Shown piece after piece: positions 1-64,000 of a DNA stretch of 64,000 bases. The stretch is from Sediminicoccus rosea (GTDB taxonomy: Bacteria; Pseudomonadota; Alphaproteobacteria; Acetobacterales; Acetobacteraceae). The stretch is taken from NCBI RefSeq assembly GCF_033547095.1, contig NZ_CP137852.1:861501-925500 (forward strand), written 5' to 3'. The position numbers and the translations under genes were made by a program. Position 1 is the first letter of the stretch, and each line of letters begins with the position of its first letter. The notes beneath the pieces were generated by a model. The model had not been told where the DNA came from, ran no database searches, and saw nothing but the letters and a program-made list of their open reading frames with translations.

Positions 1-3000
1 GGCCCCGGTCCGCAGGATCCGCCGTTGCTGCAGCCGCCGCTGCCGCAGCCGAACCTGCCGCCGACGCAGCAAGTTCCGCCGCCGGGTGGTCCCGGTCCGC
101 AGGATCCGCCGTTGCTGCAGCCGCCGCTGCCGCAACCGAGCTTGCCGCCGACGCAGCAAGTTCCGCCGCCGGGTGGTCCCGGTCCGCAGGATCCGCCGTT
201 GCTGCAGCCGCCGCTGCCGCAGCCGAACCTGCCGCCGAAGCAGCAGGTTCCGCCACCGGGCGGTCCTGGTCCGCAGGATCCGCCGTTGCTGCAGCCGCCG
301 CTGCCGCAGCCGAACCTGCCGCCGACGCAGCAAGTTCCGCCGCCGGGTGGTCCCGGTCCGCAGGATCCGCCGTTGCTGCAGCCGCCGCTGCCGCAGCCGA
401 ACCTGCCGCCGAAGCAGCAGGTTCCGCCACCGGGCGGTCCTGGTCCGCAGGATCCGCCGTTGCTGCAGCCGCCGCTGCCGCAGCCGAACCTGCCGCCGAC
501 GCAGCAAGTTCCGCCGCCGGGTGGTCCCGGTCCGCAGGATCCGCCGTTGCTGCAGCCGCCGCTGCCGCAGCCAAACCTGCCGCCCGTGCAGCAGGTTCCG
601 CCGCCGGGCGGCCCCGGTCCGCAGGACCCGCCGCTGCTTCAACCGCCGCTGCCGCAGCCGAGCTTGCCGCCGACGCAGCAAGTTCCGCCGCCGAGTGGTC
701 CTGGCTCGCAGGACCCGACATTGCTGCAGCCGCCGCTGCCGCAGCCGAACCTGCCGCCCGTGCAGCAGGTTCCGCCACCGGGCGGTCCTGGTCCGCAGGA
801 TCCGCCGTTGCTGCAGCCGCCGCTGCCGCAACCGAACCTGCCGCCGACGCAGCAGGTCCCGCCGCCGGGTGGTCCTGGTCCGCAGGATCCGCCGTTGCTG
901 CAGCCGCCACTGCCTCAGCCGAACCTGCCGCCGACGCAGCAAGTTCCGCCGCCGGGTGGTCCCGGTCCGCAGGATCCGCCGTTGCTGCAGCCGCCGCTGC
1001 CGCAGCCGAACCTGCCGCCGACGCAGCAGGTCCCGCCGCCGGGTGGGCCTGGTCCGCAGGACCCGCCATTGCTGCAGCCGCCGCTGCCGCAGCCAAACCT
1101 GCCGCCCGTGCAGCAGGTTCCGCCGCCGGGCGGCCCCGGTCCGCAGGACCCGCCGCTGCTTCAACCGCCGCTGCCGCAGCCGAGCTTGCCGCCGACGCAG
1201 CAAGTTCCGCCGCCGGGTGGTCCTGGTCCGCAGGACCCGACGTTGCTGCAGCCGCCGCTGCCGCAACCGAGCTTGCCGCCGACGCAGCAAGTTCCGCCAC
1301 CGGGTGGTCCTGGCCCGCAGTATCCTCCGCTGCTGCAGCCGCCGCTGCCGCAGCCGAGCTTGCCGCCGACGCAGCAGGTCCCGCCGCCGGGTGGTCCTGG
1401 TCCACAGGACCCGCCGTTGCTGCAACCGCCGCTGCCGCAACCGAGCTTGCCGCCGACGCAGCAGGTCCCGCCGCCGGGTGGTCCCGGTCCGCAGGACCCG
1501 ACATTGCTGCAACCGCCGCTGCCGCAGCCGAGCTTGCCGCCGACGCAGCAGGTTCCGCCGCCGGGTGGTCCCGGTCCGCAGGATCCTCCGCTGCTGCAGC
1601 CGCCGCTGCCGCAGCCGAGCTTGCCGCCGACGCAGCAGGTTCCGCCGCCGGGTGGTCCCGGTCCGCAGGACCCGACATTGCTGCAACCGCCGCTGCCGCA
1701 GCCGAGCTTGCCGCCGACGCAGCAAGTTCCGCCGCCGGGTGGTCCTGGCCCGCAGGACCCGACATTGCTGCAACCGCCGCTGCCGCAACCGAGCTTGCCG
1801 CCGACGCAGCAGGTCCCGCCGCCGGGTGGGCCTGGTCCACAGGACCCGTCGTTGCTGCAACCGCCGCTGCCGCAACCGAGCTTGCCGCCGACGCAGCAAG
1901 TTCCGCCGCCGGGTGGGCCTGGTCCGCAGGATCCGCCGTTGCTGCAGCCGCCGCTGCCGCAGCCGAGCTTGCCGCCGACGCAGCAAGTTCCGCCGCCGGG
2001 TGGTCCTGGTCCGCAGGATCCGCCGTTGCTGCAGCCGCCGCTGCCGCAGCCGAGCTTGCCGCCGACGCAGCAGGTCCCGCCGCCGGGTGGTCCTGGTCCG
2101 CAGGATCCGCCATTGCTGCAGCCGCCGCTGCCGCAGCCGAACCTGCCGCCCGTGCAGCAGGTTCCGCCGCCGGGTGGTCTTGGTCCGCAGGACCCGACAT
2201 TGCTGCAGCCGCCGCTGCCGCAGCCGAACCTGCCGCCGACGCAGCAGGTCCCGCCGCCGGGTGGGCCTGGTCCACAGGACCCGTCGTTGCTGCAACCGCC
2301 GCTGCCGCAGCCGAGCTTGCCGCAGCCCCACCTCGCCGCCGTGGAGCAGCCAGCCCATGCCGAGTTGTCGCCGCACCCGCATCCACCGCAGGTCGCGCCG
2401 CAGCAGGGCTTTTCGCTCACGAACGATCTCGTCGCAGGGCAGGTCGTCCAGCCGAACCGCGAGCCCGACTTCGTCGTGTCACCCGGCGATGTCACCGAGG
2501 ACCGGAACGTCTCACCGCTGGGCGACCTCGTCACCCATGGTCAGGTGAAGGTCTTCGATCCCGATCCCGGCGAAGACCGCGTGCGCCCAGCCGAACTACA
2601 GGGCAGCTACGGCACCCTCCTGCTGCGGCCCGACGGAAGCTGGACCTATTCCGCGCGGAACGACCAGCCGGGAATCCAGCAGCTCAAGCAGGGCGACATC
2701 CTGCAGGAGGCCTTCACGATCCATAGCGCGGACGGCACGCCGCAGAAGCTCATCGTCACCATCCACGGCACGGATGACCGTGCGGTCCTCGAATCCACGC
2801 CACTCACCGTGCAGGAGGATGTGGACGTGACCCGCGGCGGGCTTCTCGTCGCCCAGGGCTTCGTGGCGGTGGAGACGACCGATCCCGCCCTCGCGCATGT
2901 GGTGCCTGGCACCGTCAGCGGTACCTACGGCACCTTCGTCGTGAACGCGGACGGCACCTGGCGCTACGCCGCCGCCAACAACCAGCCGGCCATCCAGTCC

Positions 3001-4179
3001 CTCGGCGCCGGCGACAGCCTGACTGATACGGCGCAGGTCCATGCCGCCGATGGCACCGCGCATACCCTGCACGTCACCATCCAGGGCAGCGACGACGCGG
3101 CCTGGATCTCCTCCACCCCCGGCAACGTCACCGAGGACCGCCACGTCTCGCCCGCAGGGCTGCTGCTCGCGACCGGCCAGCTCTACGTGGCGGACGCCGA
3201 TGCCGGGCAGGACCACATGGTGCCCCAGACGCTGGCCGGGCAGTACGGCACCTTCACCCTCGGCGCCGATGGAAGCTGGCGCTACGCCGCGCCCAATGCG
3301 CATCCCGACATCCAGGCCCTGGGCGCGGGCGAGAGCATGACGGACTCGGTGCGCGTGCACAGTGCGGACGGCACCACGCACCTGCTCCAGGTCACCATTC
3401 ATGGCGCGAATGACGCGGCCAGCATCCAGTCCTCGCCCGGCCAGGTGACGGAGGACCGTGCGGTGGGCCCCGGCGGCGTGCTGGCCACCTCGGGCATCGT
3501 CCTCGTCTCCGACCCCGATCAGGACCAGAACCACCTCGTGCCGCAGATCCAGGACGGCCGCTTCGGCACCTTCGAGGTGCAGGCCGATGGCAGCTGGCGC
3601 TACACGGCCGACAACAACCGCCCCGACATCCAGGACCTTCGCAATGGCGAGACCCTGGTGGACCAACTCCGCATCGAGAGCACGGACGGCACGTCGCACC
3701 GGATCCAGGTCATCATCCACGGCAGGGACGAGCCCTCTTCCGTGCGCCCGATCACCGGCAGCGTGTCGAGCGGCGGCTGGGGTGGAGGCGACCATGACAA
3801 TCATGGCCGCTATGGAACGCTGGGCAACACGGGCAACCATTACGGATGGTCGTCCGACGCGCCGGAGGATGATGCCGCGCCGGCCGGGCCCTATGCCGCG
3901 CTGGTGCCCGACGGGGCCGGCGAAACGCCGGCCGAGGGCGAGCGCAACCCCTACCTGGACCATGTCGCCATGGACGAGGCCGATGGGTATCACGTGGCGC
4001 CGCCCACCGAACCGTCCCTCCCGCCTTCCGACCCGGCCGCCGCGACGCCGGACACGGAGGCGACGGGCCAGGATGGCGGGGCCGAAGATCCGGCCTCGCT
4101 GCTCGCCAATGGCGTGATCCCGCTGCCGGCCGCGAGCTTCGACCTCGAACCCCCGGCGCAGCAGCACCCGGAGACGTGA
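1..4179 (+). CDS. Large Pro-rich repeat / VCBS-repeat surface or secreted protein (5' end outside window)
   Basis: The reading frame is open from the first base, so the true start lies upstream. Residues from base 25 to about 2319 are a 29-residue repeat rich in Pro, Gln and Leu, which should form an extended polyproline stalk. Four VCBS-type modules of about 105 residues follow (starting near bases 2470, 2785, 3103 and 3424), each with a VTED- or VQED-type opening, a YGT(F/L) strand, a DGSW or DGTWxY motif and an end in VTIHG. VCBS modules are typical of large adhesins and type I-secreted proteins. The last 150 residues are Gly/Asp/Pro-rich and match nothing I know. No secretion genes are in view. 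The next gene converges 25 bp away. The exact role (adhesin, biofilm or S-layer) is inference. Confidence 0.8.
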   Translation, partial: GPGPQDPPLLQPPLPQPNLPPTQQVPPPGGPGPQDPPLLQPPLPQPSLPPTQQVPPPGGPGPQDPPLLQPPLPQPNLPPKQQVPPPGGPGPQDPPLLQPPLPQPNLPPTQQVPPPGGPGPQDPPLLQPPLPQPNLPPKQQVPPPGGPGPQDPPLLQPPLPQPNLPPTQQVPPPGGPGPQDPPLLQPPLPQPNLPPVQQVPPPGGPGPQDPPLLQPPLPQPSLPPTQQVPPPSGPGSQDPTLLQPPLPQPNLPPVQQVPPPGGPGPQDPPLLQPPLPQPNLPPTQQVPPPGGPGPQDPPLLQPPLPQPNLPPTQQVPPPGGPGPQDPPLLQPPLPQPNLPPTQQVPPPGGPGPQDPPLLQPPLPQPNLPPVQQVPPPGGPGPQDPPLLQPPLPQPSLPPTQQVPPPGGPGPQDPTLLQPPLPQPSLPPTQQVPPPGGPGPQYPPLLQPPLPQPSLPPTQQVPPPGGPGPQDPPLLQPPLPQPSLPPTQQVPPPGGPGPQDPTLLQPPLPQPSLPPTQQVPPPGGPGPQDPPLLQPPLPQPSLPPTQQVPPPGGPGPQDPTLLQPPLPQPSLPPTQQVPPPGGPGPQDPTLLQPPLPQPSLPPTQQVPPPGGPGPQDPSLLQPPLPQPSLPPTQQVPPPGGPGPQDPPLLQPPLPQPSLPPTQQVPPPGGPGPQDPPLLQPPLPQPSLPPTQQVPPPGGPGPQDPPLLQPPLPQPNLPPVQQVPPPGGLGPQDPTLLQPPLPQPNLPPTQQVPPPGGPGPQDPSLLQPPLPQPSLPQPHLAAVEQPAHAELSPHPHPPQVAPQQGFSLTNDLVAGQVVQPNREPDFVVSPGDVTEDRNVSPLGDLVTHGQVKVFDPDPGEDRVRPAELQGSYGTLLLRPDGSWTYSARNDQPGIQQLKQGDILQEAFTIHSADGTPQKLIVTIHGTDDRAVLESTPLTVQEDVDVTRGGLLVAQGFVAVETTDPALAHVVPGTVSGTYGTFVVNADGTWRYAAANNQPAIQSLGAGDSLTDTAQVHAADGTAHTLHVTIQGSDDAAWISSTPGNVTEDRHVSPAGLLLATGQLYVADADAGQDHMVPQTLAGQYGTFTLGADGSWRYAAPNAHPDIQALGAGESMTDSVRVHSADGTTHLLQVTIHGANDAASIQSSPGQVTEDRAVGPGGVLATSGIVLVSDPDQDQNHLVPQIQDGRFGTFEVQADGSWRYTADNNRPDIQDLRNGETLVDQLRIESTDGTSHRIQVIIHGRDEPSSVRPITGSVSSGGWGGGDHDNHGRYGTLGNTGNHYGWSSDAPEDDAAPAGPYAALVPDGAGETPAEGERNPYLDHVAMDEADGYHVAPPTEPSLPPSDPAAATPDTEATGQDGGAEDPASLLANGVIPLPAASFDLEPPAQQHPET
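25..2286 (+). repeat. 26 tandem copies of an 87-bp coding minisatellite
   Basis: Twenty-six full 87-bp units lie head to tail without one change of phase. A partial unit precedes base 25 and a degenerate one follows base 2286. Each unit encodes LLQPPLPQPxLPPxQQVPPP plus nine more residues. The variable residues are Asn or Ser at position 10 and Thr, Lys or Val at position 14. Units 3-4 (199-372) and 5-6 (373-546) are identical 174-bp blocks. Units 7 and 13 are identical and units 8 and 14 share a rare ctgcttcaa start, which shows segmental duplication. Confidence 0.97.
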
Positions 4180-4204
4180 GCCCGAGGCCGAGCCTGCCGC
4201 GCCC

Positions 4205-4993
4205 TCAGCGCGGCGAGGCGCCGTGCTGGCTGCGCTGCGACACGTGCCAGGGCAGGGCCAGGCGTTCCGCGGCCTCCACCATGTAGAACAGCAGCGTGCC
4301 GATGACGCCGAGCACGAAGAGCGCCGCGAAGACGCGCACCGTGTCGAACTGCCCCTGCGCGATCAGGATCACATGGCCGAGCCCTGCCGAGCCGCCGACG
4401 AATTCGCCGACGATGGCGCCGACCAGCGCGAAGCTGATCGCCACCTTCATGCCGACGAAGAGCGCCGGCAGGGCGTTGGGAAAGCGCACCTTCCAGAGGA
4501 TGCGCCAGCCCGAGGCGCGATGCACGCGCGCCAGCGCCAGCGCGTCCGGATCCACCGAGCGCAGGCCGAGCGCCACATCCGCCACGATCGAGAAGATGGC
4601 GAGCATCACGGCGATGGCGATCTTGGGCTCGGCGCCCGTGCCCATCCAGATCACGAAGAGCGGCGCCAGCGCCACCTTGGGCAGCGAGTTCATCACGACG
4701 AGAATGGTGGTGATCACCCGGTCCGCCCAGCGCGAGGCGACGGTTGCCACCGCGAGCGCCACGCCCAGCACCACGGAGAGGCCGAAGCCGGCCAGCGTGG
4801 TCCAGAGCGTGAAGCCGGCATGGCGCAGGAAGTAGCGCGGGGAGGACCACAGCTCGGCCAGGATGGCGCTGGGCGCGGGGAGCAGGATGGGCGCGGGCGC
4901 GAAGAACCACACCGCCGCCTCCCAGGCGAGGAGCAGTCCGAGAAGCACGGCGAAGGTGCCGCCGATGCCCTGCGCGTGCGAGCCGCCCGCCAT
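4205..4993 (-). CDS. ABC transporter permease, SsuC/TauC-like
   Basis: Inner-membrane permease of a nitrate/sulfonate/taurine-type (SsuBC/NMT1 family) importer. The 262-residue protein is a string of hydrophobic helices with the BPD_transp_1 pattern, including a region SLPKVALAPLFVIWMG and the EAA-type loop further on. It is the last gene of the five-gene operon hyuA-hyuB-receptor-ATPase-permease. The ATG follows an AAGGAG-type ribosome site by six bases and starts three bases after the ATPase stop. The substrate cannot be read from sequence; the hydantoinase genes upstream suggest a cyclic amide or its derivative. It ends convergently with the VCBS protein. Confidence 0.9.
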   Translation of the reverse strand: MAGGSHAQGIGGTFAVLLGLLLAWEAAVWFFAPAPILLPAPSAILAELWSSPRYFLRHAGFTLWTTLAGFGLSVVLGVALAVATVASRWADRVITTILVVMNSLPKVALAPLFVIWMGTGAEPKIAIAVMLAIFSIVADVALGLRSVDPDALALARVHRASGWRILWKVRFPNALPALFVGMKVAISFALVGAIVGEFVGGSAGLGHVILIAQGQFDTVRVFAALFVLGVIGTLLFYMVEAAERLALPWHVSQRSQHGASPR

Positions 4994-4996
4994 CGC

Positions 4997-5770
4997 CTAC
5001 TCCTTCACGATGCCAAGGCGCGAGAAGAGCCCGCGGATCTTCGCCACATGCTGCGCGAATTCCGGCGTCTCGCGCATCGCGAGCGGCCGGGGGCGCGGCA
5101 GGTCGATGTCGAAGACCTCGACCACGCGCCCGGGCCCGGTGGACATGACAGCCACGCGGTCGGAGAGATAGACCGCCTCGGCGATGGAATGCGTGACGAA
5201 GACCACGGTCCGTGCGCCATCCTGCTGGATGCGCGAGAGCTCCAGGTTCAGATCGTCGCGCGTCATCGCGTCCAGCGCGCCGAAGGGTTCGTCCATCAGC
5301 AGGATCTCGGGCTCGCAAAGCAGCGCGCGGCAGATGGCCGCACGCTGGCGCATGCCGCCCGAAAGCTCCCAGGGGTGGCGCTCGGCGAAGGCGCCGAGGC
5401 CGAAGCGGTCGAGCAGCGCCATGGCGCGGGCCTCATGCGCGCGCCGTGGCAGGCCCTGGAACTCGGCCGCCAGCAGCACATTGTCCCGGATGCTGCGCCA
5501 GTCGAGCAGGACGTCGCGCTGGAACACCATGCCCATGCGCTCGGGCGGGCGCGTGATGGGCACGCCGCGCAGCATGATCGTGCCGGAGGTCAGCGGGTCC
5601 AGCCCCGCGATGGCGCGGAGCAGCGTGCTCTTCCCGCAGCCCGAGGGGCCGAGGAGCGAGAGGAATTCACCCTCCTGCACCGCAAGCCCCACATCGGTGA
5701 GGGCCGTGACCGGGCCACGCGCGGAGGCGTAGGTCTTGCCCCCGCCCCGGACCTCGATGCACGGCCCCAT
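4997..5770 (-). CDS. ABC transporter ATP-binding protein, SsuB/TauB-like
   Basis: Cytoplasmic ATPase partner of the permease that follows. The 257-residue protein has Walker A (GPSGCGKST, near residue 41), a Q-loop, the signature LSGGMRQR, Walker B ILLMDEP, and the D-loop and switch His in FVTHSIAEA. Length and motifs match the nitrate/sulfonate/taurine importer family. It sits seven bases downstream of the receptor gene, so co-translation in the hyuAB transport operon is likely. Family assignment is firm; substrate is unknown. Confidence 0.93.
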   Translation of the reverse strand: MGPCIEVRGGGKTYASARGPVTALTDVGLAVQEGEFLSLLGPSGCGKSTLLRAIAGLDPLTSGTIMLRGVPITRPPERMGMVFQRDVLLDWRSIRDNVLLAAEFQGLPRRAHEARAMALLDRFGLGAFAERHPWELSGGMRQRAAICRALLCEPEILLMDEPFGALDAMTRDDLNLELSRIQQDGARTVVFVTHSIAEAVYLSDRVAVMSTGPGRVVEVFDIDLPRPRPLAMRETPEFAQHVAKIRGLFSRLGIVKE

Positions 5771-5777
5771 CGCCCGC

Positions 5778-6767
5778 TCAGCCGATCAGGTCATTGGTGA
5801 AGTAGTTGGCGGCCTGCCAGCCGGCGCGGATGGCGCCCGCCGCCTCCAGCGAGCGCAGCGCCGCCGTCCAGTCCGCCTCGGCCTGCCAGCCGATCGCACG
5901 GCCGGCGCTGGCCGGCGTGTCGAAGAACTCGATCGTCAGGCGGATCTGCTCGCGCGTCACCGTGCGGTCGAGGCGCGCATCGGGGCGCTGCCGCAGCATG
6001 GCCTCCACGCCGTCATCCGGGTTGGTGCGCAGATGCGCCCAGGCGCGCTGCTGCGTCTCGATCAGCTTGCGCAGGGCGGGGCCGCGGGCGCGGATGGTCG
6101 CCTCGGTCGCGATCAGGCCGTAGCTTGGGAAGCTGATGCCGGCACTCTCGGCCAGGATGGCCCGGCTCGGGCGCGGGCGCTCGGCGACCGGAAGGGCCGA
6201 GGGCGCCGTGGACATCAGCCCATCCGCGCGCTTGGCCGTATAGGTGCCCCAGAGGGCGGAGGGGTCCACGAACATCACGTTCACGCTGCTGCGGTCGAGG
6301 CCGCCGGCGCGCAGGAAGGCATCAATGAAGGGTGCCCAGGGGCTGGCCGCGAAGACGACGAGGCTGCGCCCGCGGAAATCCTGCACGCGCTGGATCGGGC
6401 TGTCGCGATCCACCAGCACGGCGAGGTCGGTCCGGCGCCCGAAGCCGGCGAAGGCGCGCACCGTCGCTCCCTGCTCGCGCGCCTGCGCGATGAGGCCGAC
6501 CTGGATCTGCCCCACATCGGCCTGGCCGGCATTGACCAGCTGCAGCGTGTTGCCGCTGCCGCGCCCATCCTGCACGTCCACGGTGAGGCCAGCCTCACGG
6601 AACCAGCCGCGCGTCTCGGCCAGGTGCATCGCCGCCTGCACGCCCCAGGGCGAAAAGTCGAGGCGCACGGTGAGGCGCTCGCCCTGCGCGCGGGCGATGC
6701 CCGGCGCGGCGAGGGTGCCCGCGGCGATCAGCGCGCCGCGGCGCGAAAGCTGGAAATCCTTGGTCAT
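5778..6767 (-). CDS. ABC transporter substrate-binding protein, NMT1/THI5-like
   Basis: Periplasmic receptor for the adjacent SsuBC-type importer. The 329-residue protein opens with a twin-arginine-like export signal (SRRGALIAAGTLAAPGIARA). It then has the family's opening strand (LTVRLDFSPWG), the GWFREAGL motif and the GQADVGQIQVGL segment that lines the ligand site. The start codon overlaps the stop of hyuB as ATGA. The NMT1/THI5 fold binds sulfonates, pyrimidines and aromatic acids, so the ligand cannot be assigned. Coupling to hyuAB argues for a hydantoin-like, pyrimidine-like or oxoproline-like compound, as inference. Confidence 0.88.
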   Translation of the reverse strand: MTKDFQLSRRGALIAAGTLAAPGIARAQGERLTVRLDFSPWGVQAAMHLAETRGWFREAGLTVDVQDGRGSGNTLQLVNAGQADVGQIQVGLIAQAREQGATVRAFAGFGRRTDLAVLVDRDSPIQRVQDFRGRSLVVFAASPWAPFIDAFLRAGGLDRSSVNVMFVDPSALWGTYTAKRADGLMSTAPSALPVAERPRPSRAILAESAGISFPSYGLIATEATIRARGPALRKLIETQQRAWAHLRTNPDDGVEAMLRQRPDARLDRTVTREQIRLTIEFFDTPASAGRAIGWQAEADWTAALRSLEAAGAIRAGWQAANYFTNDLIG

Positions 6768-8488
6768 GCCCGTTCTCCCTGCTGTTGCCCGCGCAGCCTT
6801 GCGGTTTCGATCCTGTTCAGTGCGCCGCCCTCGATGACGACGCCGTAGCAGCGCCGAGCGGCCTCCACGCTCACCTTGCCGTTCCAGACATCCTGCGCGA
6901 CGGCCTCGGGGTCGCGCGCCATGGGCGCGCCATGGCCGCCGCCACCGGCCTGATGATGCGTGAGGAGCTGCCCGCGTCGCATGCGCATCGTGACCTTGCC
7001 GGGAATGGCCTCACGCGCATCGCCCTCACCGAGCCAATTGCCCGCGGCACCGCCGGGCATCCCGCCTTCCAGGCCATAGGGCGCGAAGCGCAGCCGGTCG
7101 GCGCGGAGCTGCAGCACCGCATCCTCCGCCAGCAGGCGGTAGCTGCGCGAAAGGCCCATGCCGCCGCGAAAGCGCCCGGGCCCGCCGCTGTCGGGCACCA
7201 GCGCATATTCCTCGATGCGGACCGGGTGCTGGCGCTCCAGCACCTCGACCGGCGTGTTGGAGAGGTTCTGTGAGGGGTTGGTGATCGCCTCGATGCCATC
7301 CTGGTCGGGGCGGCCGCCCCAGCAGCCGCTGATCATGTCCACGATGATGAAGGGGCGGTTGTCCGGGTGGCGGCCACCCAGGCAGACCACTGTGTTCCCG
7401 CCCTCGCCGGCGGCGGGGATGATGTCGGGCACGATCTGCGCCAGTGCCCCGAACATCGTGTCCATCACGCGATAGCCGGTCAGCGCGCGGGCCGCGACCG
7501 GCGCGGGGGAGATGGGGTTGAGCACGCTGCCCTCGGGCGCCGTCACCTCGATGCAGCGGAAGACGCCGGCATTGTTCGGGATGTCGCCGCGCAGCGCGCA
7601 GCGCACGGAGAGGAAGCTGTTGGACTTGGTGAAGGAGAGGGTGGAGTTGATGGCGGCCCGCACCTGCGGCGAGGAGCCCGCCCAATCCACCTTCAGCGTC
7701 CCGTCGCCCACCACGGTGATGGCGACGCTGAGCGGCACCGGCTCGTCGGAGAGGCCATCGCTGTCGATATGGTCGGTGAAGCGATAGGTGCCGACGGGCC
7801 AGGTCGCGATCTCGGCGCGCGCCATGCGCTCGGCATAGTCGAGCAGTCCGGCGAGGTGGCCGCGCATGCCATCCGCGCCGTAGCGGCGCACGAGGGCGCC
7901 CAATTCGCGCGCGCCCACCTGGCAGGCCGCGTATTGCGCGCGGAGGTCGCCCAGCACGATTTCCGGGACGCGGACGTTGAGCGCGATCATGGCCGAGAGC
8001 GTCTCGTCCATCACGCCCGCGTGGTAGAGCTTAAGCGGCGGGATGCGGATGCCTTCCTGGTAGATCTCCGTGCTGTCCGCCGCGTTGGAGCCGGGCACGC
8101 GACCGCCCATGTCGGTGTGGTGGCAGATCACCACGGTCCAGGCGAGCAGCGCGCCCTCCTCGAAGACCGGGTAGAACATGAAGATGTCGGGCAGGTGCAT
8201 GCCGCCCGAATAGGGGTCGTTCATCACCACCGCGTCGCCGGGGGCGAGCTGGCCGCCCCAGCGCGCCTGCACGGCGGCCATGGCCTCGGGGATGGCGCCC
8301 AGGTGCTGCGCGATGGTCTTGGCCTGCGCCACCATCTCGCCCTTCGCGTCGCAGATGGCGGCGCTGTAGTCCATCACGTCCTTCACGATTTCGGAGCGCG
8401 CGGTGCGGATGACGGTGTAGGCGACCTCATCCACGATCGCGTCCATCGCGTTCTTGATGACCGCGAAGGTGATCGGATCCTCAGGCAT
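6764..8488 (-). CDS. hyuB: Hydantoinase B / 5-oxoprolinase beta-type subunit
   Basis: ATP-dependent hydantoinase/oxoprolinase/acetone-carboxylase-type B subunit, 574 residues, a usual length. It begins PEDPITFAVIKNAMDAI and keeps family blocks such as VMNDPYSGGMHLPDI, HHTDMGGRVPGS and the late PGGAAGNW-like segment. I start it at the ATG at 8488, not at a longer frame, because the family begins there and the ATG overlaps the hyuA stop by eight bases. HyuA and HyuB act as a complex that opens a cyclic amide, or carboxylates a ketone, with ATP. The substrate here is unknown. It is coupled to a transport receptor downstream by ATGA. Confidence 0.93.
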   Translation of the reverse strand: MPEDPITFAVIKNAMDAIVDEVAYTVIRTARSEIVKDVMDYSAAICDAKGEMVAQAKTIAQHLGAIPEAMAAVQARWGGQLAPGDAVVMNDPYSGGMHLPDIFMFYPVFEEGALLAWTVVICHHTDMGGRVPGSNAADSTEIYQEGIRIPPLKLYHAGVMDETLSAMIALNVRVPEIVLGDLRAQYAACQVGARELGALVRRYGADGMRGHLAGLLDYAERMARAEIATWPVGTYRFTDHIDSDGLSDEPVPLSVAITVVGDGTLKVDWAGSSPQVRAAINSTLSFTKSNSFLSVRCALRGDIPNNAGVFRCIEVTAPEGSVLNPISPAPVAARALTGYRVMDTMFGALAQIVPDIIPAAGEGGNTVVCLGGRHPDNRPFIIVDMISGCWGGRPDQDGIEAITNPSQNLSNTPVEVLERQHPVRIEEYALVPDSGGPGRFRGGMGLSRSYRLLAEDAVLQLRADRLRFAPYGLEGGMPGGAAGNWLGEGDAREAIPGKVTMRMRRGQLLTHHQAGGGGHGAPMARDPEAVAQDVWNGKVSVEAARRCYGVVIEGGALNRIETARLRGQQQGERA

Positions 8489-10565
8489 CGACGCCCTCCA
8501 TCTCGATGACGACGGTGCCCGAGCCGGCAGCCCGCGCCGTGCAGCCGGGCGGGATGATGATCGTCGTGTCGTAGCTTTCCAGGATCGCGGGGCCCTGGAC
8601 AGGGCCATCGGCCAGCGCGGCGCGGGGCAGCAGGCGCGTCGGCACCGGCGCGGCCCCGCGCGCGAAGGAGACCAGGCGCTCGCCCACCGCGCCGGCCAGC
8701 GCGCGCGCATCGAGCGAGAGGGAGGGAAAGTCGATGCGGCCTTCCGCCCGGCCGATGGCGGAGAGGCGGAGGTTCACGAGCTCCACCGCCTCGCCCGCCG
8801 CGGTGTAGCCGAAGGTCTCGCCGTAGAGCCGCTCGAAGCCGGCATGCAGCGCTTCCACCGCGAAGCCGGTCAGCGGCACCGTCAGCTGCGAGGATTGGCC
8901 GGCGTAGCGCAGATCCGCCGCGAAGCGCAGCTCCACCGTCTCCTTCGCATAGCCCTCATGGGCGAGGGCCGCGTGGCCGCCCTGCGCCAGGCCCTGCCGC
9001 GCGGCATCCAGCTGCGCGGCCGTGACCTGCGCGAGCGGCATGAGCAGCGGGTGCACGAATTCATGCACGGCCTCGGCCGCCAGCATGCCGGCGGCGGAGA
9101 AGACGCCCGCGACGGGGCTGATCAGAACGCGGCGGATACCGAGCAGGCGCGCCACATCCACCGCATGCAGCGGGCCACCGCCGCCGAAAGCCATCAGCGC
9201 CAGGTCGCGCGGATCCTTGCCGCGCTCCACCGTCACGGCGCGGATGGCGCGGGCCATGTTCACATTGGCGATCTGCCGGATGCCATGCGCGGCCTCCTCC
9301 ACCGTGATGCCGAGCGGGCCGGCGATGCGCGTGGCGATGGCGGTGCGCGAGAGTTCCGCATCCACCCGCAGCGAGCCGCCCGCCAGCGCGGCGGGGTTGA
9401 GATAGCCCAGCACCATGTTGGCGTCGGTCACGGTGGGTTCGGCATTGCCGCGCCCGTAGCAGGCCGGGCCCGGATCGCCGCCCGCGCTCTGCGGCCCGAC
9501 AACGAGCAGACCGCCCGCATCAATGCGCGCGATGGAGCCGCCGCCCGAGCCCACTTCCGCGATGTCGATGGCCGGCACCTTCAGCATGTAGCCCGCGCCC
9601 TTCACGAAGCGGGAAGGGGTGCTGATGCCGTCGCGGAATTCGTATTCCGTCACCAGCGAGGGCTGACCGCCCTCGATGATCGCGGCCTTGGCCGTGGTGC
9701 CGCCCATGTCGAAGACGATGAGGTCCGGCGCGCCGATGCCCGCGCCGAGCCGGGCCGCACCCGCGACACCGCCGGCGGGCCCCGATCCCACGGCGAAGAC
9801 CGGCCGCTCGCGCGCCGCATCCAGGCCGATCATCCCGCCATTGGAGGCCATGACCTGCACGGGGGCGGCGATACCGATGGCGGCCAGGCGTTCCTGCAGG
9901 CGCGAGAGATAGCCGCGCATGGCCGGCAGCAGATAGGCGTTCACCACCGCCGTGCTGGTGCGTTCGTATTCCTTTATTTCGGGCAGCACCTCGCAGGAGG
10001 CGGTGACCAGCAGCCGTGGCGCGGCCTCGCGCAGCAGGGCGGCGGCGCGGCGCTCATGCGCGGGGTGTGCGTAGGAGTTGAGGAAGCAGATCGCCACCGC
10101 CTCCACGCCCTCGGCCAGGAAGAAGGCGGCCGCGTCGCGCACGCTCTGCGCGTCGAGCGGCGTGACGATGCCGCCATCGGCCGCGATGCGCTCGCGCGCC
10201 TCCAGCCGCCAGCGGCGCGGCACCAGCGGCTCGGGCTTGCGCCAGGCCATGTCGAACATGCCAGGGGTGCGGATGCGGCCGATCTCCAGCACGTCGCGGA
10301 AGCCCTGCGTCGTCAGCAACCCGGTGCGGGCGCCGGCCTTCTGCAGGATGGTGTTGGACGCGACGGTGGTGCCATGCACGATCTCCGTGACATGCCGCGC
10401 ATCCAGCCCCGCCTCGGCGATCACCGCCGCGATGCCCGCCGCCACGCCCTCGCCGGGATCCTGCGGCGTGGTGGTCGTCTTGTTGACGACGATCCGCCCG
10501 CCCGGAAGGGCCAGCACGACATCGGTGAAGGTGCCGCCGACATCCACGCCGATGCGTGCCTGCAT
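8481..10565 (-). CDS. hyuA: Hydantoinase A / 5-oxoprolinase alpha-type subunit
   Basis: ATP-binding A subunit of the hydantoinase/oxoprolinase family (694 residues, normal length). It starts with the sugar-kinase/hsp70-like phosphate loop GVDVGGTFTD and carries VHGTTVASNTILQ, the FDMGGTTAKA phosphate-2 loop and GGGSIARID. First gene of the operon. An AGGAG ribosome site lies about nine bases before the ATG. The promoter region is shared with the divergent TetR gene and holds a perfect palindrome at 10602-10617, so repression by that regulator and induction by the substrate is a reasonable inference. Confidence 0.95.
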   Translation of the reverse strand: MQARIGVDVGGTFTDVVLALPGGRIVVNKTTTTPQDPGEGVAAGIAAVIAEAGLDARHVTEIVHGTTVASNTILQKAGARTGLLTTQGFRDVLEIGRIRTPGMFDMAWRKPEPLVPRRWRLEARERIAADGGIVTPLDAQSVRDAAAFFLAEGVEAVAICFLNSYAHPAHERRAAALLREAAPRLLVTASCEVLPEIKEYERTSTAVVNAYLLPAMRGYLSRLQERLAAIGIAAPVQVMASNGGMIGLDAARERPVFAVGSGPAGGVAGAARLGAGIGAPDLIVFDMGGTTAKAAIIEGGQPSLVTEYEFRDGISTPSRFVKGAGYMLKVPAIDIAEVGSGGGSIARIDAGGLLVVGPQSAGGDPGPACYGRGNAEPTVTDANMVLGYLNPAALAGGSLRVDAELSRTAIATRIAGPLGITVEEAAHGIRQIANVNMARAIRAVTVERGKDPRDLALMAFGGGGPLHAVDVARLLGIRRVLISPVAGVFSAAGMLAAEAVHEFVHPLLMPLAQVTAAQLDAARQGLAQGGHAALAHEGYAKETVELRFAADLRYAGQSSQLTVPLTGFAVEALHAGFERLYGETFGYTAAGEAVELVNLRLSAIGRAEGRIDFPSLSLDARALAGAVGERLVSFARGAAPVPTRLLPRAALADGPVQGPAILESYDTTIIIPPGCTARAAGSGTVVIEMEGVDA

Positions 10566-10601
10566 TCCGGTCGAACTCCTGTGGCGAGGCCTACATTTAT
10601 G

Positions 10602-10617
10602 TTGACCAACTGGTCAA
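10602..10617. promoter_or_regulatory. Palindromic operator between hyuA and the TetR gene
   Basis: The sequence TTGACCA-AC-TGGTCAA is a perfect inverted repeat with seven-base arms and a two-base centre. It lies 36 bases before the hyuA start and 23 bases before the tetR start. Size and symmetry suit a TetR dimer. I infer that it controls both divergent units. Confidence 0.7.
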
Positions 10618-10640
10618 TAGCGGGAAGGATGAGCCGGATC

Positions 10641-11297
10641 ATGGCCCTGCGTCAACGAAGAAAACGCGGTGCGCGCGATGCCGAGGGGGCCAAGGCCGCC
10701 ATCCTCGCCTCCGCTGTGCGCGAGTTCACCGACAAGGGGCTGGCCGGCGCGCGCATGGATGTGATCGCGCGCGGGGCCGGGGTGGCGAAGGGCCTCGTCT
10801 TCCATCACTTCGGCTCGAAGGACGGGCTCTGGATCGCAGCGCTCGAGCATGTCTATGCGCTGCTGCGCGCGGGCCAGGATGAGGTCGCGCTGGATGCGCT
10901 GGGCCCGGTCGAGGGCATGCGGCGCCTCGCGCATGACACCTTCCGGCTGTTCCGCGCACATCCCGAGATCGTGGCGCTGATGAACGAGGAGAACCTGCAC
11001 CGCGCGCGCCACCTGCGCGCGGCCGGCAACGTCCCGCGCCTCTACAATCCACTCTTCGCCACGATCGGGCGCCTGCTGGCCGAGGGGCGCGCGCAGGGGC
11101 TGTTCCGCGAGGATGTGGATGTCACGGCGCTCTATGTCGCGATGTCGGGCCTCGGCTATTTCCACTGCGCCAATCGCTGGACGCTCTCGGCCGCCTTCGC
11201 CGGGGATCTGTTCCAGCCGCAGCGCATCGCGACCTATGAGGAGATGCTGGGGGAGATGGTGGTGGCCTATCTCCGCCACACGCCGCGCCTCGCCTGA
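10641..11297 (+). CDS. TetR-family transcriptional regulator
   Basis: DNA-binding repressor of 218 residues. The N-terminal helix-turn-helix spans about residues 28-58 (AGARMDVIARGAGVAKGLVF then HHFGSKDGLW), a strong TetR signature; the rest is the helical ligand-binding domain. The ATG at 10641 gives the usual short tail before the helix-turn-helix. In-frame ATGs at 10629 and 10599 exist, but the latter would place the palindrome at 10602-10617 inside the gene. Divergent from hyuA across that palindrome, it probably represses the hydantoinase/transport operon and itself. Confidence 0.9.
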   Translation: MALRQRRKRGARDAEGAKAAILASAVREFTDKGLAGARMDVIARGAGVAKGLVFHHFGSKDGLWIAALEHVYALLRAGQDEVALDALGPVEGMRRLAHDTFRLFRAHPEIVALMNEENLHRARHLRAAGNVPRLYNPLFATIGRLLAEGRAQGLFREDVDVTALYVAMSGLGYFHCANRWTLSAAFAGDLFQPQRIATYEEMLGEMVVAYLRHTPRLA

Positions 11298-11379
11298 AAC
11301 GGCTTGCATTGGTTCCGGCCCTGCCTGACGCTGGCCGCCTGCGCGCCCGTCTCCTCACCCCTCGCCGGAGGAATTCCTG

Positions 11380-11889
11380 ATGCCCGATACCCCCATGCCC
11401 CTGGCGCCGCTCGTCGTCGTGCAGCCGGACGAAGCGCGCTCCTTCTGGCAGCCCGTTCCGGCCAATGGCTTCGTGCGCTGTATCCTCGCCGCCAACGAGA
11501 TCGGCGCGGAGACGCCCTTCTCGATGGGCACGCAGCAGGTGGATGCCGGCTGCTTCGTGCGCGAGCACATGCACCCGGATAATGAGGAGGTCATCTTCGT
11601 GCTGCAGGGAAGCGGCGAGGCGCTGCTCGATGGGAAGGACAAGGTGCCGATGACGGTGGGCACCTGCATCTTCCTCGGCAAGGGCCGCCCGCACCGCTTC
11701 CAGGCGAGCGATGATGCGCCGATGACCTTCATGTGGCTGATGATGCCCGGCGGCCTCGAGACCTTCTTCGCGCGCATCGGCCGCGAGCGGAAGCCCGGCG
11801 ACCCGCAGCCGCCGAATTTCCCGCGCCCCGCGGATGTGCTGCAGATCGAGGCGGACACGGTCTTCGGCACGCTGCCCCCCAAGGCCTGA
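11380..11889 (+). CDS. Cupin-domain protein
   Basis: A 169-residue single-domain cupin. Motif 1 is visible as EHMHPDNEEVIFVLQGSGEA (metal-binding His and Glu) and motif 2 as PHRF about 35 residues later. Cupins of this size are dioxygenases, isomerases or small-ligand binders and are not predictable in detail. A strong ribosome site (CCGGAGGA) precedes the ATG. It lies 82 bases after the tetR gene in the same direction and may belong to the hydantoinase catabolic set. Specific function unknown. Confidence 0.8.
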   Translation: MPDTPMPLAPLVVVQPDEARSFWQPVPANGFVRCILAANEIGAETPFSMGTQQVDAGCFVREHMHPDNEEVIFVLQGSGEALLDGKDKVPMTVGTCIFLGKGRPHRFQASDDAPMTFMWLMMPGGLETFFARIGRERKPGDPQPPNFPRPADVLQIEADTVFGTLPPKA

Positions 11890-11938
11890 GCGGAACCCGG
11901 CCCCCGCGCCCGGGCGCATGGACGCGGCGGGTGGCGCG

Positions 11939-11962
11939 CGCTATGTTCGGAGGGATATAACG
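11939..11962 (+). promoter_or_regulatory. ModE-like molybdate operator upstream of modA
   Basis: The 24 bases read CGCTATGT, then seven bases, then GATATAACG. This resembles the known ModE box, an imperfect palindrome of CGnTATATA and TATATAACG halves with a six- to eight-base centre. It ends 17 bases before the modA start. A ModE-type regulator is the last gene of the same operon, which supports molybdate-dependent autoregulation. The match is imperfect in the left arm. Confidence 0.65.
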
Positions 11963-11979
11963 TCAGCGGGAGACCCCCG

Positions 11980-12753
11980 ATGCGCCGCCGCTTGCTGCCT
12001 GCCCTCGCCGCCCTTCTCCTGCCGGCTGCCATCCTGCCCGCGCGCGCGCAGGAGAGCGTCACCGTCTTCGCCGCGGCCAGCCTGACGGATGCGCTGCGCG
12101 AGCTGGGCGCGCAATGGGCCGCGCGCGGTCATCCGGCGCTGCGCTTCTCCTTCGCCGCCTCCTCCGCGCTGGCGCGGCAGATCGAGCAGGGCGCGCCGGC
12201 CGATCTCTTCATGTCCGCCGACGAGGCCTGGGCGAACTACCTCCAGGAGCGGAACCTGCTGGCGAATGCCACGCGCAGTTCGCCCATCGGCAATGCGCTC
12301 GTGCTGATCGCGCCCGCGAATGTGGCGCAGCCCCTCACGCTCACGCGCGGCACCGACCTCGCCGTGCTGCTCGGGCCGCAGGGCCGCATCGCCACGGGGG
12401 ACCCCGCGCATGTGCCGGTGGGCCGCTACGCCCAGGCCGCTCTCACCTGGATGGGCCAGTGGCCGGCCCTGGCGCCGCGCCTCGCGCGCGCCGACAACGT
12501 CCGTGCCGCGCTGCTGCTGGTGGAGCGTGGCGAGGCGCCGCTCGGCATCGTCTATGCGACGGATGCGGCGGCGAGTGCGGGCGTGCGCGTCATCGGCACA
12601 TTCCCGGCCGGCAGCCATGAGCCCATCACCTATCCCTTCGCGGTGACGCGCCGCGCCGAGGCCAATGCCCGCGCCCGCGCCCTGCTCGCCTTCCTGACCA
12701 GCGCGGAGGCGGCGCCGACCTGGCAGCGCTTCGGCTTCAGCCTTGCGCGATGA
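11980..12753 (+). CDS. modA: Molybdate ABC transporter substrate-binding protein
   Basis: Periplasmic receptor for molybdate, 257 residues. A Sec signal ends at ARAQ, followed by the family strand VTVFAAASLTDALREL. SFAASSALARQIEQGAPADL supplies the oxyanion-binding serine region and GIVYATDAAAS the late motif. The stop overlaps modB as ATGA. First gene of modABC with a ModE-type regulator at the end, and a ModE-like box just upstream. Confidence 0.95.
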   Translation: MRRRLLPALAALLLPAAILPARAQESVTVFAAASLTDALRELGAQWAARGHPALRFSFAASSALARQIEQGAPADLFMSADEAWANYLQERNLLANATRSSPIGNALVLIAPANVAQPLTLTRGTDLAVLLGPQGRIATGDPAHVPVGRYAQAALTWMGQWPALAPRLARADNVRAALLLVERGEAPLGIVYATDAAASAGVRVIGTFPAGSHEPITYPFAVTRRAEANARARALLAFLTSAEAAPTWQRFGFSLAR

Positions 12754-13451
12754 CCTCCTGGCTCAGCCCCGAGGAATGGATGGCGGTGCGCCTCAGCCTG
12801 GAGGTGGCGACGCGCTCCGTCGCCGTCTCGCTGGTGCCGGCCGTCGCCATCGCCTGGCTGCTGGCGCGCGGGCGCTTTCCGGGGCGCATGCTGCTGGATG
12901 CGCTGGTGCACCTGCCGCTGGTGGTGCCGCCGGTGGTGGTGGGCTGGGGGCTGCTCATGCTCTTCGGCGTTCGCGGGCCGATCGGCGCGCCGCTGCATGA
13001 GTGGTTCGGCATCCGCCTCGTCTTCACCACCGGGGGCGCGGCGCTGGCGACCGCGGTCATGTCCTTCCCCCTGATCGTGCGCGCGGTGCGCCTCGGGCTC
13101 GAGGGGGTGGATGAGGGGCTGGAGGCGGCGGCGCGCACGCTGGGCGCGGGGCCGTTCGACCGCTTCGTGACCGTCACGCTTCCGCTGATGTCGCCGGGGA
13201 TCCTTGCCGGCGCGGTCACCGCCTTCGCGGCGGGGCTCGGCGAATTCGGCGCGGTCATCACCTTCGCCTCCAACATCCCGGGCGAGACCCAGACCCTGCC
13301 GCTCGCCATCTACGCCGCGACGCAGACGCCGGGGGGCGAGGCGGTGGCGGCGCGGCTCGCCTTCGTCTCCTTCACGCTCGCCGTCTGTGGCCTGCTGCTC
13401 GCGGAGGTGATCGCGCGGCGCATGGGCCGGCTGCTTGGTCGCGTGGCGTGA
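12750..13451 (+). CDS. modB: Molybdate ABC transporter permease
   Basis: Inner-membrane permease of the molybdate importer, 233 residues, normal length. About five to six hydrophobic helices are seen, with the EAA loop LEAAARTLGAGPFDRFVTVT and the typical ModB stretch GAVITFASNIPGETQTLPLA. Its ATG overlaps the modA stop and its stop overlaps the modC start (GTGA), so the three proteins are translationally coupled. Confidence 0.95.
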   Translation: MTSWLSPEEWMAVRLSLEVATRSVAVSLVPAVAIAWLLARGRFPGRMLLDALVHLPLVVPPVVVGWGLLMLFGVRGPIGAPLHEWFGIRLVFTTGGAALATAVMSFPLIVRAVRLGLEGVDEGLEAAARTLGAGPFDRFVTVTLPLMSPGILAGAVTAFAAGLGEFGAVITFASNIPGETQTLPLAIYAATQTPGGEAVAARLAFVSFTLAVCGLLLAEVIARRMGRLLGRVA

Positions 13452-14566
13452 TCGGCGTCGCGCTCCGCCACCGCTTCGGCCGGGTGGGCTTCGCGCTCGA
13501 TGTCGCCTTCGAGGCGCCGGCCGCGGGCGTGACCACGCTGTTCGGCCCCTCGGGCTGCGGCAAGAGCACCATCCTCGCCGCCGTGGCGGGGCTGCTGCGG
13601 CCAGATGAGGGGCGCGTGGCGATCGGCGATGCCGTGCTGCTCGACACCGCGCGGCGCGTCTGCGTGGCGCCCGAGCGGCGGCGCTGCGGCGTGGTCTTCC
13701 AGGATGCGCGGCTGTTTCCGCATCTGAGCGTGGAGACGAACCTGCGTTACGGCCTCCGGCGTGCCCCGCCCGACGCGGCGGGCCCGGGCTTCGAGGAGGT
13801 GGTGGCGCTGCTCGGCATCGGTGCGCTGCTGGCCCGGCGCCCGGCCGGCCTCTCGGGTGGGGAGCGGCAGCGCGTGGCGCTCGGCCGCGCCCTGCTCGCG
13901 CGCCCGCGCCTGCTGCTGATGGACGAGCCGCTGGCCGCGCTCGACGCCGCGCGCCGCGCCGAGGTGCTGCCCTTCCTCGCCCGGCTGCGCGACGTGGCGG
14001 GGCTGCCCATCCTCTACGTGACGCACGCGCTGGAGGAGGTGGACGCGCTGGCCGATCACCTGGTGCTGCTCGAGGCCGGGCGGGTCGTCGCCGCCGGCGC
14101 GGTGGAGGCGCTCTCCGCCCGCACCGACCTGCCGCAGCTCGCCGGCCGGCGCGATGCGGGCGTGCTGCTGGCCTGCACCGTGCGGCGCGCGGCGGGCGGG
14201 CTCACCGCGCTCGGCTTCGCGGGCGGCGAGCTGCTCACCACCGCCCGCCCCGGGCCGGAGGGGACGCGGCTGCGCGTCCGCCTGCGCGCGCGCGACATCG
14301 CCATCGCCATCGAGGAACCGCGCGGCCTCTCCACCCAGAACATCCTGCCGGCGACCATCGCCGGCATCGCCGCGGGCGGCGACCCCGCCGAGGCCTTCGT
14401 GCGCCTCGCGGTCGGGCCCACCATCCTGCTCGCGCGCATCACCCAGGGCAGCGTCGAGCGCCTCGCGCTCCGTCCGGGCCTGGCGGTCTGGGCGTTGATC
14501 AAGGCCGTCACCTTCGACCACCGGGTGGCGGCATGGCCGAAGTCGGGCGCGGAGGCGGGCGCATGA
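13448..14566 (+). CDS. modC: Molybdate ABC transporter ATP-binding protein
   Basis: ATPase of the molybdate importer, 372 residues. It starts at GTG, overlapping the modB stop. Walker A GPSGCGKST is at residues 33-41, followed by Q-loop VVFQDARLFPHL, signature LSGGERQRVALG, Walker B LLLMDEPLAALD and switch His in YVTHALEEV. A C-terminal TOBE/Mop-type domain (about residues 290-360) is expected for ModC and can bind molybdate. It ends in an ATGA overlap with the ModE-like gene. Confidence 0.95.
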   Translation: MIGVALRHRFGRVGFALDVAFEAPAAGVTTLFGPSGCGKSTILAAVAGLLRPDEGRVAIGDAVLLDTARRVCVAPERRRCGVVFQDARLFPHLSVETNLRYGLRRAPPDAAGPGFEEVVALLGIGALLARRPAGLSGGERQRVALGRALLARPRLLLMDEPLAALDAARRAEVLPFLARLRDVAGLPILYVTHALEEVDALADHLVLLEAGRVVAAGAVEALSARTDLPQLAGRRDAGVLLACTVRRAAGGLTALGFAGGELLTTARPGPEGTRLRVRLRARDIAIAIEEPRGLSTQNILPATIAGIAAGGDPAEAFVRLAVGPTILLARITQGSVERLALRPGLAVWALIKAVTFDHRVAAWPKSGAEAGA

Positions 14567-14919
14567 GCCGGCAGGCGCCCCTGGCCGCACTGCTCAGCCT
14601 GCGGATCGACCTGCCGGGCGGGCGCATCGGGCCGGGGAAGATCAACCTGCTGGAGGCGATCGAGCGCGAGGGCTCGATCTCGGCCGCCGGGCGCGCGCTG
14701 GGGATGAGCTACAAGCGCGCCTGGGACCTGGTGGATGCGCTGAACAAGCAGCTGCGCGAGCCGGCCGTGGCGGCCAGCCCAGGCGGCCCGCGCGGCGGAG
14801 GCGCGACGCTGACCGATGCGGGGCGGAAGCTCGTGGCCGATTACCGCGAGATCGAGCGCGCGGCGCAGCGGGCCGCCGCGCCGCGGCTGGCGGCGCTGAT
14901 GCGGCGCACCAGGGCCTAG
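14563..14919 (+). CDS. ModE-type regulator, DNA-binding domain only
   Basis: A 118-residue protein with the ModE N-terminal winged helix (INLLEAIEREGSISAAGRAL, then MSYKRAWDLVDALN, and a Gly-rich wing followed by LTDAGRKLVADY). Classical ModE (about 260 residues) adds two molybdate-binding Mop domains that are absent here. The ATG at 14563 overlaps the modC stop as ATGA; a longer frame from 14533 is less likely. It probably binds the box at 11939-11962. How molybdate is sensed without Mop domains is open; the ModC C-terminus or another partner may do it. Confidence 0.85.
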   Translation: MSRQAPLAALLSLRIDLPGGRIGPGKINLLEAIEREGSISAAGRALGMSYKRAWDLVDALNKQLREPAVAASPGGPRGGGATLTDAGRKLVADYREIERAAQRAAAPRLAALMRRTRA

Positions 14920-14928
14920 CCGCGACGG

Positions 14929-16329
14929 CTACCAGGCGGGGAAGGGCGGGCGCGTCCAGGGCGCCGCGGCCGCGATGACGCGGGCCAGCGCGAAGAGGTC
15001 CGCTTCGCCGCCGAAGCGGCCGACCAGCTGCACGCCGAGCGGCCTGCCATCCGCATGCGGCCGGCCCGGGATGCTCAGCCCCGGATGGCCCACGGCATTC
15101 ACCCAGGTGGCGAAGGTGTTCTGCGCCGCGGCATGGCCGGGCTTGCCGCCGATCTCGGCGGGGAATTCGTCGTCGATCGCCCAGGCGGGGGAGGCGGCGC
15201 TGGGGCAGAGATAGACATCCGCCGCGCCCCAGTTTTCCGAGACCTGCGCGCGCAGTGCCGCCAGCCCGTCCAGCGCGCGGACATAGTCCACCGCGCTCAT
15301 GGCCAGGCCGCGCTCGGCCGCGGCGGCGATGGCGCCACTCGCCTCCTTGCGCCACCGCTCGGGATGCAGTTCGGCGGCGCGGGCGGCGCCGGCGGAGCTG
15401 ATGGCGCCCCAGACGCGGCGCACCAGCGCCACGTCATAGGGCGGCGGGCAGGGTGTGACCTCGTAGCCGGCCGCTTCCAGCAGGCGCGCGCATTCGATGA
15501 CGGCGGCCTCCACCTCCGGATGCACCAGCTCGCCCTCATAGCGCGCGAACCAGCCGATGCGCGGCCGGCCGGCGGCGCGCGGCGGCGGGAAGCGAAGCGA
15601 AGCGGGGTCGCGCTCATCCGGGCCGGCGAGCAGGCCATAGGCCAGCTCCAGATCCGCCAGCTCCCGCGCCAGGATGCCGACCGCCTGGAAATCGATCCCC
15701 ATGGGCGGGAAACCGTGCCGCCGCGCCAGGCGCCCATTGGAGGGGCGCAGGCCGTAGAGGCCCGTATAGCTGGCCGGGATGCGCGTGGAGCCACCCGCAT
15801 CCGTCGCGACGGAGAAGGGGACCATCCCCGCCGCCACCGCCGCCACCGAGCCGCCACTGGAGCCGCCCGGCGTCAGCGCCGGGTTCCACGGGTTGCGCGC
15901 CTTGCCGTGCAGCGGGCTGTCGGTGCGGCCGGAGAGCGCGAATTCCGGCGTGTTGGTCTTGCCGATGATGACCGCACCCGCCGCGCGCAGCCGCTCCACC
16001 ACGATGTCATCGCAGGGCGGCGTGAAGTCGGACCACATCCGGCTGCCCCAATGCGCGGGCATGCCGGCCACCCAGATGTTGTCCTTCACCGCGACGGGCA
16101 CGCCATCCAGCGGGGAGAGGCGCCGCCCCGCCGCCTGGCGCGCGCCGGCCTCGGCCGCGGCGCGCGCGGCGCCGTCTGGGTCCAGATGGACGAAGGCGCC
16201 CAATGTCGCATCGGCGCGCGCCACGCGCGCCAGCGCATCCGCCAGCAGCGTGGCGGGCGTCACCGCGCGCCGTTCCAGCGCCTCCGCCATCGCGGTGGCG
16301 CTGAGCGGGGCTGTGGGTTCGGTCGTCAT
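14929..16329 (-). CDS. Amidase (amidase-signature family)
   Basis: A 466-residue amidase-signature hydrolase, near family length. The Ser-cisSer-Lys triad is visible: Lys82 in VAVKDNIW, Ser157 in GGSSGGS and the nucleophile Ser181 in TDAGGSTRIP, with the expected 24-residue spacing. It hydrolyses a carboxamide; the substrate cannot be read. Its ATG overlaps the stop of the IclR regulator gene (ATGA), so the regulator and the amidase are one transcript. Cytoplasmic, with no signal. The divergent Bug receptor, cyclase and AhpD-like genes may belong to the same catabolic route. Confidence 0.92.
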   Translation of the reverse strand: MTTEPTAPLSATAMAEALERRAVTPATLLADALARVARADATLGAFVHLDPDGAARAAAEAGARQAAGRRLSPLDGVPVAVKDNIWVAGMPAHWGSRMWSDFTPPCDDIVVERLRAAGAVIIGKTNTPEFALSGRTDSPLHGKARNPWNPALTPGGSSGGSVAAVAAGMVPFSVATDAGGSTRIPASYTGLYGLRPSNGRLARRHGFPPMGIDFQAVGILARELADLELAYGLLAGPDERDPASLRFPPPRAAGRPRIGWFARYEGELVHPEVEAAVIECARLLEAAGYEVTPCPPPYDVALVRRVWGAISSAGAARAAELHPERWRKEASGAIAAAAERGLAMSAVDYVRALDGLAALRAQVSENWGAADVYLCPSAASPAWAIDDEFPAEIGGKPGHAAAQNTFATWVNAVGHPGLSIPGRPHADGRPLGVQLVGRFGGEADLFALARVIAAAAPWTRPPFPAW

Positions 16330-17135
16330 GGGCTTTGGCTTTCGGTTGTGCCGGCGGGGGCGATGGCGAGCATCTCCCGCAGCGCCTGTTCTTCACGGAG
16401 GAGGATGCGCGCCACCTGCTCGACCCGGCGCGGATCGAGCCGCTCGGCGATGGCGACGACGGAGAGCGAGGCGGGCACGCCGCCGATGCCGTTGCCCACC
16501 GCGATGGCGACGCCGCGATAGCGCGCGACGATGCGGCCGGAGGTGATGGCAAAGCCGCGTGCGCGCGTGGCCTCGACATAGACGCGGATGCGTTCGGCGG
16601 TCAGGCCGTGGCGGCGATAGCGCCGGGCATTGGCCTCGATCACGGCCTCTGCCTCGCCCGGCGGCAGGCTCGCCAGCACGGCAAGCGCGCCCGCACCCAC
16701 GCCGAGCGGGCGGCGATTGCCGATCTCGATGGGCAGGGCCTGGATCTCGAAGCTGCCCGCGCGCCGGTCGAGGCAGAGCGCGTCATTCCCGCTGCGGCTG
16801 TTGAGGTAGGTGGTGTCGCCCACCGCGCGGGTGATGCGGTCCAGCGTGGCGGCGCAGAGGCGGCGCGCATCCACGCGCGGCGCGACGGCCAGGCCGAATT
16901 CGTAGAGCAGCGGGCCCAGGCGATAGGCGCGGCTCGTGGTGTCGCGCTCCAGCAGGCCTTCCGCCTGCAGCAGCTTCAGCAGGCGGTGCGCGGTGGGCTG
17001 CGGCAAGCCCGCATTGTCGGCCAGCGTCTTCAAGGTCGCGCCATTGCCGCGCGCGGCCGAGACCTCGCGCAGGAGGGAGACCGCGCGGCGGACCACGCGC
17101 GCGCCATCGGCCGAGGAGGGAGGCCCAGTGTCCAT
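16326..17135 (-). CDS. IclR-family transcriptional regulator
   Basis: A 269-residue regulator with an N-terminal winged helix (ATLKTLADNAGLPQPTAHRL, residues about 33-55) and a C-terminal IclR effector domain. I choose the ATG at 17135; a GTG immediately upstream (17138) is possible. First gene of a two-gene unit with the amidase. It is divergent from the Bug-receptor operon across 180 bases that hold two direct TGGAAT repeats (near 17200 and 17230), which I note only as possible binding sites. IclR proteins usually control an adjacent catabolic set, here the amidase and the divergent cluster. Confidence 0.9.
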   Translation of the reverse strand: MDTGPPSSADGARVVRRAVSLLREVSAARGNGATLKTLADNAGLPQPTAHRLLKLLQAEGLLERDTTSRAYRLGPLLYEFGLAVAPRVDARRLCAATLDRITRAVGDTTYLNSRSGNDALCLDRRAGSFEIQALPIEIGNRRPLGVGAGALAVLASLPPGEAEAVIEANARRYRRHGLTAERIRVYVEATRARGFAITSGRIVARYRGVAIAVGNGIGGVPASLSVVAIAERLDPRRVEQVARILLREEQALREMLAIAPAGTTESQSP

Positions 17136-17316
17136 CACGCAAACCCCGAATTCCTCAGTAGCCTATCGGGGGCCAGCCCCACAAAAAAGCCGCGCCCGAC
17201 ATGGAATCTCCCGGGCGATTTTCACAGGGTGGAATTGCCCGCCGAAATCCCTTGGCATGGGGCGGGCTCCGCCGGGATGCTCCGCACGGCTTTGCCACAA
17301 CCGACGGAGGACACCG

Positions 17317-18297
17317 ATGACGACATCGCGCTTCGCACGCCGCACGCTGATGGCCACGGGCCTCGTCGGCCTGGGTGGGGCCGCTGCCCGCGCCCAGGCC
17401 TTTCCCAGCCGCTCGGTGCGCGTGATCGTGCCCTTCCCGCCGGCGGGTGCGGCCGATGTCATCACGCGGCTGCTCGCCGAATCCGTCTCGCGCGAGCTGG
17501 GGCAATCGCTGGTGATCGAGAACCGCACCGGCAGCGGCGGGCGCATCGGCACCGAGGCCGCGGTGCGCGCCGCCCCTGATGGCTACACCATGCTGATGGG
17601 CAGCCAGGCGACGAATTCGATCAACCCCGAGCTCTATCGCGACAGCAGCTTCGATCCGGCGCGGGATCTCGTGCCCGTCGCGCTGGTGGGTGGCGTCGGC
17701 TCGATCATCTATGTGCGCAACAGCCTGGAGGTGCGCAGCCTGCAGGACCTGCTGGCACTGGCACGGCGCCGGCCGGGCGAGCTGACCTACGGCTCGGCCG
17801 GCAATGGCGGCGCCTCGCATCTCTCCATGGCGCTGCTGGAGGCGATGGCCGGCATCCGCATGACGCATGTGCCCTATCGCGGCACGGCGCCCGCGACGGC
17901 CGACCTGCTGGCCGGGCGCATCGACGCGATGAGCGATCCCATCACCACCGCGCTGCCGCATGTCATGGCGGGCTCGGTGCGCGCGCTGGCGGTGACGACG
18001 CCGCGGCGCTTCCCCGCCCTGCCCGAACTGCCCACCGTGGCCGAGGCCGGCGTGCCGGGCTACGAGGCGGTGAGCTACTACGGCTTCTTCGCGCCCGCGG
18101 GCGTGCCGGCCGAGCCCCTGGCGCGGCTGCGCGCCGCCTGTGCCGCCGCCATCGCCGAACCGGCCGTGGCGCGGCGGCTGGAGGAGCAGGGCATCGTCCG
18201 CCTCGGCCTCAACCCCGAGCAATTCGCCGCCTATGTCGCCACCGACCGCGCCCGCTGGGGCCGTGTGATCCGTGACGCCAACATCACCGTCAACTGA
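17317..18297 (+). CDS. Bug/TctC-family periplasmic solute receptor
   Basis: A 326-residue extracytoplasmic receptor. The start at 17317 has a CGGAGG ribosome site six bases upstream and gives a twin-arginine-like signal (RRTLMATGLVGL) ending in ARAQ. Family motifs follow: IVPFPPAGAADVITRLLAE, IENRTGSGG, AAPDGYT, HVPYRGTAPA and VSYYGFFAPAGVP. Bug receptors bind carboxylates, amides and related small molecules. No TctA/TctB membrane genes are in the window, so it is an orphan receptor. It heads a probable operon with the cyclase 17 bases downstream. Confidence 0.93.
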   Translation: MTTSRFARRTLMATGLVGLGGAAARAQAFPSRSVRVIVPFPPAGAADVITRLLAESVSRELGQSLVIENRTGSGGRIGTEAAVRAAPDGYTMLMGSQATNSINPELYRDSSFDPARDLVPVALVGGVGSIIYVRNSLEVRSLQDLLALARRRPGELTYGSAGNGGASHLSMALLEAMAGIRMTHVPYRGTAPATADLLAGRIDAMSDPITTALPHVMAGSVRALAVTTPRRFPALPELPTVAEAGVPGYEAVSYYGFFAPAGVPAEPLARLRAACAAAIAEPAVARRLEEQGIVRLGLNPEQFAAYVATDRARWGRVIRDANITVN

Positions 18298-18314
18298 CCG
18301 CAGGAAGACATCCC

Positions 18315-19004
18315 ATGGAAATCGTCGATCTGAGCCGCGAGCTGTTCCACCGCACGCAGACGCATCCCTCGCATCCGCCGGTCATCATGACCGTGTGGAA
18401 CGACCACTCCGAGAAGAAATACGCGGGCAACACGGTCTTCACCAGCAAGGCCATGTCCATCGCCTTCAGCGACCATGCGGGCACGCATGTGGATGCGCCG
18501 GTGCATTTCGACCCGCGTCCGGGCGCGCTCTCGATTGATCAGGTTCCGCTCGAGAACTTCATCACCTCAGCCTTCTGCATCGATCTCTCGCATGTGCCGC
18601 TGAAGCATGCGGCGACGGTGGATGAGGTGCAGGCCGCGGTGAAGGCGTCTGGCGAGACGATCCGCAAGGGCGACACGGTGCTGATCCTGATGGGCACCAA
18701 TGCGCGGCTCCTCGGCAAGCCCGGCTATGGCCATGACTTCCCGGGCCTCTCCATCGAGGCGATCCATTGGCTGGCGCAGCAGGGCATCGGCATGTTCGGC
18801 GTGGAGGCGATCAGCCCCGCACCCGAGGGCGAGCTGAACTTCAAGGCGCACATGGCCTGCGCCGAGCTGGGCATCACGCATATGGAATGCCTGGCCAACC
18901 TCGAGGCCGTGGTGGGGCGCGGGCGCTTCCGCTTCATCGGCCTGCCGCTCAAGATCCGCGGCGGCACGGCCAGCCCGATCCGCGCCGTGGCGCTGTTCGA
19001 GTAG
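18315..19004 (+). CDS. Cyclase-family (kynurenine-formamidase-like) metal hydrolase
   Basis: A 229-residue protein of the cyclase family (PF04199 type). The signature HAGTHVDAPVHF supplies the divalent-metal ligands and GVEAISPA is the later conserved block. Relatives hydrolyse N-formylkynurenine, isatin or cyclic amides. An AGGAAG ribosome site precedes the ATG. It lies between the Bug receptor and the AhpD-like gene, so a role in degrading the imported ligand is likely. The substrate is not known. Confidence 0.88.
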   Translation: MEIVDLSRELFHRTQTHPSHPPVIMTVWNDHSEKKYAGNTVFTSKAMSIAFSDHAGTHVDAPVHFDPRPGALSIDQVPLENFITSAFCIDLSHVPLKHAATVDEVQAAVKASGETIRKGDTVLILMGTNARLLGKPGYGHDFPGLSIEAIHWLAQQGIGMFGVEAISPAPEGELNFKAHMACAELGITHMECLANLEAVVGRGRFRFIGLPLKIRGGTASPIRAVALFE

Positions 19005-19079
19005 GCGCGGCTGGGCCGGGGGGCCATACTGCCCCCCATGCCGGCCTGGCCGGCCCATAGCCCAGAGGACCGCGAGGCC

Positions 19080-19649
19080 ATGACCGCCCTGCCCATCAGC
19101 CGTTTTCCCGTGCCCGCCCTGGCGGAGATCCCGGAGGATATCCGCACGCGCCTGCTTGCCGTGCAGGAGAAGGCGGGGTTCATCCCCAACGTCTTCCTCG
19201 TGCTGGCGCGCCGGCCCGAGGAGTTCCGCGCCTTCATGGCCTATCACGACGCGCTGATGGACAAGCCCGGTGAGCTCACCAAGGCCGAGCGCGAGATGAT
19301 CGTCGTCGCCACCAGCAACGCCAACCAATGCCAGTATTGCGTGGTGGCGCATGGCGCGATCCTGCGCATCCGCGCGAAGAACCCGTTGATCGCGGACCAG
19401 GTGGCGATCAACTACCGCAAGGCGGACATCACGCCGCGCCAGCGCGCCATGCTGGATTTCGCGATGAAGGTGGCCTTCGAGGCCCATGCGGTGGGAGAGA
19501 CGGATTTCGCGGCCCTCGCCGCGCATGGCCTGGGCCAGGAGGAGGCCTGGGACATCGCGGCCATCGCCGCCTTCTTCGGCATGTCCAACCGCATGGCGAA
19601 TGTCACCAGCATGCGGCCCAATGACGAGTTCTACACGATGGGGCGCTAG
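19080..19649 (+). CDS. AhpD-like peroxidase-related / carboxymuconolactone decarboxylase-family protein
   Basis: A 189-residue all-helical protein of the peroxidase-related AhpD-like family. The redox pair with its histidine is visible as NQCQYCVVAHG (CxxC followed by H), and the early GFIPNVF motif is characteristic. Such proteins reduce peroxides through the vicinal cysteines. I use the ATG at 19080; an upstream in-frame ATG at 19038 has no homology-like sequence. It follows the cyclase in the same direction after 75 bases and may be co-transcribed. Confidence 0.87.
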   Translation: MTALPISRFPVPALAEIPEDIRTRLLAVQEKAGFIPNVFLVLARRPEEFRAFMAYHDALMDKPGELTKAEREMIVVATSNANQCQYCVVAHGAILRIRAKNPLIADQVAINYRKADITPRQRAMLDFAMKVAFEAHAVGETDFAALAAHGLGQEEAWDIAAIAAFFGMSNRMANVTSMRPNDEFYTMGR

Positions 19650-19653
19650 GTGC

Positions 19654-19673
19654 TGATCAACAGGGATTGATCA
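19654..19673. terminator. Inverted repeat after the AhpD-like gene
   Basis: TGATCAA and TTGATCA are perfect seven-base arms around a six-base centre, starting four bases after the AhpD-like stop. There is no T-run, so it may be an operator or a weak terminator. A second hairpin (CCTGGTGG-TT-CCACCAAGG, one mismatch) lies near 19708-19728. Confidence 0.4.
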
Positions 19674-19795
19674 CGGTCCCGCCATTCGCCGGGAGGCCGA
19701 TCCACGTCCCTGGTGGTTCCACCAAGGACGAGCGGAGCGGCGGCCCCGGCGCGTGGCACGCCATGGGTGCAACCTTTCCACGCCCCGGGCTTTTT

Positions 19796-19815
19796 CCCTC
19801 CTGTTGAACGGAGGG
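19796..19815 (+). promoter_or_regulatory. Hairpin covering the ribosome site of the following gene
   Basis: CCCTCC (19796-19801) and GGAGGG (19810-19815) form a six-base GC stem with an eight-base loop. The right arm is the Shine-Dalgarno sequence of the gene at 19823. When folded, it would hide the ribosome site. A regulatory role is inference. Confidence 0.45.
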
Positions 19816-19822
19816 TTTCGGC

Positions 19823-20239
19823 ATGTCGGATGATCATCGCGAGGCGGAGGGCGATTACGGCCCGCAGGACGGCAAGCCGGGCTCGCCCGCCGATCGCAGC
19901 GCGAAGACCGCGCTGCCCGACAGCTTCCCGGCGAGCGACCCGGTGGCCACCACGCCCGCCGTCGGCGTGCGGGCGATGGAACTGGACGAGATGCTGGACC
20001 AGGCGCCGCCGCCCGAGACGCCCGACGCGCGGCGGGCGACCTCGCGCTTTCCGGACATGATGACCGCCAAGCTCACGCTGGAGAAGCTGGTGCAGGAAAT
20101 CCCGCTCGATCGCCGCGTCGCGACGCTCGACGAGGAGGCGGGTGGCGAGGTCTTGCTCACCATCACCGCGCCGGGTGCCGACATGGCGCGCATCCGCAAG
20201 CTGCTCGCCCGCGGTGGCGATAGCGGCCACACGGGCTGA
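19823..20239 (+). CDS. Hypothetical protein with DSFPASDP motif
   Basis: A 138-residue soluble, acidic protein with no signal or membrane segment. The first third is polar and disordered-looking and holds LPDSFPASDPVATTP; a DSFPASDPP-like motif recurs in many short alphaproteobacterial hypotheticals. The last 60 residues look folded (strand and helix pattern with LTITAPGADMARIRKLL). A strong GGAGGG ribosome site fixes the ATG. Function unknown. It stands alone and converges with the DUF2892 gene. Confidence 0.75.
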   Translation: MSDDHREAEGDYGPQDGKPGSPADRSAKTALPDSFPASDPVATTPAVGVRAMELDEMLDQAPPPETPDARRATSRFPDMMTAKLTLEKLVQEIPLDRRVATLDEEAGGEVLLTITAPGADMARIRKLLARGGDSGHTG

Positions 20240-20269
20240 GGCTTGCGAGACGCCGGGTTCAGCCGGCGC

Positions 20270-20464
20270 TCAGCGCACGGGGCAGGTGTTGAGGCCCAGC
20301 ACGCTGTAGAGCGGGCAATTGCCCATCAGGCCGGTCGCGAGCGGCACGATGCCGATCGCGCCCCACCAGCCGAGCGGTCCGAAGGCGCCCAGCCCGAGCA
20401 GGGCGAGCCCCGCCACGATCCTCAGGCCCTTGTCCAGGCCACCGACATTCTTCGCCATGCTCAT
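20270..20464 (-). CDS. DUF2892 (YgaP-type) small membrane protein
   Basis: A 64-residue inner-membrane protein: a short polar start (MAKNVGGLDKGLR) then two hydrophobic helices and a CPLYSVLGLNTCP tail. This is the DUF2892 pattern, in which the tail resembles the membrane part of YgaP. The ATG at 20464 follows a GGACGGAGA ribosome site; a second ATG two codons in (20458) is possible. It is the last gene of the sulfur-stress cluster. A separate promoter is possible because a CRP/FNR-type site lies 64 bases upstream. Confidence 0.88.
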   Translation of the reverse strand: MSMAKNVGGLDKGLRIVAGLALLGLGAFGPLGWWGAIGIVPLATGLMGNCPLYSVLGLNTCPVR

Positions 20465-20527
20465 TCTCCGTCCTGCTGCGACGCGGGCCGCGCCCGCGCC
20501 ATGGTGGAACTTCCCGGACTTCTCGCC

Positions 20528-20541
20528 TTGATCGCGGTCAA
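20528..20541. promoter_or_regulatory. FNR/FixK/NnrR-like box upstream of the DUF2892 gene
   Basis: TTGAT-CGCG-GTCAA is a near-perfect match to the known TTGAT-N4-ATCAA site of CRP/FNR-family regulators (one mismatch in the right arm). It overlaps the stop of trxC and lies 64 bases before the DUF2892 start. Oxygen or nitric-oxide control is an inference from the motif alone. Confidence 0.5.
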
Positions 20542-20987
20542 GGTGGCGTGGCCGCCAGGGCGCGTTCTGCCCAGGCGGCGATGTCGCGCGCGCGCATCGC
20601 GCCCGCCTGCCGCGCCACCTCCCGCCCGCCTACGAAGAGCGCGAGCGTCGGGATGCTGCGGATGGCGAGTTCGGCGGAGAGCGCGGGCGCTTCCTCGGTG
20701 TTGATCTTCACGAGGCGCAGGCGCGGTTCGAGCAGCTTGGCCGCGGCCTCGAATTCCGGCGCCATCACGCGGCAGGGGCCACACCAGGCGGCCCAGAAAT
20801 CCACCAGGAGCGGCACGCCCGAAAGGTGCAGGTGGCGGCGGAAGCCGGCCTCGTCCAGCGCGAGCGGCTTGCCTTGAAAGAGCGGCGTCTTGCATTGCCC
20901 GCAGCGCGGCCCGTCGGCCAGGCGCGCGGCCGGCACGCGGTTCACCGCGCCGCAAGTGGGGCAGGGGAGCTGGACGGCCTCGCTCAT
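20538..20987 (-). CDS. trxC: Thioredoxin 2 (zinc-ribbon thioredoxin)
   Basis: A 149-residue thioredoxin with an N-terminal zinc ribbon (Cys9, Cys12, Cys29, Cys32 in CPTCG and CGQCK) and the active site WCGPC at residues 68-72, which is the TrxC architecture. The ATG at 20987 overlaps the stop of the YeeE-like gene as ATGA. It reduces protein disulfides and, in this setting, perhaps persulfides or the peroxiredoxin encoded at the start of the same operon. Confidence 0.94.
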   Translation of the reverse strand: MSEAVQLPCPTCGAVNRVPAARLADGPRCGQCKTPLFQGKPLALDEAGFRRHLHLSGVPLLVDFWAAWCGPCRVMAPEFEAAAKLLEPRLRLVKINTEEAPALSAELAIRSIPTLALFVGGREVARQAGAMRARDIAAWAERALAATPP

Positions 20988-21403
20988 CGCGCGCCTCCCG
21001 GCAGCAGGCGGAACAGGCCCATGCCGGCCAGCATCGCGGCGACGAAGAGCCAGGGCTGCCAGCCGCCGAAGCCGAGCGCGGCCAGCGCCGGCCCCGGGCA
21101 GAAGCCGGCCAGCCCCCAGCCCAGGCCGAACAGCACCGCACCGCCGATCAGGCGTGCGTCCACCAGGCCGCGCGCGGGTGGCGCGAAGGCCTCGGCGCAG
21201 AGCGGCGCCGTGCGGCGCCGGCCCAGTGCGAAACCGATGGCCGCGACCGGAATCGCCCCCGCCATCACGAAGGCGAGGCTCGGGTCCCAATGGCCCGCGA
21301 GGTCGAGGAAGGCCAGCACCTTGGCCGGATTGGCCATGCCGGAGAGGATGAGGCCCAGGCCGAAGAGGGCGCCGGCCGCCAGCGCCGCGAGGATCCGTGC
21401 CAT
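20984..21403 (-). CDS. YeeE/YedE-family half transporter (second)
   Basis: A 139-residue membrane protein of the YeeE/YedE (sulf_transp, DUF6691-like) family with about four helices. GLILSGMANPAKVLAFLDL and GFCPGPALAAL are the two conserved Cys/Gly-rich motifs of thiosulfate/sulfur permeases. Paired half-size proteins, as here, are the usual form outside Escherichia coli. The start at 21403 follows the first half-gene after four bases and its stop overlaps trxC. It likely imports or moves a reduced sulfur species. Confidence 0.88.
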   Translation of the reverse strand: MARILAALAAGALFGLGLILSGMANPAKVLAFLDLAGHWDPSLAFVMAGAIPVAAIGFALGRRRTAPLCAEAFAPPARGLVDARLIGGAVLFGLGWGLAGFCPGPALAALGFGGWQPWLFVAAMLAGMGLFRLLPGGAR

Positions 21404-21407
21404 GGCC

Positions 21408-21821
21408 TCAGCCCCCCAGGACATGGCGGGTGAGGAAGACCACCGCCGCCGCCGTCGCCATGAAGACGCCGGTTGCCACGATGGAGCGCGGCGAGAGGCG
21501 CGCGAGGCCGCAGACGCCATGCCCGCTGGTGCAGCCCGAACCGAGCCGCGTGCCGAAACCCACCAGCAGCCCGGCGGCGATCAGCGTCAGCGGCCCGGCG
21601 GCCACATGCAGCGCGGGCGCGCCGGCCAGCGCCGCCCAGGCGAGCGGCGCGCCGATGAGGCCCGCGAGGAAGGCGATGCGCCAGGCGCGATCCGAACCGA
21701 TGCTGCCGGCCAGGATGCCGCTGATGCCGGCGATGCGCCCGAGCGTGAGCCAGAGCAGCAGGGCCGCGGCACCGATCAGGGCGCCGCCGGCGGCGGAGGC
21801 GAGGGGGGTGAAGCTCGTCAT
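21408..21821 (-). CDS. YeeE/YedE-family half transporter (first)
   Basis: A 137-residue membrane protein, partner of the next gene. It has the conserved LVGFGTRLGSGCTSGHGVCG motif, the hallmark of YeeE/YedE thiosulfate permeases, in which cysteines relay sulfur. Its ATG shares one base with the stop of the metallo-beta-lactamase gene (TGATG), so translation is coupled. The position between a persulfide dioxygenase-like enzyme and a thioredoxin fits sulfur-species transport. Confidence 0.9.
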   Translation of the reverse strand: MTSFTPLASAAGGALIGAAALLLWLTLGRIAGISGILAGSIGSDRAWRIAFLAGLIGAPLAWAALAGAPALHVAAGPLTLIAAGLLVGFGTRLGSGCTSGHGVCGLARLSPRSIVATGVFMATAAAVVFLTRHVLGG

Positions 21822-22693
21822 CACAGCACGTCCAGCGGAACCTTGAGGAAGCGCTTGCCGTCCGCCTCGGGCGCGGGGAGCTGCCCCGCATGCATGTTCA
21901 CCTGGATCGAGGGGATGATCAGGCGCGGCATGGCGAGCGTCGCGTCCCGCGCCTCGCGCATCGCCACGAAGGCACCCTCCGTCACGCCGTCGCGCACATG
22001 GATGTTGTCCGCGCGCTCGGCGGCGACGGTGGTCTCCCAGCGGATCTCGCGGCCATTGGGGCCGTAGTCGTGGCACATGAAGAGGCGCGTGGTGGGCGGC
22101 AGCGCCAGCACGCGCTGGATGGAGCGGTAGAGCAGCGCGGCGTCGCCGCCCGGGAAATCGGCCCGCGCCGTGCCGCCATCGGGCATGAACAGCGTGTCGC
22201 CCACGAAGGCGGCGTCACCCATCACATGCGTCATGCAGGCCGGCGTGTGGCCCGGCGTGTGCAGCGCGACGCAGGGCAGCGTGCCGACGCTGTAGGTCTC
22301 GCCATCGGTGAAGAGGTGGTCGAACTCGCGGCCGTCGCGCTGCCATTCGGTGCCTTCGTTGAAAATCTTGCCGAAGGTTTCCTGCACCACGGTGATGCGC
22401 TCGCCGATGCCGATCCTGCCGCCCAGCGCGCGCTGGAGATAGGGCGCGGCGGAGAGGTGGTCGGCATGGACATGCGTCTCGATCAGCCATTCGACGGTGA
22501 GGCCGCGTGCGCGCACATGCGCGATGATGGCGTCGGCCGAGCGGGTGGCGATGCGGCCGGCGGCGTAGTCGAGGTCGAGCACGCTGTCCACGATGGCGCA
22601 GGCGCTGGAGCCGGGATCCTTCACGACATAGCTGATCGTGTTGGTTTCCGCATCGAAGAAGGGCGTGACCTCGGGGGCGGGGTGGCCTGACAT
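21821..22693 (-). CDS. MBL-fold hydrolase, persulfide dioxygenase-like (Blh type)
   Basis: A 290-residue metallo-beta-lactamase-fold protein with THVHADHLSA (residues 73-82), HTPGHTP, GDTLFMPDGGTARADF and CHDYGPNG. These are the metal and glutathione-persulfide blocks of the ETHE1/Blh group. I choose the ATG at 22693 because AGGAGGT lies six bases before it; a frame starting 39 bases earlier lacks such a site. It should oxidise persulfide sulfur to sulfite. The TauE-type exporter upstream could then remove sulfite. Confidence 0.88.
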   Translation of the reverse strand: MSGHPAPEVTPFFDAETNTISYVVKDPGSSACAIVDSVLDLDYAAGRIATRSADAIIAHVRARGLTVEWLIETHVHADHLSAAPYLQRALGGRIGIGERITVVQETFGKIFNEGTEWQRDGREFDHLFTDGETYSVGTLPCVALHTPGHTPACMTHVMGDAAFVGDTLFMPDGGTARADFPGGDAALLYRSIQRVLALPPTTRLFMCHDYGPNGREIRWETTVAAERADNIHVRDGVTEGAFVAMREARDATLAMPRLIIPSIQVNMHAGQLPAPEADGKRFLKVPLDVL

Positions 22694-22724
22694 GGGGTGA
22701 CCTCCTGGATGGGGCGCGCGGGGC

Positions 22725-23498
22725 TCAGCCATGGCCGAGGGAGCGCCAGATGACGAAGCCCGCCACGACGAGCACGATGGCGGCGAAGATGCGGTTCAGC
22801 GTGTCGCGCCCGGTGGCGAGGTGGCGCGCGGCCTGCATGCCGAGCGCGCCGCCCAGGATGCCGCCCGCGATGAACTCGCCTGCGACGGTCCAGTCCACCA
22901 GGCCGGAGGCGGCGTAGTTCAACGCGGTCGCCAGGCCGAAGATGCCGACGGCGAGCAGCGAGGTGCCGACGGCGTGCAGCATGGGCATGCCGGTGGCGAG
23001 GATCAGGCCGGGCACGATGAGGAAGCCGCCGCCGATCCCGAAGAAGCCCGAGAGCAGCCCGACGCCGAGCCCGATGCCGCCGAGGCGCAGCGCCATGGCG
23101 CGGGTGAGCGGCGCCGCCGCATCCGCCGTGCCGCCCCGGCGCGGGCGCAGCATGGCGAGGCCGACGATCACCATCATCACGGCGAAGAGCAGAATGAGGC
23201 GTTCGCCATCCATCGCCTTGCCAAGGCTCGAGCCCGCCAGCGCGCCGGCCAGGCCGGTGGCGGCGAAGATGGCGGCCGCCGGCCAGCGCACATGACCGGC
23301 GCGCGCATGGCCCGCGAAATTCACGAAGGCATTCGCCGAGACGGCGAGCGCACCGGTACCGAGGGCCATGTGCGGTGAGAGGCCGACGGCGTAGAGCAGC
23401 AGCGGCGTGGCGACGATCGAACCACCGGCGCCGATCAGCCCCAGCACGAAGCCGACCAGGCCGCCCGAGCCGAGGGCGAGGAAGGCTTCGGTCATCAT
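22725..23498 (-). CDS. TauE/SafE-family sulfite exporter-like permease
   Basis: A 257-residue membrane protein of the TauE/SafE family with about eight helices and the two pseudo-repeats GLIGAGGSIVATPLL and GFFGIGGGFLIVPGLI. The start overlaps the stop of the ArsR gene (ATGA). In bigR-type operons a protein of this family is paired with Blh and is proposed to export sulfite. The same role is inferred here. Confidence 0.9.
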   Translation of the reverse strand: MMTEAFLALGSGGLVGFVLGLIGAGGSIVATPLLLYAVGLSPHMALGTGALAVSANAFVNFAGHARAGHVRWPAAAIFAATGLAGALAGSSLGKAMDGERLILLFAVMMVIVGLAMLRPRRGGTADAAAPLTRAMALRLGGIGLGVGLLSGFFGIGGGFLIVPGLILATGMPMLHAVGTSLLAVGIFGLATALNYAASGLVDWTVAGEFIAGGILGGALGMQAARHLATGRDTLNRIFAAIVLVVAGFVIWRSLGHG

Positions 23499-23896
23499 CG
23501 GGGCAGGCCCCAGCCGGTCACGGCGAAGAGCCCGGCCTCGCCCGTCGCGCGGGGTGGTTCGGCGGGCGTGGGTGCGGGTACGGGCGCGCGCTCACGCGGG
23601 GCAGGCGGCGGCCCGCCGATGGCGGCGCGCAGCGCCTCCAGCACCGCGGCGACGCGCGGATCGGCCAGGCTGTAGATGATGGATTTCGACTCGCGGCGCG
23701 TGGTGACCAGCCCCGCCTCGCGCAGCGCGGCGAGCTGCTGCGAGAGGTTGGGCTGGCGCAGGCCGAGCTCGCTCTCGAAGCCCGCCACCGCAAGCTCGCC
23801 ATCCAGCAGCCGGCAGAGGATGCGCAGCCGCATGGGATGCGCGAGGGCGCGCAGGAATTCCGCCGCTACCTCGGGGTCGCAGCCGAGCGCGCTCAT
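23495..23896 (-). CDS. ArsR-family regulator, BigR/SqrR-like context
   Basis: A 133-residue ArsR/SmtB winged-helix protein (LRALAHPMRLRILCRLLDGE, then LRQPNLSQQLAALREAGLVT and RRESKSIIYSL). Its C-terminal 35 residues are a Pro/Ala-rich extension. BigR and SqrR sense persulfides with two cysteines. Here only Cys6 and Cys28 exist; Cys28 (LRILCRLL) sits where the first sensing Cys would be, and the C-terminal partner is missing. The ATG at 23896 overlaps the peroxiredoxin stop. It probably represses its own operon from the inverted repeat at 24573-24604. Confidence 0.88.
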   Translation of the reverse strand: MSALGCDPEVAAEFLRALAHPMRLRILCRLLDGELAVAGFESELGLRQPNLSQQLAALREAGLVTTRRESKSIIYSLADPRVAAVLEALRAAIGGPPPAPRERAPVPAPTPAEPPRATGEAGLFAVTGWGLPR

Positions 23897-24558
23897 GGCT
23901 TCACCGCCTTGCGGGTCCGGGCGCCGGGCTGGTGGTACCAGGCGGGGGTGGCGCGGTGGGCCACCTCCTCCATGGTTTGCGGCGGGGGCAGCAGGCCGGG
24001 CTCGCCCGGGCGCCAGTCGGCGGGGGTGGAGAGGCCCGAAGCGTCGCTCTCCTGCAGGGCGGCCAGCGCGCGCAGCAGTTCCTCGACGCTGCGGCCGGTG
24101 CTCATCGGGTAATGCGCCAACAGGCGGATCATGCCGGCAGGGTCGATGAGGAAGGTGCCGCGCACCGTCGCGGTGCTTGAATCGCCCGGATGGATCATGC
24201 CGTAGGCGCGGGCCATGGCCATGGAGATGTCCTCGGCGACGGGAAAGGGGATGGCGATGCCGAACTCGGCCTCGATCGCGCGCAGCCAGGCGAGATGGGC
24301 GAAGAGGCTGTCCACCGAGAGGCCGAGCAGCTCGCAGCCCAGCGCCTGGAAGCGCGGATGGGCGCGGGCGAAGGCGATGAACTCGCTGGTGCAGACGGGC
24401 GTGAAGTCGGCCGGGTGGGAGAAGAGCAGCAGCCAGCGGCCGCGATAATCGGCGAGGCTGCGTTCGCCCATGGTGGTGCGCACGCGGAAGGGGATGGCGG
24501 GCGCGCCGAGGCGGGGCGCATCCGGGGCGGGTTCGGGGGAGGGAGGAAGATCTGACAT
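23893..24558 (-). CDS. 1-Cys peroxiredoxin (Prx6-like)
   Basis: A 221-residue peroxiredoxin with the catalytic HPADFTPVCTSEF (Cys56) and a long C-terminal domain, as in Prx6/1-Cys enzymes. No typical resolving Cys is visible. The late block PAGMIRLLAHYPMSTGRS matches the family. The ATG at 24558 gives the expected N-terminus; a frame nine codons longer is less likely. It is the first gene of the operon, directly behind a strong promoter. It reduces peroxides, possibly also inorganic polysulfide, with TrxC as a candidate reductant. Confidence 0.92.
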   Translation of the reverse strand: MSDLPPSPEPAPDAPRLGAPAIPFRVRTTMGERSLADYRGRWLLLFSHPADFTPVCTSEFIAFARAHPRFQALGCELLGLSVDSLFAHLAWLRAIEAEFGIAIPFPVAEDISMAMARAYGMIHPGDSSTATVRGTFLIDPAGMIRLLAHYPMSTGRSVEELLRALAALQESDASGLSTPADWRPGEPGLLPPPQTMEEVAHRATPAWYHQPGARTRKAVKP

Positions 24559-24572
24559 GGGGTTCGCCTTCG

Positions 24573-24610
24573 ATATACAAAACATAGTTTAGTAGATTGT
24601 ATATTGTCAA
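24573..24610 (-). promoter_or_regulatory. Sigma-70-type promoter with inverted repeat for the sulfur-stress operon
   Basis: Reading the minus strand, TTGACA (24605-24610) is followed after 18 bases by TATGTT (24581-24586). The eight-base arms ATATACAA (24573-24580) and TTGTATAT (24597-24604) form a perfect inverted repeat with a 16-base centre. They sit in the spacer and just after the -10 element, so a bound repressor would block polymerase. This AT-rich island contrasts with its surroundings. ArsR binding is inference. Confidence 0.7.
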
Positions 24611-24665
24611 GCCGAAAACGATCCCGCAGCGGTCAGGCGTCTTCGGGGGATGGGCCCGCGGCCGG

Positions 24666-25394
24666 TCAGGCCCGCGCGGTCAGCTCTTGCCAGGGCGCGC
24701 CGAACCCGGCGGCCAGCGCCTCGGCCGGCCCCGGCTTGAAGGCGGCGTAGAGCCCGCGGGCCCAGCCTTCCATGGGGTGCGGCCGGTGCAGCAGGCGGGC
24801 GAAGCCGAGGTCGCGCAGCAGGGGCGCCATCAGCGGCGGATTGGGCGCCCAGCCCGAGACCAGCGCGCCATAGGGCATGGCGCGGGTGGTGGCCGTGAGC
24901 ATGGGCCGCGCCTCGTCCAGCGCCGCCTGCGCCGTCTCCAGCAGCAGCACCTGGCCGGTGACGGCGGCCATGCCGCGCAGGGCGAGGATCGGGTTGAAGA
25001 GCTGCTCGAAAAAGGCGGTGGCCAGCACCAGGTCGAAGCAGCCGAATTCCGCCGTCAGCGCGCGCGGGTCGAGCACCATGGCCTGCGCCGCGGCCCCGGT
25101 GGCCTCCAGCGCCAGCATCGTCGCCGTGCCCGCCTCCGCGCCCGGCAGGCTCCAGGCCAGGTGGTCCGTCACCAGGGCGCTGGCCGCGCCGCGCCGCAGC
25201 GCCGCCAGGCTGAAGCCGCCATTGCCGGCGCCGACCTCGAGCAGCGCCATCCCGGCCAGCGGCAGGGGCGCGAAGAGCGCATCGGCCTCCGCTTCCAGCA
25301 CCGCCTCGGGCTTCGCCCCGGGCGTGACGAGGCCGGGCGCGAGGCGGAGGCTTTGCAGCCAGGGCAGGGCGGCGACCTGTGCGGCGAGCGTCAT
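24666..25394 (-). CDS. SAM-dependent methyltransferase, type B' (CmoB/DUF1698-like paralogue)
   Basis: A 242-residue class I methyltransferase-like protein and the last of four coupled paralogues. It opens WLQSLRLAPGLVTPGAKPEA. The SAM motif is LLEVGAGNGGFSLAALRRGA, with TDHLAW at the end of strand 2 and FFEQLFNPILALRGM in place of the FYHLxDPLDV of type A. Its nearest relative is the gene two upstream (26179-26934). The ATG overlaps the preceding stop as ATGA. The SAM pocket looks intact; the target is unknown. Confidence 0.82.
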   Translation of the reverse strand: MTLAAQVAALPWLQSLRLAPGLVTPGAKPEAVLEAEADALFAPLPLAGMALLEVGAGNGGFSLAALRRGAASALVTDHLAWSLPGAEAGTATMLALEATGAAAQAMVLDPRALTAEFGCFDLVLATAFFEQLFNPILALRGMAAVTGQVLLLETAQAALDEARPMLTATTRAMPYGALVSGWAPNPPLMAPLLRDLGFARLLHRPHPMEGWARGLYAAFKPGPAEALAAGFGAPWQELTARA

Positions 25395-26182
25395 GGCCGG
25401 AAGTCCCGCATCGCGCCCTCGGCGCCGAGGTCGCGCCATTCCATGCCGAAATTGGCGGACATGGCGGGCTCGGCACCCGGCAGGATGGCGGCGAAGATGC
25501 CACGCGTGCGGCTGCCCTCGGCCGGAAGGTAGTGCGGGTGATCGCGGTAGTAGATCCGCGCGAAGCCGAGCTGCCGCAGCAGGTGCAGCATCAGCGGCGG
25601 ATTCGGCCCCCACCAGTTGGTGTCGTCATTGGCCAGGGTCCGCCCCGGGTAGAAGACCATGGCCGGCTCCGCGCGCTCCAGCGCGTCCTGGTGGGTCTCG
25701 ACCAGCAGGACCTGGCGGGTCACGGCCCGCATGCGCTGCAGCACGTCGATCGGGTCGAACAGGTGGTAGAAGACGCCGAGGAAGAGCACGAGGTCGAACT
25801 GGCCGAGCGATTCATCCATCCGCGTCGGGTCGATCTGCAGCGTCTCGACCTCGAGGCCGAGCTCGGCGCGGGCGAGGTCGAAGGCTTCCCGGCCGCGATA
25901 GACCGGATGCGTCCAGGCGAATTCGTCGGTCGCCAGCACGCGGCCGGCGCCGCGCCGCTTGGCGGCGAAGGTGAAGGCGCCGTTCCAGGCGCCGATGTCG
26001 AGCACGGAGCGGCCGGTGAGGTCGAAGGGGCCGAGCAGCGCCTCCTCCTCGCGCCGCAGCACCGCGAGGCTCTTGGCGCCGGGCGTGACCAGGCCCGGCC
26101 GCAGCTCCAGCGAGTGGAACCAGGTGATGCGGCCGATCCGCGCCAGCAATTCCTGGTCGGAGAGATCGGTCCGGGCCGTCAT
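25391..26182 (-). CDS. SAM-dependent methyltransferase, type A' (CmoB/DUF1698-like)
   Basis: A 263-residue methyltransferase with SVLDIGAWNGAFTFAAKRRG (motif I), LATDEFAW (motif II) and FLGVFYHLFDPIDVL, which echoes the GVLYHRxxPLDHL motif of CmoB/DUF1698 proteins. The middle holds LLVETHQDAL and TNWWGPNPPLM. It is clearly similar to the gene at 26931-27713 over its whole length. It overlaps both neighbours by four bases. CmoB acts on tRNA wobble uridine, but relatives act on other molecules, so the substrate is open. Confidence 0.85.
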   Translation of the reverse strand: MTARTDLSDQELLARIGRITWFHSLELRPGLVTPGAKSLAVLRREEEALLGPFDLTGRSVLDIGAWNGAFTFAAKRRGAGRVLATDEFAWTHPVYRGREAFDLARAELGLEVETLQIDPTRMDESLGQFDLVLFLGVFYHLFDPIDVLQRMRAVTRQVLLVETHQDALERAEPAMVFYPGRTLANDDTNWWGPNPPLMLHLLRQLGFARIYYRDHPHYLPAEGSRTRGIFAAILPGAEPAMSANFGMEWRDLGAEGAMRDFRP

Positions 26183-26934
26183 GCGGCCTGCGGATGGGTG
26201 AGGTTGATCCAGGGGGTGTGGAACCCCTCCAGCAGGCCATCGGGCGCCTCTGGCAGGAAGGCCGCGTAGAGGCCGCGCGCGGTGCCCAGCGTCGGGTGGT
26301 CGCGGTAGAGCACGCGGTTGAAGCCGAGGTCGGTCAGCAGGTGCGTCATCAGGGGACGATTGGGAGCCCAGCCGAAGACCCAGGCGCCCTCGGGCCCGCC
26401 GATCGGCAGCGTCTGCCCATGGCCCATCATCAGCGGGCGGGTATCGGCCAGGCCGTCCTGCAGCGTCTCGATCAGCAGCACGCGCTCGGTCACGGCGCGC
26501 ATGCCGCGCAGCGCCTGGATCGGGTTGAAGAGCTGCTCGAAGCAGGCCGTGGCCATCACCACGTGGAAATTGCCGAAGCGCGGCGTCAGCTCGCGCGGGT
26601 CGAGCGGCGACATCTCGAGGCTGGCGCCCAGCGCATGCGCGGCCCATTGCGTGGCCGAGAGCGCGTCGCTGCCCGGCAGGGTCCAGGCCAGGTGGTCGGT
26701 CGCCAGCACGCGGGCCGCGCCGCGGCGCAGGGCGGCGAAGCTGAAGGCGCCGTTGCCCGCGCCGACCTCCAGCACATGCGCGCCCTTGAGGTTCAGCGTG
26801 TCAAGCAGCGCGGCCTCCTCGGCCTGGAGCTGCGCTTCCGGCTTGAGGCCGGGGGTGACGAGGTCGGGGCGCAGGCGCAGGCTCTGCAGCCAGCGATGGC
26901 CGGCGACGGCGGCGCGGAGTTCGGCCTCGCTCAC
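26179..26934 (-). CDS. SAM-dependent methyltransferase, type B (CmoB/DUF1698-like paralogue)
   Basis: A 251-residue paralogue. It starts at GTG, overlapping the stop of the first gene (GTGA). Motifs are VLEVGAGNGAFSFAALRRGA, LATDHLAW and CFEQLFNPIQALRGM. The C-terminal part keeps APNRPLMTHLLTDLGFNRVL and YRDHPTLGTARGLYAAF, shared with type A. Compared with type A it replaces the DIGAWNG core by EVGAGNG and the YH pair by EQ, so its chemistry may differ. The long frame that extends further upstream is an artefact of the open strand. Confidence 0.82.
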   Translation of the reverse strand: MSEAELRAAVAGHRWLQSLRLRPDLVTPGLKPEAQLQAEEAALLDTLNLKGAHVLEVGAGNGAFSFAALRRGAARVLATDHLAWTLPGSDALSATQWAAHALGASLEMSPLDPRELTPRFGNFHVVMATACFEQLFNPIQALRGMRAVTERVLLIETLQDGLADTRPLMMGHGQTLPIGGPEGAWVFGWAPNRPLMTHLLTDLGFNRVLYRDHPTLGTARGLYAAFLPEAPDGLLEGFHTPWINLTHPQAA

Positions 26935-27713
26935 GGCGTCAGCAATCCTTCGATGGCGCCGGGCACGTCCAGGTCCAGCCAATTGGAATCGAAGCCGCGC
27001 ACCAGGCTGTCCTCCACCTCGGGCGTGAAGGCGGCATAGACGCCGCGGGCGCGGCCGAGCGTCGGGTGGTCGCGGTAGAAGATGCGCGTGAAGCCGAGCT
27101 GCAGCAGCAGGCTGAGCATGAGGGCGGGGTTGGGGCCCCACCAGTTCGTCGCGTCCTGGTTCAGGATGTCGCTCGGGTAGAAGACCATGCCGGGCTGCGC
27201 CGTGCCGAGCAGGTCCTGGTGGGTCTCCACCAGCAGCATCTGCCGGGTGATGCGCCGGAGGCGGGCCATCACGTCCAGCGGGTCGTAGAGGTGATAGAAG
27301 ACGCCCAGGAACATCACCACGTCGAAGAGGCCGAGCTTCTCCGTGATGTCGGGCGGGTCGATCATCTTGGCCTCGATCTCGAGGCCGAGTTCGTCGCGGG
27401 CCAGTTCGAAGGCCTCGCGCCCGCGCCAGACGGGGTGGTTCCAGATGTAGCTGTCGGTCGCCAGCACGCGGGCGGCGCCGCGCCGCTTGGCGGCGAAGCT
27501 GAAGGCGCCATTCCAGGCGCCGATGTCCACCACGCTGCGGCCGGTCAGGTCGAAGGGGCCGAGGAAGGCCTCCTCCTCCTGCGCCAGGATCGCTTCCGTC
27601 TTGCCGCCGAAGGTCGTCAGGCCCGGCCGCAGCGGGATCGAATGCCACCAGTGGAAGGACTGCATGCGCGCGAGCAGTTCGGCGTCCGAGAGACGGGCGG
27701 TGGGCAGGTTCAT
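26931..27713 (-). CDS. SAM-dependent methyltransferase, type A (CmoB/DUF1698-like)
   Basis: First of four coupled methyltransferase genes, 260 residues. It has FHWWHSIPLRPGL, the SAM motif VVDIGAWNGAFSFAAKRRGA, LATDSYIW and FLGVFYHLYDPLDVM. TNWWGPNPALM and FYRDHPTLGRARGVYAAF complete the family pattern. I start at the ATG at 27713, which aligns with the type A' start; an ATG at 27749 is possible. It is divergent from the DadA-like gene with 70 bases between them, and the SAM synthetase metK is 1.5 kb away. Confidence 0.85.
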   Translation of the reverse strand: MNLPTARLSDAELLARMQSFHWWHSIPLRPGLTTFGGKTEAILAQEEEAFLGPFDLTGRSVVDIGAWNGAFSFAAKRRGAARVLATDSYIWNHPVWRGREAFELARDELGLEIEAKMIDPPDITEKLGLFDVVMFLGVFYHLYDPLDVMARLRRITRQMLLVETHQDLLGTAQPGMVFYPSDILNQDATNWWGPNPALMLSLLLQLGFTRIFYRDHPTLGRARGVYAAFTPEVEDSLVRGFDSNWLDLDVPGAIEGLLTP

Positions 27714-27783
27714 GCGGCGCAGATACCAGAGGCCGGAGGGTTTCGCCATTGACCCTGCGCGCCCCGCGCCGCACCAATGGGCC

Positions 27784-29046
27784 ATGCATGTCCTGATCCT
27801 CGGTGCCGGCGTCACCGGCCTCGCCACCGCTCGCGCCCTGGCCGAGGAGGGGCACGCGGTGACGGTGCTGGATGCCGAGCCCCGGGTGGGGCAGGGGGCC
27901 AGCTTCGCCAATGGCGGGCAGCTGTCCTATAGCTATGTGGCGCCCTTCGCCGGCCCCGGCGTCATCGGCAAGGTGCCGCACTGGATGCTGGACCCGGACG
28001 GCCCGCTGCGCTTCCGGCCGCAGGCCGATCCCGGCCAATGGGCTTGGCTCATCGCCTTCCTGCGTGCCTGCAATCCCGCGACGGCGGAGCTGACCACCCG
28101 CCGCCTGCTGCTGCTGAGCTACCTCTCGCGCGACCTGATGCGCGAGCTGGCGGCGCGGGAGGGGTTCGACTTCGCCTTCGCCCCCGCCGGCAAGCTGGTG
28201 CTGCAGCCGGATGAGGCCGCCATGGCCGGCGCCCGCCGCCAGATGGAATTGCAGGCGAAGTGGGGGACGGAGCAGCGCGCCCTCTCGCGCGAGGAATGCC
28301 TGGCGCTGGAGCCGGCGCTCGGCCACATCGCCCACCGCATCGCCGGCGGCATCCACACGGTGAGCGAGGATGCCGGCGATTGCCGCATGTTCTGCGAGGG
28401 GCTGGCGGCCAGCCTCGCGCGCTCCAATGCGGGCGTGACCTTCCGCCTGGGCCTGCGCGCCACCCAGATCATCCGCGCCGAGGGGCGGGTGCGCGGCGTG
28501 ATGACGAGCCAGGGCGTGATCGAGGCGGATGCGGTGGTGCTGGCGCTGGGCGTCGGCGCGCGGGCGCTGGCCCGGCCCCTCGGGCTTGACCTGCCGGTCT
28601 ATCCGCTCAAGGGCTATTCGCTGACGCTGCCGATCCAGCGTGACGACGCGGCGCCGCGGATCAGCGTGACCGACAGCGCGGCGAAGCTGGTCTATGCGCG
28701 CATCGGCCGGCGGCTGCGCGTCGCGGGGATGGCGGATGTGGTGGGCTATTCCACGGCCTTCGAGGAGAAGCGCCTGACCAGCCTGGTGCGCCAGGCCCGC
28801 GCCGCCTTCCCCGAGGCGACCGATTGGCGCGAGCTGAACCCCTGGGCCGGGCTGCGCCCGGCAACGCCGACCGGCCTGCCCATCCTGGGCCGCGCGCCGG
28901 GGATGGAGGGGCTCTACCTCAACCTCGGTCAGGGCTCGCTCGGCTTCACGCTGGCCATGGGCAGCGCCGCCGTGCTGGCGGCGGAGATCGCGGGGCGCGC
29001 GCCACCCATTCCGTTGGATGGATTCCGGATGGGTTCGATGCCTTGA
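27784..29046 (+). CDS. D-amino-acid dehydrogenase-like FAD oxidoreductase
   Basis: A 420-residue FAD-dependent oxidoreductase of the DAO/DadA family. It has the dinucleotide fold VLILGAGVTGLATARALAEE at the start, then GASFANGGQLSYSYVAPFAGPG typical of DadA, and the C-terminal FAD motif NLGQGSLGFTLAMGSAAVLA. It oxidises a D-amino acid (or related amine) to the 2-oxo acid, feeding electrons to the respiratory chain. Same direction as metK 143 bases downstream; divergent from the methyltransferase quartet. Confidence 0.9.
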   Translation: MHVLILGAGVTGLATARALAEEGHAVTVLDAEPRVGQGASFANGGQLSYSYVAPFAGPGVIGKVPHWMLDPDGPLRFRPQADPGQWAWLIAFLRACNPATAELTTRRLLLLSYLSRDLMRELAAREGFDFAFAPAGKLVLQPDEAAMAGARRQMELQAKWGTEQRALSREECLALEPALGHIAHRIAGGIHTVSEDAGDCRMFCEGLAASLARSNAGVTFRLGLRATQIIRAEGRVRGVMTSQGVIEADAVVLALGVGARALARPLGLDLPVYPLKGYSLTLPIQRDDAAPRISVTDSAAKLVYARIGRRLRVAGMADVVGYSTAFEEKRLTSLVRQARAAFPEATDWRELNPWAGLRPATPTGLPILGRAPGMEGLYLNLGQGSLGFTLAMGSAAVLAAEIAGRAPPIPLDGFRMGSMP

Positions 29047-29055
29047 CCCATCGGG

Positions 29056-29156
29056 CGGGCGCTGCCAAACACCCCGCGCCCGCGTGAGGTGGGCCAGCCT
29101 GACCGGGGTGTCCGGTCGCCCACTGGGTGATTCCGCGGGCTGATCCCGTTCCGGAA
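29056..29156 (+). promoter_or_regulatory. Structured leader of metK with complementary hairpin loops
   Basis: Three consecutive hairpins lie before metK. First, CGGGCGC (29056-29062) with GCGCCCG (29076-29082). Second, GTGGGC (29089-29094) and GACCGG with CCGGTC and GCCCAC (29118-29123). Third, TTCCG-CGGG with CCCG-TTC-CGGAA (29131-29156). ACACCCC in loop 1 is perfectly complementary to GGGGTGT at the top of hairpin 2. It does not match SAM-I, SAM-II or SAM/SAH riboswitches as I know them. It could also include the end of the upstream transcript. Confidence 0.45.
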
Positions 29157-29189
29157 CACTCATCCAGCGACAAGAGGCCGAACCAAGCC

Positions 29190-30377
29190 ATGCGCGACAA
29201 GGGCGAATACCTGTTCACTTCGGAGAGCGTCTCCGAAGGCCACCCCGACAAGGTCGCGGATCGCATCAGCGATACCGTGCTCGACACCTTCCTCGAACAG
29301 GACCCGTATGCCCGCGTGGCGTGCGAAACTCTGGTCACCACCAACCGCGTGGTCATCGCCGGTGAGGTTCGCGGCCCCGCCTCGATCACGCCCGAGCTGC
29401 TGATGCACAAGGCGCGGCTGGCGATCCAGGATATCGGCTACGAGCAGGAAGGCTTCCACTGGCAGAACGCCCATGTGGAGTGCCACCTGCACGCGCAGTC
29501 CGCGCATATCGCGCAGGGCGTGGACGCGGCCGGCAACAAGGATGAGGGCGCCGGCGACCAGGGCATCATGTTCGGCTATGCCTGCACCGAGACGCCCGAC
29601 CTGATGCCCGCGCCGCTCTACTACGCGCACCTGATCCTGCGCCGCATCAGCGAGATGCGCCGCAATGGCGATGTGGCCGTGAAGGGCCTGCTGCCCGACG
29701 CGAAGAGCCAGGTCACGCTGCGCTATGTGGACGGCAAGCCCGTCGGCGCCACCTCGGTCGTCGTCTCGACGCAGCATGAGGAAGGCCTGGAGCAGGCGCA
29801 GATCAAGGCGATGCTGAAGCCGCTGATCGAGACCTCGCTCCCCGCCGGCTGGATGTGCCCGGACAACGAGCTCTATATCAACCCGACCGGCACCTTCGTG
29901 ATCGGTGGCCCGGACGGCGATTGCGGCCTGACGGGGCGCAAGATCATCGTGGACACCTATGGCGGCGCGGCCCCGCATGGCGGCGGCGCCTTCTCCGGCA
30001 AGGACCCCACGAAGGTGGACCGCTCGGCCGCCTATGCCGCGCGCTACGTGGCGAAGAACGTGGTGGCCGCCGGCCTGGCCGATCGCTGCACCATCCAGGT
30101 CTCCTACGCCATCGGCGTGGCGAAGCCGCTCTCGGTCTATTTCGACCTGCACGGCACGGGCAAGGATGTGGACGAGGTGAAGCTCGCCAAGGTCGTCCAG
30201 GACCTGGTGAACCTCTCGCCGCGCGGCATCCGCGAGCACCTGCACCTGAACCGCGCGATCTACGTGCCGACCTCCAGCTACGGCCATTTCGGCCGCACGC
30301 CGGATGAGGAGAAGGGCACCTTCACCTGGGAAAAGACCGACCTGGTCCCCGCGCTGAAGGCGGCCTTCGGGCGCTGA
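29190..30377 (+). CDS. metK: S-adenosylmethionine synthetase
   Basis: Makes SAM from methionine and ATP; cytoplasmic tetramer. The 395-residue protein has the N-terminal [32 protein letters not shown] (methionine/ATP loop) and [19 protein letters not shown] (P-loop-like signature). The ATG at 29190 gives the usual N-terminus. Upstream is the structured leader, downstream a hairpin repeat and then trmB. Its SAM feeds TrmB and the four methyltransferases nearby. Confidence 0.98.
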
Positions 30378-30383
30378 TTTATC

Positions 30384-30490
30384 CCCCACGAAATCGCTTC
30401 GCGCTTTCGTGGGGACCCCGGATTGGTTTCCATCCTGATGGGATGGCTCATCCTCGCGTGGCGAAGCCACGCGAGGGCTCCAGGGGGCGG
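30384..30490 (+). repeat. Dispersed structured intergenic repeat, copy 1
   Basis: Follows metK by six bases. Hairpin 1 is CCCCACGAAA/TTTCGTGGGG (30384-30414). The conserved blocks CCGGATTG and GGCTCATCCTC come next, then hairpin 2 (30452-30476): CCTCGCG, TGGC, GAA, GCCA, CGCGAGG. The same arrangement recurs on the other strand at 38764-38880, with the stem changed in both arms. It may also end metK transcription. Confidence 0.75.
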
Positions 30491-30513
30491 AATGGCCCCG
30501 CAGGCACGGCCGC

Positions 30514-31218
30514 ATGACATCTGACATTCCTTCCGACGCGGACGACTGGCCCGAGGGGATTCCGCATCGCCTCTATGGGCGGCGGCGCGGCAAGAAGCTG
30601 CGCGCGCGGCAGGAGAAGCTGCTGGCCGAGGCGCTGCCGCGGATCCGCTTCACCGACCTGGATTTCGCGGCAGGCGCCGATGCGCTCTGGTTCGAGGTGG
30701 GCTTCGGCGGCGGCGAGCACACGCTGGCGCAGATGCAGGCCAACCCCGACACCGCCATCATCGCGAGCGAGGTGTATGAGCACGGCCTCTGCTCCCTGCT
30801 CACCGAAATCATCCCCGAGGGCGCGGAAGCCACCTCGCCCCTGCCGCCGCGCCTGCGCCTCTGGCCCGAGGATGCGCGGGAATTGCTGATGGCGCTGCCG
30901 GAGGCGAGCCTCTCGCGCCTCTTCCTCATGTTCCCCGACCCCTGGCCCAAGGCGCGCCACGCCAAGCGGCGCTTCGTGCATCCCGAGATGCTGCCCATCG
31001 TGGCGCGCGCGCTGAAGCCCGGCGGCATCTGGCGCGTGGCGAGCGATGACCCGACCTACCAGGCCTGGGTGACCGAGGTCTTCGCCGCGCAAACCCTGTT
31101 CACGGGCGAAGCGCCTGCCACCACGCGGCCGGAGGGCTGGCCGCCCACGCGCTACGAGGCCAAGGCGCTCGCCGCCGGGCGCCGGCCGCTCTATTGGGAA
31201 TGGCGCCGCGGCGCCTGA
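30514..31218 (+). CDS. trmB: tRNA (guanine-N7)-methyltransferase
   Basis: Methylates N7 of G46 in tRNA variable loops using SAM. The 234-residue protein has FEVGFGGGEHTLAQM (SAM motif I), ASEVYEHGL, LFLMFPDPWPKARHAKRRF (the TrmB signature with the catalytic Asp) and a C-terminal substrate block. It lies 136 bases after metK in the same direction, with the dispersed repeat between them. The ribosome site is weak. Confidence 0.95.
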   Translation: MTSDIPSDADDWPEGIPHRLYGRRRGKKLRARQEKLLAEALPRIRFTDLDFAAGADALWFEVGFGGGEHTLAQMQANPDTAIIASEVYEHGLCSLLTEIIPEGAEATSPLPPRLRLWPEDARELLMALPEASLSRLFLMFPDPWPKARHAKRRFVHPEMLPIVARALKPGGIWRVASDDPTYQAWVTEVFAAQTLFTGEAPATTRPEGWPPTRYEAKALAAGRRPLYWEWRRGA

Positions 31219-31267
31219 ACGGCGGCTGCCCCTTCCGGCCCGCCGAGGCTTCGGCCTAGCATCGGCC

Positions 31268-31921
31268 ATGACCGCGACGATGCCCTTCCGCCGGCTTGCC
31301 GGCTTCGCCGTGCTGGCCCTGCTCCTCGGTGCCTGCGAGGCGGTGGCGCAAGGTGGCGCCCAGGCCGGCCCCCAGGGTGGCCCGAAAGGCGCCGCGACGG
31401 CGCATGCCGGCTGCGATGCGAAGCAGATGATCCTCATCCAGCACGCCGTCGCGGTGGCCGAGCGGCGCACCGCGGAGGCCGTCGCCTTCATCGATGCCGA
31501 GCCGCATCACGCGCATGTGCGCGAGTGGTTCGGCACCACGCCGCCGCCCAAGATCCGCGTCCGCCTCGCGCGCACGCTGGAACTGCTGCGGCCCGAGCGC
31601 CGCCCGCCGCTGATCTGCGGCACGGCCGAGACCTGCGGCAACCGCCCGGTGTTCGCCGTGGCCAACCTGACGCGGCGGACGGTGACGCTCTGCCCGATGT
31701 TCTTCCAGGCCCGCAACGAGGGCGCGGATTCGCGCCCCGGCGTGATCGTGCATGAGATGACGCATCTCGCCGCCGGCACCGGCGACATGGCCTATGGCCG
31801 CAGCGCCGCCCTGGCGCTGGCCCGCAAGGAGCCGGACCGCGCGGCGCTGAACGCCGACAACTACGAATACTTCGTCGAGTTCCTGCCCGAGCGGCGGCCG
31901 GCGCGGCCCGGCGCGCGATAG
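31268..31921 (+). CDS. M35-like (aspzincin) metallopeptidase, probable lipoprotein
   Basis: A 217-residue exported protein. The signal has a lipobox-like LGAC (Cys23) before a Gln/Gly-rich linker; ordinary cleavage after AVAQ is the alternative. The zinc site is HEMTH (residues 162-166) followed by GTGD (170-173), the HExxH plus GTxxD pattern of deuterolysin/aspzincin peptidases. NADNYEYF near the end also fits. Paired cysteines (LICGTAETCG, TLCPMFF) suggest disulfides. Such single-domain peptidases are uncommon in bacteria; the target is unknown. Confidence 0.75.
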   Translation: MTATMPFRRLAGFAVLALLLGACEAVAQGGAQAGPQGGPKGAATAHAGCDAKQMILIQHAVAVAERRTAEAVAFIDAEPHHAHVREWFGTTPPPKIRVRLARTLELLRPERRPPLICGTAETCGNRPVFAVANLTRRTVTLCPMFFQARNEGADSRPGVIVHEMTHLAAGTGDMAYGRSAALALARKEPDRAALNADNYEYFVEFLPERRPARPGAR

Positions 31922-32003
31922 GCGCCCGGCGCGATAAGCCGTTGGCGCGCGGCGGGAATGCTGGCTAGGCTCCCCGGCAAAGACGTCCAGGGAGAAACAC
32001 CAC

Positions 32004-32984
32004 ATGCAACGCCGCAACCTGCTGGCGCTGGCCGCTGCCGCGCCGCTCGCCGCCCCCGCCGCCGCGCAGGGGACCTGGCAGCCCGACCGGCCGATCCGCA
32101 TCATCGTGCCCTTTCCCGCCGGCGGCGCCACCGATGTCTGGGCGCGGCTGGTGGCCGAGCCGATGAGCGAGATGCTGCGCGTTCCGGTGCTGATCGAGAA
32201 CCGCTCGGGCGCTGCCGGCATGATCGGCGCCGACGCGGTGGCCAAGGCCGCGCCCGATGGTCACACCCTGCTCTTCACCATCACGCCGCTGGTCCAGTCC
32301 CCCATCGTGCTGGGCAATGCGCCCTATGACGCGGTGCGTGACTTCAGCCCGATCGGCCAGATGGGCACGACCACGCTGATCTTCATGATCCGGGCCGAGC
32401 TCCCGCCGCGCACCCTGCAGGAATTCATCACCTATGCCCGCGCCCAGGCGCGCGCCGGGCGCGGCCTCACGCTCGGCTCCTGGGCCGCGGGGTCGAGCGC
32501 GCATGTCTTCGCGCTCGCCATGAACAACAAGCTCGATCTCGGGATGACGCATGTCGCCTATCGCGGCGAGGCGCCGATGGTCGTCGCCTATCTCTCGCGC
32601 GAGGTGGATGCGGGCATCAACAGCCTGACCAGCACGCGCGAGCACATCGCGAGCGGCCGCCTGCGCCCGCTCGCGGCGCTCGGCGACACGCGGGCCGCCA
32701 GCATGAATGAGGTGCCGACCTTCATCGAGCAGGGGGTGGATGTGGGCCGCGGCTGGTCGGGCTTCGCGGGCCTGCTGGGGCCGGCCAACATGCCGGCGCC
32801 GGTCCATGCGCGCCTCGTGCAGGTGTTCCGCGACACGATGCAGCGCGAGAGCATCCGCCAGCGTCTGCTGGCCATGGACACCGACCCCGCCTGGCTCGGC
32901 CCCGAGGATTTCAGCGCCGCGATCATCCGCGTGCGCGACATCTGGACCGAACTGACGCGCGGGATGGATCTGCAGCTGCGCTGA
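32004..32984 (+). CDS. Bug/TctC-family periplasmic solute receptor
   Basis: A 326-residue receptor with a short signal (RRNLLALAAAAPLAAPAAAQ). Family motifs are IIVPFPAGGATDVWARLVAE, IENRSGAAGMIG, AAPDGHT, HVAYRGEAPM and WSGFAGLLGPANMP. It stands alone: 82 bases after the peptidase gene and convergent with an SDR gene. No membrane partner is in view, as is common for Bug receptors. Ligand unknown. Confidence 0.92.
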   Translation: MQRRNLLALAAAAPLAAPAAAQGTWQPDRPIRIIVPFPAGGATDVWARLVAEPMSEMLRVPVLIENRSGAAGMIGADAVAKAAPDGHTLLFTITPLVQSPIVLGNAPYDAVRDFSPIGQMGTTTLIFMIRAELPPRTLQEFITYARAQARAGRGLTLGSWAAGSSAHVFALAMNNKLDLGMTHVAYRGEAPMVVAYLSREVDAGINSLTSTREHIASGRLRPLAALGDTRAASMNEVPTFIEQGVDVGRGWSGFAGLLGPANMPAPVHARLVQVFRDTMQRESIRQRLLAMDTDPAWLGPEDFSAAIIRVRDIWTELTRGMDLQLR

Positions 32985-33026
32985 GCCTGGCCGCGGCGCC
33001 GCCATGCGGCGCGAGGGCGGCCCGGC

Positions 33027-33806
33027 CTATCCCGGCGTGGCGGCGGATCCAGCGAGAAGGCCGCCATCCACATGGAGCTCCGCGCCCGTCACGTAGGTGG
33101 CCTCGTCGGAGGCCAGCATCGCCGCGACAGCCGCGACCTCCTCCGGCATCCCGAACCGCCGCAGCGGGGTGTCGGCGACCAGCGCCGCCATGCGCGCTTC
33201 GCGGCCGGGACCGTCGCCCAGCATCGGCTCCCACATCGGCGTGAGGATCGCCCCTGGATGGATGGAGTTGCAGCGGATCTTCCATCCCTGCTCCGCGCAG
33301 TAGAGCGCGACGGTCTTGGTGTGGTTGCGGATGGCCGCCTTGGAGGCGGCGTAGGCCGCCGCGGCCGGAATGCCGACCATGCCGGAGCGTGAGGAGATGT
33401 TGATGATGGACCCGCTGCCCGCGGCCTTCATCGCGCCGATCGCGTAGCGGCAGCCGAGGAAGGTTCCATCGAGGTTCACGCGGTGGACCGCCCGCCAATC
33501 CTCCAGGCGGGCATGCTCGGGATCATGGCGAACCGGGCCATCCTCGAAGCCGGTGACGCCGGCATTGTTGACCATCACGTCCAGCCGCGGCACCAGCGCG
33601 GCGAGGCGCAGCCAGTCGCCCTCCTCGCCGACGTCGAGCCGGATGAAGCTTGCGCCGATCTCCGCGGCCAGGGCGGATCCGCCGGCCTCATCGCGGTCGG
33701 TGACGATGACATCGGCACCTTCCGCGCGGAAGCGCCGGGCGATGGCGCTGCCGATCCCGCGCGCGGCACCGGTGATGACGCAGGTCTTTCCGCTCAGTCG
33801 CTGCAA
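33027..33806 (-). CDS. Short-chain dehydrogenase/reductase
   Basis: A 259-residue classical SDR with the cofactor loop [23 protein letters not shown], the catalytic Ser in [17 protein letters not shown] (Tyr and Lys) and a C-terminal [16 protein letters not shown]. An Asp at the end of strand 2 (VTDRDEA) suggests NAD preference. It is the last gene of a run with a methyltransferase, an aminotransferase and a nucleoside transporter. Substrate unknown. Confidence 0.92.
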
Positions 33807-33835
33807 GCCGGTGCCTACTCCTCGACGCGGTGTTC

Positions 33836-34804
33836 CTACCGCAGTTTCTCGAAGGTGAAGGTGTTGGAAAGCGCGCCACCCGGGCGGCCGATGAGGAAGC
33901 TGTCCTCCCGCAGGTCACGCAGCACCAGGCCGTGCCAGTCGGCCAGCTCGAGGATGGCGCGCTGCGGGATGGCGTGCATCTCCATGTCCGCCCCCGGCGT
34001 GCCGGCGAGGTAGGAGGCGATGTCGAACTGATAGCCCTGGAGCCAGACCGGCAGCTGGAAGATCGCGACGCCACCCGTCTCCAGCGCGCGGAAGGCCTGG
34101 CGCAGGATGTTCATGGTGACCGGCGGCGGGCAATGCTGCAGGACGATGCGCGAAAACCAGAGGTCGCAGCTTTCCACCGGCATCAGCCGCTCGGGCATCA
34201 CCTGCGTCAGCGTCACATGGCCGAGGCCCGCGGCGCGGAAGGTCTCGCGCGCCAGATGCAGATGCGGCCCCGAGATGTCGAGGCCGGTCACCTGCGGGAA
34301 GCGGCGCGCCAATTGCAGCGTGACGCGGCCGACGCCACAGCCGTAATCCACGCAATGCCGGAACTGCCCGACGCTGCGTCCGATGCGGCCGAGCGTCGCC
34401 TCCACCACCTGCGCGTCCCAGGCGCCGGCGGCGTAGAAGGCCTCCAGGTTGTTCGCGATGTTGTGCGGCAGGAAGCGTTCCTCGGTCAGCACGGACCAAT
34501 GGGGCGCCGTCTCGCCCGCGCGCGTCCAGTAGCCGCCGACCTTGGCCGCCATCAGCGCGAGCGTGTCGGCGTCCGCCTCGGTCTCGACCAGGTTGGAGCC
34601 GGCATCGAGCGAGGGCAGGGCGTGCAGGTTCGAGCCGTGGCGCAGGCCGAATTCCGCGCAGGTCGCCAGCGCCTTGCCGAAGCTCTGCAGGTCCGGCCAG
34701 GCGGCGAGGGCATTGGCGATGACGTCCTCGTTCTCCGGATCGCGGCCGAGCAGCATGCGATAGCCGAGGATGACCGCCTCGCGCGTTACGGGTTCACCCG
34801 GCAA
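33836..34804 (-). CDS. Class I methyltransferase with N-terminal DUF4214-like segment
   Basis: A 322-residue protein. The N-terminal segment [16 protein letters not shown] resembles the DUF4214 motif found in glycan-related proteins. The methyltransferase domain has [31 protein letters not shown] and [15 protein letters not shown] choose the TTG at 34804 because GGAGG lies six bases upstream; a GTG at 34825 lacks a ribosome site. It overlaps the aminotransferase stop by 11 bases. Target unknown, possibly a sugar. Confidence 0.78.
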
Positions 34805-36143
34805 GGGCGGCCTCCACGGCGGCACCGAAGCGATCGAGGATCATGCCGACTTCCGCCTCCGTCACATTGTAGGGCGGTGCGAGGATGACGTGGTCCCCGC
34901 GCAGGCCGTCGATCGTGCCGCCCATCGGGTAGCAGCCGAGGCCGCGCGCATAGGCCTCGCGCTTCACGCGGTCATTCATCTTCAGCGCGGGGTCGAAGAC
35001 GGCCTTGCTGGCTCGGTCCTGCACCAGCTCGATGGCCCAGAACAGGCCGCGGCCGCGGATGTCGCCCACATGGCGGTGATTGCCCAGGCGCTCCGTCAGG
35101 CCCTGTTCCAGCAGCGCGCCCATGGCGTTGACATTGGCGAGCAGGTTTTCCTCTTCGATCACCTCCTGCACGGCGAGCGCCGCCGCGCAGGCCATGGGGT
35201 GTGCCTGGTAGGTATGGCCGTGCATGAAGCCGCCCGAGCCGTCACGGATGGCGGCGATCACGCGCTCCTGCACCAGGATGCCGCCAATGGGCTGATAGCC
35301 GCCGCCGAGGCCTTTCGCGATCACCTGGATGTCGGGCGCGACGCCCTCCTGCTCCCAGGCATGCATGGTGCCGACGCGGCCCATGCCGCTCATCACCTCG
35401 TCCAGGATGAGCAGCGCGCCGTGGCGGTCGCAGATCTCGCGCATCTTCCGGAAATAGCCAGGGAGCGCGGTGACGCAGCCCAGCGTGGCGCCGACCACGG
35501 TCTCCGCGCAGAAGGCGATGACGTTCTCGGGGCCCAGGCGCTGGAACTCCGCCTCCAGCTCATCGGCCAGGCGCTGGACGTAGTCGGCCTCGCTCTCATG
35601 GTCCGCGCGGTCGCGATAGGCGTAGCAGGGCGAGACATGGCTGAAGGCGTCGCTCAGGATCGGCGCGTAGGGGGCGCGGCGCATGGCGTTGCCGCCGGCG
35701 GCGAGCGCGCCCAGCGTGTTGCCGTGGTAGCTTTGGCGGCGGGCGATGTAGCGGGTGCGCTGCGGCTCGCCCTTCTCCACGAAATACTGCCGCGCCATCT
35801 TCAGCGCCGCCTCCATCCCCTCGCTGCCGGAGGAGACGAAATAGGCGTGGGTAAGCCCCCCCCCGTATTCCTTGCCGGGCGCATGGCCGACCAGCCTGTC
35901 CGCCAGGCGCTCCGCGCTCTCGCAGGAGAAGAGCGCGGTATGGGCGTAGGTGAGCTTGCCGAGCTGCGCCTGCATGGCCGCCAGCACATGCGGGTGGCCA
36001 TGGCCGAGGCAGGCGACGGCGGCACCGCCAGAGCCGTCGATCACGGCATGGCCGCCCGCCTCCCGCAGCCAGATGCCCTGGCCGGAGACGGCGACGGGCG
36101 GTGCCGTCTTGAGGTTGCGATGGACGAGATGGGAGCTGCTCAT
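34794..36143 (-). CDS. Class III (omega-type) aminotransferase
   Basis: A 449-residue PLP-dependent aminotransferase. Visible blocks are VSSGSEGMEAALKMARQYF, SYHGNTLGALAAGG, LLILDEVMSGMGRVG, the PLP lysine in VIAKGLGGGYQPIGG and HTYQAHPMACAAALA. It transfers an amino group between an amine or omega-amino acid and a 2-oxo acid. The specific substrate is not determinable. It follows the nucleoside transporter by 20 bases and overlaps the methyltransferase. Confidence 0.92.
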   Translation of the reverse strand: MSSSHLVHRNLKTAPPVAVSGQGIWLREAGGHAVIDGSGGAAVACLGHGHPHVLAAMQAQLGKLTYAHTALFSCESAERLADRLVGHAPGKEYGGGLTHAYFVSSGSEGMEAALKMARQYFVEKGEPQRTRYIARRQSYHGNTLGALAAGGNAMRRAPYAPILSDAFSHVSPCYAYRDRADHESEADYVQRLADELEAEFQRLGPENVIAFCAETVVGATLGCVTALPGYFRKMREICDRHGALLILDEVMSGMGRVGTMHAWEQEGVAPDIQVIAKGLGGGYQPIGGILVQERVIAAIRDGSGGFMHGHTYQAHPMACAAALAVQEVIEEENLLANVNAMGALLEQGLTERLGNHRHVGDIRGRGLFWAIELVQDRASKAVFDPALKMNDRVKREAYARGLGCYPMGGTIDGLRGDHVILAPPYNVTEAEVGMILDRFGAAVEAALAG

Positions 36144-36163
36144 GCCGGGAGCCTAACCCGGCC

Positions 36164-37414
36164 TCAGGGCGGTGTCAGCACGCCGACCGCCGCACCCATC
36201 AGGCAGCAGGCGAGGGTGGCGGCGGCAAGGGAGGGCAGGCCGAGCGAGACGATCTCGCCCCGGCGCTCGGGGCACATGGCGCACATGCCGCCCAGCATGA
36301 TCCCGACCGAGCCGAAATTGGTGAACCCGCAGAGCGCATAGGTGAGGATGAGGCGCGAGCGGTCCGACAGGGCGGCGGCCCCGCCGCGCGCCATGTCGAG
36401 ATAGGCGACGAACTCGTTCACCACGAGCTTCACGCCGAGGAACTGCGCGACCGTCGCGGCCTCGTTCGCCGGCACGCCCATGGCCCAGGCCAGCGGCCAG
36501 AACAGCACGCCCGCCACCTGCTGCAGCGTGATGCCGAAGAGCGGCTGCAGCACCTCATTGCCCAGCGCCACCAGCGCCACGAAGACGATGAGCGCGGCCA
36601 TGATGCCGAGCAGGAGCTGCAAGCCATCCGTCGTGCCCTGGACCAGCGCCTCCATGGTGCTGGAATAGAGCGGCGGCGCCTCGATCTGCCCTCGGGCCTC
36701 GCCCTCGGTCACCGCGCCGCCCGGGATCATCAGCAGGGCCACCAGCACAGCGGCAGGCGCACCGATGAGGGAGGCGGTGAGCAGCTGCCCCGCCGCATCC
36801 GGCACCACGGGCGAAATGATGAGCGCATAGATCACGAGTGTGTTGCCCGAGATGGTGGCGAGGCCCGCCACCATCACGACGAACAGCTCCGAGCGCGTGA
36901 GCCTGGCGAGCCAGGGGCGGATGAGCAGCGGCGCCTCCACCATGCCGACGAAGACATTGGCCGCGACGGAGAAGCCCGCCGCGCCGCCCAGGCCGAAGAG
37001 GCGGCGCAGCCCGGCGGCGAGCACGCGCACCACGAAGGGCAGCACGCGCCAGTGATAGAGAACGGCGGAAAGCGCGCCCACCAGCAGCACCAGCGGCAGC
37101 GCCTGGAAGAAAAGGATGAAGGAGGCGCCGGGCGCGGTCTCGGCGAAGGGCAGCGGCCCGCCGCCCAGATAGCCGAAGACCAGCGCCGTGCCGGCCTGGG
37201 TGGCGCGCGCCAGCGCATCCACGGCACGCCCGATCAGCGCGAAGCCGGCGCGCAGCAGCGGCACATGCAGCATGAGCGCCGCGAGGCCGATGAGGCCGGC
37301 AATCCCGCCCGCCACCACCCGCCAGGAGGCATCCCGCCGGAAGCCGCCCATGGCCCAGGCGAGGGCGCAGAGCAGGGCGAGGCCCAGCGCGGATTGGAGT
37401 TGGAGAGTCGTCAC
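36164..37414 (-). CDS. Concentrative nucleoside transporter (CNT/NupC family)
   Basis: A 416-residue inner-membrane symporter. It has about ten hydrophobic segments, the core motif VANVFVGMVEAPLLIRPW (the VGxxEAP signature), GNTLVIYALI, and the C-terminal NEFVAYLDMA and LCGFTNFGSVGIMLGGM. CNT proteins import nucleosides with H+ or Na+. It starts at GTG, overlapping the rmuC stop (GTGA). It may supply substrate for the aminotransferase or SDR set, but that link is weak. Confidence 0.93.
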   Translation of the reverse strand: MTTLQLQSALGLALLCALAWAMGGFRRDASWRVVAGGIAGLIGLAALMLHVPLLRAGFALIGRAVDALARATQAGTALVFGYLGGGPLPFAETAPGASFILFFQALPLVLLVGALSAVLYHWRVLPFVVRVLAAGLRRLFGLGGAAGFSVAANVFVGMVEAPLLIRPWLARLTRSELFVVMVAGLATISGNTLVIYALIISPVVPDAAGQLLTASLIGAPAAVLVALLMIPGGAVTEGEARGQIEAPPLYSSTMEALVQGTTDGLQLLLGIMAALIVFVALVALGNEVLQPLFGITLQQVAGVLFWPLAWAMGVPANEAATVAQFLGVKLVVNEFVAYLDMARGGAAALSDRSRLILTYALCGFTNFGSVGIMLGGMCAMCPERRGEIVSLGLPSLAAATLACCLMGAAVGVLTPP

Positions 37415-38703
37415 CGCGTGGCCTCCTCATCCTCGGGCGCATCCAGGCCCAGCACCTCGCCCGATTGCTCGCCGGGCAGGGCCTCGACGGTGCGGAGCTT
37501 GCGGGCGATCTGCCGCGTGCGGGTCTGCGCCTCGCCGATGGTGCGCGTCATCGTGCCCGCCTGCTTGCCGAGCTTGTCCAGCACCTCGGCCATCCTGCCC
37601 ATCTCGCCCTTGGTGGCGGCCAGAAGCTCGCGCACCGATTCCGCGTTCTTCGAGAGCGCCAGCGTGACATGGCCGAGCTGGATGGTCCGCAGCAGGGCAG
37701 GCAGCAGCGAGGGGCCAAGGATGAGCACGCGCTGGTTGCGGCCGATGTCGTCGATCAGGCCGGGGATGCGCGCGACCTCGGCATAGAGCCCCTCCGTCGG
37801 CAGATACATCACGGCGAATTCCACCGTGCGGGGCGGGATGATGTATTTCTCGGCGATCTTCTTCGCCTCGCCGCGGATGCGGACCTCCAGCGCGCGGCGG
37901 GCGGCGGCCTCCGCCGCGCCGTCGGCCGCTTCCCAGGCATCCAGCAGGCGGGCGTAGTCCTCGATCGGGAATTTGGCATCCACCGGCAGCAGCACGCGCA
38001 CGGCGCCCGGGCTCGGCATGATGACGGCGAATTCGACGACATCGGCGCTGTCCTCGCGCAGGCGGATATTCGTCTCGTAGCCGCCCTCGGGGAGGATGTC
38101 GTCCAGCAGGGCGCGCACCTGCGTCTCGCCCCAGCCGCCGCGCGTCTTCACATTGCCGAAGAGGCGCTTGATGTCGCCGATCTGGCCGGTGACGGCCTGG
38201 ATCTCGCCCATCGCCTTCTGCACGGCGGTGAACTGGTCGATCACGCGGGCGAAGCTCTCGTTCATCTGCTTCTCGACCGCGCCGGCGAGTTGTTCGTTGA
38301 CGGATTTCTGGATCTCGGCGAGGCGCTTCTCATTCGTCTCGCGCATCTCGGTGAGCTTCTGGTCGAGCACGTCCCGCGTGCGCGCGGCGTCGGTGGCGAG
38401 GCGTTCGAGCAGGGATTTCTCCAGCGTGGCGAGCGCCGTGGATTGGCGGTGCTGTGCCTCGTTCAGCAGCTTCGCCTGCTCCACCGCGAAGCCCGAGACG
38501 GCGGCGCCGAGCGAGGCCTCGCTCGCGGCCAGGGCGGCCTTCACCTCGCCGGTCAGCGCGCCGAGGCGTTCGCCCTGGCGTTCCTGCGCGGCCTGGAGCA
38601 GGGGGAGGGCCGGGTCGCTGGCGGGCTTGCGAGCGAGCAGCACCCCCAGCACCGCGAGCAGCAGCAGCACGACCAAGCCCAGCAACACCACTTCGACCGT
38701 CAC
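37411..38703 (-). CDS. rmuC: DNA recombination protein RmuC
   Basis: A 430-residue RmuC-family protein: an N-terminal membrane anchor (VVLLGLVVLLLLAVLGVLLA), a long coiled coil (about residues 40-160) and a nuclease-like core with KTRGGWGETQVRALLDDILP and LLPVDAKFPIEDYARLLDA. Relatives limit rearrangements at inverted repeats. It starts at GTG behind a GGGAGGC ribosome site. The dispersed structured repeat lies between it and purH. Confidence 0.93.
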   Translation of the reverse strand: MTVEVVLLGLVVLLLLAVLGVLLARKPASDPALPLLQAAQERQGERLGALTGEVKAALAASEASLGAAVSGFAVEQAKLLNEAQHRQSTALATLEKSLLERLATDAARTRDVLDQKLTEMRETNEKRLAEIQKSVNEQLAGAVEKQMNESFARVIDQFTAVQKAMGEIQAVTGQIGDIKRLFGNVKTRGGWGETQVRALLDDILPEGGYETNIRLREDSADVVEFAVIMPSPGAVRVLLPVDAKFPIEDYARLLDAWEAADGAAEAAARRALEVRIRGEAKKIAEKYIIPPRTVEFAVMYLPTEGLYAEVARIPGLIDDIGRNQRVLILGPSLLPALLRTIQLGHVTLALSKNAESVRELLAATKGEMGRMAEVLDKLGKQAGTMTRTIGEAQTRTRQIARKLRTVEALPGEQSGEVLGLDAPEDEEATR

Positions 38704-38763
38704 GAAGCCTCCCGCGAAGAATCGCAGGAATCATGCCGTCTCCCGCGAATCCGCACCACCCCA

Positions 38764-38880
38764 GATCCTTTGGCCTCCTGCCGCCCTCCGGAGGCTTTGC
38801 CACCGGAGGATGAGCCGAGTTCAAAGGATCAGCGGCAATCCGGCGCCCCCAGAAAAATGCCGGAGGCGCTTTGCGGGGAA
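38764..38880 (-). repeat. Dispersed structured intergenic repeat, copy 2
   Basis: On the minus strand, directly after the purH stop: CCCCGCAAAG...TTTCTGGGG, then CCGGATTG, GGCTCATCCTC and the 25-base hairpin CCTCCGG, TGGC, AAA, GCCT, CCGGAGG (38785-38809). An outer nine-base stem GATCCTTTG/CAAAGGATC (38764-38772, 38822-38830) makes it cruciform. The layout matches the repeat after metK, but the CGCG stem is replaced by CCGG in both arms. Confidence 0.75.
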
Positions 38881-40464
38881 TTAGTGCCGGAAGTGGCGCA
38901 TCCCGGTGAAGACCATGGCGAGGCCCGCGGCATCGGCGGCGGCGATGACTTCCGCGTCGCGCATGGAGCCGCCGGGCTGGATCACGGCGGTCACGCCGGC
39001 GGCGGCGGCGGTCTCCAGGCCATCGGCGAAGGGGAAGAAGGCGTCGGAGGCCACGACGCTGCCCTTGGCCAGCGGCTCGGGCAGGCCGGCGGCCTTGGCG
39101 GCGGCTTCCGATTTCCAGGCGGCGATGCGGCTGCTCTCCACGCGGTTCATCTGCCCCGCGCCGATGCCGACGGTGGCGAGGTTCTTCGCGTAGATGATGG
39201 CGTTGGACTTCACATGCTTGCAGACGCGGAAGGCGAAGAGCAGGTCCGCCATCTCGGCCGCGCTGGGGGCGCGCTTCGTGACGACGCGCAGATCCGCCTC
39301 GGTCACGCGCCCGGCGTCGCGGGATTGCGCCAGGAAGCCGCCGGCCACGCTGCGGAAGACCATGCCGGGCGCCACGGGGTCGGGCATGCCGCCGGTCAGC
39401 AGCAGGCGGAGGTTCTTCTTGCGGGCGAAGATGGCGCGCGCCGCTTCATCGGCGTCAGGCGCGATCACAACCTCGGTGAAGATGGCGGTGATCTTCTCGG
39501 CGGCGGCCGCGTCCAGCGTGCGGTTGGCGGCAACGATGCCGCCGAAGGCCGAGACGGGATCGCAGAGCAGCGCGCGGTCCCAGGCCGTGGCCAGGTCATC
39601 CGCGATGGCGATGCCGCAGGGATTGGCGTGCTTGACGATGACGATGGCCGGCGGCTCGAACTCGGCGCAGGCCTCATAGGCGGCGTCCGTGTCGTTCAGG
39701 TTGTTGTAGGACAGCTCCTTGCCCTGGATCTGCTTCGCGGTGGCGATGCCGGGGCGCGCGCTGCCATCGAGGTAGAAGCCCGCCTTCTGGTGCGGGTTCT
39801 CGCCATAGCGCAGCGTCTGCGCGAGCGTGCCCGCGAAAGCCAGGCGCGGCGGAAACTCCTGGCCAAGCTGGCCGGCGAACCAGCTGGAGATGGCCGCGTC
39901 ATAGGCGGCGGTGCGGGCATAGGCGGCGGCGGCGAGTTCGCGACGGAGCTCGGCGCTGGTGCCGCCCGTGGCCTCGATCTCGGCGGTGATGCGGGCGAGG
40001 TGCGCGGGCTCGGTCACCACCACCACATGGGCGTGGTTCTTGGCGGCGCTGCGGATCATCGCGGGGCCGCCGATGTCGATGTTCTCGATGCAATCCTCGA
40101 AGGCGGCGCCTTTCGCGACCGTCGCCTCGAAGGGGTAGAGGTTCACGGCGACGAGGTCGATCGGCGCGATGCTGTGCTCTTCCATCTGCGCCACATGCGC
40201 GGCCTCATCGCGGCGGCCGAGGATGCCGCCATGCACCTGCGGCACCAGCGTCTTCACGCGGCCATCCAGGATCTCGGGGAAGCCCGTGTGCTCGCTGACA
40301 TCCTTCACCGGGATGCCGGCCGCGCGGATCGCCTGGGCGGTGCCGCCGGTGGAGAGGATCTCGGCCCCGCGATCGGCCAGGAAGCGCGCGAATTCCACGA
40401 TGCCCGTCTTGTCGGAGACGGAGAGCAGCGCGCGGCGAATGGCCAGGGGGGTGGTATCAGTCAT
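38881..40464 (-). CDS. purH: Bifunctional AICAR transformylase / IMP cyclohydrolase
   Basis: Catalyses the last two steps of IMP synthesis. The 527-residue protein has the N-terminal MGS-like cyclohydrolase domain ([40 protein letters not shown]) and the transformylase with [18 protein letters not shown] and the Lys-His pair in [11 protein letters not shown]. It ends FTGMRHFRH, the typical PurH end. It is the last gene of rpe-heparinase-glycosyltransferase-purH, two bases after the glycosyltransferase. Confidence 0.98.
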
Positions 40465-40466
40465 CG

Positions 40467-41576
40467 CTATAATCCCAACAGGTCGAGCGTGCGGCCCACC
40501 ACCGCGCTCTCGGTGAATCTTTCGCGGGCACGGGCGAGGCCGGCGGCCCCCATGCTTTGCCGCAAGGGGGCATCCGCCGCCAGCCGCGCCAGCGCAGCCC
40601 CGAGTGGCGCCACCTGCATGGGCGGGACCAGCAGCCCTGTCTGCCCATCCAACACCTGCTCGCGGCAGCCGCGGATGTCGGTGCTGACGACGGGCAGGCC
40701 GCTCAGCATCGCCTCGATGATGCTCATGGGCAGGCCCTCGAAATGGCTGGGCAGGGCGAAGATGTCGGCGGCCTGGAGCAGCCGTGCCACGTCATGCCGG
40801 TAGCCGAGCATGCGCAGGCGCGGGCCAAGCGCGGCGGCGGCGCGCTGGAAATGCGGCGTGAGGTCCTCGCCATGGTCGGAGGCGAGCCGCTCGCCCACCA
40901 CCCAGAGATGGGCGTGGGGCACGCGCTCCATGGCCTGCAGCAACTCGGGCCAGCCCTTGTGGCGAACCAGGCGCGAGACGCCGATGACGACGCAGTCGGT
41001 CGCGCCCACGCCCATCTCGGCACGCAAGGCGGTGCGCGTCGCGGCGTCGGGGTGGAAGAGCGCGGGGTCGCGGCCATTCCCGGTGGCGGTAGCGCCCCGA
41101 TGGATCCAGAGGCGGCGCGCATCCGCCGCCTCCTCCTCGCTCACGGTGAGGAAGGTGTCGGTGAACTTCCCCGCCGTCCATTCGGCGCCGAGCGAGAGGC
41201 TGCGCCGCAAGAACGAGCCCGGCTGGTTGAAGAGAAAGCCGTGGCAGGTATAGGCGATGCGCGGCACGCCCTCGGCCTTGGCCGCGGCGCGCGCCAGGAA
41301 GCCCGAGATGGGCATGTGCGCGTGCACCAGGTCGAACCGCTCCTCGCGCATGATGCGACGTAGCTCGCGGAAGGCGGGGATATGCGCGCGGGGGTTCAGG
41401 CTGCGCTGCATGGCCACGGGGATGATGCGGAAGCCCTCGCCACGCGCCACGTCGAGCAGCGGGCCCTCGGCCGAGATGCCCACCACCTCATGCCCGCGCG
41501 CGCGGGCGCCGCGCATCAGCGGCAGCAGGAAATGCCGCAGCGAGAAATCCACATTGGCGAGTTCCAGGATCTTCAT
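40467..41576 (-). CDS. GT4-type glycosyltransferase
   Basis: A 369-residue GT-B glycosyltransferase. The N-terminal acceptor domain has [20 protein letters not shown] and [16 protein letters not shown]. The donor domain has [20 protein letters not shown] and the E-x7-E motif in [20 protein letters not shown], the usual nucleotide-sugar site. The ATG at 41576 gives [20 protein letters not shown], typical for UDP-HexNAc-type transferases. It probably builds an extracellular or envelope glycan. It sits inside a housekeeping operon. Confidence 0.92.
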
Positions 41577-41605
41577 GGCCAGCCCCCTGGCGCCGGAGGG
41601 CGGCC

Positions 41606-43222
41606 CTAGTTCTCGCCGCCCGGGATCACGCGGCTGACGGCCCATTGCACCGTCTCCGCCTCGCCATCCGAGGTGAGGACGATCTGGCTGGAGCGGCGCG
41701 GCTCGGCGGCGAGATAGACGCTCTCTTCCAGCTCCACGCGGGCGCCGCGGGCGCGAAAGCGCCAGCCCTGGCCGCCCGGCAGGCGCATGAGCACGCCGCC
41801 CTCCTCCTCCTGCAGAACGGCGGTGACCGCGGGGTGCAGGTGGAAGCGGATGGCCCAGGCGGTGGCGGGGCCGGGGAAGGGCTCCAGCGCATCCTCGCCG
41901 CGCAGGTCGTCGCCGCTTTCCGAGAGGTAGAGGCGGCGGCGATGCACCACGCCATGGGTGCGGCGATAGCCGTCATGGCTGATGTCCAGCCATTGCGCGC
42001 CATTCGCCTCCTGCCGCTCGATCTCCACGCGCTCGGGCCGGCGGCCCAGGCCTTCGTCGCGGAGTTCGGCGCTATTGGTGTCGGCGAGCGTCAGGGTGGA
42101 ATGGGCGGCGGTGCCGCGCAGCGCGTCGCGCCAGGCGGCATCGGCGGCGGGGGCGGCGCCGCAATTCACGATCAGCCGGTCCCGCCCCACCGACATTTCG
42201 AAGGAGAGGGTGCCCGCATGGGAGGAACGGTCCGCGCCGCGCGGCAGGCCGGAGGCGGGGTCGGCCGGGCGGCCGGGGGGCGGTGCGCCGCAATCGGCGA
42301 TGATGAGGGTGCGGCCGGCGGCAAGGCGCTGGAAGCCCGTCTCCTCCAGCAGCATGGGCGCGCGGCCCTTGGCCAGGCCCTGGGCGAGGACGACATCCAC
42401 CAGTGCCGGCGCCTCCTCGCGCGTGCTGTTGAACAGCGCCAGCGACATGTCGCCATGGCGGAACAGGCGCAGCGCCTGGCCCGCGCGCTCCAGCGCGAGC
42501 GAGAGCTGCGGCGGCGAGGCGATGCCGACACCGTTCAGCAGGTTGCGGATCTCGATGAGGTCCTGCAGGGCGAGCAGCTGCACCGCCGGGCTGCGCTCCA
42601 CATGGCCGCCATCGGGGTGGAATTGCCTCTCGAGTTCGGGGCCGAGGAAGCGCAGCGCGCGCGTCATCCAGGCCTCCTCCTCCAGCGCCACGGCGGCGGC
42701 GATGCAGCCCTTGAGCGCGACCAGCCCGCCACGATGCGCGGCCTCGGCCGGCAGGCTGGCGGAGAGCGCGCGGCCATCGAGGGCGAGGCGCTGGAGCAGG
42801 GGCTTGCGGAAGGCCTCCTCGGCGGTCGCGGCCAGGAAATCCCAATGCCCAAGCCAGGCGGAGATGCGGGCCGCGGCGATCTCGGGCGCCTGGGCCATGG
42901 GCTCGGCCGCGCCGCGCGCGAGCCAATCCTCCGTCAGGTCGCGCGCCATGACGCGGGCGGCATCGGTGCCGAGCATCCGCAGGTCGCGCAGCCAGGCGAA
43001 GCTGTGCGCCGCCTGGCGCCAGAGCACGGGGCCGGCGGCGGGCGTCCAATCGTTCAGCAGGCGGACCGAGCCCAGCACCTCGAACTCGCCGCGCAGCAGG
43101 CGGGCGCCGCGCGCGGCATCGCCGGGCCAGAGGTCGCGGAAGGAGCGGGCGGGCGCATCGGGCACGCGCATCGGCTTGAGGCGGGTGAAGAGGCCCCGGA
43201 CATTGCGGAACACATCGGCCAT
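41606..43222 (-). CDS. Heparinase II/III-like protein
   Basis: A 538-residue protein with a helical toroid N-terminal half (about residues 60-300; FHPDGGHVERSPAVQ and the following LQDL are family blocks). The beta-sheet C-terminal half has SSHAGTLSFEMSVGRDRLIV and HDGYRRTHGVVHRRRLYL. Relatives cleave uronic-acid polysaccharides by beta-elimination. No signal peptide is visible, so a cytoplasmic location is implied, which is odd for a lyase but common for this alphaproteobacterial subgroup. The ATG shares one base with the rpe stop (TGATG). Confidence 0.87.
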   Translation of the reverse strand: MADVFRNVRGLFTRLKPMRVPDAPARSFRDLWPGDAARGARLLRGEFEVLGSVRLLNDWTPAAGPVLWRQAAHSFAWLRDLRMLGTDAARVMARDLTEDWLARGAAEPMAQAPEIAAARISAWLGHWDFLAATAEEAFRKPLLQRLALDGRALSASLPAEAAHRGGLVALKGCIAAAVALEEEAWMTRALRFLGPELERQFHPDGGHVERSPAVQLLALQDLIEIRNLLNGVGIASPPQLSLALERAGQALRLFRHGDMSLALFNSTREEAPALVDVVLAQGLAKGRAPMLLEETGFQRLAAGRTLIIADCGAPPPGRPADPASGLPRGADRSSHAGTLSFEMSVGRDRLIVNCGAAPAADAAWRDALRGTAAHSTLTLADTNSAELRDEGLGRRPERVEIERQEANGAQWLDISHDGYRRTHGVVHRRRLYLSESGDDLRGEDALEPFPGPATAWAIRFHLHPAVTAVLQEEEGGVLMRLPGGQGWRFRARGARVELEESVYLAAEPRRSSQIVLTSDGEAETVQWAVSRVIPGGEN

Positions 43223-43878
43223 CAGGCGCCCCCTCGCAGCCCGGCGATGGCCTGGGCGTAATCGGCCGCGCCGAAGACGGCCGTGCCGGCGACGAGCACA
43301 TCCGCCCCGGCCGCGATGCATTGCGGCGCGGTCTGCAGCGTCACGCCGCCATCCACCTGGAGCGCGATGTCGCGGCCGGATTCGGTGATCATCCGGCGGA
43401 GCGCGGCTATCTTCGGCAATTGGCCCGCCAGGAAGGACTGCCCGCCGAAGCCCGGATTGACCGACATGACGAGGATGAGGTCCGTCAGGTCCAGCACATG
43501 GGCGAGGCATTCGACCGGCGTCGCCGGGTTCAGCACCACGCCGGCCTTCTTGCCGAGCGCGCGGATGGTCTGGAGGCTGCGGTGCAGATGCGGCCCGGCC
43601 TCGGGGTGCAGGCTGATGACATCGGCGCCGGCTTCGGCGAAAGCCGCCAGGTAGGGGTCGGCCGGGGCGATCATCAGGTGGACGTCGAAGGGCATGGCGC
43701 TGTGCTTGCGCAGCGCCTTGATCAGCCCGGGACCGAAGCTGATGTTGGGCACGAAATGCCCGTCCATGATGTCAAGGTGGAGCCAATCCGCGCCGGCGGC
43801 TTCGATGGCACGAACTTCCTCGCCCAGGCGGGCGAAATCGGCGGCGAGCAGCGAGGGGGCGATGCGGATGGCGGACAT
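43222..43878 (-). CDS. rpe: Ribulose-phosphate 3-epimerase
   Basis: Pentose-phosphate/Calvin enzyme that interconverts ribulose-5-P and xylulose-5-P. The 218-residue TIM barrel has [57 protein letters not shown] and [12 protein letters not shown], all metal or phosphate-site blocks. It is the first gene of a four-gene run with a heparinase-like protein, a glycosyltransferase and purH. Confidence 0.97.
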
Positions 43879-43919
43879 GGGACCCGGAGAGGAAAAGCGC
43901 CCCTCCGGTTAGCCTATTC

Positions 43920-43951
43920 ATCCCCGCCTGCAAACCTTCGCCGGCGGGGAT
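43920..43951 (-). terminator. Terminator-like hairpin after folE
   Basis: ATCCCCGCC (43920-43928) and GGCGGGGAT (43943-43951) form a perfect nine-base stem with a 14-base loop, 12 bases after the folE stop. No T-run follows, so termination may be partial or Rho-assisted. Confidence 0.5.
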
Positions 43952-43963
43952 TCGGGGCCAAAA

Positions 43964-44605
43964 TCAGCCCTCGATGACGCTGCGCGAGCCGCCGATGATC
44001 GAGAGGAACTCGCGGCGCGTCGCGTCATTGGTGCGGAACTCGCCCAGCATGCGCGAGGTGACCATGGAGACGCCCGGCTTGTGGATGCCGCGCGTGGTCA
44101 TGCACTGGTGCGCGGCTTCGATCACCACGGCGACGCCCTTGGGCTTCAGCACGCTCTCGATCGTATTGGCGATCTGCGCCGTCAGCTTCTCCTGGATCTG
44201 GAGGCGCTTGGCGTAGGTCTCGATGACGCGGGCGAGCTTGGAGATGCCGACCACGCGTCCATTCGGCAGGTAGGCGATATGCGCCTTGCCGATGATGGGA
44301 ACCATGTGGTGTTCGCAATGGCTTTCCAGGCGGATGTCGCGCAGGACGACCATCTCGTCATAGCCGTCCGTCTCCTCGAAGGAGCGAGCGAGCATCTCCA
44401 CCGGGTCGCTGCCGTAGCCGGCGAAGAATTCCTCATAGGCGCGGGCGACGCGGGCGGGGGTGTCCACCAGGCCTTCGCGGTCCGGATCATCCCCGGCCCA
44501 GAGGAGGAGGGTGCGCACCGCGGCCTCGGCCTCGGCGCGGCTCGGGCGTTCGATGGCGCTCTGCGAGTCAGCGGCCTTGGCGCTGGCGGGCAACTGGATG
44601 TTCAT
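43964..44605 (-). CDS. folE: GTP cyclohydrolase I
   Basis: First step of folate (tetrahydrofolate) synthesis: GTP to dihydroneopterin triphosphate. The 213-residue protein has the zinc and active-site blocks [37 protein letters not shown] and [17 protein letters not shown] use the ATG at 44605 with AAGGAA upstream; a longer frame is not conserved-looking. It is 149 bases after apaG in the same direction. Confidence 0.97.
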
Positions 44606-44754
44606 GGCTTTCGAAATTCCTTGGAGGCCTGCATCAGCCCCGAGATGGGGCCGCGTCAGTCCTTCGAATTGGCCAGATGGGGCGGCGTCGCGACTCCGCA
44701 AGGCATCCGGGTTCGTTGGGGCGGGATTCGTCTCGCTGGAGGCGCGCGGGGCGG

Positions 44755-45156
44755 TCAATGCACCCCGCCCTGCTGATGCGGGCTGTCGAGCGAGAAGGCC
44801 GGGACGGCCGCGTCGAATTCCTCGCCGGTGTCGCTGACGATCATGTGGTAGGTGCCGCGCATGAAGCCCGACGGCGTCGGCAACGGCGTCCCCGAGGTGT
44901 AGTCGAAGCTCTCGCCCGGCTCGAGGATCGGCTGCTCGCCCACCACGCCCTCGCCATGCACGCGCATCTCGCGGCCCAGCGCATCGGTGATGATCCAGCT
45001 GCGCTTGAGGAGCTGCACGGTGGCGGAACTCAAATTCTCGATCTGCACCTTGTAGGCCCAGACATAGCGCCCCGCCTCGGCATCCGACTGGTCGGCCAGG
45101 AAGAAGGGGCGGATGGTGACGCGCACCCCGCGCGTGACGGTGGTGTAGGGCTTCAT
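44755..45156 (-). CDS. apaG: Co2+/Mg2+ efflux protein ApaG family
   Basis: A 133-residue single beta-sandwich domain. It has [47 protein letters not shown], the [20 protein letters not shown] core and GTYHMIV. The length is exact for ApaG. Its biochemical role is poorly defined (ion sensitivity, phosphate binding). The ATG overlaps the lysE stop as ATGA. Confidence 0.95.
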
Positions 45157-45758
45157 GCGCGGCGCATCGCGGCGGTGGCGAGGCCGGCGCCGATCAGCAT
45201 GCCGCCACCCAGCCGGTTGAAGCCGCGGCGGATGGCGGGGCGCTTCACCGCGTCCGAGAGCGTGCCGGCCAGCAGCGCATAGCCCAGCGCGTTCAGCGCG
45301 CCCAGGCCCACGAAGGTGACGAGCACGATCGCCGCCTGCGGCAGGAAGGCGCTGGCCGGGTTCAGGAATTGCGGGAGGAAGGCCACGAAGAAGGCGATGC
45401 TCTTGGGGTTCAGCACCGTCACCACGAAGGCGTCGCGGAAGGCGTGGCGGGCGGGCAGGGCCACCGCCTCGCCGATCGGCGCGCGCCAGAGCTTCACGCC
45501 GAGCCAGATGAGGTAGGCCGCACCCAGCCACTTGGCCACGGTGAAGGCGGTCGCACTCGCCGCCAGCAGCGCGCCGAGGCCGATGAGCGAGGCGGTGAGC
45601 GCCACCGCATCGCCCAGCGCCACGCCGCCCACGGTGGGCAGCGCCGCGCGCCAGCCGCCGCCCAGCGAGCGGCCGAGGATGAAGACCACGACCGGCCCCG
45701 GGATCATCACGGTGATGAGCGAGGCGAGGGCGAAGGCGAGCCAGGTTTCGAGCGTCAT
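45153..45758 (-). CDS. LysE/RhtB-family amino-acid exporter
   Basis: A 201-residue membrane protein with about six helices. The conserved N-terminus contains [19 protein letters not shown] (GP motif) and [11 protein letters not shown]; the middle motif [21 protein letters not shown] is the family hallmark. It probably exports a neutral amino acid such as homoserine or threonine. The position right after metZ suggests balancing methionine-pathway intermediates, as inference. Confidence 0.9.
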
Positions 45759-45791
45759 GGCCGCATCATGCCATGACGCCCCCCGCCGGGG

Positions 45792-46997
45792 CTACTCCGC
45801 CGCGCGCAGGCCCGGGGCGCTGACCGCGTCCAGCGCCTCGGCCAGGTCCTCGATCAGGTCCGCCACATCCTCGAGGCCGACGGAGAGGCGCACCGTGCCG
45901 TCGGTGATGCCGAGCTTGGCGCGCTCCTCCGGGCCGATCCGCATATGGGTGGTGGTGGCGGGATGCGTGGCGAGCGACTTGGAATCCCCCAGGTTGTTGG
46001 AGATGTCCACGATCTGCAGCGCGTTCATGAAGCGGAAGCACGCTTCCTTCCCGCCCTTGATGTCGAAGGTGACCAGCGTGCCGCCGGCGGACATCTGCCG
46101 CACCGCCAGCGCATGCTGCGGATGGTCGGCGCGGAAGGGGTAGAGCACGCGGGAGATCTCGGCGCGCTCCGAGAGGAAATCGGCCACGGCGGCAGCGTTG
46201 CGGCACATCTGGTCGACGCGCAGCTTCAGCGTCTCCAGCCCCTTGAGGATGACCCAGGCGTTGAAGGGCGACATGGCGGGGCCGGTGTTGCGGATGAAGG
46301 GCATCAGCACCTCCTCCACCCACTTCTTGCGGCCGAGCACGGCGCCGCCCAGCACGCGGCCCTGGCCGTCCATGTGCTTGGTGCAGGAATAGACGACGAC
46401 ATCCGCGCCCTGTTCGAGGGGCTTCTGCAGCAGCGGGGTGGCAAACACGTTGTCCACCACGACCAGCGCGCCCGCCGCATGCGCCAGCTTGCAGACGGCC
46501 GGCACGTCCACCAGTTCGAGCATGGGATTGGAGGGGCTTTCCAGCAGCACCATGGTGGCGGGCTTGCTCAGCGCCACCTGCCACTGCGCCATGTCGCCGC
46601 CATCCACGAACTCCGCCTGGATGCCGTAGCGCGGCAGCAGCGTGCTCACGATCCAGTGGCAGGAGCCGAACAGCGCGCGGGAGGCGACGAGGCGATCGCC
46701 GGTCTTGAGGTGGGAGAGCAGCGCCGAATGCACCGCCGCCATGCCGGTCGCCATCAGGCGGCAGGCTTCCGCGCCCTCGATGGCGCAGAGGCGGTCCTCC
46801 AGCATGGTCGTCGTCGGGTTGGCGAAGCGGCTGTACTGGTAGTGCTCGATTTCGTTCTTGAAGGTGGCTTCCGCCTGCTCGGCATTGTCGTAGACGAAGC
46901 CCGAGGTGAGGAACATCGCCTCGGCCGTCTCGCCGTGGTTGGAGCGGTTCAGGCCACCGCGGACGAGTTGCGTGGCGGGGCGGAGCTTGCGGGACAT
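45792..46997 (-). CDS. metZ: O-succinylhomoserine sulfhydrylase
   Basis: PLP enzyme that makes homocysteine directly from O-succinylhomoserine and sulfide. The 401-residue protein has HYQYSRFANPTTTMLEDRL, VVVDNVFATPLLQKPLEQGA and the PLP lysine Lys207 in VVYSCTKHMDGQGRVLGG. The ATG at 46997 has GAGGGTG six bases upstream; an upstream TTG is less likely. About 85 bases further upstream lies a SAM-II riboswitch, so the gene is turned down when SAM is abundant. Confidence 0.95.
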   Translation of the reverse strand: MSRKLRPATQLVRGGLNRSNHGETAEAMFLTSGFVYDNAEQAEATFKNEIEHYQYSRFANPTTTMLEDRLCAIEGAEACRLMATGMAAVHSALLSHLKTGDRLVASRALFGSCHWIVSTLLPRYGIQAEFVDGGDMAQWQVALSKPATMVLLESPSNPMLELVDVPAVCKLAHAAGALVVVDNVFATPLLQKPLEQGADVVVYSCTKHMDGQGRVLGGAVLGRKKWVEEVLMPFIRNTGPAMSPFNAWVILKGLETLKLRVDQMCRNAAAVADFLSERAEISRVLYPFRADHPQHALAVRQMSAGGTLVTFDIKGGKEACFRFMNALQIVDISNNLGDSKSLATHPATTTHMRIGPEERAKLGITDGTVRLSVGLEDVADLIEDLAEALDAVSAPGLRAAE

Positions 46998-47082
46998 GGT
47001 GACACCCTCGTGCAATAGACCAACACGTCCGGCACCCTGGGCGGGGCGGGTTCACGCCCCGCGAAGGGGGCGCTCCCGAGGC

Positions 47083-47167
47083 CGTTTAGCGCGCTTGTTT
47101 TCCGCCCTCTCGAAAGGGGGCGACCCGGTTGGGACCTCGCCGCAAGCTGGCCGGACAAATCGCGAGG
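47083..47167 (-). ncRNA. SAM-II riboswitch
   Basis: On the minus strand, P1 is CCTCGC (47162-47167) with GCGAGG (47135-47140). Between the arms is GATTTGTCCGGCCAGCTTGC, matching the conserved SAM-II core. After a long loop comes AAACAAGCGCGCTAAACGG, the conserved 3' half, whose CAAGC pairs with GCTTG of the P1 loop to make the H-type pseudoknot. The loop of about 35 bases is longer than in most members. It controls metZ. Confidence 0.93.
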
Positions 47168-47255
47168 ACACGTCAGGGATAGACCCCGGCAAGGGGTGGC
47201 GTCAATCATCCGAGTGATTGACGGCGACTGTTGAGAAATGCGAAGATTCTCACGA

Positions 47256-47585
47256 ATGAGCGCGCTCGACCCAGAAGTGGCCAATCAACTGGCCGAAGAC
47301 CTGCCGCCCGACGTGTTCCGCACGATCATCTCGACCTTCGAGGAGGATCTGACGCGGCTCGCGCAGGAGCTGGCTGCCGCGGCGCAGGCCGGGGACCAGC
47401 AGGGCTATGAGCGCGCGGCGCACAGCTTGGCCGGCGCGGCCGCCGCCGTCGGCGCCGTGGGGCTGGAGCGCGAGGCGCGGATCGCCATGGACCATCGCCA
47501 GCCGGTGCCTCCGCAGGAGGTCCTGCCGCGTCTGCTGACCGAGGCCAAGGCCGCCCTTCAGGCGCTGCACGCCCTGATCCATTGA
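47256..47585 (+). CDS. Hpt (histidine phosphotransfer) domain protein
   Basis: A 109-residue four-helix-bundle Hpt protein. The phospho-acceptor His56 is in YERAAHSLAGAAAAVGA, the consensus around Hpt histidines. A start six codons earlier (47238) is possible. It precedes an NtrC-type response regulator by 13 bases, so the pair forms the last two steps of a phosphorelay. No histidine kinase is in the window. Confidence 0.85.
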   Translation: MSALDPEVANQLAEDLPPDVFRTIISTFEEDLTRLAQELAAAAQAGDQQGYERAAHSLAGAAAAVGAVGLEREARIAMDHRQPVPPQEVLPRLLTEAKAALQALHALIH

Positions 47586-47598
47586 GGCGCGCGGCCCG

Positions 47599-48987
<1,389 letters not shown>

Positions 48988-48991
48988 GCCC

Positions 48992-49729
48992 TCACACCAT
49001 CAGCATGCCGCCATTCACATGGATGGTGGTGCCGGTCACCCAGGCCGCCTCCTCCGAGGCGAGGTAGGCGACGGCCGAGGCCACGTCCTTCGCGCCACCC
49101 ATCTTGCCGAGCGGGATGCGGGAGAGCAGCGCCGCCTTCTGCGCCTCGTTCAGCTTGTCGGTCATCGGCGTCGCGATGAAGCCCGGCGCCACGACATTGA
49201 TGGTGACGCCGCGCGGCGCCACTTCCTGCGCCAGCGCCTTGCTCATGCCGATCAGGCCGGCCTTGGCGGCGGCGTAGTTGGCCTGGCCCGCATTGCCCGT
49301 GACGCCCACGATGGAGGCGATGGAGATGATGCGGCCCGCGCGGCGCTTCATCATGCCGCGGAGTGCCGCGCGCGCCAGGCGGAAGGGCGCGTTCAGGTCC
49401 ACTTCCAGCACGGCGTTCCAGTCCTCGTCGCCCATGCGCAGCGCCAGCATGTCGCGCGTGAAGCCGGCATTGTTCACCAGGATGTCCAGGCGGCCATGCG
49501 CGGCCTCGATGCCGTCCACCAGCGCGGCGGGGGCGGCGGGGTCGTTCAGATCCGCCGGCATGACGCTGGCGCGCTCGCCGAGCTGCGCGGCGACGGCGTT
49601 CAGCTCCGCCTCGCGCCGGCCGGTGAGGACGACATGCGCGCCCTGCGTGTGCAGCGCCTCCGCGATGCCGATGCCGATGCCCGAGCTGGCGCCGGTGACG
49701 AGCGCGATCTTGCCGGTCAGGTCAAACAT
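48992..49729 (-). CDS. fabG: 3-oxoacyl-[acyl-carrier-protein] reductase
   Basis: NADPH-dependent ketoacyl-ACP reductase of fatty-acid synthesis, 245 residues. It has TGASSGIGIGIAEAL (cofactor loop), ILVNNAGFTRD, the catalytic Ser in IISIASIVGVTGN, YAAAKAGLIGMSK, and the end VTGTTIHVNGGMLMV, typical for FabG. It lies downstream of fabD with a GNAT gene in between whose last eight bases overlap the fabG start. Confidence 0.96.
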   Translation of the reverse strand: MFDLTGKIALVTGASSGIGIGIAEALHTQGAHVVLTGRREAELNAVAAQLGERASVMPADLNDPAAPAALVDGIEAAHGRLDILVNNAGFTRDMLALRMGDEDWNAVLEVDLNAPFRLARAALRGMMKRRAGRIISIASIVGVTGNAGQANYAAAKAGLIGMSKALAQEVAPRGVTINVVAPGFIATPMTDKLNEAQKAALLSRIPLGKMGGAKDVASAVAYLASEEAAWVTGTTIHVNGGMLMV

Positions 49730-50171
49730 GGGGTGGTTCCTTCGTCTCGCGCGCGAAGCGCTTCATCATGAAATAGCGGCTGTGGCCGGGCGGGCTGTCC
49801 GGCAGCGTGCCGAAGAGGGTGTAGCCGCGCTTCTCGTAGAAGGGGCGGGCCTGCCAGCTCAGCGTGTCGAGATAGGCGCCGACGCAGCCGCGCGCCATGG
49901 CCTCGGCCTCGATCCGGTCGAAGAGCCGGGTGCCGAGGCCGCCGCGGCGCAGATCCTCCGGCAGGAAGACCATCAGCACATGCAGCCAGGCGGCGTAGCA
50001 ATGCGCGTGGATGCCGCCGGCGGGCGCGTCCTCGCCGTCGCGGAACACCATGAGGCGCAGCGGCTTGTAGCCGTGCTCCCCGACAAAGGGGCCGTTGAAG
50101 GCCTCGAAGCCCTTCGACAGCACCGCCGGGAGGGGCGTCTCATCCGCTTCGGAGAGGATGATCCGCGTCAC
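49722..50171 (-). CDS. GNAT-family N-acetyltransferase
   Basis: A 149-residue GNAT enzyme. It has LHVLMVFLPEDLRRGGLGTR (acetyl-CoA loop, R/QxxGxG/A type), LFDRIEAEAMARG, and the C-terminal WQARPFYEKRGYTLFGTLPD. It starts at GTG, overlapping the fabD stop (GTGA), and ends inside the fabG start, so it is fully embedded in the fab operon. The acceptor is unknown; the tail PPGHSRYFMMKR is common in this subgroup. Confidence 0.88.
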   Translation of the reverse strand: MTRIILSEADETPLPAVLSKGFEAFNGPFVGEHGYKPLRLMVFRDGEDAPAGGIHAHCYAAWLHVLMVFLPEDLRRGGLGTRLFDRIEAEAMARGCVGAYLDTLSWQARPFYEKRGYTLFGTLPDSPPGHSRYFMMKRFARETKEPPHV

Positions 50172-51109
50172 AGGGACTTCAGGAAGGCTTCGATGTCGGC
50201 CGGGTTGTTGATGGCCAGCGCCGTCGCCTCGGGGGCGTTGCGCTTCATCAGGCCGGTCAGCACCTTGCCGGCGCCCACCTCGGCGAAGCGGGTGCAGCCG
50301 GCGGCGACCATGGCGGCCACGCATTCGCGCCAGCGCACCGTGCCGGTCACCTGCTTCACCAGCAGCCCGCGGATCGCCTCGGGGTCCGAGACGGGGGCGG
50401 CGGTGACATTGGCGACGACGGGCACGGCCGGGTGGGCCATGGCGGCCTTGGCCAGCGCCTCCTCCATCACGCGCGCGGCGGGGGCCATCATCGCGCAGTG
50501 GAAGGGGGCGGAGACGGGCAGGATCATGGCGCGCTTGATGCCAGCGGCCTTGGCGGCCTCGACGGCGCGCTCGACGGCCGCCTTGGCGCCGGAGACGACG
50601 ACCTGGCCGCCGCCATTGTCATTGGCGACCTCGAGGACCTCGCCCTGTGCTGCGGTGGCGCAGATGGCGGCGGCCTGCTCGGCCTCCGCGCCCAGCAGGG
50701 CGGCCATGGCGCCCACGCCCGGGGGCACGGCGGCCTGCATGGAATCGCCGCGCAGGCGCAGCAGGCGGGCGGCGGTCGCGAGGTCGAAGGCCCCGGCGGC
50801 GGTCAGCGCGCTGTATTCGCCGAGCGAATGGCCGGCGACCAGCGAGACCTGGCGGGACATGTCGAAGCCGCCCTCCTTCGCCAGCACGCGGCTGACGGCG
50901 ACGGAGACGGCCATCAGCGCCGGCTGGGCATTGGCGGTGAGGGTGAGTTCCTCGGCCGGGCCTTCGAACATGAGGCGCGAGAGCTTCTGGCCCAGCGCGT
51001 CATCCACCTCCTGGAAGGTCTCGCGGGCGATGGGGAAGGCCTCGGCGAGGTCGCGGCCCATGCCGGGGGCCTGGCTGCCCTGGCCGGGGAAGACGAAAGC
51101 GAGTGACAT
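50168..51109 (-). CDS. fabD: Malonyl-CoA:ACP transacylase
   Basis: Loads malonate onto ACP. The 313-residue protein has FVFPGQGSQAPGMGRDLAEA, the nucleophile elbow AGHSLGEYSALTAAGAF, VSAPFHCAMMAPA (catalytic His) and CTRFAEVGAGKVLTGLMKR. The ATG at 51109 gives the standard N-terminus. First gene of fabD-GNAT-fabG. Confidence 0.97.
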   Translation of the reverse strand: MSLAFVFPGQGSQAPGMGRDLAEAFPIARETFQEVDDALGQKLSRLMFEGPAEELTLTANAQPALMAVSVAVSRVLAKEGGFDMSRQVSLVAGHSLGEYSALTAAGAFDLATAARLLRLRGDSMQAAVPPGVGAMAALLGAEAEQAAAICATAAQGEVLEVANDNGGGQVVVSGAKAAVERAVEAAKAAGIKRAMILPVSAPFHCAMMAPAARVMEEALAKAAMAHPAVPVVANVTAAPVSDPEAIRGLLVKQVTGTVRWRECVAAMVAAGCTRFAEVGAGKVLTGLMKRNAPEATALAINNPADIEAFLKSL

Positions 51110-51236
51110 GGCGGTTCCGTGATGGACGTGTGACGAAAGCCCCTTCGCGCCCAAGGGGGCGTGAGTCAACCTGGGCGCAAGCGGGATGCAAAGGGAGGGA
51201 TGGTGGGGGTAGTGGCAGGCCAACCCACCTTCCAAG

Positions 51237-51346
51237 CCTATCCGGCCGCACAGCGGCTGGCGCCGCCCAACTGGGCGGATGGCCCAGCGCCCCCGTGGCG
51301 CGGCGAAGCCAAGCGCGCGGAGCGCGCGCCCGGCGCTTGAGGGCGG
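51237..51346. repeat. 110-bp structured repeat, unit 1
   Basis: First of two 110-base units, eight bases apart, in the 391-base gap (51110-51500) between fabD and the Bug receptor. That gap holds no gene I can support. The outer parts are nearly identical to unit 2. The inner hairpin here is GCGCGC-GGA-GCGCGC. This unit also has a CCGCCC-AACT-GGGCGG hairpin that unit 2 lacks. Confidence 0.85.
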
Positions 51347-51354
51347 CCCAACAT

Positions 51355-51464
51355 CCTATCCGGCCGCACAGCGGCTGGCGCCGCCCAACTGACCTCCTGG
51401 CCCATCGCACCAGTGGCGCGGCGAAGCCAAGCCGCCGGAGGCGGCGCCCGGCGCTTGAGGGCGG
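51355..51464. repeat. 110-bp structured repeat, unit 2
   Basis: Second unit, 118 bases after the first. The stem GCCGCC-GGA-GGCGGC replaces the GCGCGC stem of unit 1 with matching changes in both arms. The flanks CGGCGAAGCCAAG and GCGCTTGAGGGCGG are identical in both units. It is followed by AAAAAA; on the minus strand, downstream of the Bug gene, this reads TTTTTT before the hairpin. Confidence 0.85.
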
Positions 51465-51500
51465 AAAAAACCCCTGCCTCGCGCCGGGCTGATCCGCTCC

Positions 51501-52475
51501 TTATTCCGGCTGGAACCCCGAGGCGCGGACGATTGGCCCCCATTCCTCGCGCTCCTGGCGGATGCGCGCGGCGAAGGCGGCCGGGCTGGCCGAGGTGCCG
51601 ACATTGAAGTCGAGCCGCTCCAGCGCGGCGCGCATCTCGGGCGTGTTGCCCACCTGGGTGATGGCGTTGAACAGGCCCTGCACCACCGGCGCCGGCGTGC
51701 CGGCGGGCAGCAGGGCACCGAACCACTCATCCTTCGTCAGCGCCGGATGGCCCAGTTCCTGGAAGGTCGGCACGTCGGGGAAGCGCGGGTTGCGCTGCGC
51801 GGAGGAGACGGCGAGCATCCGCAGCCCCACGCCGTTCTGCGGCGAGACATCGCCCAGCACGCCCATGAAGGCGTTGAGCCGGCCCGCGATCAGGTCCTGC
51901 ACGGCGGGCACGGCGCCGCGATAGGGCACATGCGTCATGCGGATGCCGAGCGCCTGGGCCAGCATCAGCCCCATGAAATGCGGGCTGGCCCCGGCGGCGG
52001 GCGAGGCGAAGGGGATCTCGTTCGGCTGGGCCCGCGCCCAGGTGCCGAATTCGGCGAGCGTGCGGGCCGGGTGGTTCATCGGCACGCAGAAGGCAAACGG
52101 GAAGGTGCAGACGGTGCTGACGGGGATGAAGTCGGTCAGCGCGTCATAGCGCACGTCGCGCGGGAAGATGTGCGGCTGCAGCGTCAGCATGGAGGCGGGC
52201 GTCTGCAGGTAGGTGGTGCCGTCCTTGTCGGCGTCACGGACGAACTCGACGGCGATGCGCCCGGCGGCGCCCACGCGGCCCTCGACGATCAGGTTCGGCG
52301 CATAGACGCCGCGCAGCCGGTCGGCATAGAGGCGCGCCACGATGTCCGAGCTGCCGCCGGCCGGGAAGCCGATGACGATGCGGGCGTTGCGCGCCACGGT
52401 TTGGGCCTGCGCAAGGGCAGGGGTCGCGAGGGCGAGGCCCGCGCCCAGCAGGGCGCGGCGTTGCATCGGGATCAT
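51501..52475 (-). CDS. Bug/TctC-family periplasmic solute receptor
   Basis: A 324-residue receptor with signal MQRRALLGAGLALATPALAQ. Motifs are IVIGFPAGGSSDIVARLYAD, VGAAGRIAVEFV, HVPYRGAVPAVQDLIAGRLN and DEWFGALLPAGTPAP. It starts at 52475 or three codons later. A nested hairpin (52488-52532) lies in its leader and a pair of 110-base repeats follows it. An orphan receptor with unknown ligand. Confidence 0.92.
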   Translation of the reverse strand: MIPMQRRALLGAGLALATPALAQAQTVARNARIVIGFPAGGSSDIVARLYADRLRGVYAPNLIVEGRVGAAGRIAVEFVRDADKDGTTYLQTPASMLTLQPHIFPRDVRYDALTDFIPVSTVCTFPFAFCVPMNHPARTLAEFGTWARAQPNEIPFASPAAGASPHFMGLMLAQALGIRMTHVPYRGAVPAVQDLIAGRLNAFMGVLGDVSPQNGVGLRMLAVSSAQRNPRFPDVPTFQELGHPALTKDEWFGALLPAGTPAPVVQGLFNAITQVGNTPEMRAALERLDFNVGTSASPAAFAARIRQEREEWGPIVRASGFQPE

Positions 52476-52487
52476 GGGCGCTTCTCC

Positions 52488-52532
52488 ATCGGGCTTTTAT
52501 GAATTGGGGTTTACCCAATCCCCGGGCCCGAT
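52488..52532 (-). other. Nested hairpin between bolA-family gene and Bug receptor gene
   Basis: Outer arms ATCGGGC (52488-52494) and GCCCGAT (52526-52532) enclose inner arms ATTGGG (52503-52508) and CCCAAT (52514-52519). It starts eight bases after the bolA-family stop and ends close to the Bug ribosome site. It may be a terminator or a leader structure. Confidence 0.45.
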
Positions 52533-52540
52533 GCGAGGGG

Positions 52541-52816
52541 TCAGGCGACCTCGGCCGGGGCGCGCAGGGTCAGGGCCAGGGCATGCAGGCCGCCGGCGAA
52601 CTCGCTGGCCAGCGCCTCGTGCACGGCGCGGGAGCGCGCGACGCGGTTCATGCCGATGAAGGCCTCGCTGACCAGGAGGACACTGTAATGCGTCTCGCCC
52701 TCCGGCCGCGCGCCGGCATGGCCGGCATGGCGGTGGCTGTCATCCACCACCTCCAGGCGAAGGGGCGCGAAGCCCTGGGTCAGGGCGGCATGGATGCGTT
52801 CGGCGCGTGGGGACAT
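52541..52816 (-). CDS. BolA-family protein
   Basis: A 91-residue BolA-like protein with the KH-type fold. It has LRLEVVDDSHRHAGHAG (the conserved His region that ligates Fe-S clusters with monothiol glutaredoxins), ETHYSVLLVSEAFIGMNRVA and RSRAVHEALASEF. Role: Fe-S or redox signalling with glutaredoxin. Divergent from a DnaJ-like gene, with a CCAAGTT/AACTTGG inverted repeat (52848-52867) between the two. Confidence 0.93.
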   Translation of the reverse strand: MSPRAERIHAALTQGFAPLRLEVVDDSHRHAGHAGARPEGETHYSVLLVSEAFIGMNRVARSRAVHEALASEFAGGLHALALTLRAPAEVA

Positions 52817-52902
52817 CCGTGCAGAATCCCAGAGGACGGGGCGCTTGCCAAGTTGTTGTTAACTTGGTTGCCAACTTGGGGGGGCACACCCATAACGAGC
52901 CG

Positions 52903-53484
52903 ATGGCACGGCGTGCGAGCTTCCAACCCCAGACCGACCCGAAGGCGCCGCCGCGGCCGTGCGCCGCGCCGGACTGCCCGGCGGCGGGCGAGTATCGCGC
53001 GCCCAAGGACCGGGCGCTGCGCGAGTATCTCTGGTTCTGCCTGGATCATGTCCGGCAATACAACGCCGGCTGGGATTTCTACCGCGGCATGGCGCCCTCC
53101 GACATCGAGAGCGCCATCCGGCTCGACACGGTGGGCGGGCGGCCGACCTGGCCGCTGGGGCGGTTGGGCGGCGTGCGGCTCGACCCCGAGCGCATGGCGG
53201 ACCCGCTCGGCATCCTGCGCGACGCGGCCCCGCGGGAGAAGCGCCGCGCGCCCCCGCGGGCCGAGGCGCCACCCGAGCTGCGCGCGGCACTCGGCCTGCT
53301 CGAGCTGGATTGGCCGCTCGACCCCGCGACGCTGAAATCGCGCTACAAGGAACTGGCCAAGCGCTACCACCCCGACGCCAATGGTGGGGACCGCAGCGCG
53401 GAGGAGCGGCTGAAGGACATCAACCGCGCCTATTCCCTGCTGCGCCAGAAGATCGGCCGCGCCGAGCCCGCCCATGCGGGTTGA
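52903..53484 (+). CDS. DnaJ-domain protein (C-terminal J domain)
   Basis: A 193-residue protein with a J domain at its C-terminus (about residues 133-185: RAALGLLELDWPLD, YKELAKRYHPDANGG with the HPD motif, LKDINRAYSLLRQ). The N-terminal part has CAAPDCPAAGEYRAPKD and a conserved-looking FCLDHVRQYNAGWDFY. The bolA-dnaJ-cobS-cobT order is common in alphaproteobacteria. It likely activates DnaK on a specific client, perhaps CobS/CobT. The ATG at 52903 is chosen from this N-terminus. Confidence 0.88.
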   Translation: MARRASFQPQTDPKAPPRPCAAPDCPAAGEYRAPKDRALREYLWFCLDHVRQYNAGWDFYRGMAPSDIESAIRLDTVGGRPTWPLGRLGGVRLDPERMADPLGILRDAAPREKRRAPPRAEAPPELRAALGLLELDWPLDPATLKSRYKELAKRYHPDANGGDRSAEERLKDINRAYSLLRQKIGRAEPAHAG

Positions 53485-53584
53485 CCCACGCCCCGGCGGT
53501 GCCCGGGTAGCCCAATCGCACGGGCTGCCCTAACATCATCCGGACCTGTAGATGCCCACCTCCATCCAACGAAGCGGAAGCGTG

Positions 53585-54586
53585 ATGACCAAGCTGGCCC
53601 AGAGCGGCGATGTGAGCCCCACCTCAGCCATCAATATGCCCGACACCACCGTCAACGCGCGCGACGTCTTCGGCGTGGACATCGACATGCAGGTGCCCGC
53701 CTATTCGGTCCGCACCGAGCATGTGCCCGAGCTCGACCCCTCCTATCGCTTCGACCGTGAGACGACGCTCGCGATCCTGGCCGGCTTCGCGCACAACCGC
53801 CGCGTGATGATCCAGGGCTACCACGGCACGGGCAAGTCCACCCATATCGAGCAGGTGGCGGCGCGGCTGAACTGGCCCTGCATCCGCGTGAACCTGGACA
53901 GCCACATCAGCCGCATCGACCTGATCGGCAAGGACGCCATCGTCCTGAAGGATGGCAAGCAGATCACCGAATTCCGCGAGGGCATCCTGCCCTGGGCGCT
54001 GCAGCATCCCTGCGCGCTGGTCTTCGACGAGTACGACGCGGGCCGCCCGGACGTGATGTTCGTGATCCAGCGCGTGCTCGAGGTCGAGGGCAAGCTCACG
54101 CTGCTCGACCAGAACCGCGTGATCCGCCCGCACCCGATGTTCCGCCTCTTCGCCACCGCCAACACGGTGGGCCTGGGCGACACGACCGGCCTCTATCACG
54201 GCACGCAGCAGATCAACCAGGGCCAGATGGACCGCTGGAACATCGTGGCGACGCTGAACTACCTGCCGCACGCGCAGGAGACCGAGATCGTCATGGCGAA
54301 GATCGGCTCGACCGACGCCAAGATGAAGAAGCAGGTGGAGGCGATGGTGGCGCTGGCCGACCTGACGCGCGCCGGCTTCATCGCGGGCGACATCTCGACC
54401 GTCATGTCGCCGCGTACCGTCATCACCTGGGCGGACAACACGCGCATCTTCGGCGATGTGGGCTTCGCCTTCCGGCTCACCTTCCTGAACAAGTGCGACG
54501 AGGCCGAGCGTTCGACGGTGGCGGAATACTATCAGCGCTGCTTCAACGCCGAGATCGCGACGGGGCTCTACAAGAAGGCGGGGTGA
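53585..54586 (+). CDS. cobS: Aerobic cobaltochelatase subunit CobS
   Basis: AAA+ subunit of the ATP-dependent cobaltochelatase that inserts cobalt into hydrogenobyrinate a,c-diamide (aerobic B12 pathway). The 333-residue protein has Walker [10 protein letters not shown] (78-86), [19 protein letters not shown], Walker [13 protein letters not shown] and the sensor [12 protein letters not shown] choose the ATG at 53585; another at 53552 is possible. The stop is one base before cobT. Confidence 0.96.
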
Positions 54587-54587
54587 T

Positions 54588-56453
54588 GTGACCAAGCAGG
54601 ACCTCACCCGCCAGGAAGAGTTCAAGCGCGCGACGGCCGGCGTGGTCCGCGCCATCGCGCAGCAGACCGAAGTGCAGGTCGCCTTCCAGCCCGGCCCGGC
54701 CGGCGTCTCGGGCAAGCGCGCGCGCCTGCCGCTGCCCACGCGCTCGCTCCCGCCCAATGAGATGGCGAAGCTGCGCGGCGCCGCCGACGCGGTGGCGCTG
54801 AAGCTGCGCCACCATGACGAGGCGACGCATGCCGCCCGCGCACCCGCCCGCAAGGAGGCGCGCGAGGTCTTCGACGCGCTGGAGGATGTGCGCGTGCAGG
54901 CCGTGGGCAGCCGCCACATGGCGGGTGTCGCCGCCAATCTGCGCGCCCGGCTCTCGGAAGAGTGCGAGGCCGAGGGCTATGACCGGATGACGCGGAAGGA
55001 CCAGCTTCCGCTGCACACGGCCCTTTCCCTCATGGCGCGCGAGCGCATCTCGGGCGAGCCCGCGCCGGCCGCCGCGACCCGCATCCTGGAGATGTGGCGC
55101 GGCAGCCTGGACGAGAAGGCCAGTGCCGCGATGGAGGAGCTGGTCTCCGCCACCGAGGACCAGGAGGCCTTCGCCCGCGCCGCCCGCAAGCTGCTCACCG
55201 CACTCGACCTCGCCGAGGCCGAGACGGAGAGCGAGGCCGACCAGGACGAGGAAGGCGACGAGGGCGGCGACCAGTCCACCCAGCAGGACCAGGCCAGCGC
55301 CGGCGAGGCGCAGAGCCAGGAGCAGGAATCCATGCAGGGCGCCGAGCCCGAGAGCATGGAGGGCGAGGCCGCCGACGAGGAAGCGCAGGACAGCGAGGAA
55401 GAGGGCGCCGCCGCCGAGGGTGACGAGAAGCCCGGCGGCCCGCAGGCCCGCAAGGAAGTCCCGCAGACCGACGACACCACGCGCTACCGCGCCTTCTCGA
55501 CGCAGTTCGACGAGGTGGTGGAGGCCGATGACCTTTGCGATCCGGACGAGCTGACGCGGCTGCGCCAGCAGCTCGACCAGCAGCTCCAGCATCTGCAGGG
55601 CGTCGTCTCGAAGCTCGCCAACCGCCTGCAGCGGCGCCTCATGGCGCAGCAGCAGCGCGCCTGGGATTTCGACCTGGAGGAGGGCATCCTCGACGTGGCG
55701 CGCCTCGCGCGCGTCGTGGCGAACCCCACGCTCGCCCTCTCTTACAAGCATGAGCGCGAGGCGGATTTCCGCGACACGGTGGTGACGCTGCTCATCGACA
55801 ATTCCGGCTCGATGCGCGGGCGGCCCATCACGGTGGCGGCTATGTGCGCCGACATCCTGGCCCGCACGCTGGAGCGCTGCGGCGTGAAGGTCGAGATCCT
55901 CGGCTTCACCACGCGGGCCTGGAAGGGCGGTCAGGCGCGGGAGCGCTGGGTGCAGGAGGGCAAGCCGCGCAATCCGGGCCGCCTGAACGACCTGCGCCAC
56001 ATCATCTACAAGGGCGCCGATGCGCCCTGGCGCCGTTCGCGCCGCGCCATCGGCCTGATGCTGCGCGAAGGGCTGCTGAAGGAGAACATTGACGGCGAGG
56101 CGCTGAGCTGGGCCTACAAGCGCATCCTCGCGCGCACCGAGCATCGCCGCATCCTGATGGTGATCAGTGACGGCGCGCCGGTGGATGACAGCACGCTCTC
56201 GGTGAATCCCGGCAATTACCTCGAACGCCATCTGCGCGAGGTGATCAAGGACATCGAGACGCGCAACGCGGTGGAGCTGATCGCGATCGGCATCGGCCAT
56301 GACGTCACGCGCTACTACCGCCGCGCGGTGACGATCGTGGATGCCGAGGAACTGGGCGGCACCATGATGAAGAAGCTCACCGAGCTCTTCGACGAGGACG
56401 CCGCCGAGGCCTGGCATCGCGCTTCGGCCGAGCGCGCGGCTGCGATCCTGTGA
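54588..56453 (+). CDS. cobT: Aerobic cobaltochelatase subunit CobT
   Basis: The 621-residue partner of CobS, starting at GTG. It has a helical N-terminus, a very acidic Glu/Asp/Gln-rich linker (about residues 205-300) and a C-terminal von Willebrand A domain with the MIDAS motif [11 protein letters not shown] and [13 protein letters not shown]. CobS and CobT form the AAA+/VWA motor that works with CobN, which is not in the window. The final 12 residues [12 protein letters not shown] are encoded a second time just downstream. Confidence 0.96.
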
Positions 56454-56494
56454 CTGGGCTGACCCTTGGCCTTTGCGCGCCGCGCGGCGCGACG

Positions 56495-56533
56495 CACCGC
56501 GCCTCCGCCGAGCGTGCGGCGGCCATTCTCTAG
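56495..56533 (+). pseudogene. Duplicate of the cobT 3' end
   Basis: These 39 bases encode [12 protein letters not shown] and a stop, exactly the last 12 residues of CobT (56415-56453). Eight of the 12 codons differ, all synonymously, and the stop differs (TAG against TGA). Similarity continues past both stops (TGACTGGGCTGACCC and TGACGGGCTGAACC). It looks like the tail of a diverged cobT left behind by allele replacement. Confidence 0.75.
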
Positions 56534-56553
56534 CGGTGTGACGGGCTGAACCG

Positions 56554-57480
56554 TTGCAACGCCGCGCGCTTCTCGCCGGCCTCGCGCTGCTGCCGGGTTG
56601 CGCGCGGGCCAGCGCGCCGGTGCTGGGGGCACCCGCGCGCCCCTTCCTCGAGCCGCTCGGCGCGCTCGCGCTCGATACCGCGCCCTGGGGCTTCGGCGGG
56701 CTGTCCGCGCTGCATCTCGCACCCGACCTGACCTTGAGCGCCGTCAGCGACACCGGCCGCTGGTGGCGCGCGCGGCTGATCCTGCGCGAGGGGCGGCTGG
56801 CCGCGATCGGCGAGGCGCGGCACGGGCCGCTGCGCGATGCCGCGGGCAACCCGCTGCGGCGCGGCGTGCAGAGCGATGCGGAGGCCCTGCTCCGGCTGCC
56901 CGATGGCGATTGGCTGGTGGGCTTCGAGCGGCGCCACCGCATCCTGCGCTATCGCGATCTCACCACCGGCCCCGGCACACCCATCGAGACGCCGCCCGGC
57001 CTCGAGGAATCGCCCGGCAATGGCGGGCTGGAGGCGTTGGCCCTGCTGGCGGATGGACGGCTGCTGGCGTTGGGTGAGTCGCTGCCGGGTGCCGCGGGGC
57101 CGGAGAGCCGTGCGGCCTGGCTCGGCACCTTCAGCGGCTCGCGCGTCATCTGGCGGCGGACCAGCTACCTCCCCGTGCCGGGGATGGACCCGACCGATGC
57201 GGCGGGGTTGCCGGATGGCGGCGCGCTGGTGCTGGAGCGGCGCTTCTCCATCTTCGGCGGCTTCACCGGGCGCCTCGCGCATCTGCCGGCGGCGGCGCTG
57301 CGCGGGGCCGAGCCGCTGCGGGGCGAGACCTGGCTCGACATGCCGCCCGATGCGCCGGCCGAGAACTGGGAGGGCGTGGCCGTCGCGCGGCATGGCGGGC
57401 GCACGCTGGTCGCCCTCGTCTCGGACGACAACCAGAACCTGTTCCAGCAGACCCTGCTGCTGCTCTACGCGCTGCGTTGA
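56554..57480 (+). CDS. Esterase-like/phytase-like family lipoprotein
   Basis: A 308-residue exported protein with lipobox-like LPGC (Cys16) after RRALLAGLAL. The body is a beta-propeller-like domain of the esterase-like activity of phytase family: FGGLSALHLAPD, SDTGRWWRARL, SDAEALLRLPDGDWLVGFE, ALVLERRFSIFGGFTGRL and a final NWEGVAVARHGGR...VSDDNQ block. It starts at TTG; no ATG or GTG fits. It converges with opgH and overlaps it by 16 bases. The substrate is unproved. Confidence 0.82.
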   Translation: MQRRALLAGLALLPGCARASAPVLGAPARPFLEPLGALALDTAPWGFGGLSALHLAPDLTLSAVSDTGRWWRARLILREGRLAAIGEARHGPLRDAAGNPLRRGVQSDAEALLRLPDGDWLVGFERRHRILRYRDLTTGPGTPIETPPGLEESPGNGGLEALALLADGRLLALGESLPGAAGPESRAAWLGTFSGSRVIWRRTSYLPVPGMDPTDAAGLPDGGALVLERRFSIFGGFTGRLAHLPAAALRGAEPLRGETWLDMPPDAPAENWEGVAVARHGGRTLVALVSDDNQNLFQQTLLLLYALR

Positions 57481-59126
57481 GCCACTTCCTCCGGCGTCGC
57501 GGCCCAGCCGCGCGCGGTGAGGAAGCGGGCGAGCGTGGGCGAGGCGGTCGCGACGCAGAAGGGGATCGCCAGCAGCAAGCCGCCCGCCCAGGGCAGCGCG
57601 AACCAGATGGCCCAGGGCGCGGTCAGCGCCAGGGCGGCGAAGGCCAGCACGCCCACCAGCGTGTGGAAGCCCAGCAGCCGCGCCGCATCGCCCCAGCCCA
57701 CATCGCGTGCCGCGCGATTCTGCGCGGCCCAGCCCATCCGCGCGCCGAAGGGCAGCGCCAGCAGGAAGCGCGCCTTGTTCACGCAGGAGATGGGCGAGAG
57801 GATCGTGGTGAAGAGCAGCTCCGCCAGCGCGCCGGCAGCGAAGCGGCCGCGCCCGCCATAGCGCGCGGCCTCCCGCCCCTGGATCATCACCTGGGCATAG
57901 CCCGTGAGCTTGGGGGAATGCTGCGTCACCCAGAACAGCGCCATGATGGCGGCGAGCTGCGCGCCGCTCATCCCGTCGAACCCGCCCAGCGCGGCGAGCA
58001 GCGCGGCCAGCGCGAAGGCCAGCACCCAGAGCGGCGCGCAGAGGAACAGCAGGATCGCCTGCATGAGCTGGAAGCGCGCCATGGCGGACAGCCCCGGCCG
58101 GCGCAGCAGCGGCAGGTATTGCATGTTGCCCGCGGCCCAGCGCAGGTCGCGCGCCATGAATTCGGGCAGGGCGGGCGGATTGCCCTCCATGCTCCCCGCC
58201 TCCTCCGGCAGGCACCAGACCTCCCAGCCCGCGCCATGCAGGCGGATGGCCTCCACCTGGTCATGGCTGAGGATGGTGGAGCCATCGGGCAGGGTGTCGA
58301 GCTTGCCGTGTTCGCGGAAGGGCGCGATGCGGATCAGCGCGTTGTGGCCCCAATAGGGGCCCTTCGGGCCCTGCCACCAGCCTTGGCCGGTGGCCCAGGC
58401 GCGCATGCCCGCCCGCATGCCGAACTGGAAGAGGCGCGGAAAGGGCGCCGCGACCGGCCGGCCGACGATGAGCTGCTGCAGGATGGCGATGCGCGGCGCG
58501 GCGTCGAGTGCCAGGGCCAGCTTCATCACGGCCGCCGGCGTCATCTCGGAATCGGCGTCGAGGCAGAGCAGGTAGTCGTAGCCGGCGCCCTCGTGCTCCA
58601 GGAATTCCATGACGTTGCCCGCCTTGAAGCCGGTGTTCGCGGCGCGGCGGCGCAGATGGATGCGCCCGGCATCCTGCGGGCGCCAATGGGCGATGGCCGC
58701 ATCCTCGGCCGCTCGGAATTCGGGGTCCTGGGTGTCGGAGAGGAACCAGAGGTGAAAATGGCTGGCGGGCAGGCCATCCAGCAGCGGGCCGAGGGCGGCC
58801 AGGATCGGCGCCATCTCCTCATTGCGGAGGCAGAGGGCGATGGCCGTGCGCCCCTGGGGCGTCGGCTGCCTGAGGTCGAGGCCGCGCAGCGCGGGCACCA
58901 CATGGGCCGGCGGGTCGCGGGTGAAGAGCAGGATGGCGCCGCCCAGCAGCGCATTCACCGTGGACAGCGCGATCCAGGGCGTCAGCAGGGCGATGCAGGC
59001 GAGGAACAGCGCCTCGGGGAGAAGAAGGGCCTCCACCATGGGGGGGTGGGGGATGGTGGAGGCCAGGAGCAAGGCGCCGGAAATCAGGGCGCCGAGCCCG
59101 AGCACGGCAATCGGTCGGATGCGCAT
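57465..59126 (-). CDS. opgH: Glucans biosynthesis glucosyltransferase
   Basis: Inner-membrane GT2 enzyme that makes the beta-glucan backbone of osmoregulated periplasmic glucans. The 553-residue form (ATG at 59126; 59195 also possible) has two N-terminal helices, the catalytic domain with ALCLRNEE, LLCLDADSEM (DxD), PYWGHNALIRIAPF and MARDLRWAAGNMQYL (the QxxRW equivalent), then C-terminal helices. It lacks the long cytoplasmic N-terminus of the E. coli protein. No opgG is next to it. Confidence 0.92.
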   Translation of the reverse strand: MRIRPIAVLGLGALISGALLLASTIPHPPMVEALLLPEALFLACIALLTPWIALSTVNALLGGAILLFTRDPPAHVVPALRGLDLRQPTPQGRTAIALCLRNEEMAPILAALGPLLDGLPASHFHLWFLSDTQDPEFRAAEDAAIAHWRPQDAGRIHLRRRAANTGFKAGNVMEFLEHEGAGYDYLLCLDADSEMTPAAVMKLALALDAAPRIAILQQLIVGRPVAAPFPRLFQFGMRAGMRAWATGQGWWQGPKGPYWGHNALIRIAPFREHGKLDTLPDGSTILSHDQVEAIRLHGAGWEVWCLPEEAGSMEGNPPALPEFMARDLRWAAGNMQYLPLLRRPGLSAMARFQLMQAILLFLCAPLWVLAFALAALLAALGGFDGMSGAQLAAIMALFWVTQHSPKLTGYAQVMIQGREAARYGGRGRFAAGALAELLFTTILSPISCVNKARFLLALPFGARMGWAAQNRAARDVGWGDAARLLGFHTLVGVLAFAALALTAPWAIWFALPWAGGLLLAIPFCVATASPTLARFLTARGWAATPEEVAQRSA

Positions 59127-59256
59127 GCCGTGAGCCTTAGCGGATAATCCGCGCCGGATCACGGCGGCCTGGGTGTCGGCCGCTGCATCCCGCATCCCGG
59201 CGGGGAGGCGGGCGGTGTGCCCCCGGGCCGTGAAGGTCCGGGGGCGGGATAAAAAG

Positions 59257-59299
59257 GGCCTCCGCCGCGGGAAAAGGGGTGGGGGGAGCGGCGGAGGCC
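59257..59299 (-). terminator. Strong Rho-independent terminator of the small membrane-protein unit
   Basis: On the minus strand a perfect 12-base stem GGCCTCCGCCGC/GCGGCGGAGGCC (59288-59299 with 59257-59268) is followed by CTTTTT. The loop is 19 bases. It lies 147 bases after the stop of the 42-residue gene at 59447-59575. It is the clearest intrinsic terminator in the window. Confidence 0.85.
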
Positions 59300-59446
59300 A
59301 GGATCAAGGAGCCCTGGGTGGGGCGCCTGATCCGAAGCGGTTTCGGTCGGGCAAGGCGGTCATGCGGCAGCGCGGGAGGGGGGGCCGCGTCGCCGCAGGA
59401 CCGTGTGGCCGTGTCTCACCCCGTCGGGCGAGGGGGGCCGCTGCGG

Positions 59447-59575
59447 TCAGGCGGAGATGATCTTCCAGGCGACATGGCCCAGCACGCCGACCAGGGCGGC
59501 CGAGGCGGCGAGGAGGGAGAAGCGCAGCGCCATCAGAACGATCTCACCGCGGTTAATCTCAGTCCGGTCAGACAT
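59447..59575 (-). CDS. Small (42-residue) single-span membrane protein
   Basis: A short gene in the 634-base stretch between opgH and the gentisate-dioxygenase-like gene. It encodes MSDRTEINRGEIVLMALRFS and continues through LLAASAALVGVLGHVAWKI to the end: a polar, charged start and one hydrophobic helix. An AAGGA ribosome site lies eight bases before the ATG. An AT-rich upstream region with a palindrome and TATAAG, and an intrinsic terminator downstream, make a complete transcription unit. I do not recognise the family. Confidence 0.65.
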   Translation of the reverse strand: MSDRTEINRGEIVLMALRFSLLAASAALVGVLGHVAWKIISA

Positions 59576-59720
59576 TCTCAATTTCCTTACAGTTGGAGGT
59601 TGCACCTGCCATTCTTATACACGATCCGTTAACGGATGAAACCTATAATTGTGTCGAACCTGCATTTTGTTTATTTAAAAGACTGTTTATTGTTTTTTGA
59701 GACGTTTTTACTCCCGCGCG
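59576..59720 (-). promoter_or_regulatory. AT-rich promoter region with perfect palindrome
   Basis: About 145 bases of unusually low GC. ATCCGTT-AACGGAT (59624-59637) is a perfect 14-base palindrome. On the minus strand it lies just upstream of TATAAG, a good -10 element for the 42-residue gene, so it could be an operator. The AT-rich part toward 59700 may also serve the plus-strand gene at 59761. Confidence 0.5.
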
Positions 59721-59760
59721 ACTCTCGCCTATCCTCCGCATGCAACCCCGGGAGCGCGCC

Positions 59761-60810
59761 ATGGATCATCCACAGAGCCCCAACGACGCCGCCCTCCGGC
59801 AGCTCTATGCCGAGATGGCGCCGCACCACCTGCATCCGCTCTGGGAGGTGCTGCACGGCCTGGTCACGCCCACGCCGCGCTCCGCCGCGGCGCCCGTCCT
59901 CTGGCGCTATGCCGAGGCGCGCGAGTTCCTGCTGCGCGCGGGTGGGTTGATCAGCGCGGAACAGGCCGAGCGCCGCGTGCTGATCATGGAGAATCCGACG
60001 CTGCCCGGTTCCTCCTGCGCCACGCCCTCGCTCTATGCCGGGCTGCAGCTCATTCTCCCCGGCGAGGTCGCGCCCTGCCATCGCCACACCCAATGCGCGC
60101 TGCGCTTCGTGATGGAGGGCGATGGCGCCTTCACCGCGCTGGATGGCGAGAAGGCGGTGATGCGGCCCTTCGACCTCGTGCTCACGCCGAATTGGCAATG
60201 GCATGACCATGGCAATGCGAGCGACGCGCCGATGATCTGGCTCGACGGGCTCGACATCCCGATGGTGCGCTTCTTCGAGACCAGCTTTGCCGAACGCCTG
60301 CCGGACTCCGCGCATCCCGAGACGGCGCCGGCGGGCGACACGCTCGCGCGCTATGGCCGCAATCTGCGCCCCTTCGCCGGCACCACGGCCGCGCGCCGTC
60401 CCGCGCATCTGCCGCTGTTCCACTACCCCTTCGCCGAGTGGCGTGCGGCGCTGCGGGCGATCGCCACGCATGACGCGCCCGACCCGCATCTCGGCCATGC
60501 GCTGGAATTCACCAATCCGGCCGATGGCGGGCCGATCATGCCCACCATCGCGGCGCATGTGCGGCTCTTGCCCGCGGGCTTCACGACGCGGCCACGCCAG
60601 GCGACGGACGGCACCATCTTCGTCGTGGTCTCGGGGCGCGGCACGGCGCGCATCGGCGGGCAGGATTTCGCGCTGATGGAGCGCGACTGCTTCGTCGTCC
60701 CCTCCTGGCAGGCGCTGGAGCTGGAGGCGGCGAGCGAGCTGGTGCTCTTCGCCTATTCCGACCGCGCGGCGCAGGAGAAACTTGGGCTTTGGCGCGAAGC
60801 CAGGGCATAA
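59761..60810 (+). CDS. Gentisate 1,2-dioxygenase-like bicupin
   Basis: A 349-residue double-cupin dioxygenase. The N-terminal cupin has AERRVLIMENPTLPG, SLYAGLQLILPGEVAPCHRH (His metal ligands), LRFVMEGDGAFTALDGE and TPNWQWHDHG. A second, weaker cupin lies near the end (IFVVVSGRGTARIGG). This is the gentisate/1-hydroxy-2-naphthoate dioxygenase pattern, which cleaves the ring next to a carboxyl. GGGAG precedes the ATG at 59761. It lies immediately upstream of recF, with no other ring-cleavage genes in view. Confidence 0.88.
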   Translation: MDHPQSPNDAALRQLYAEMAPHHLHPLWEVLHGLVTPTPRSAAAPVLWRYAEAREFLLRAGGLISAEQAERRVLIMENPTLPGSSCATPSLYAGLQLILPGEVAPCHRHTQCALRFVMEGDGAFTALDGEKAVMRPFDLVLTPNWQWHDHGNASDAPMIWLDGLDIPMVRFFETSFAERLPDSAHPETAPAGDTLARYGRNLRPFAGTTAARRPAHLPLFHYPFAEWRAALRAIATHDAPDPHLGHALEFTNPADGGPIMPTIAAHVRLLPAGFTTRPRQATDGTIFVVVSGRGTARIGGQDFALMERDCFVVPSWQALELEAASELVLFAYSDRAAQEKLGLWREARA

Positions 60811-60877
60811 GGACCGCCCCTCTCAAAGGAACCGCGCGCGGCCTGTGGATCACCCCCCTTTCGGGCCGCCCTTCGCC

Positions 60878-62011
60878 ATGCTTCGCCTCACGCGCCTCCG
60901 CCTCACGCGATATCGCTCCTACGCCCAGGCGGAGCTGCGCTTTGCCGAGCCCATGCTGGTCTTCACCGGGCCCAATGGCGCGGGCAAGACGAACCTGCTG
61001 GAGGCGATCAGCCTGCTCGGCCCCGGGCGTGGCCTGCGCGGTGCGCGCATCGGCGACGTGGCGATGCAGGGCGGCGCGAGCTGGAGCGTCTCGGGCCACT
61101 TTGATGACGGGCTGGGCGGCTTCGAGATCGGCACCGGCAGCCTGGAGGAAGGCAGCGCCGACCGCCGCGCCTTCCGCCTGGATGGCGAGAAGCTGCGCGC
61201 CCAGGCGGAGCTGGCCGAGCGCGTCGCCGCCGTCTGGATCACGCCGCAGATGGACCGCCTGTTCCAGGAAAGTGCGGGCGGGCGCCGCCGCTTCCTGGAT
61301 CGCCTCGCGATGGCGCTGGAGCCGCATCTGGCGCGCGAGGCGACGGCCTATGAATCCGCCATGGCCGGCCGCAACCGGCTGCTGCAGAAGGGCCGGGCCG
61401 AGCCCGCCTGGCTGGCCGCGCTGGAGGATGCGATGGCGCGGCACGGCATCGCCATCGCCGCCTCACGCCGCGCCCTGGTGGCGCGGCTGAACGCGGCCCA
61501 GGGGGGCGTCGCCGAAAGCGCCTTCCCCGCCGCCATCCTCGCGCTGCAATGCCCGGCGGCGGCGCTGCTGGAGGAGATGCCGGCGCTCGCGGCCGAGGAG
61601 GCGCTGCGCGATGCCTGGGCCGCCTCCCGCGCGCGGGATGCGGCGGCGGGCGCGACGCTGAGCGGCCCGCACCGGGCGGACCTGCTCTTCACCCATGCGG
61701 CCAAGGCCATGCCGGCCGGCCTGTGTTCGACCGGCGAGCAGAAGGCGCTGCTGATCTCGACCGTGCTGGCCCATGCCGGGCTGATCGCCGCCGCGCGCGG
61801 CTTCGCGCCCCTCCTGCTGCTGGATGAGGTGGCCGCGCATCTGGACGAGGCGCGGCGCGGCGCGCTGTTTGCCGCGCTGGCCGCGCTGCCCGCCCAGAGC
61901 TTCCTGACCGGCACGGATCCCGAGGTGTTCCACCCCCTGGCAGGCCGCGCCGCCCATTGGCGGATCGCTCCGGGGGAGGCCCATCCGGCGCCCCTGTCCC
62001 TCGGCGCGTAA
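60878..62011 (+). CDS. recF: DNA replication and repair protein RecF
   Basis: A 377-residue SMC-like ATPase that loads RecA at gaps with RecO/RecR. It has Walker A GPNGAGKTNLLEAI (31-44), the N-terminal LRLTRYRSYAQAEL, QESAGGRRRFLDRL, the signature GLCSTGEQKALLIS and Walker B LLLLDEVAAHLD. The ATG at 60878 gives the family N-terminus. gyrB follows after 45 bases, the ancestral recF-gyrB order. dnaA/dnaN are not upstream here. Confidence 0.96.
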   Translation: MLRLTRLRLTRYRSYAQAELRFAEPMLVFTGPNGAGKTNLLEAISLLGPGRGLRGARIGDVAMQGGASWSVSGHFDDGLGGFEIGTGSLEEGSADRRAFRLDGEKLRAQAELAERVAAVWITPQMDRLFQESAGGRRRFLDRLAMALEPHLAREATAYESAMAGRNRLLQKGRAEPAWLAALEDAMARHGIAIAASRRALVARLNAAQGGVAESAFPAAILALQCPAAALLEEMPALAAEEALRDAWAASRARDAAAGATLSGPHRADLLFTHAAKAMPAGLCSTGEQKALLISTVLAHAGLIAAARGFAPLLLLDEVAAHLDEARRGALFAALAALPAQSFLTGTDPEVFHPLAGRAAHWRIAPGEAHPAPLSLGA

Positions 62012-62029
62012 ATCGGGCATAAACCGTAG

Positions 62030-64000
<1,971 letters not shown>

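What the first reader, a model, noticed from the sequence alone, without database searches (positions are those of the whole stretch)
24666..27713. Four coupled methyltransferase paralogues in an A-B-A'-B' order beside metK
The first and third genes are close relatives (DIGAWNG, GVFYHLxDP) and the second and fourth form a divergent type (EVGAGNG, FEQLFNP). All four overlap by four bases. This reads as duplication of a two-gene unit that may work as A-B heteromers. Type B changes the conserved Tyr-His and core motif, so it may be a regulatory or altered-specificity partner. The SAM synthetase gene is close by. I know of no described system with this arrangement.
Basis: partly seen in the sequence, partly recalled or inferred. 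Interest (0 to 1): 0.75.

Follow-up and report, generated by a model that had tools for sequence, protein, structure and literature searches.

The report
Duplicated methyltransferase gene pair in Roseococcus
Some Roseococcus-type bacteria carry an unstudied methyltransferase gene that overlaps, in one operon, a copy of itself whose most conserved residues (probably those of the active site) are changed although the copy is still kept up by selection, and in this genome the pair is present twice.

Summary
Four minus-strand genes (A1, B1, A2, B2) overlap by 4 nt each; A1/A2 are 63% identical, B1/B2 59%, A versus B 38-46%. Trees group A1 with A2 and B1 with B2. A2 and B2 are old branches, not recent copies of the adjacent A1 and B1 (AU p 3.7e-45 and 0.009), so the two-gene unit was duplicated, or gained, as a unit. 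The site (trmB-metK-oxidase-[A]) is shared in the genus and holds no gene, A, A-B or A-B-A-B. B-type was found only in this genus, 13 of 13 times behind A; A alone is common. Of 18 positions invariant in 36 outside relatives, A keeps 18 and B 9; B has Gln for His23 and His140 in 13 of 13 and has lost Tyr139, yet B1 is under purifying selection. Most likely A is a SAM methyltransferase of the CmoB-like/TIGR04290 superfamily and B an active-site-altered partner made in step with it. A complex was not tested; the substrate is unknown. A CmoB-type tRNA role is disfavoured (no cmoA, no trhO found). metK adjacency is background synteny. New variant of a known kind; moderate interest.

The parts
26931..27713 (-). 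A1: CmoB-like/TIGR04290-like class I SAM methyltransferase, 260 aa, first gene of the operon
26179..26934 (-). B1: diverged paralogue with altered conserved residues, 251 aa, GTG start, overlaps A1 by 4 nt
25391..26182 (-). A2: second A-type methyltransferase, 263 aa, overlaps B1 by 4 nt
24666..25394 (-). B2: second B-type paralogue, 242 aa, overlaps A2 by 4 nt; highest dN/dS of the four in each of the three comparisons of the three four-gene genomes
27784..29046 (+). FAD-dependent oxidoreductase (PF01266 DAO), divergent neighbour; its 70-bp gap to A1 presumably holds the operon promoter (inference)
29190..30377 (+). metK, S-adenosylmethionine synthetase; conserved neighbour, not part of the operon
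   Evidence: start read from the ORF translation
30514..31218 (+). trmB-type methyltransferase (PF02390; gene name by recall); conserved neighbour, not part of the operon

Best explanation
A-type proteins are active SAM-dependent methyltransferases of the CmoB-like/TIGR04290 superfamily, probably with a small-molecule or cell-envelope substrate that is not identified. B-type proteins arose from an A-like gene within the Roseococcus group, kept the SAM-binding core, and exchanged family-invariant residues of the probable active site (H23 to Q, Y139 to E/D/T, H140 to Q, and the F134-V137 loop). A and B are made in step by stop/start overlap and most likely form an A-B heteromer in which A catalyses and B is an accessory subunit that shapes stability, substrate binding or SAM response. 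The whole A-B unit was later doubled, or gained a second time, to give two such enzymes in this genome. Shown: gene structure, paralogy, overlap of genes, residue changes, purifying selection, distribution. Inferred: catalysis by A, loss of catalysis by B, the complex, the substrate class.
For: Of 18 positions invariant in 36 of 36 outside rows, A (at least 18 of 19 rows) keeps 18 and B (at least 12 of 13) keeps 9; at 34 of 36 or more the counts are 33 and 21 of 38. H23 and H140 are Q in 13 of 13 B, while SAM-site positions G64, G68 and D86 are kept in 13 of 13. E. coli CmoB Tyr200-His201 align with the invariant Y139-H140; Tyr200 is named as contacting the transferred carboxymethyl group (passages of PMC7496830). 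A2 and B1 are predicted as confident class I folds, pLDDT 94.2 each, A2 nearest to CmoB, B1 nearest to a methyltransferase with bound SAH, with CmoB from rank 16. The A1-B1 junction is a 4-nt overlap in 9 of 10 species and +4 nt in G006. All 13 B genes lie directly behind an A gene. B1 dN/dS is 0.11-0.27 in six comparisons, like A1 at 0.12-0.34. A1 and B1 distances correlate after removing flanking-gene distance: partial r 0.87, p 0.0001 with 9 species; 0.42, p 0.016 with 8.
Against: No test of a physical complex was possible. A stands without B in six congeners and in the strong matches outside the genus, so B is not needed for the ancestral activity. B keeps an acid (E) in motif I and D86, so it may still bind SAM and methylate something. 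Overlapping genes also occur between enzymes acting in sequence. The rate correlation could reflect shared history of linked genes, and much of it hangs on G007. The A-type proteins of this genus are not wholly typical either: H231, conserved in at least 34 of 36 outside rows, is absent from 19 of 19.
Confidence: 0.5

Rival explanations
1. B is an independent methyltransferase with changed specificity or regiochemistry. A and B act one after the other on one substrate, and the second pair serves a related substrate.
For: SAM-site positions are kept in 13 of 13 B. B has its own invariant residues (L16, Q17, R20, F120, Q134, N137, G144, G188 and others), as expected of a re-tooled site. Purifying selection and gene overlap also fit.
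Against: Residues lost include nine that are invariant in 36 of 36 outside rows, with no obvious new catalytic residue. No pathway gene common to the loci was recognised.
Confidence: 0.3
2. Lineage-specific duplicates kept for dosage or by drift, with B on the way to decay and no distinct role.
For: Patchy distribution, with the site empty in three congeners; B2 evolves fast, dN/dS 0.20-0.47.
Against: B1 is as constrained as A1. B has 77 invariant columns of 13 rows against 98 for the 13 A rows of the same species. 13 of 13 B genes are open frames of 239-252 aa without a stop, and the overlap with A is kept in species whose A1 is about 60% identical to the window's.
Confidence: 0.13
3. The proteins act on the tRNA wobble uridine like CmoB, as mo5U34 or cmo5U34 methyltransferases.
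For: CmoB is the nearest solved structure of A by sequence and by fold, and Tyr200-His201 are conserved in A.
Against: No CmoA over the cut-off in any of 21 genus genomes; 9 of 21 have weak matches, best 34.6 bits against 193.3. Of 14 control genomes 9 ring, E. coli among them, one over the cut-off. No TrhO domain (UPF0176_N; link to TrhO recalled) in 21 genomes, while 6 of 14 controls ring, E. coli and Caulobacter among them. A scores 47-53 bits against the CmoB cut-off of 275 and is about 60 aa shorter, with the alignment starting at CmoB residue 117-121. A is absent from five congeners.
Confidence: 0.05

Closest known systems
TIGR04290 family methyltransferase (Rta_06860 type, function unknown)
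   Same: Best NCBIfam match for all four proteins, over about 110-150 residues. Single-gene relatives share the W-x-H-S, DIGAWNG/DG and GVxYH motifs.
   Different: All four lie far below the curated cut-off of 300 bits (A2 84, A1 75, B1 40, B2 25). B lacks the shared His, Tyr and His.
CmoB, tRNA uridine-34 carboxymethyltransferase
   Same: Nearest solved structure of A; aligned Tyr200-His201.
   Different: No CmoA over cut-off in the genus, shorter N-terminus, far below the CmoB cut-off.
Heteromeric methyltransferases with a non-catalytic paralogue (Trm6-Trm61, METTL3-METTL14; recalled; a paper on heteromeric tRNA enzymes, PMC6382703, seen only as the start of its abstract)
   Same: Two paralogues of one fold, of which one keeps and one loses the conserved active site, kept together.
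   Different: Those named are eukaryotic and act on RNA (recalled). Here the pair is bacterial, seen in one genus only, of unknown substrate, and the complex is not shown.

Membership tests
TIGR04290 (meth_Rta_06860) | score over the curated cut-off of 300 bits | tested here: not met
   A2 84.2, A1 74.5, B1 39.8, B2 25.0 bits
CmoB (TIGR00452) | score over the curated cut-off of 275 bits | tested here: not met
   A1 47.3, A2 53.4, B1 18.4 bits; B2 not listed
CmoB (TIGR00452) | partner CmoA supplying carboxy-SAM | tested here: not met
   0 of 21 genus genomes over the cut-off, 9 of 21 with weak matches; E. coli among the 9 of 14 controls that ring, 1 of 14 over the cut-off
CmoB (TIGR00452) | Tyr200 and His201 in the active site | tested here: met
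   aligned to Y139-H140, present in 19 of 19 A and 36 of 36 outside rows; not met by 13 of 13 B
CmoB (TIGR00452) | Lys91 and Arg315 contacts to carboxy-SAM | not testable with these tools
   both lie outside the aligned stretch; residues named in PMC7496830 (passages)
Pfam PF08003 Methyltransf_9 (DUF1698) | gathering score 23.8 bits | tested here: met
   A1 29.3 and A2 32.3 bits; B1 and B2 not listed at E 0.01, so not met by B
class I SAM methyltransferase fold | Rossmann methyltransferase fold and SAM motif I | tested here: met
   models of A2 and B1, pLDDT 94.2 each, match class I methyltransferases; G64, G68 and D86 kept in both types; A1 and B2 not modelled
heteromeric methyltransferase with inactive paralogue | paralogous pair with one active site lost | tested here: inconclusive
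   paralogy shown; B keeps 9 of 18 positions invariant outside, A 18 of 18; activity not assayed
heteromeric methyltransferase with inactive paralogue | physical A-B complex | not testable with these tools
   no multimer prediction or binding data available

The most novel reading that the evidence does not exclude
B is a dedicated bacterial pseudo-methyltransferase, a SAM-binding but non-catalytic subunit that assembles with A. The genus preserves stages (none, A, A-B, A-B-A-B) of an enzyme gaining an inactive partner and then doubling the whole complex at one chromosomal site.
Probability: 0.33. Interest if true: 0.6.

Novelty: new variant of a known kind. Interest (0 to 1): 0.38.

Why it matters
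If the A-B complex is real, it gives a compact case, seen in one genus only, of an enzyme acquiring a catalytically altered paralogue as partner, with living relatives at each stage at one locus. Homomer-only and heteromer forms of the same methyltransferase could then be compared directly. It also marks a branch of CmoB-like methyltransferases for which I found no assigned substrate.

Tried and rejected
tRNA wobble methylation in the manner of CmoB or a mo5U34 enzyme: weakened by absence of cmoA (over cut-off) and of the TrhO domain in 21 genomes. Substrate from gene neighbourhood: inconclusive. Of 34 outside loci (L070-L103), 31 were put to (L082, L084 and L101 were left out) and 22 had 1.8 kb on both sides; their 44 immediate neighbours (mechanical gene calls) were scanned. 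Glycosyltransferases flank 3 (L092, L093, L095), a sugar epimerase and a GH114 gene flank 1 (L088), and the other 18 showed no sugar gene and no common theme; several neighbours matched no family. Single cases: A-type overlapping lpxK by 4 nt in G202, and glycosyltransferases further off near the members in G185 (L141) and L102. metK as a functional link: rejected, the neighbours persist without A or B.

Recent tandem duplication of A1-B1 into A2-B2 in this lineage: rejected by AU tests (the groups were tested after earlier trees had been seen). B as sister of A1+A2 only (A+B one clade): not rejected, p 0.058. All single genes as one clade: p 0.043. G010 and G018 singles with the other three singles, as the flanking genes would have it: rejected, p 0.004. 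So B's exact point of origin is open; an older duplication with differential loss, or transfer, may be involved. Remnants of A or B in the empty loci: none better than E 0.009. A count of conserved positions chose positions partly by their conservation in A; one search repeats it with positions chosen from the outside rows alone. Papers: TIGR04290 gave 0 papers, DUF1698 with methyltransferase 0, Roseococcus with methyltransferase 8, all listed, none on this topic by title or abstract start. Searches (15 of 40 listed; 5; 7) on heteromeric or inactive methyltransferase paralogues listed no bacterial pair like this by title or abstract start.
Full report
What is there. The minus strand of 24666-27713 holds four genes in the order A1 (27713-26931), B1 (26934-26179), A2 (26182-25391), B2 (25394-24666). 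Each overlaps the next by 4 nt. A1-A2 identity is 63%, B1-B2 59%, A-B 38-46%. In the window's own genome (5.14 Mb, 98.7% complete) A1 as query finds these four places at E 6.6e-49 or better and one other at 1.8e-4. The divergent neighbour is an FAD-dependent oxidoreductase gene (27784-29046), followed by metK and a trmB-type gene. metK is therefore one gene away and on the other strand.

Family. All four proteins hit TIGR04290 best, but below its cut-off (A2 84, A1 75, B1 40, B2 25 bits against 300). A1 and A2 also hit CmoB weakly (47 and 53 bits against 275). Pfam Methyltransf_23 and Methyltransf_9 are passed by A1 and A2 and not by B1 and B2. A profile of A-type and related proteins finds CmoB first among solved structures (E 2.4e-13 to 8.4e-11). 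Foldseek with the A2 model (pLDDT 94.2) also puts CmoB first. The B1 model (pLDDT 94.2) is an intact class I fold; its first Foldseek matches are another small-molecule methyltransferase with bound SAH, and CmoB follows from rank 16. A1 and B2 were not modelled.

Distribution. The genus of the window (named neighbours: Roseococcus, Rubritepida, Sabulicella) has 21 genomes held. 16 have a match at E 1e-20 or better, 5 have none. By gene content (for the 15 relatives, for the window): A-B-A-B in 3 (G000, G009, G019), A-B in 7, A alone in 6. Outside the genus I searched samples: 299 genomes of the family with A2 (63 match at E 1e-10) and the same 299 with B1 (14 match at E 1e-15), 395 of the order with B1 (17 match at E 1e-20), 385 of the class with A2 (6 match at E 1e-20, the window's among them), and 78 loci kept from the capped genome-contig scan. 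These sets overlap, include genus members, and score a limited number of candidates per genome. In one search every match outside the genus is a gene that A2 also finds, with a lower score for B1. No A-B tandem was listed outside the genus; among L055-L103 a second family member at E 1e-18 appears only in the eight loci L055-L061 and L064, all of the genus. In L090 an overlapping second methyltransferase gene lies beside the member, but it is no close relative (best family match E 0.10).

Fixed locus. In 14 of the 15 relatives with the gene, A starts next to the same oxidoreductase gene; in G007 none was found there and metK is next. metK lies behind the oxidoreductase in 12 of those 14; G006 has metK elsewhere and G017's contig ends first. 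Three genomes without A or B (G003, G011, G013) keep oxidoreductase-metK-trmB with no A or B remnant better than E 0.009; in G014 and G020 the contig ends there. So the neighbours do not depend on A or B, and the stages none, A, A-B and A-B-A-B all sit at one site.

History. Trees of 32, 71 and 38 proteins give B as one group (100/100), and A1+A2 of the A-B species as one group (99/92 and 96/89 in the two trees with outside rows). In those two trees A2 branches before all A1 (97/80 and 94/87 for the A1 group); in the tree without outside rows this is unresolved. B2 is an unresolved early branch of B. Holding A2 with its own lineage's A1 is rejected (p 3.7e-45), and so is B2 with its B1 (p 0.009) (tested after earlier trees had been seen). 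Both members of the second pair are thus old, which fits duplication of the A-B unit at the base of the A-B species followed by losses, or gain of a pair as a unit; I cannot separate these. A midpoint-rooted tree of metK, trmB and the oxidoreductase puts all A-B and A-B-A-B genomes and G013 in one group (88/91) (G017 has 40% of columns). B groups with the single genes of G004, G010 and G018 (96/94 and 94/91), on a long branch. Tests leave A+B as one clade possible (p 0.058) but reject the single genes following the flanking-gene tree (p 0.004), so B's root is open.

Active site. Chosen from outside rows alone, 18 positions are invariant in 36 of 36; A (at least 18 of 19 rows) keeps 18 and B (at least 12 of 13) keeps 9. 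At 34 of 36 or more, A keeps 33 and B 21 of 38; the A-type proteins of the genus themselves lack H231 (0 of 19). Among 42 positions conserved in 19 of 19 A and at least 75% of outside rows, B keeps 23, switches 6 to another residue in at least 12 of 13, and loses or mixes 13. Kept are G57, G64, A65, G68, G78, A79, D86 and W90 around the SAM site, and fold residues. Changed are H23 (Q in 13 of 13), D62 (E in 13 of 13), W66 (kept in 2 of 13), F134, L135, G136, V137, Y139 (E 9, D 2, T 2), H140 (Q in 13 of 13), Y178, D186, T188 and N189, among others. Y139-H140 align with Tyr200-His201 of E. coli CmoB; paper passages name Lys91, Tyr200 and Arg315 as contacting the carboxymethyl group (PMC7496830). 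That the loop after strand 4 holds the transfer site in this fold is recalled. B is therefore a methyltransferase fold that probably still binds SAM but has lost or rebuilt the transfer site.

B is not decaying. 13 of 13 B genes are open (239-252 aa). dN/dS of B1 is 0.11-0.27 in six comparisons, against 0.12-0.34 for A1; A2 is 0.13-0.25 and B2 0.20-0.47, three comparisons each, so B2 is the least constrained. A1 and B1 have the same mean distance (0.40) and correlated distances beyond the flanking genes: partial r 0.87, p 0.0001 for 9 species, 0.42, p 0.016 without G007. The A1-B1 junction overlaps by 4 nt in 9 of 10 species and is +4 nt in G006; B1-A2 is -4, -4, +13; A2-B2 is -4, -4, -4.

Mechanism. 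I take A as the catalytic methyltransferase and B as an active-site-altered partner made in like measure through overlapping genes, most likely in an A-B heteromer (0.5). The main rival is that B is a second methyltransferase of changed specificity acting in sequence with A (0.3). The data do not decide between them. The substrate is unknown: no CmoA over the cut-off (0 of 21) and no TrhO domain (0 of 21) argue against wobble-uridine chemistry, and neighbourhoods of outside relatives share no theme, with sugar-related immediate neighbours in 4 of 22.

Judgement. The obligate A-B unit as a family property does not, since A is often alone. The arrangement is a lineage-specific variant of a known evolutionary theme, an enzyme with a degenerate paralogous partner. 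In the searches made here I found no paper on it.

Noticed in passing
window 26811-26904, plus strand: ARAGORN calls a tRNA-Ser(tga) antisense inside the conserved B1 coding sequence; almost surely a false positive.
   Followed up: partly
L094 7971-8684; L090 8010-8687: In a Phenylobacterium bin (L094) and an alphaproteobacterial bin (L090) a family member sits right behind a succinate dehydrogenase flavoprotein gene (8-9 bp). In L094 a 2Fe-2S/4Fe-4S subunit gene follows 13 bp on; in L090 an overlapping, unrelated methyltransferase gene follows.
   Followed up: partly
L103 7983-8735: In a Thermoplasmatota archaeon a family member lies 66 bp upstream of metK on the same strand, a second closeness to metK.
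   Followed up: no
L133 5844-7609: In G202 the single A-type gene overlaps lpxK by 4 nt behind DUF374 and KDO transferase genes, hinting at a lipid A or envelope link in that lineage.
   Followed up: partly
window 21821-24585, minus strand: Downstream of B2 lies a separate sulfur/redox set: 1-Cys peroxiredoxin, ArsR-type regulator, TauE/SafE exporter and a metallo-beta-lactamase-fold protein. The peroxiredoxin, exporter and lactamase-fold genes are also beside the operon in G009; they were not seen in the other 14 loci, several of which end soon after the operon.
   Followed up: partly
G004, G010, G018 single genes (L040, L041, L042): These single genes keep the A-type residues yet group with B rather than A in the trees, against the flanking-gene tree; possibly the unaltered orthologues of B.
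   Followed up: partly
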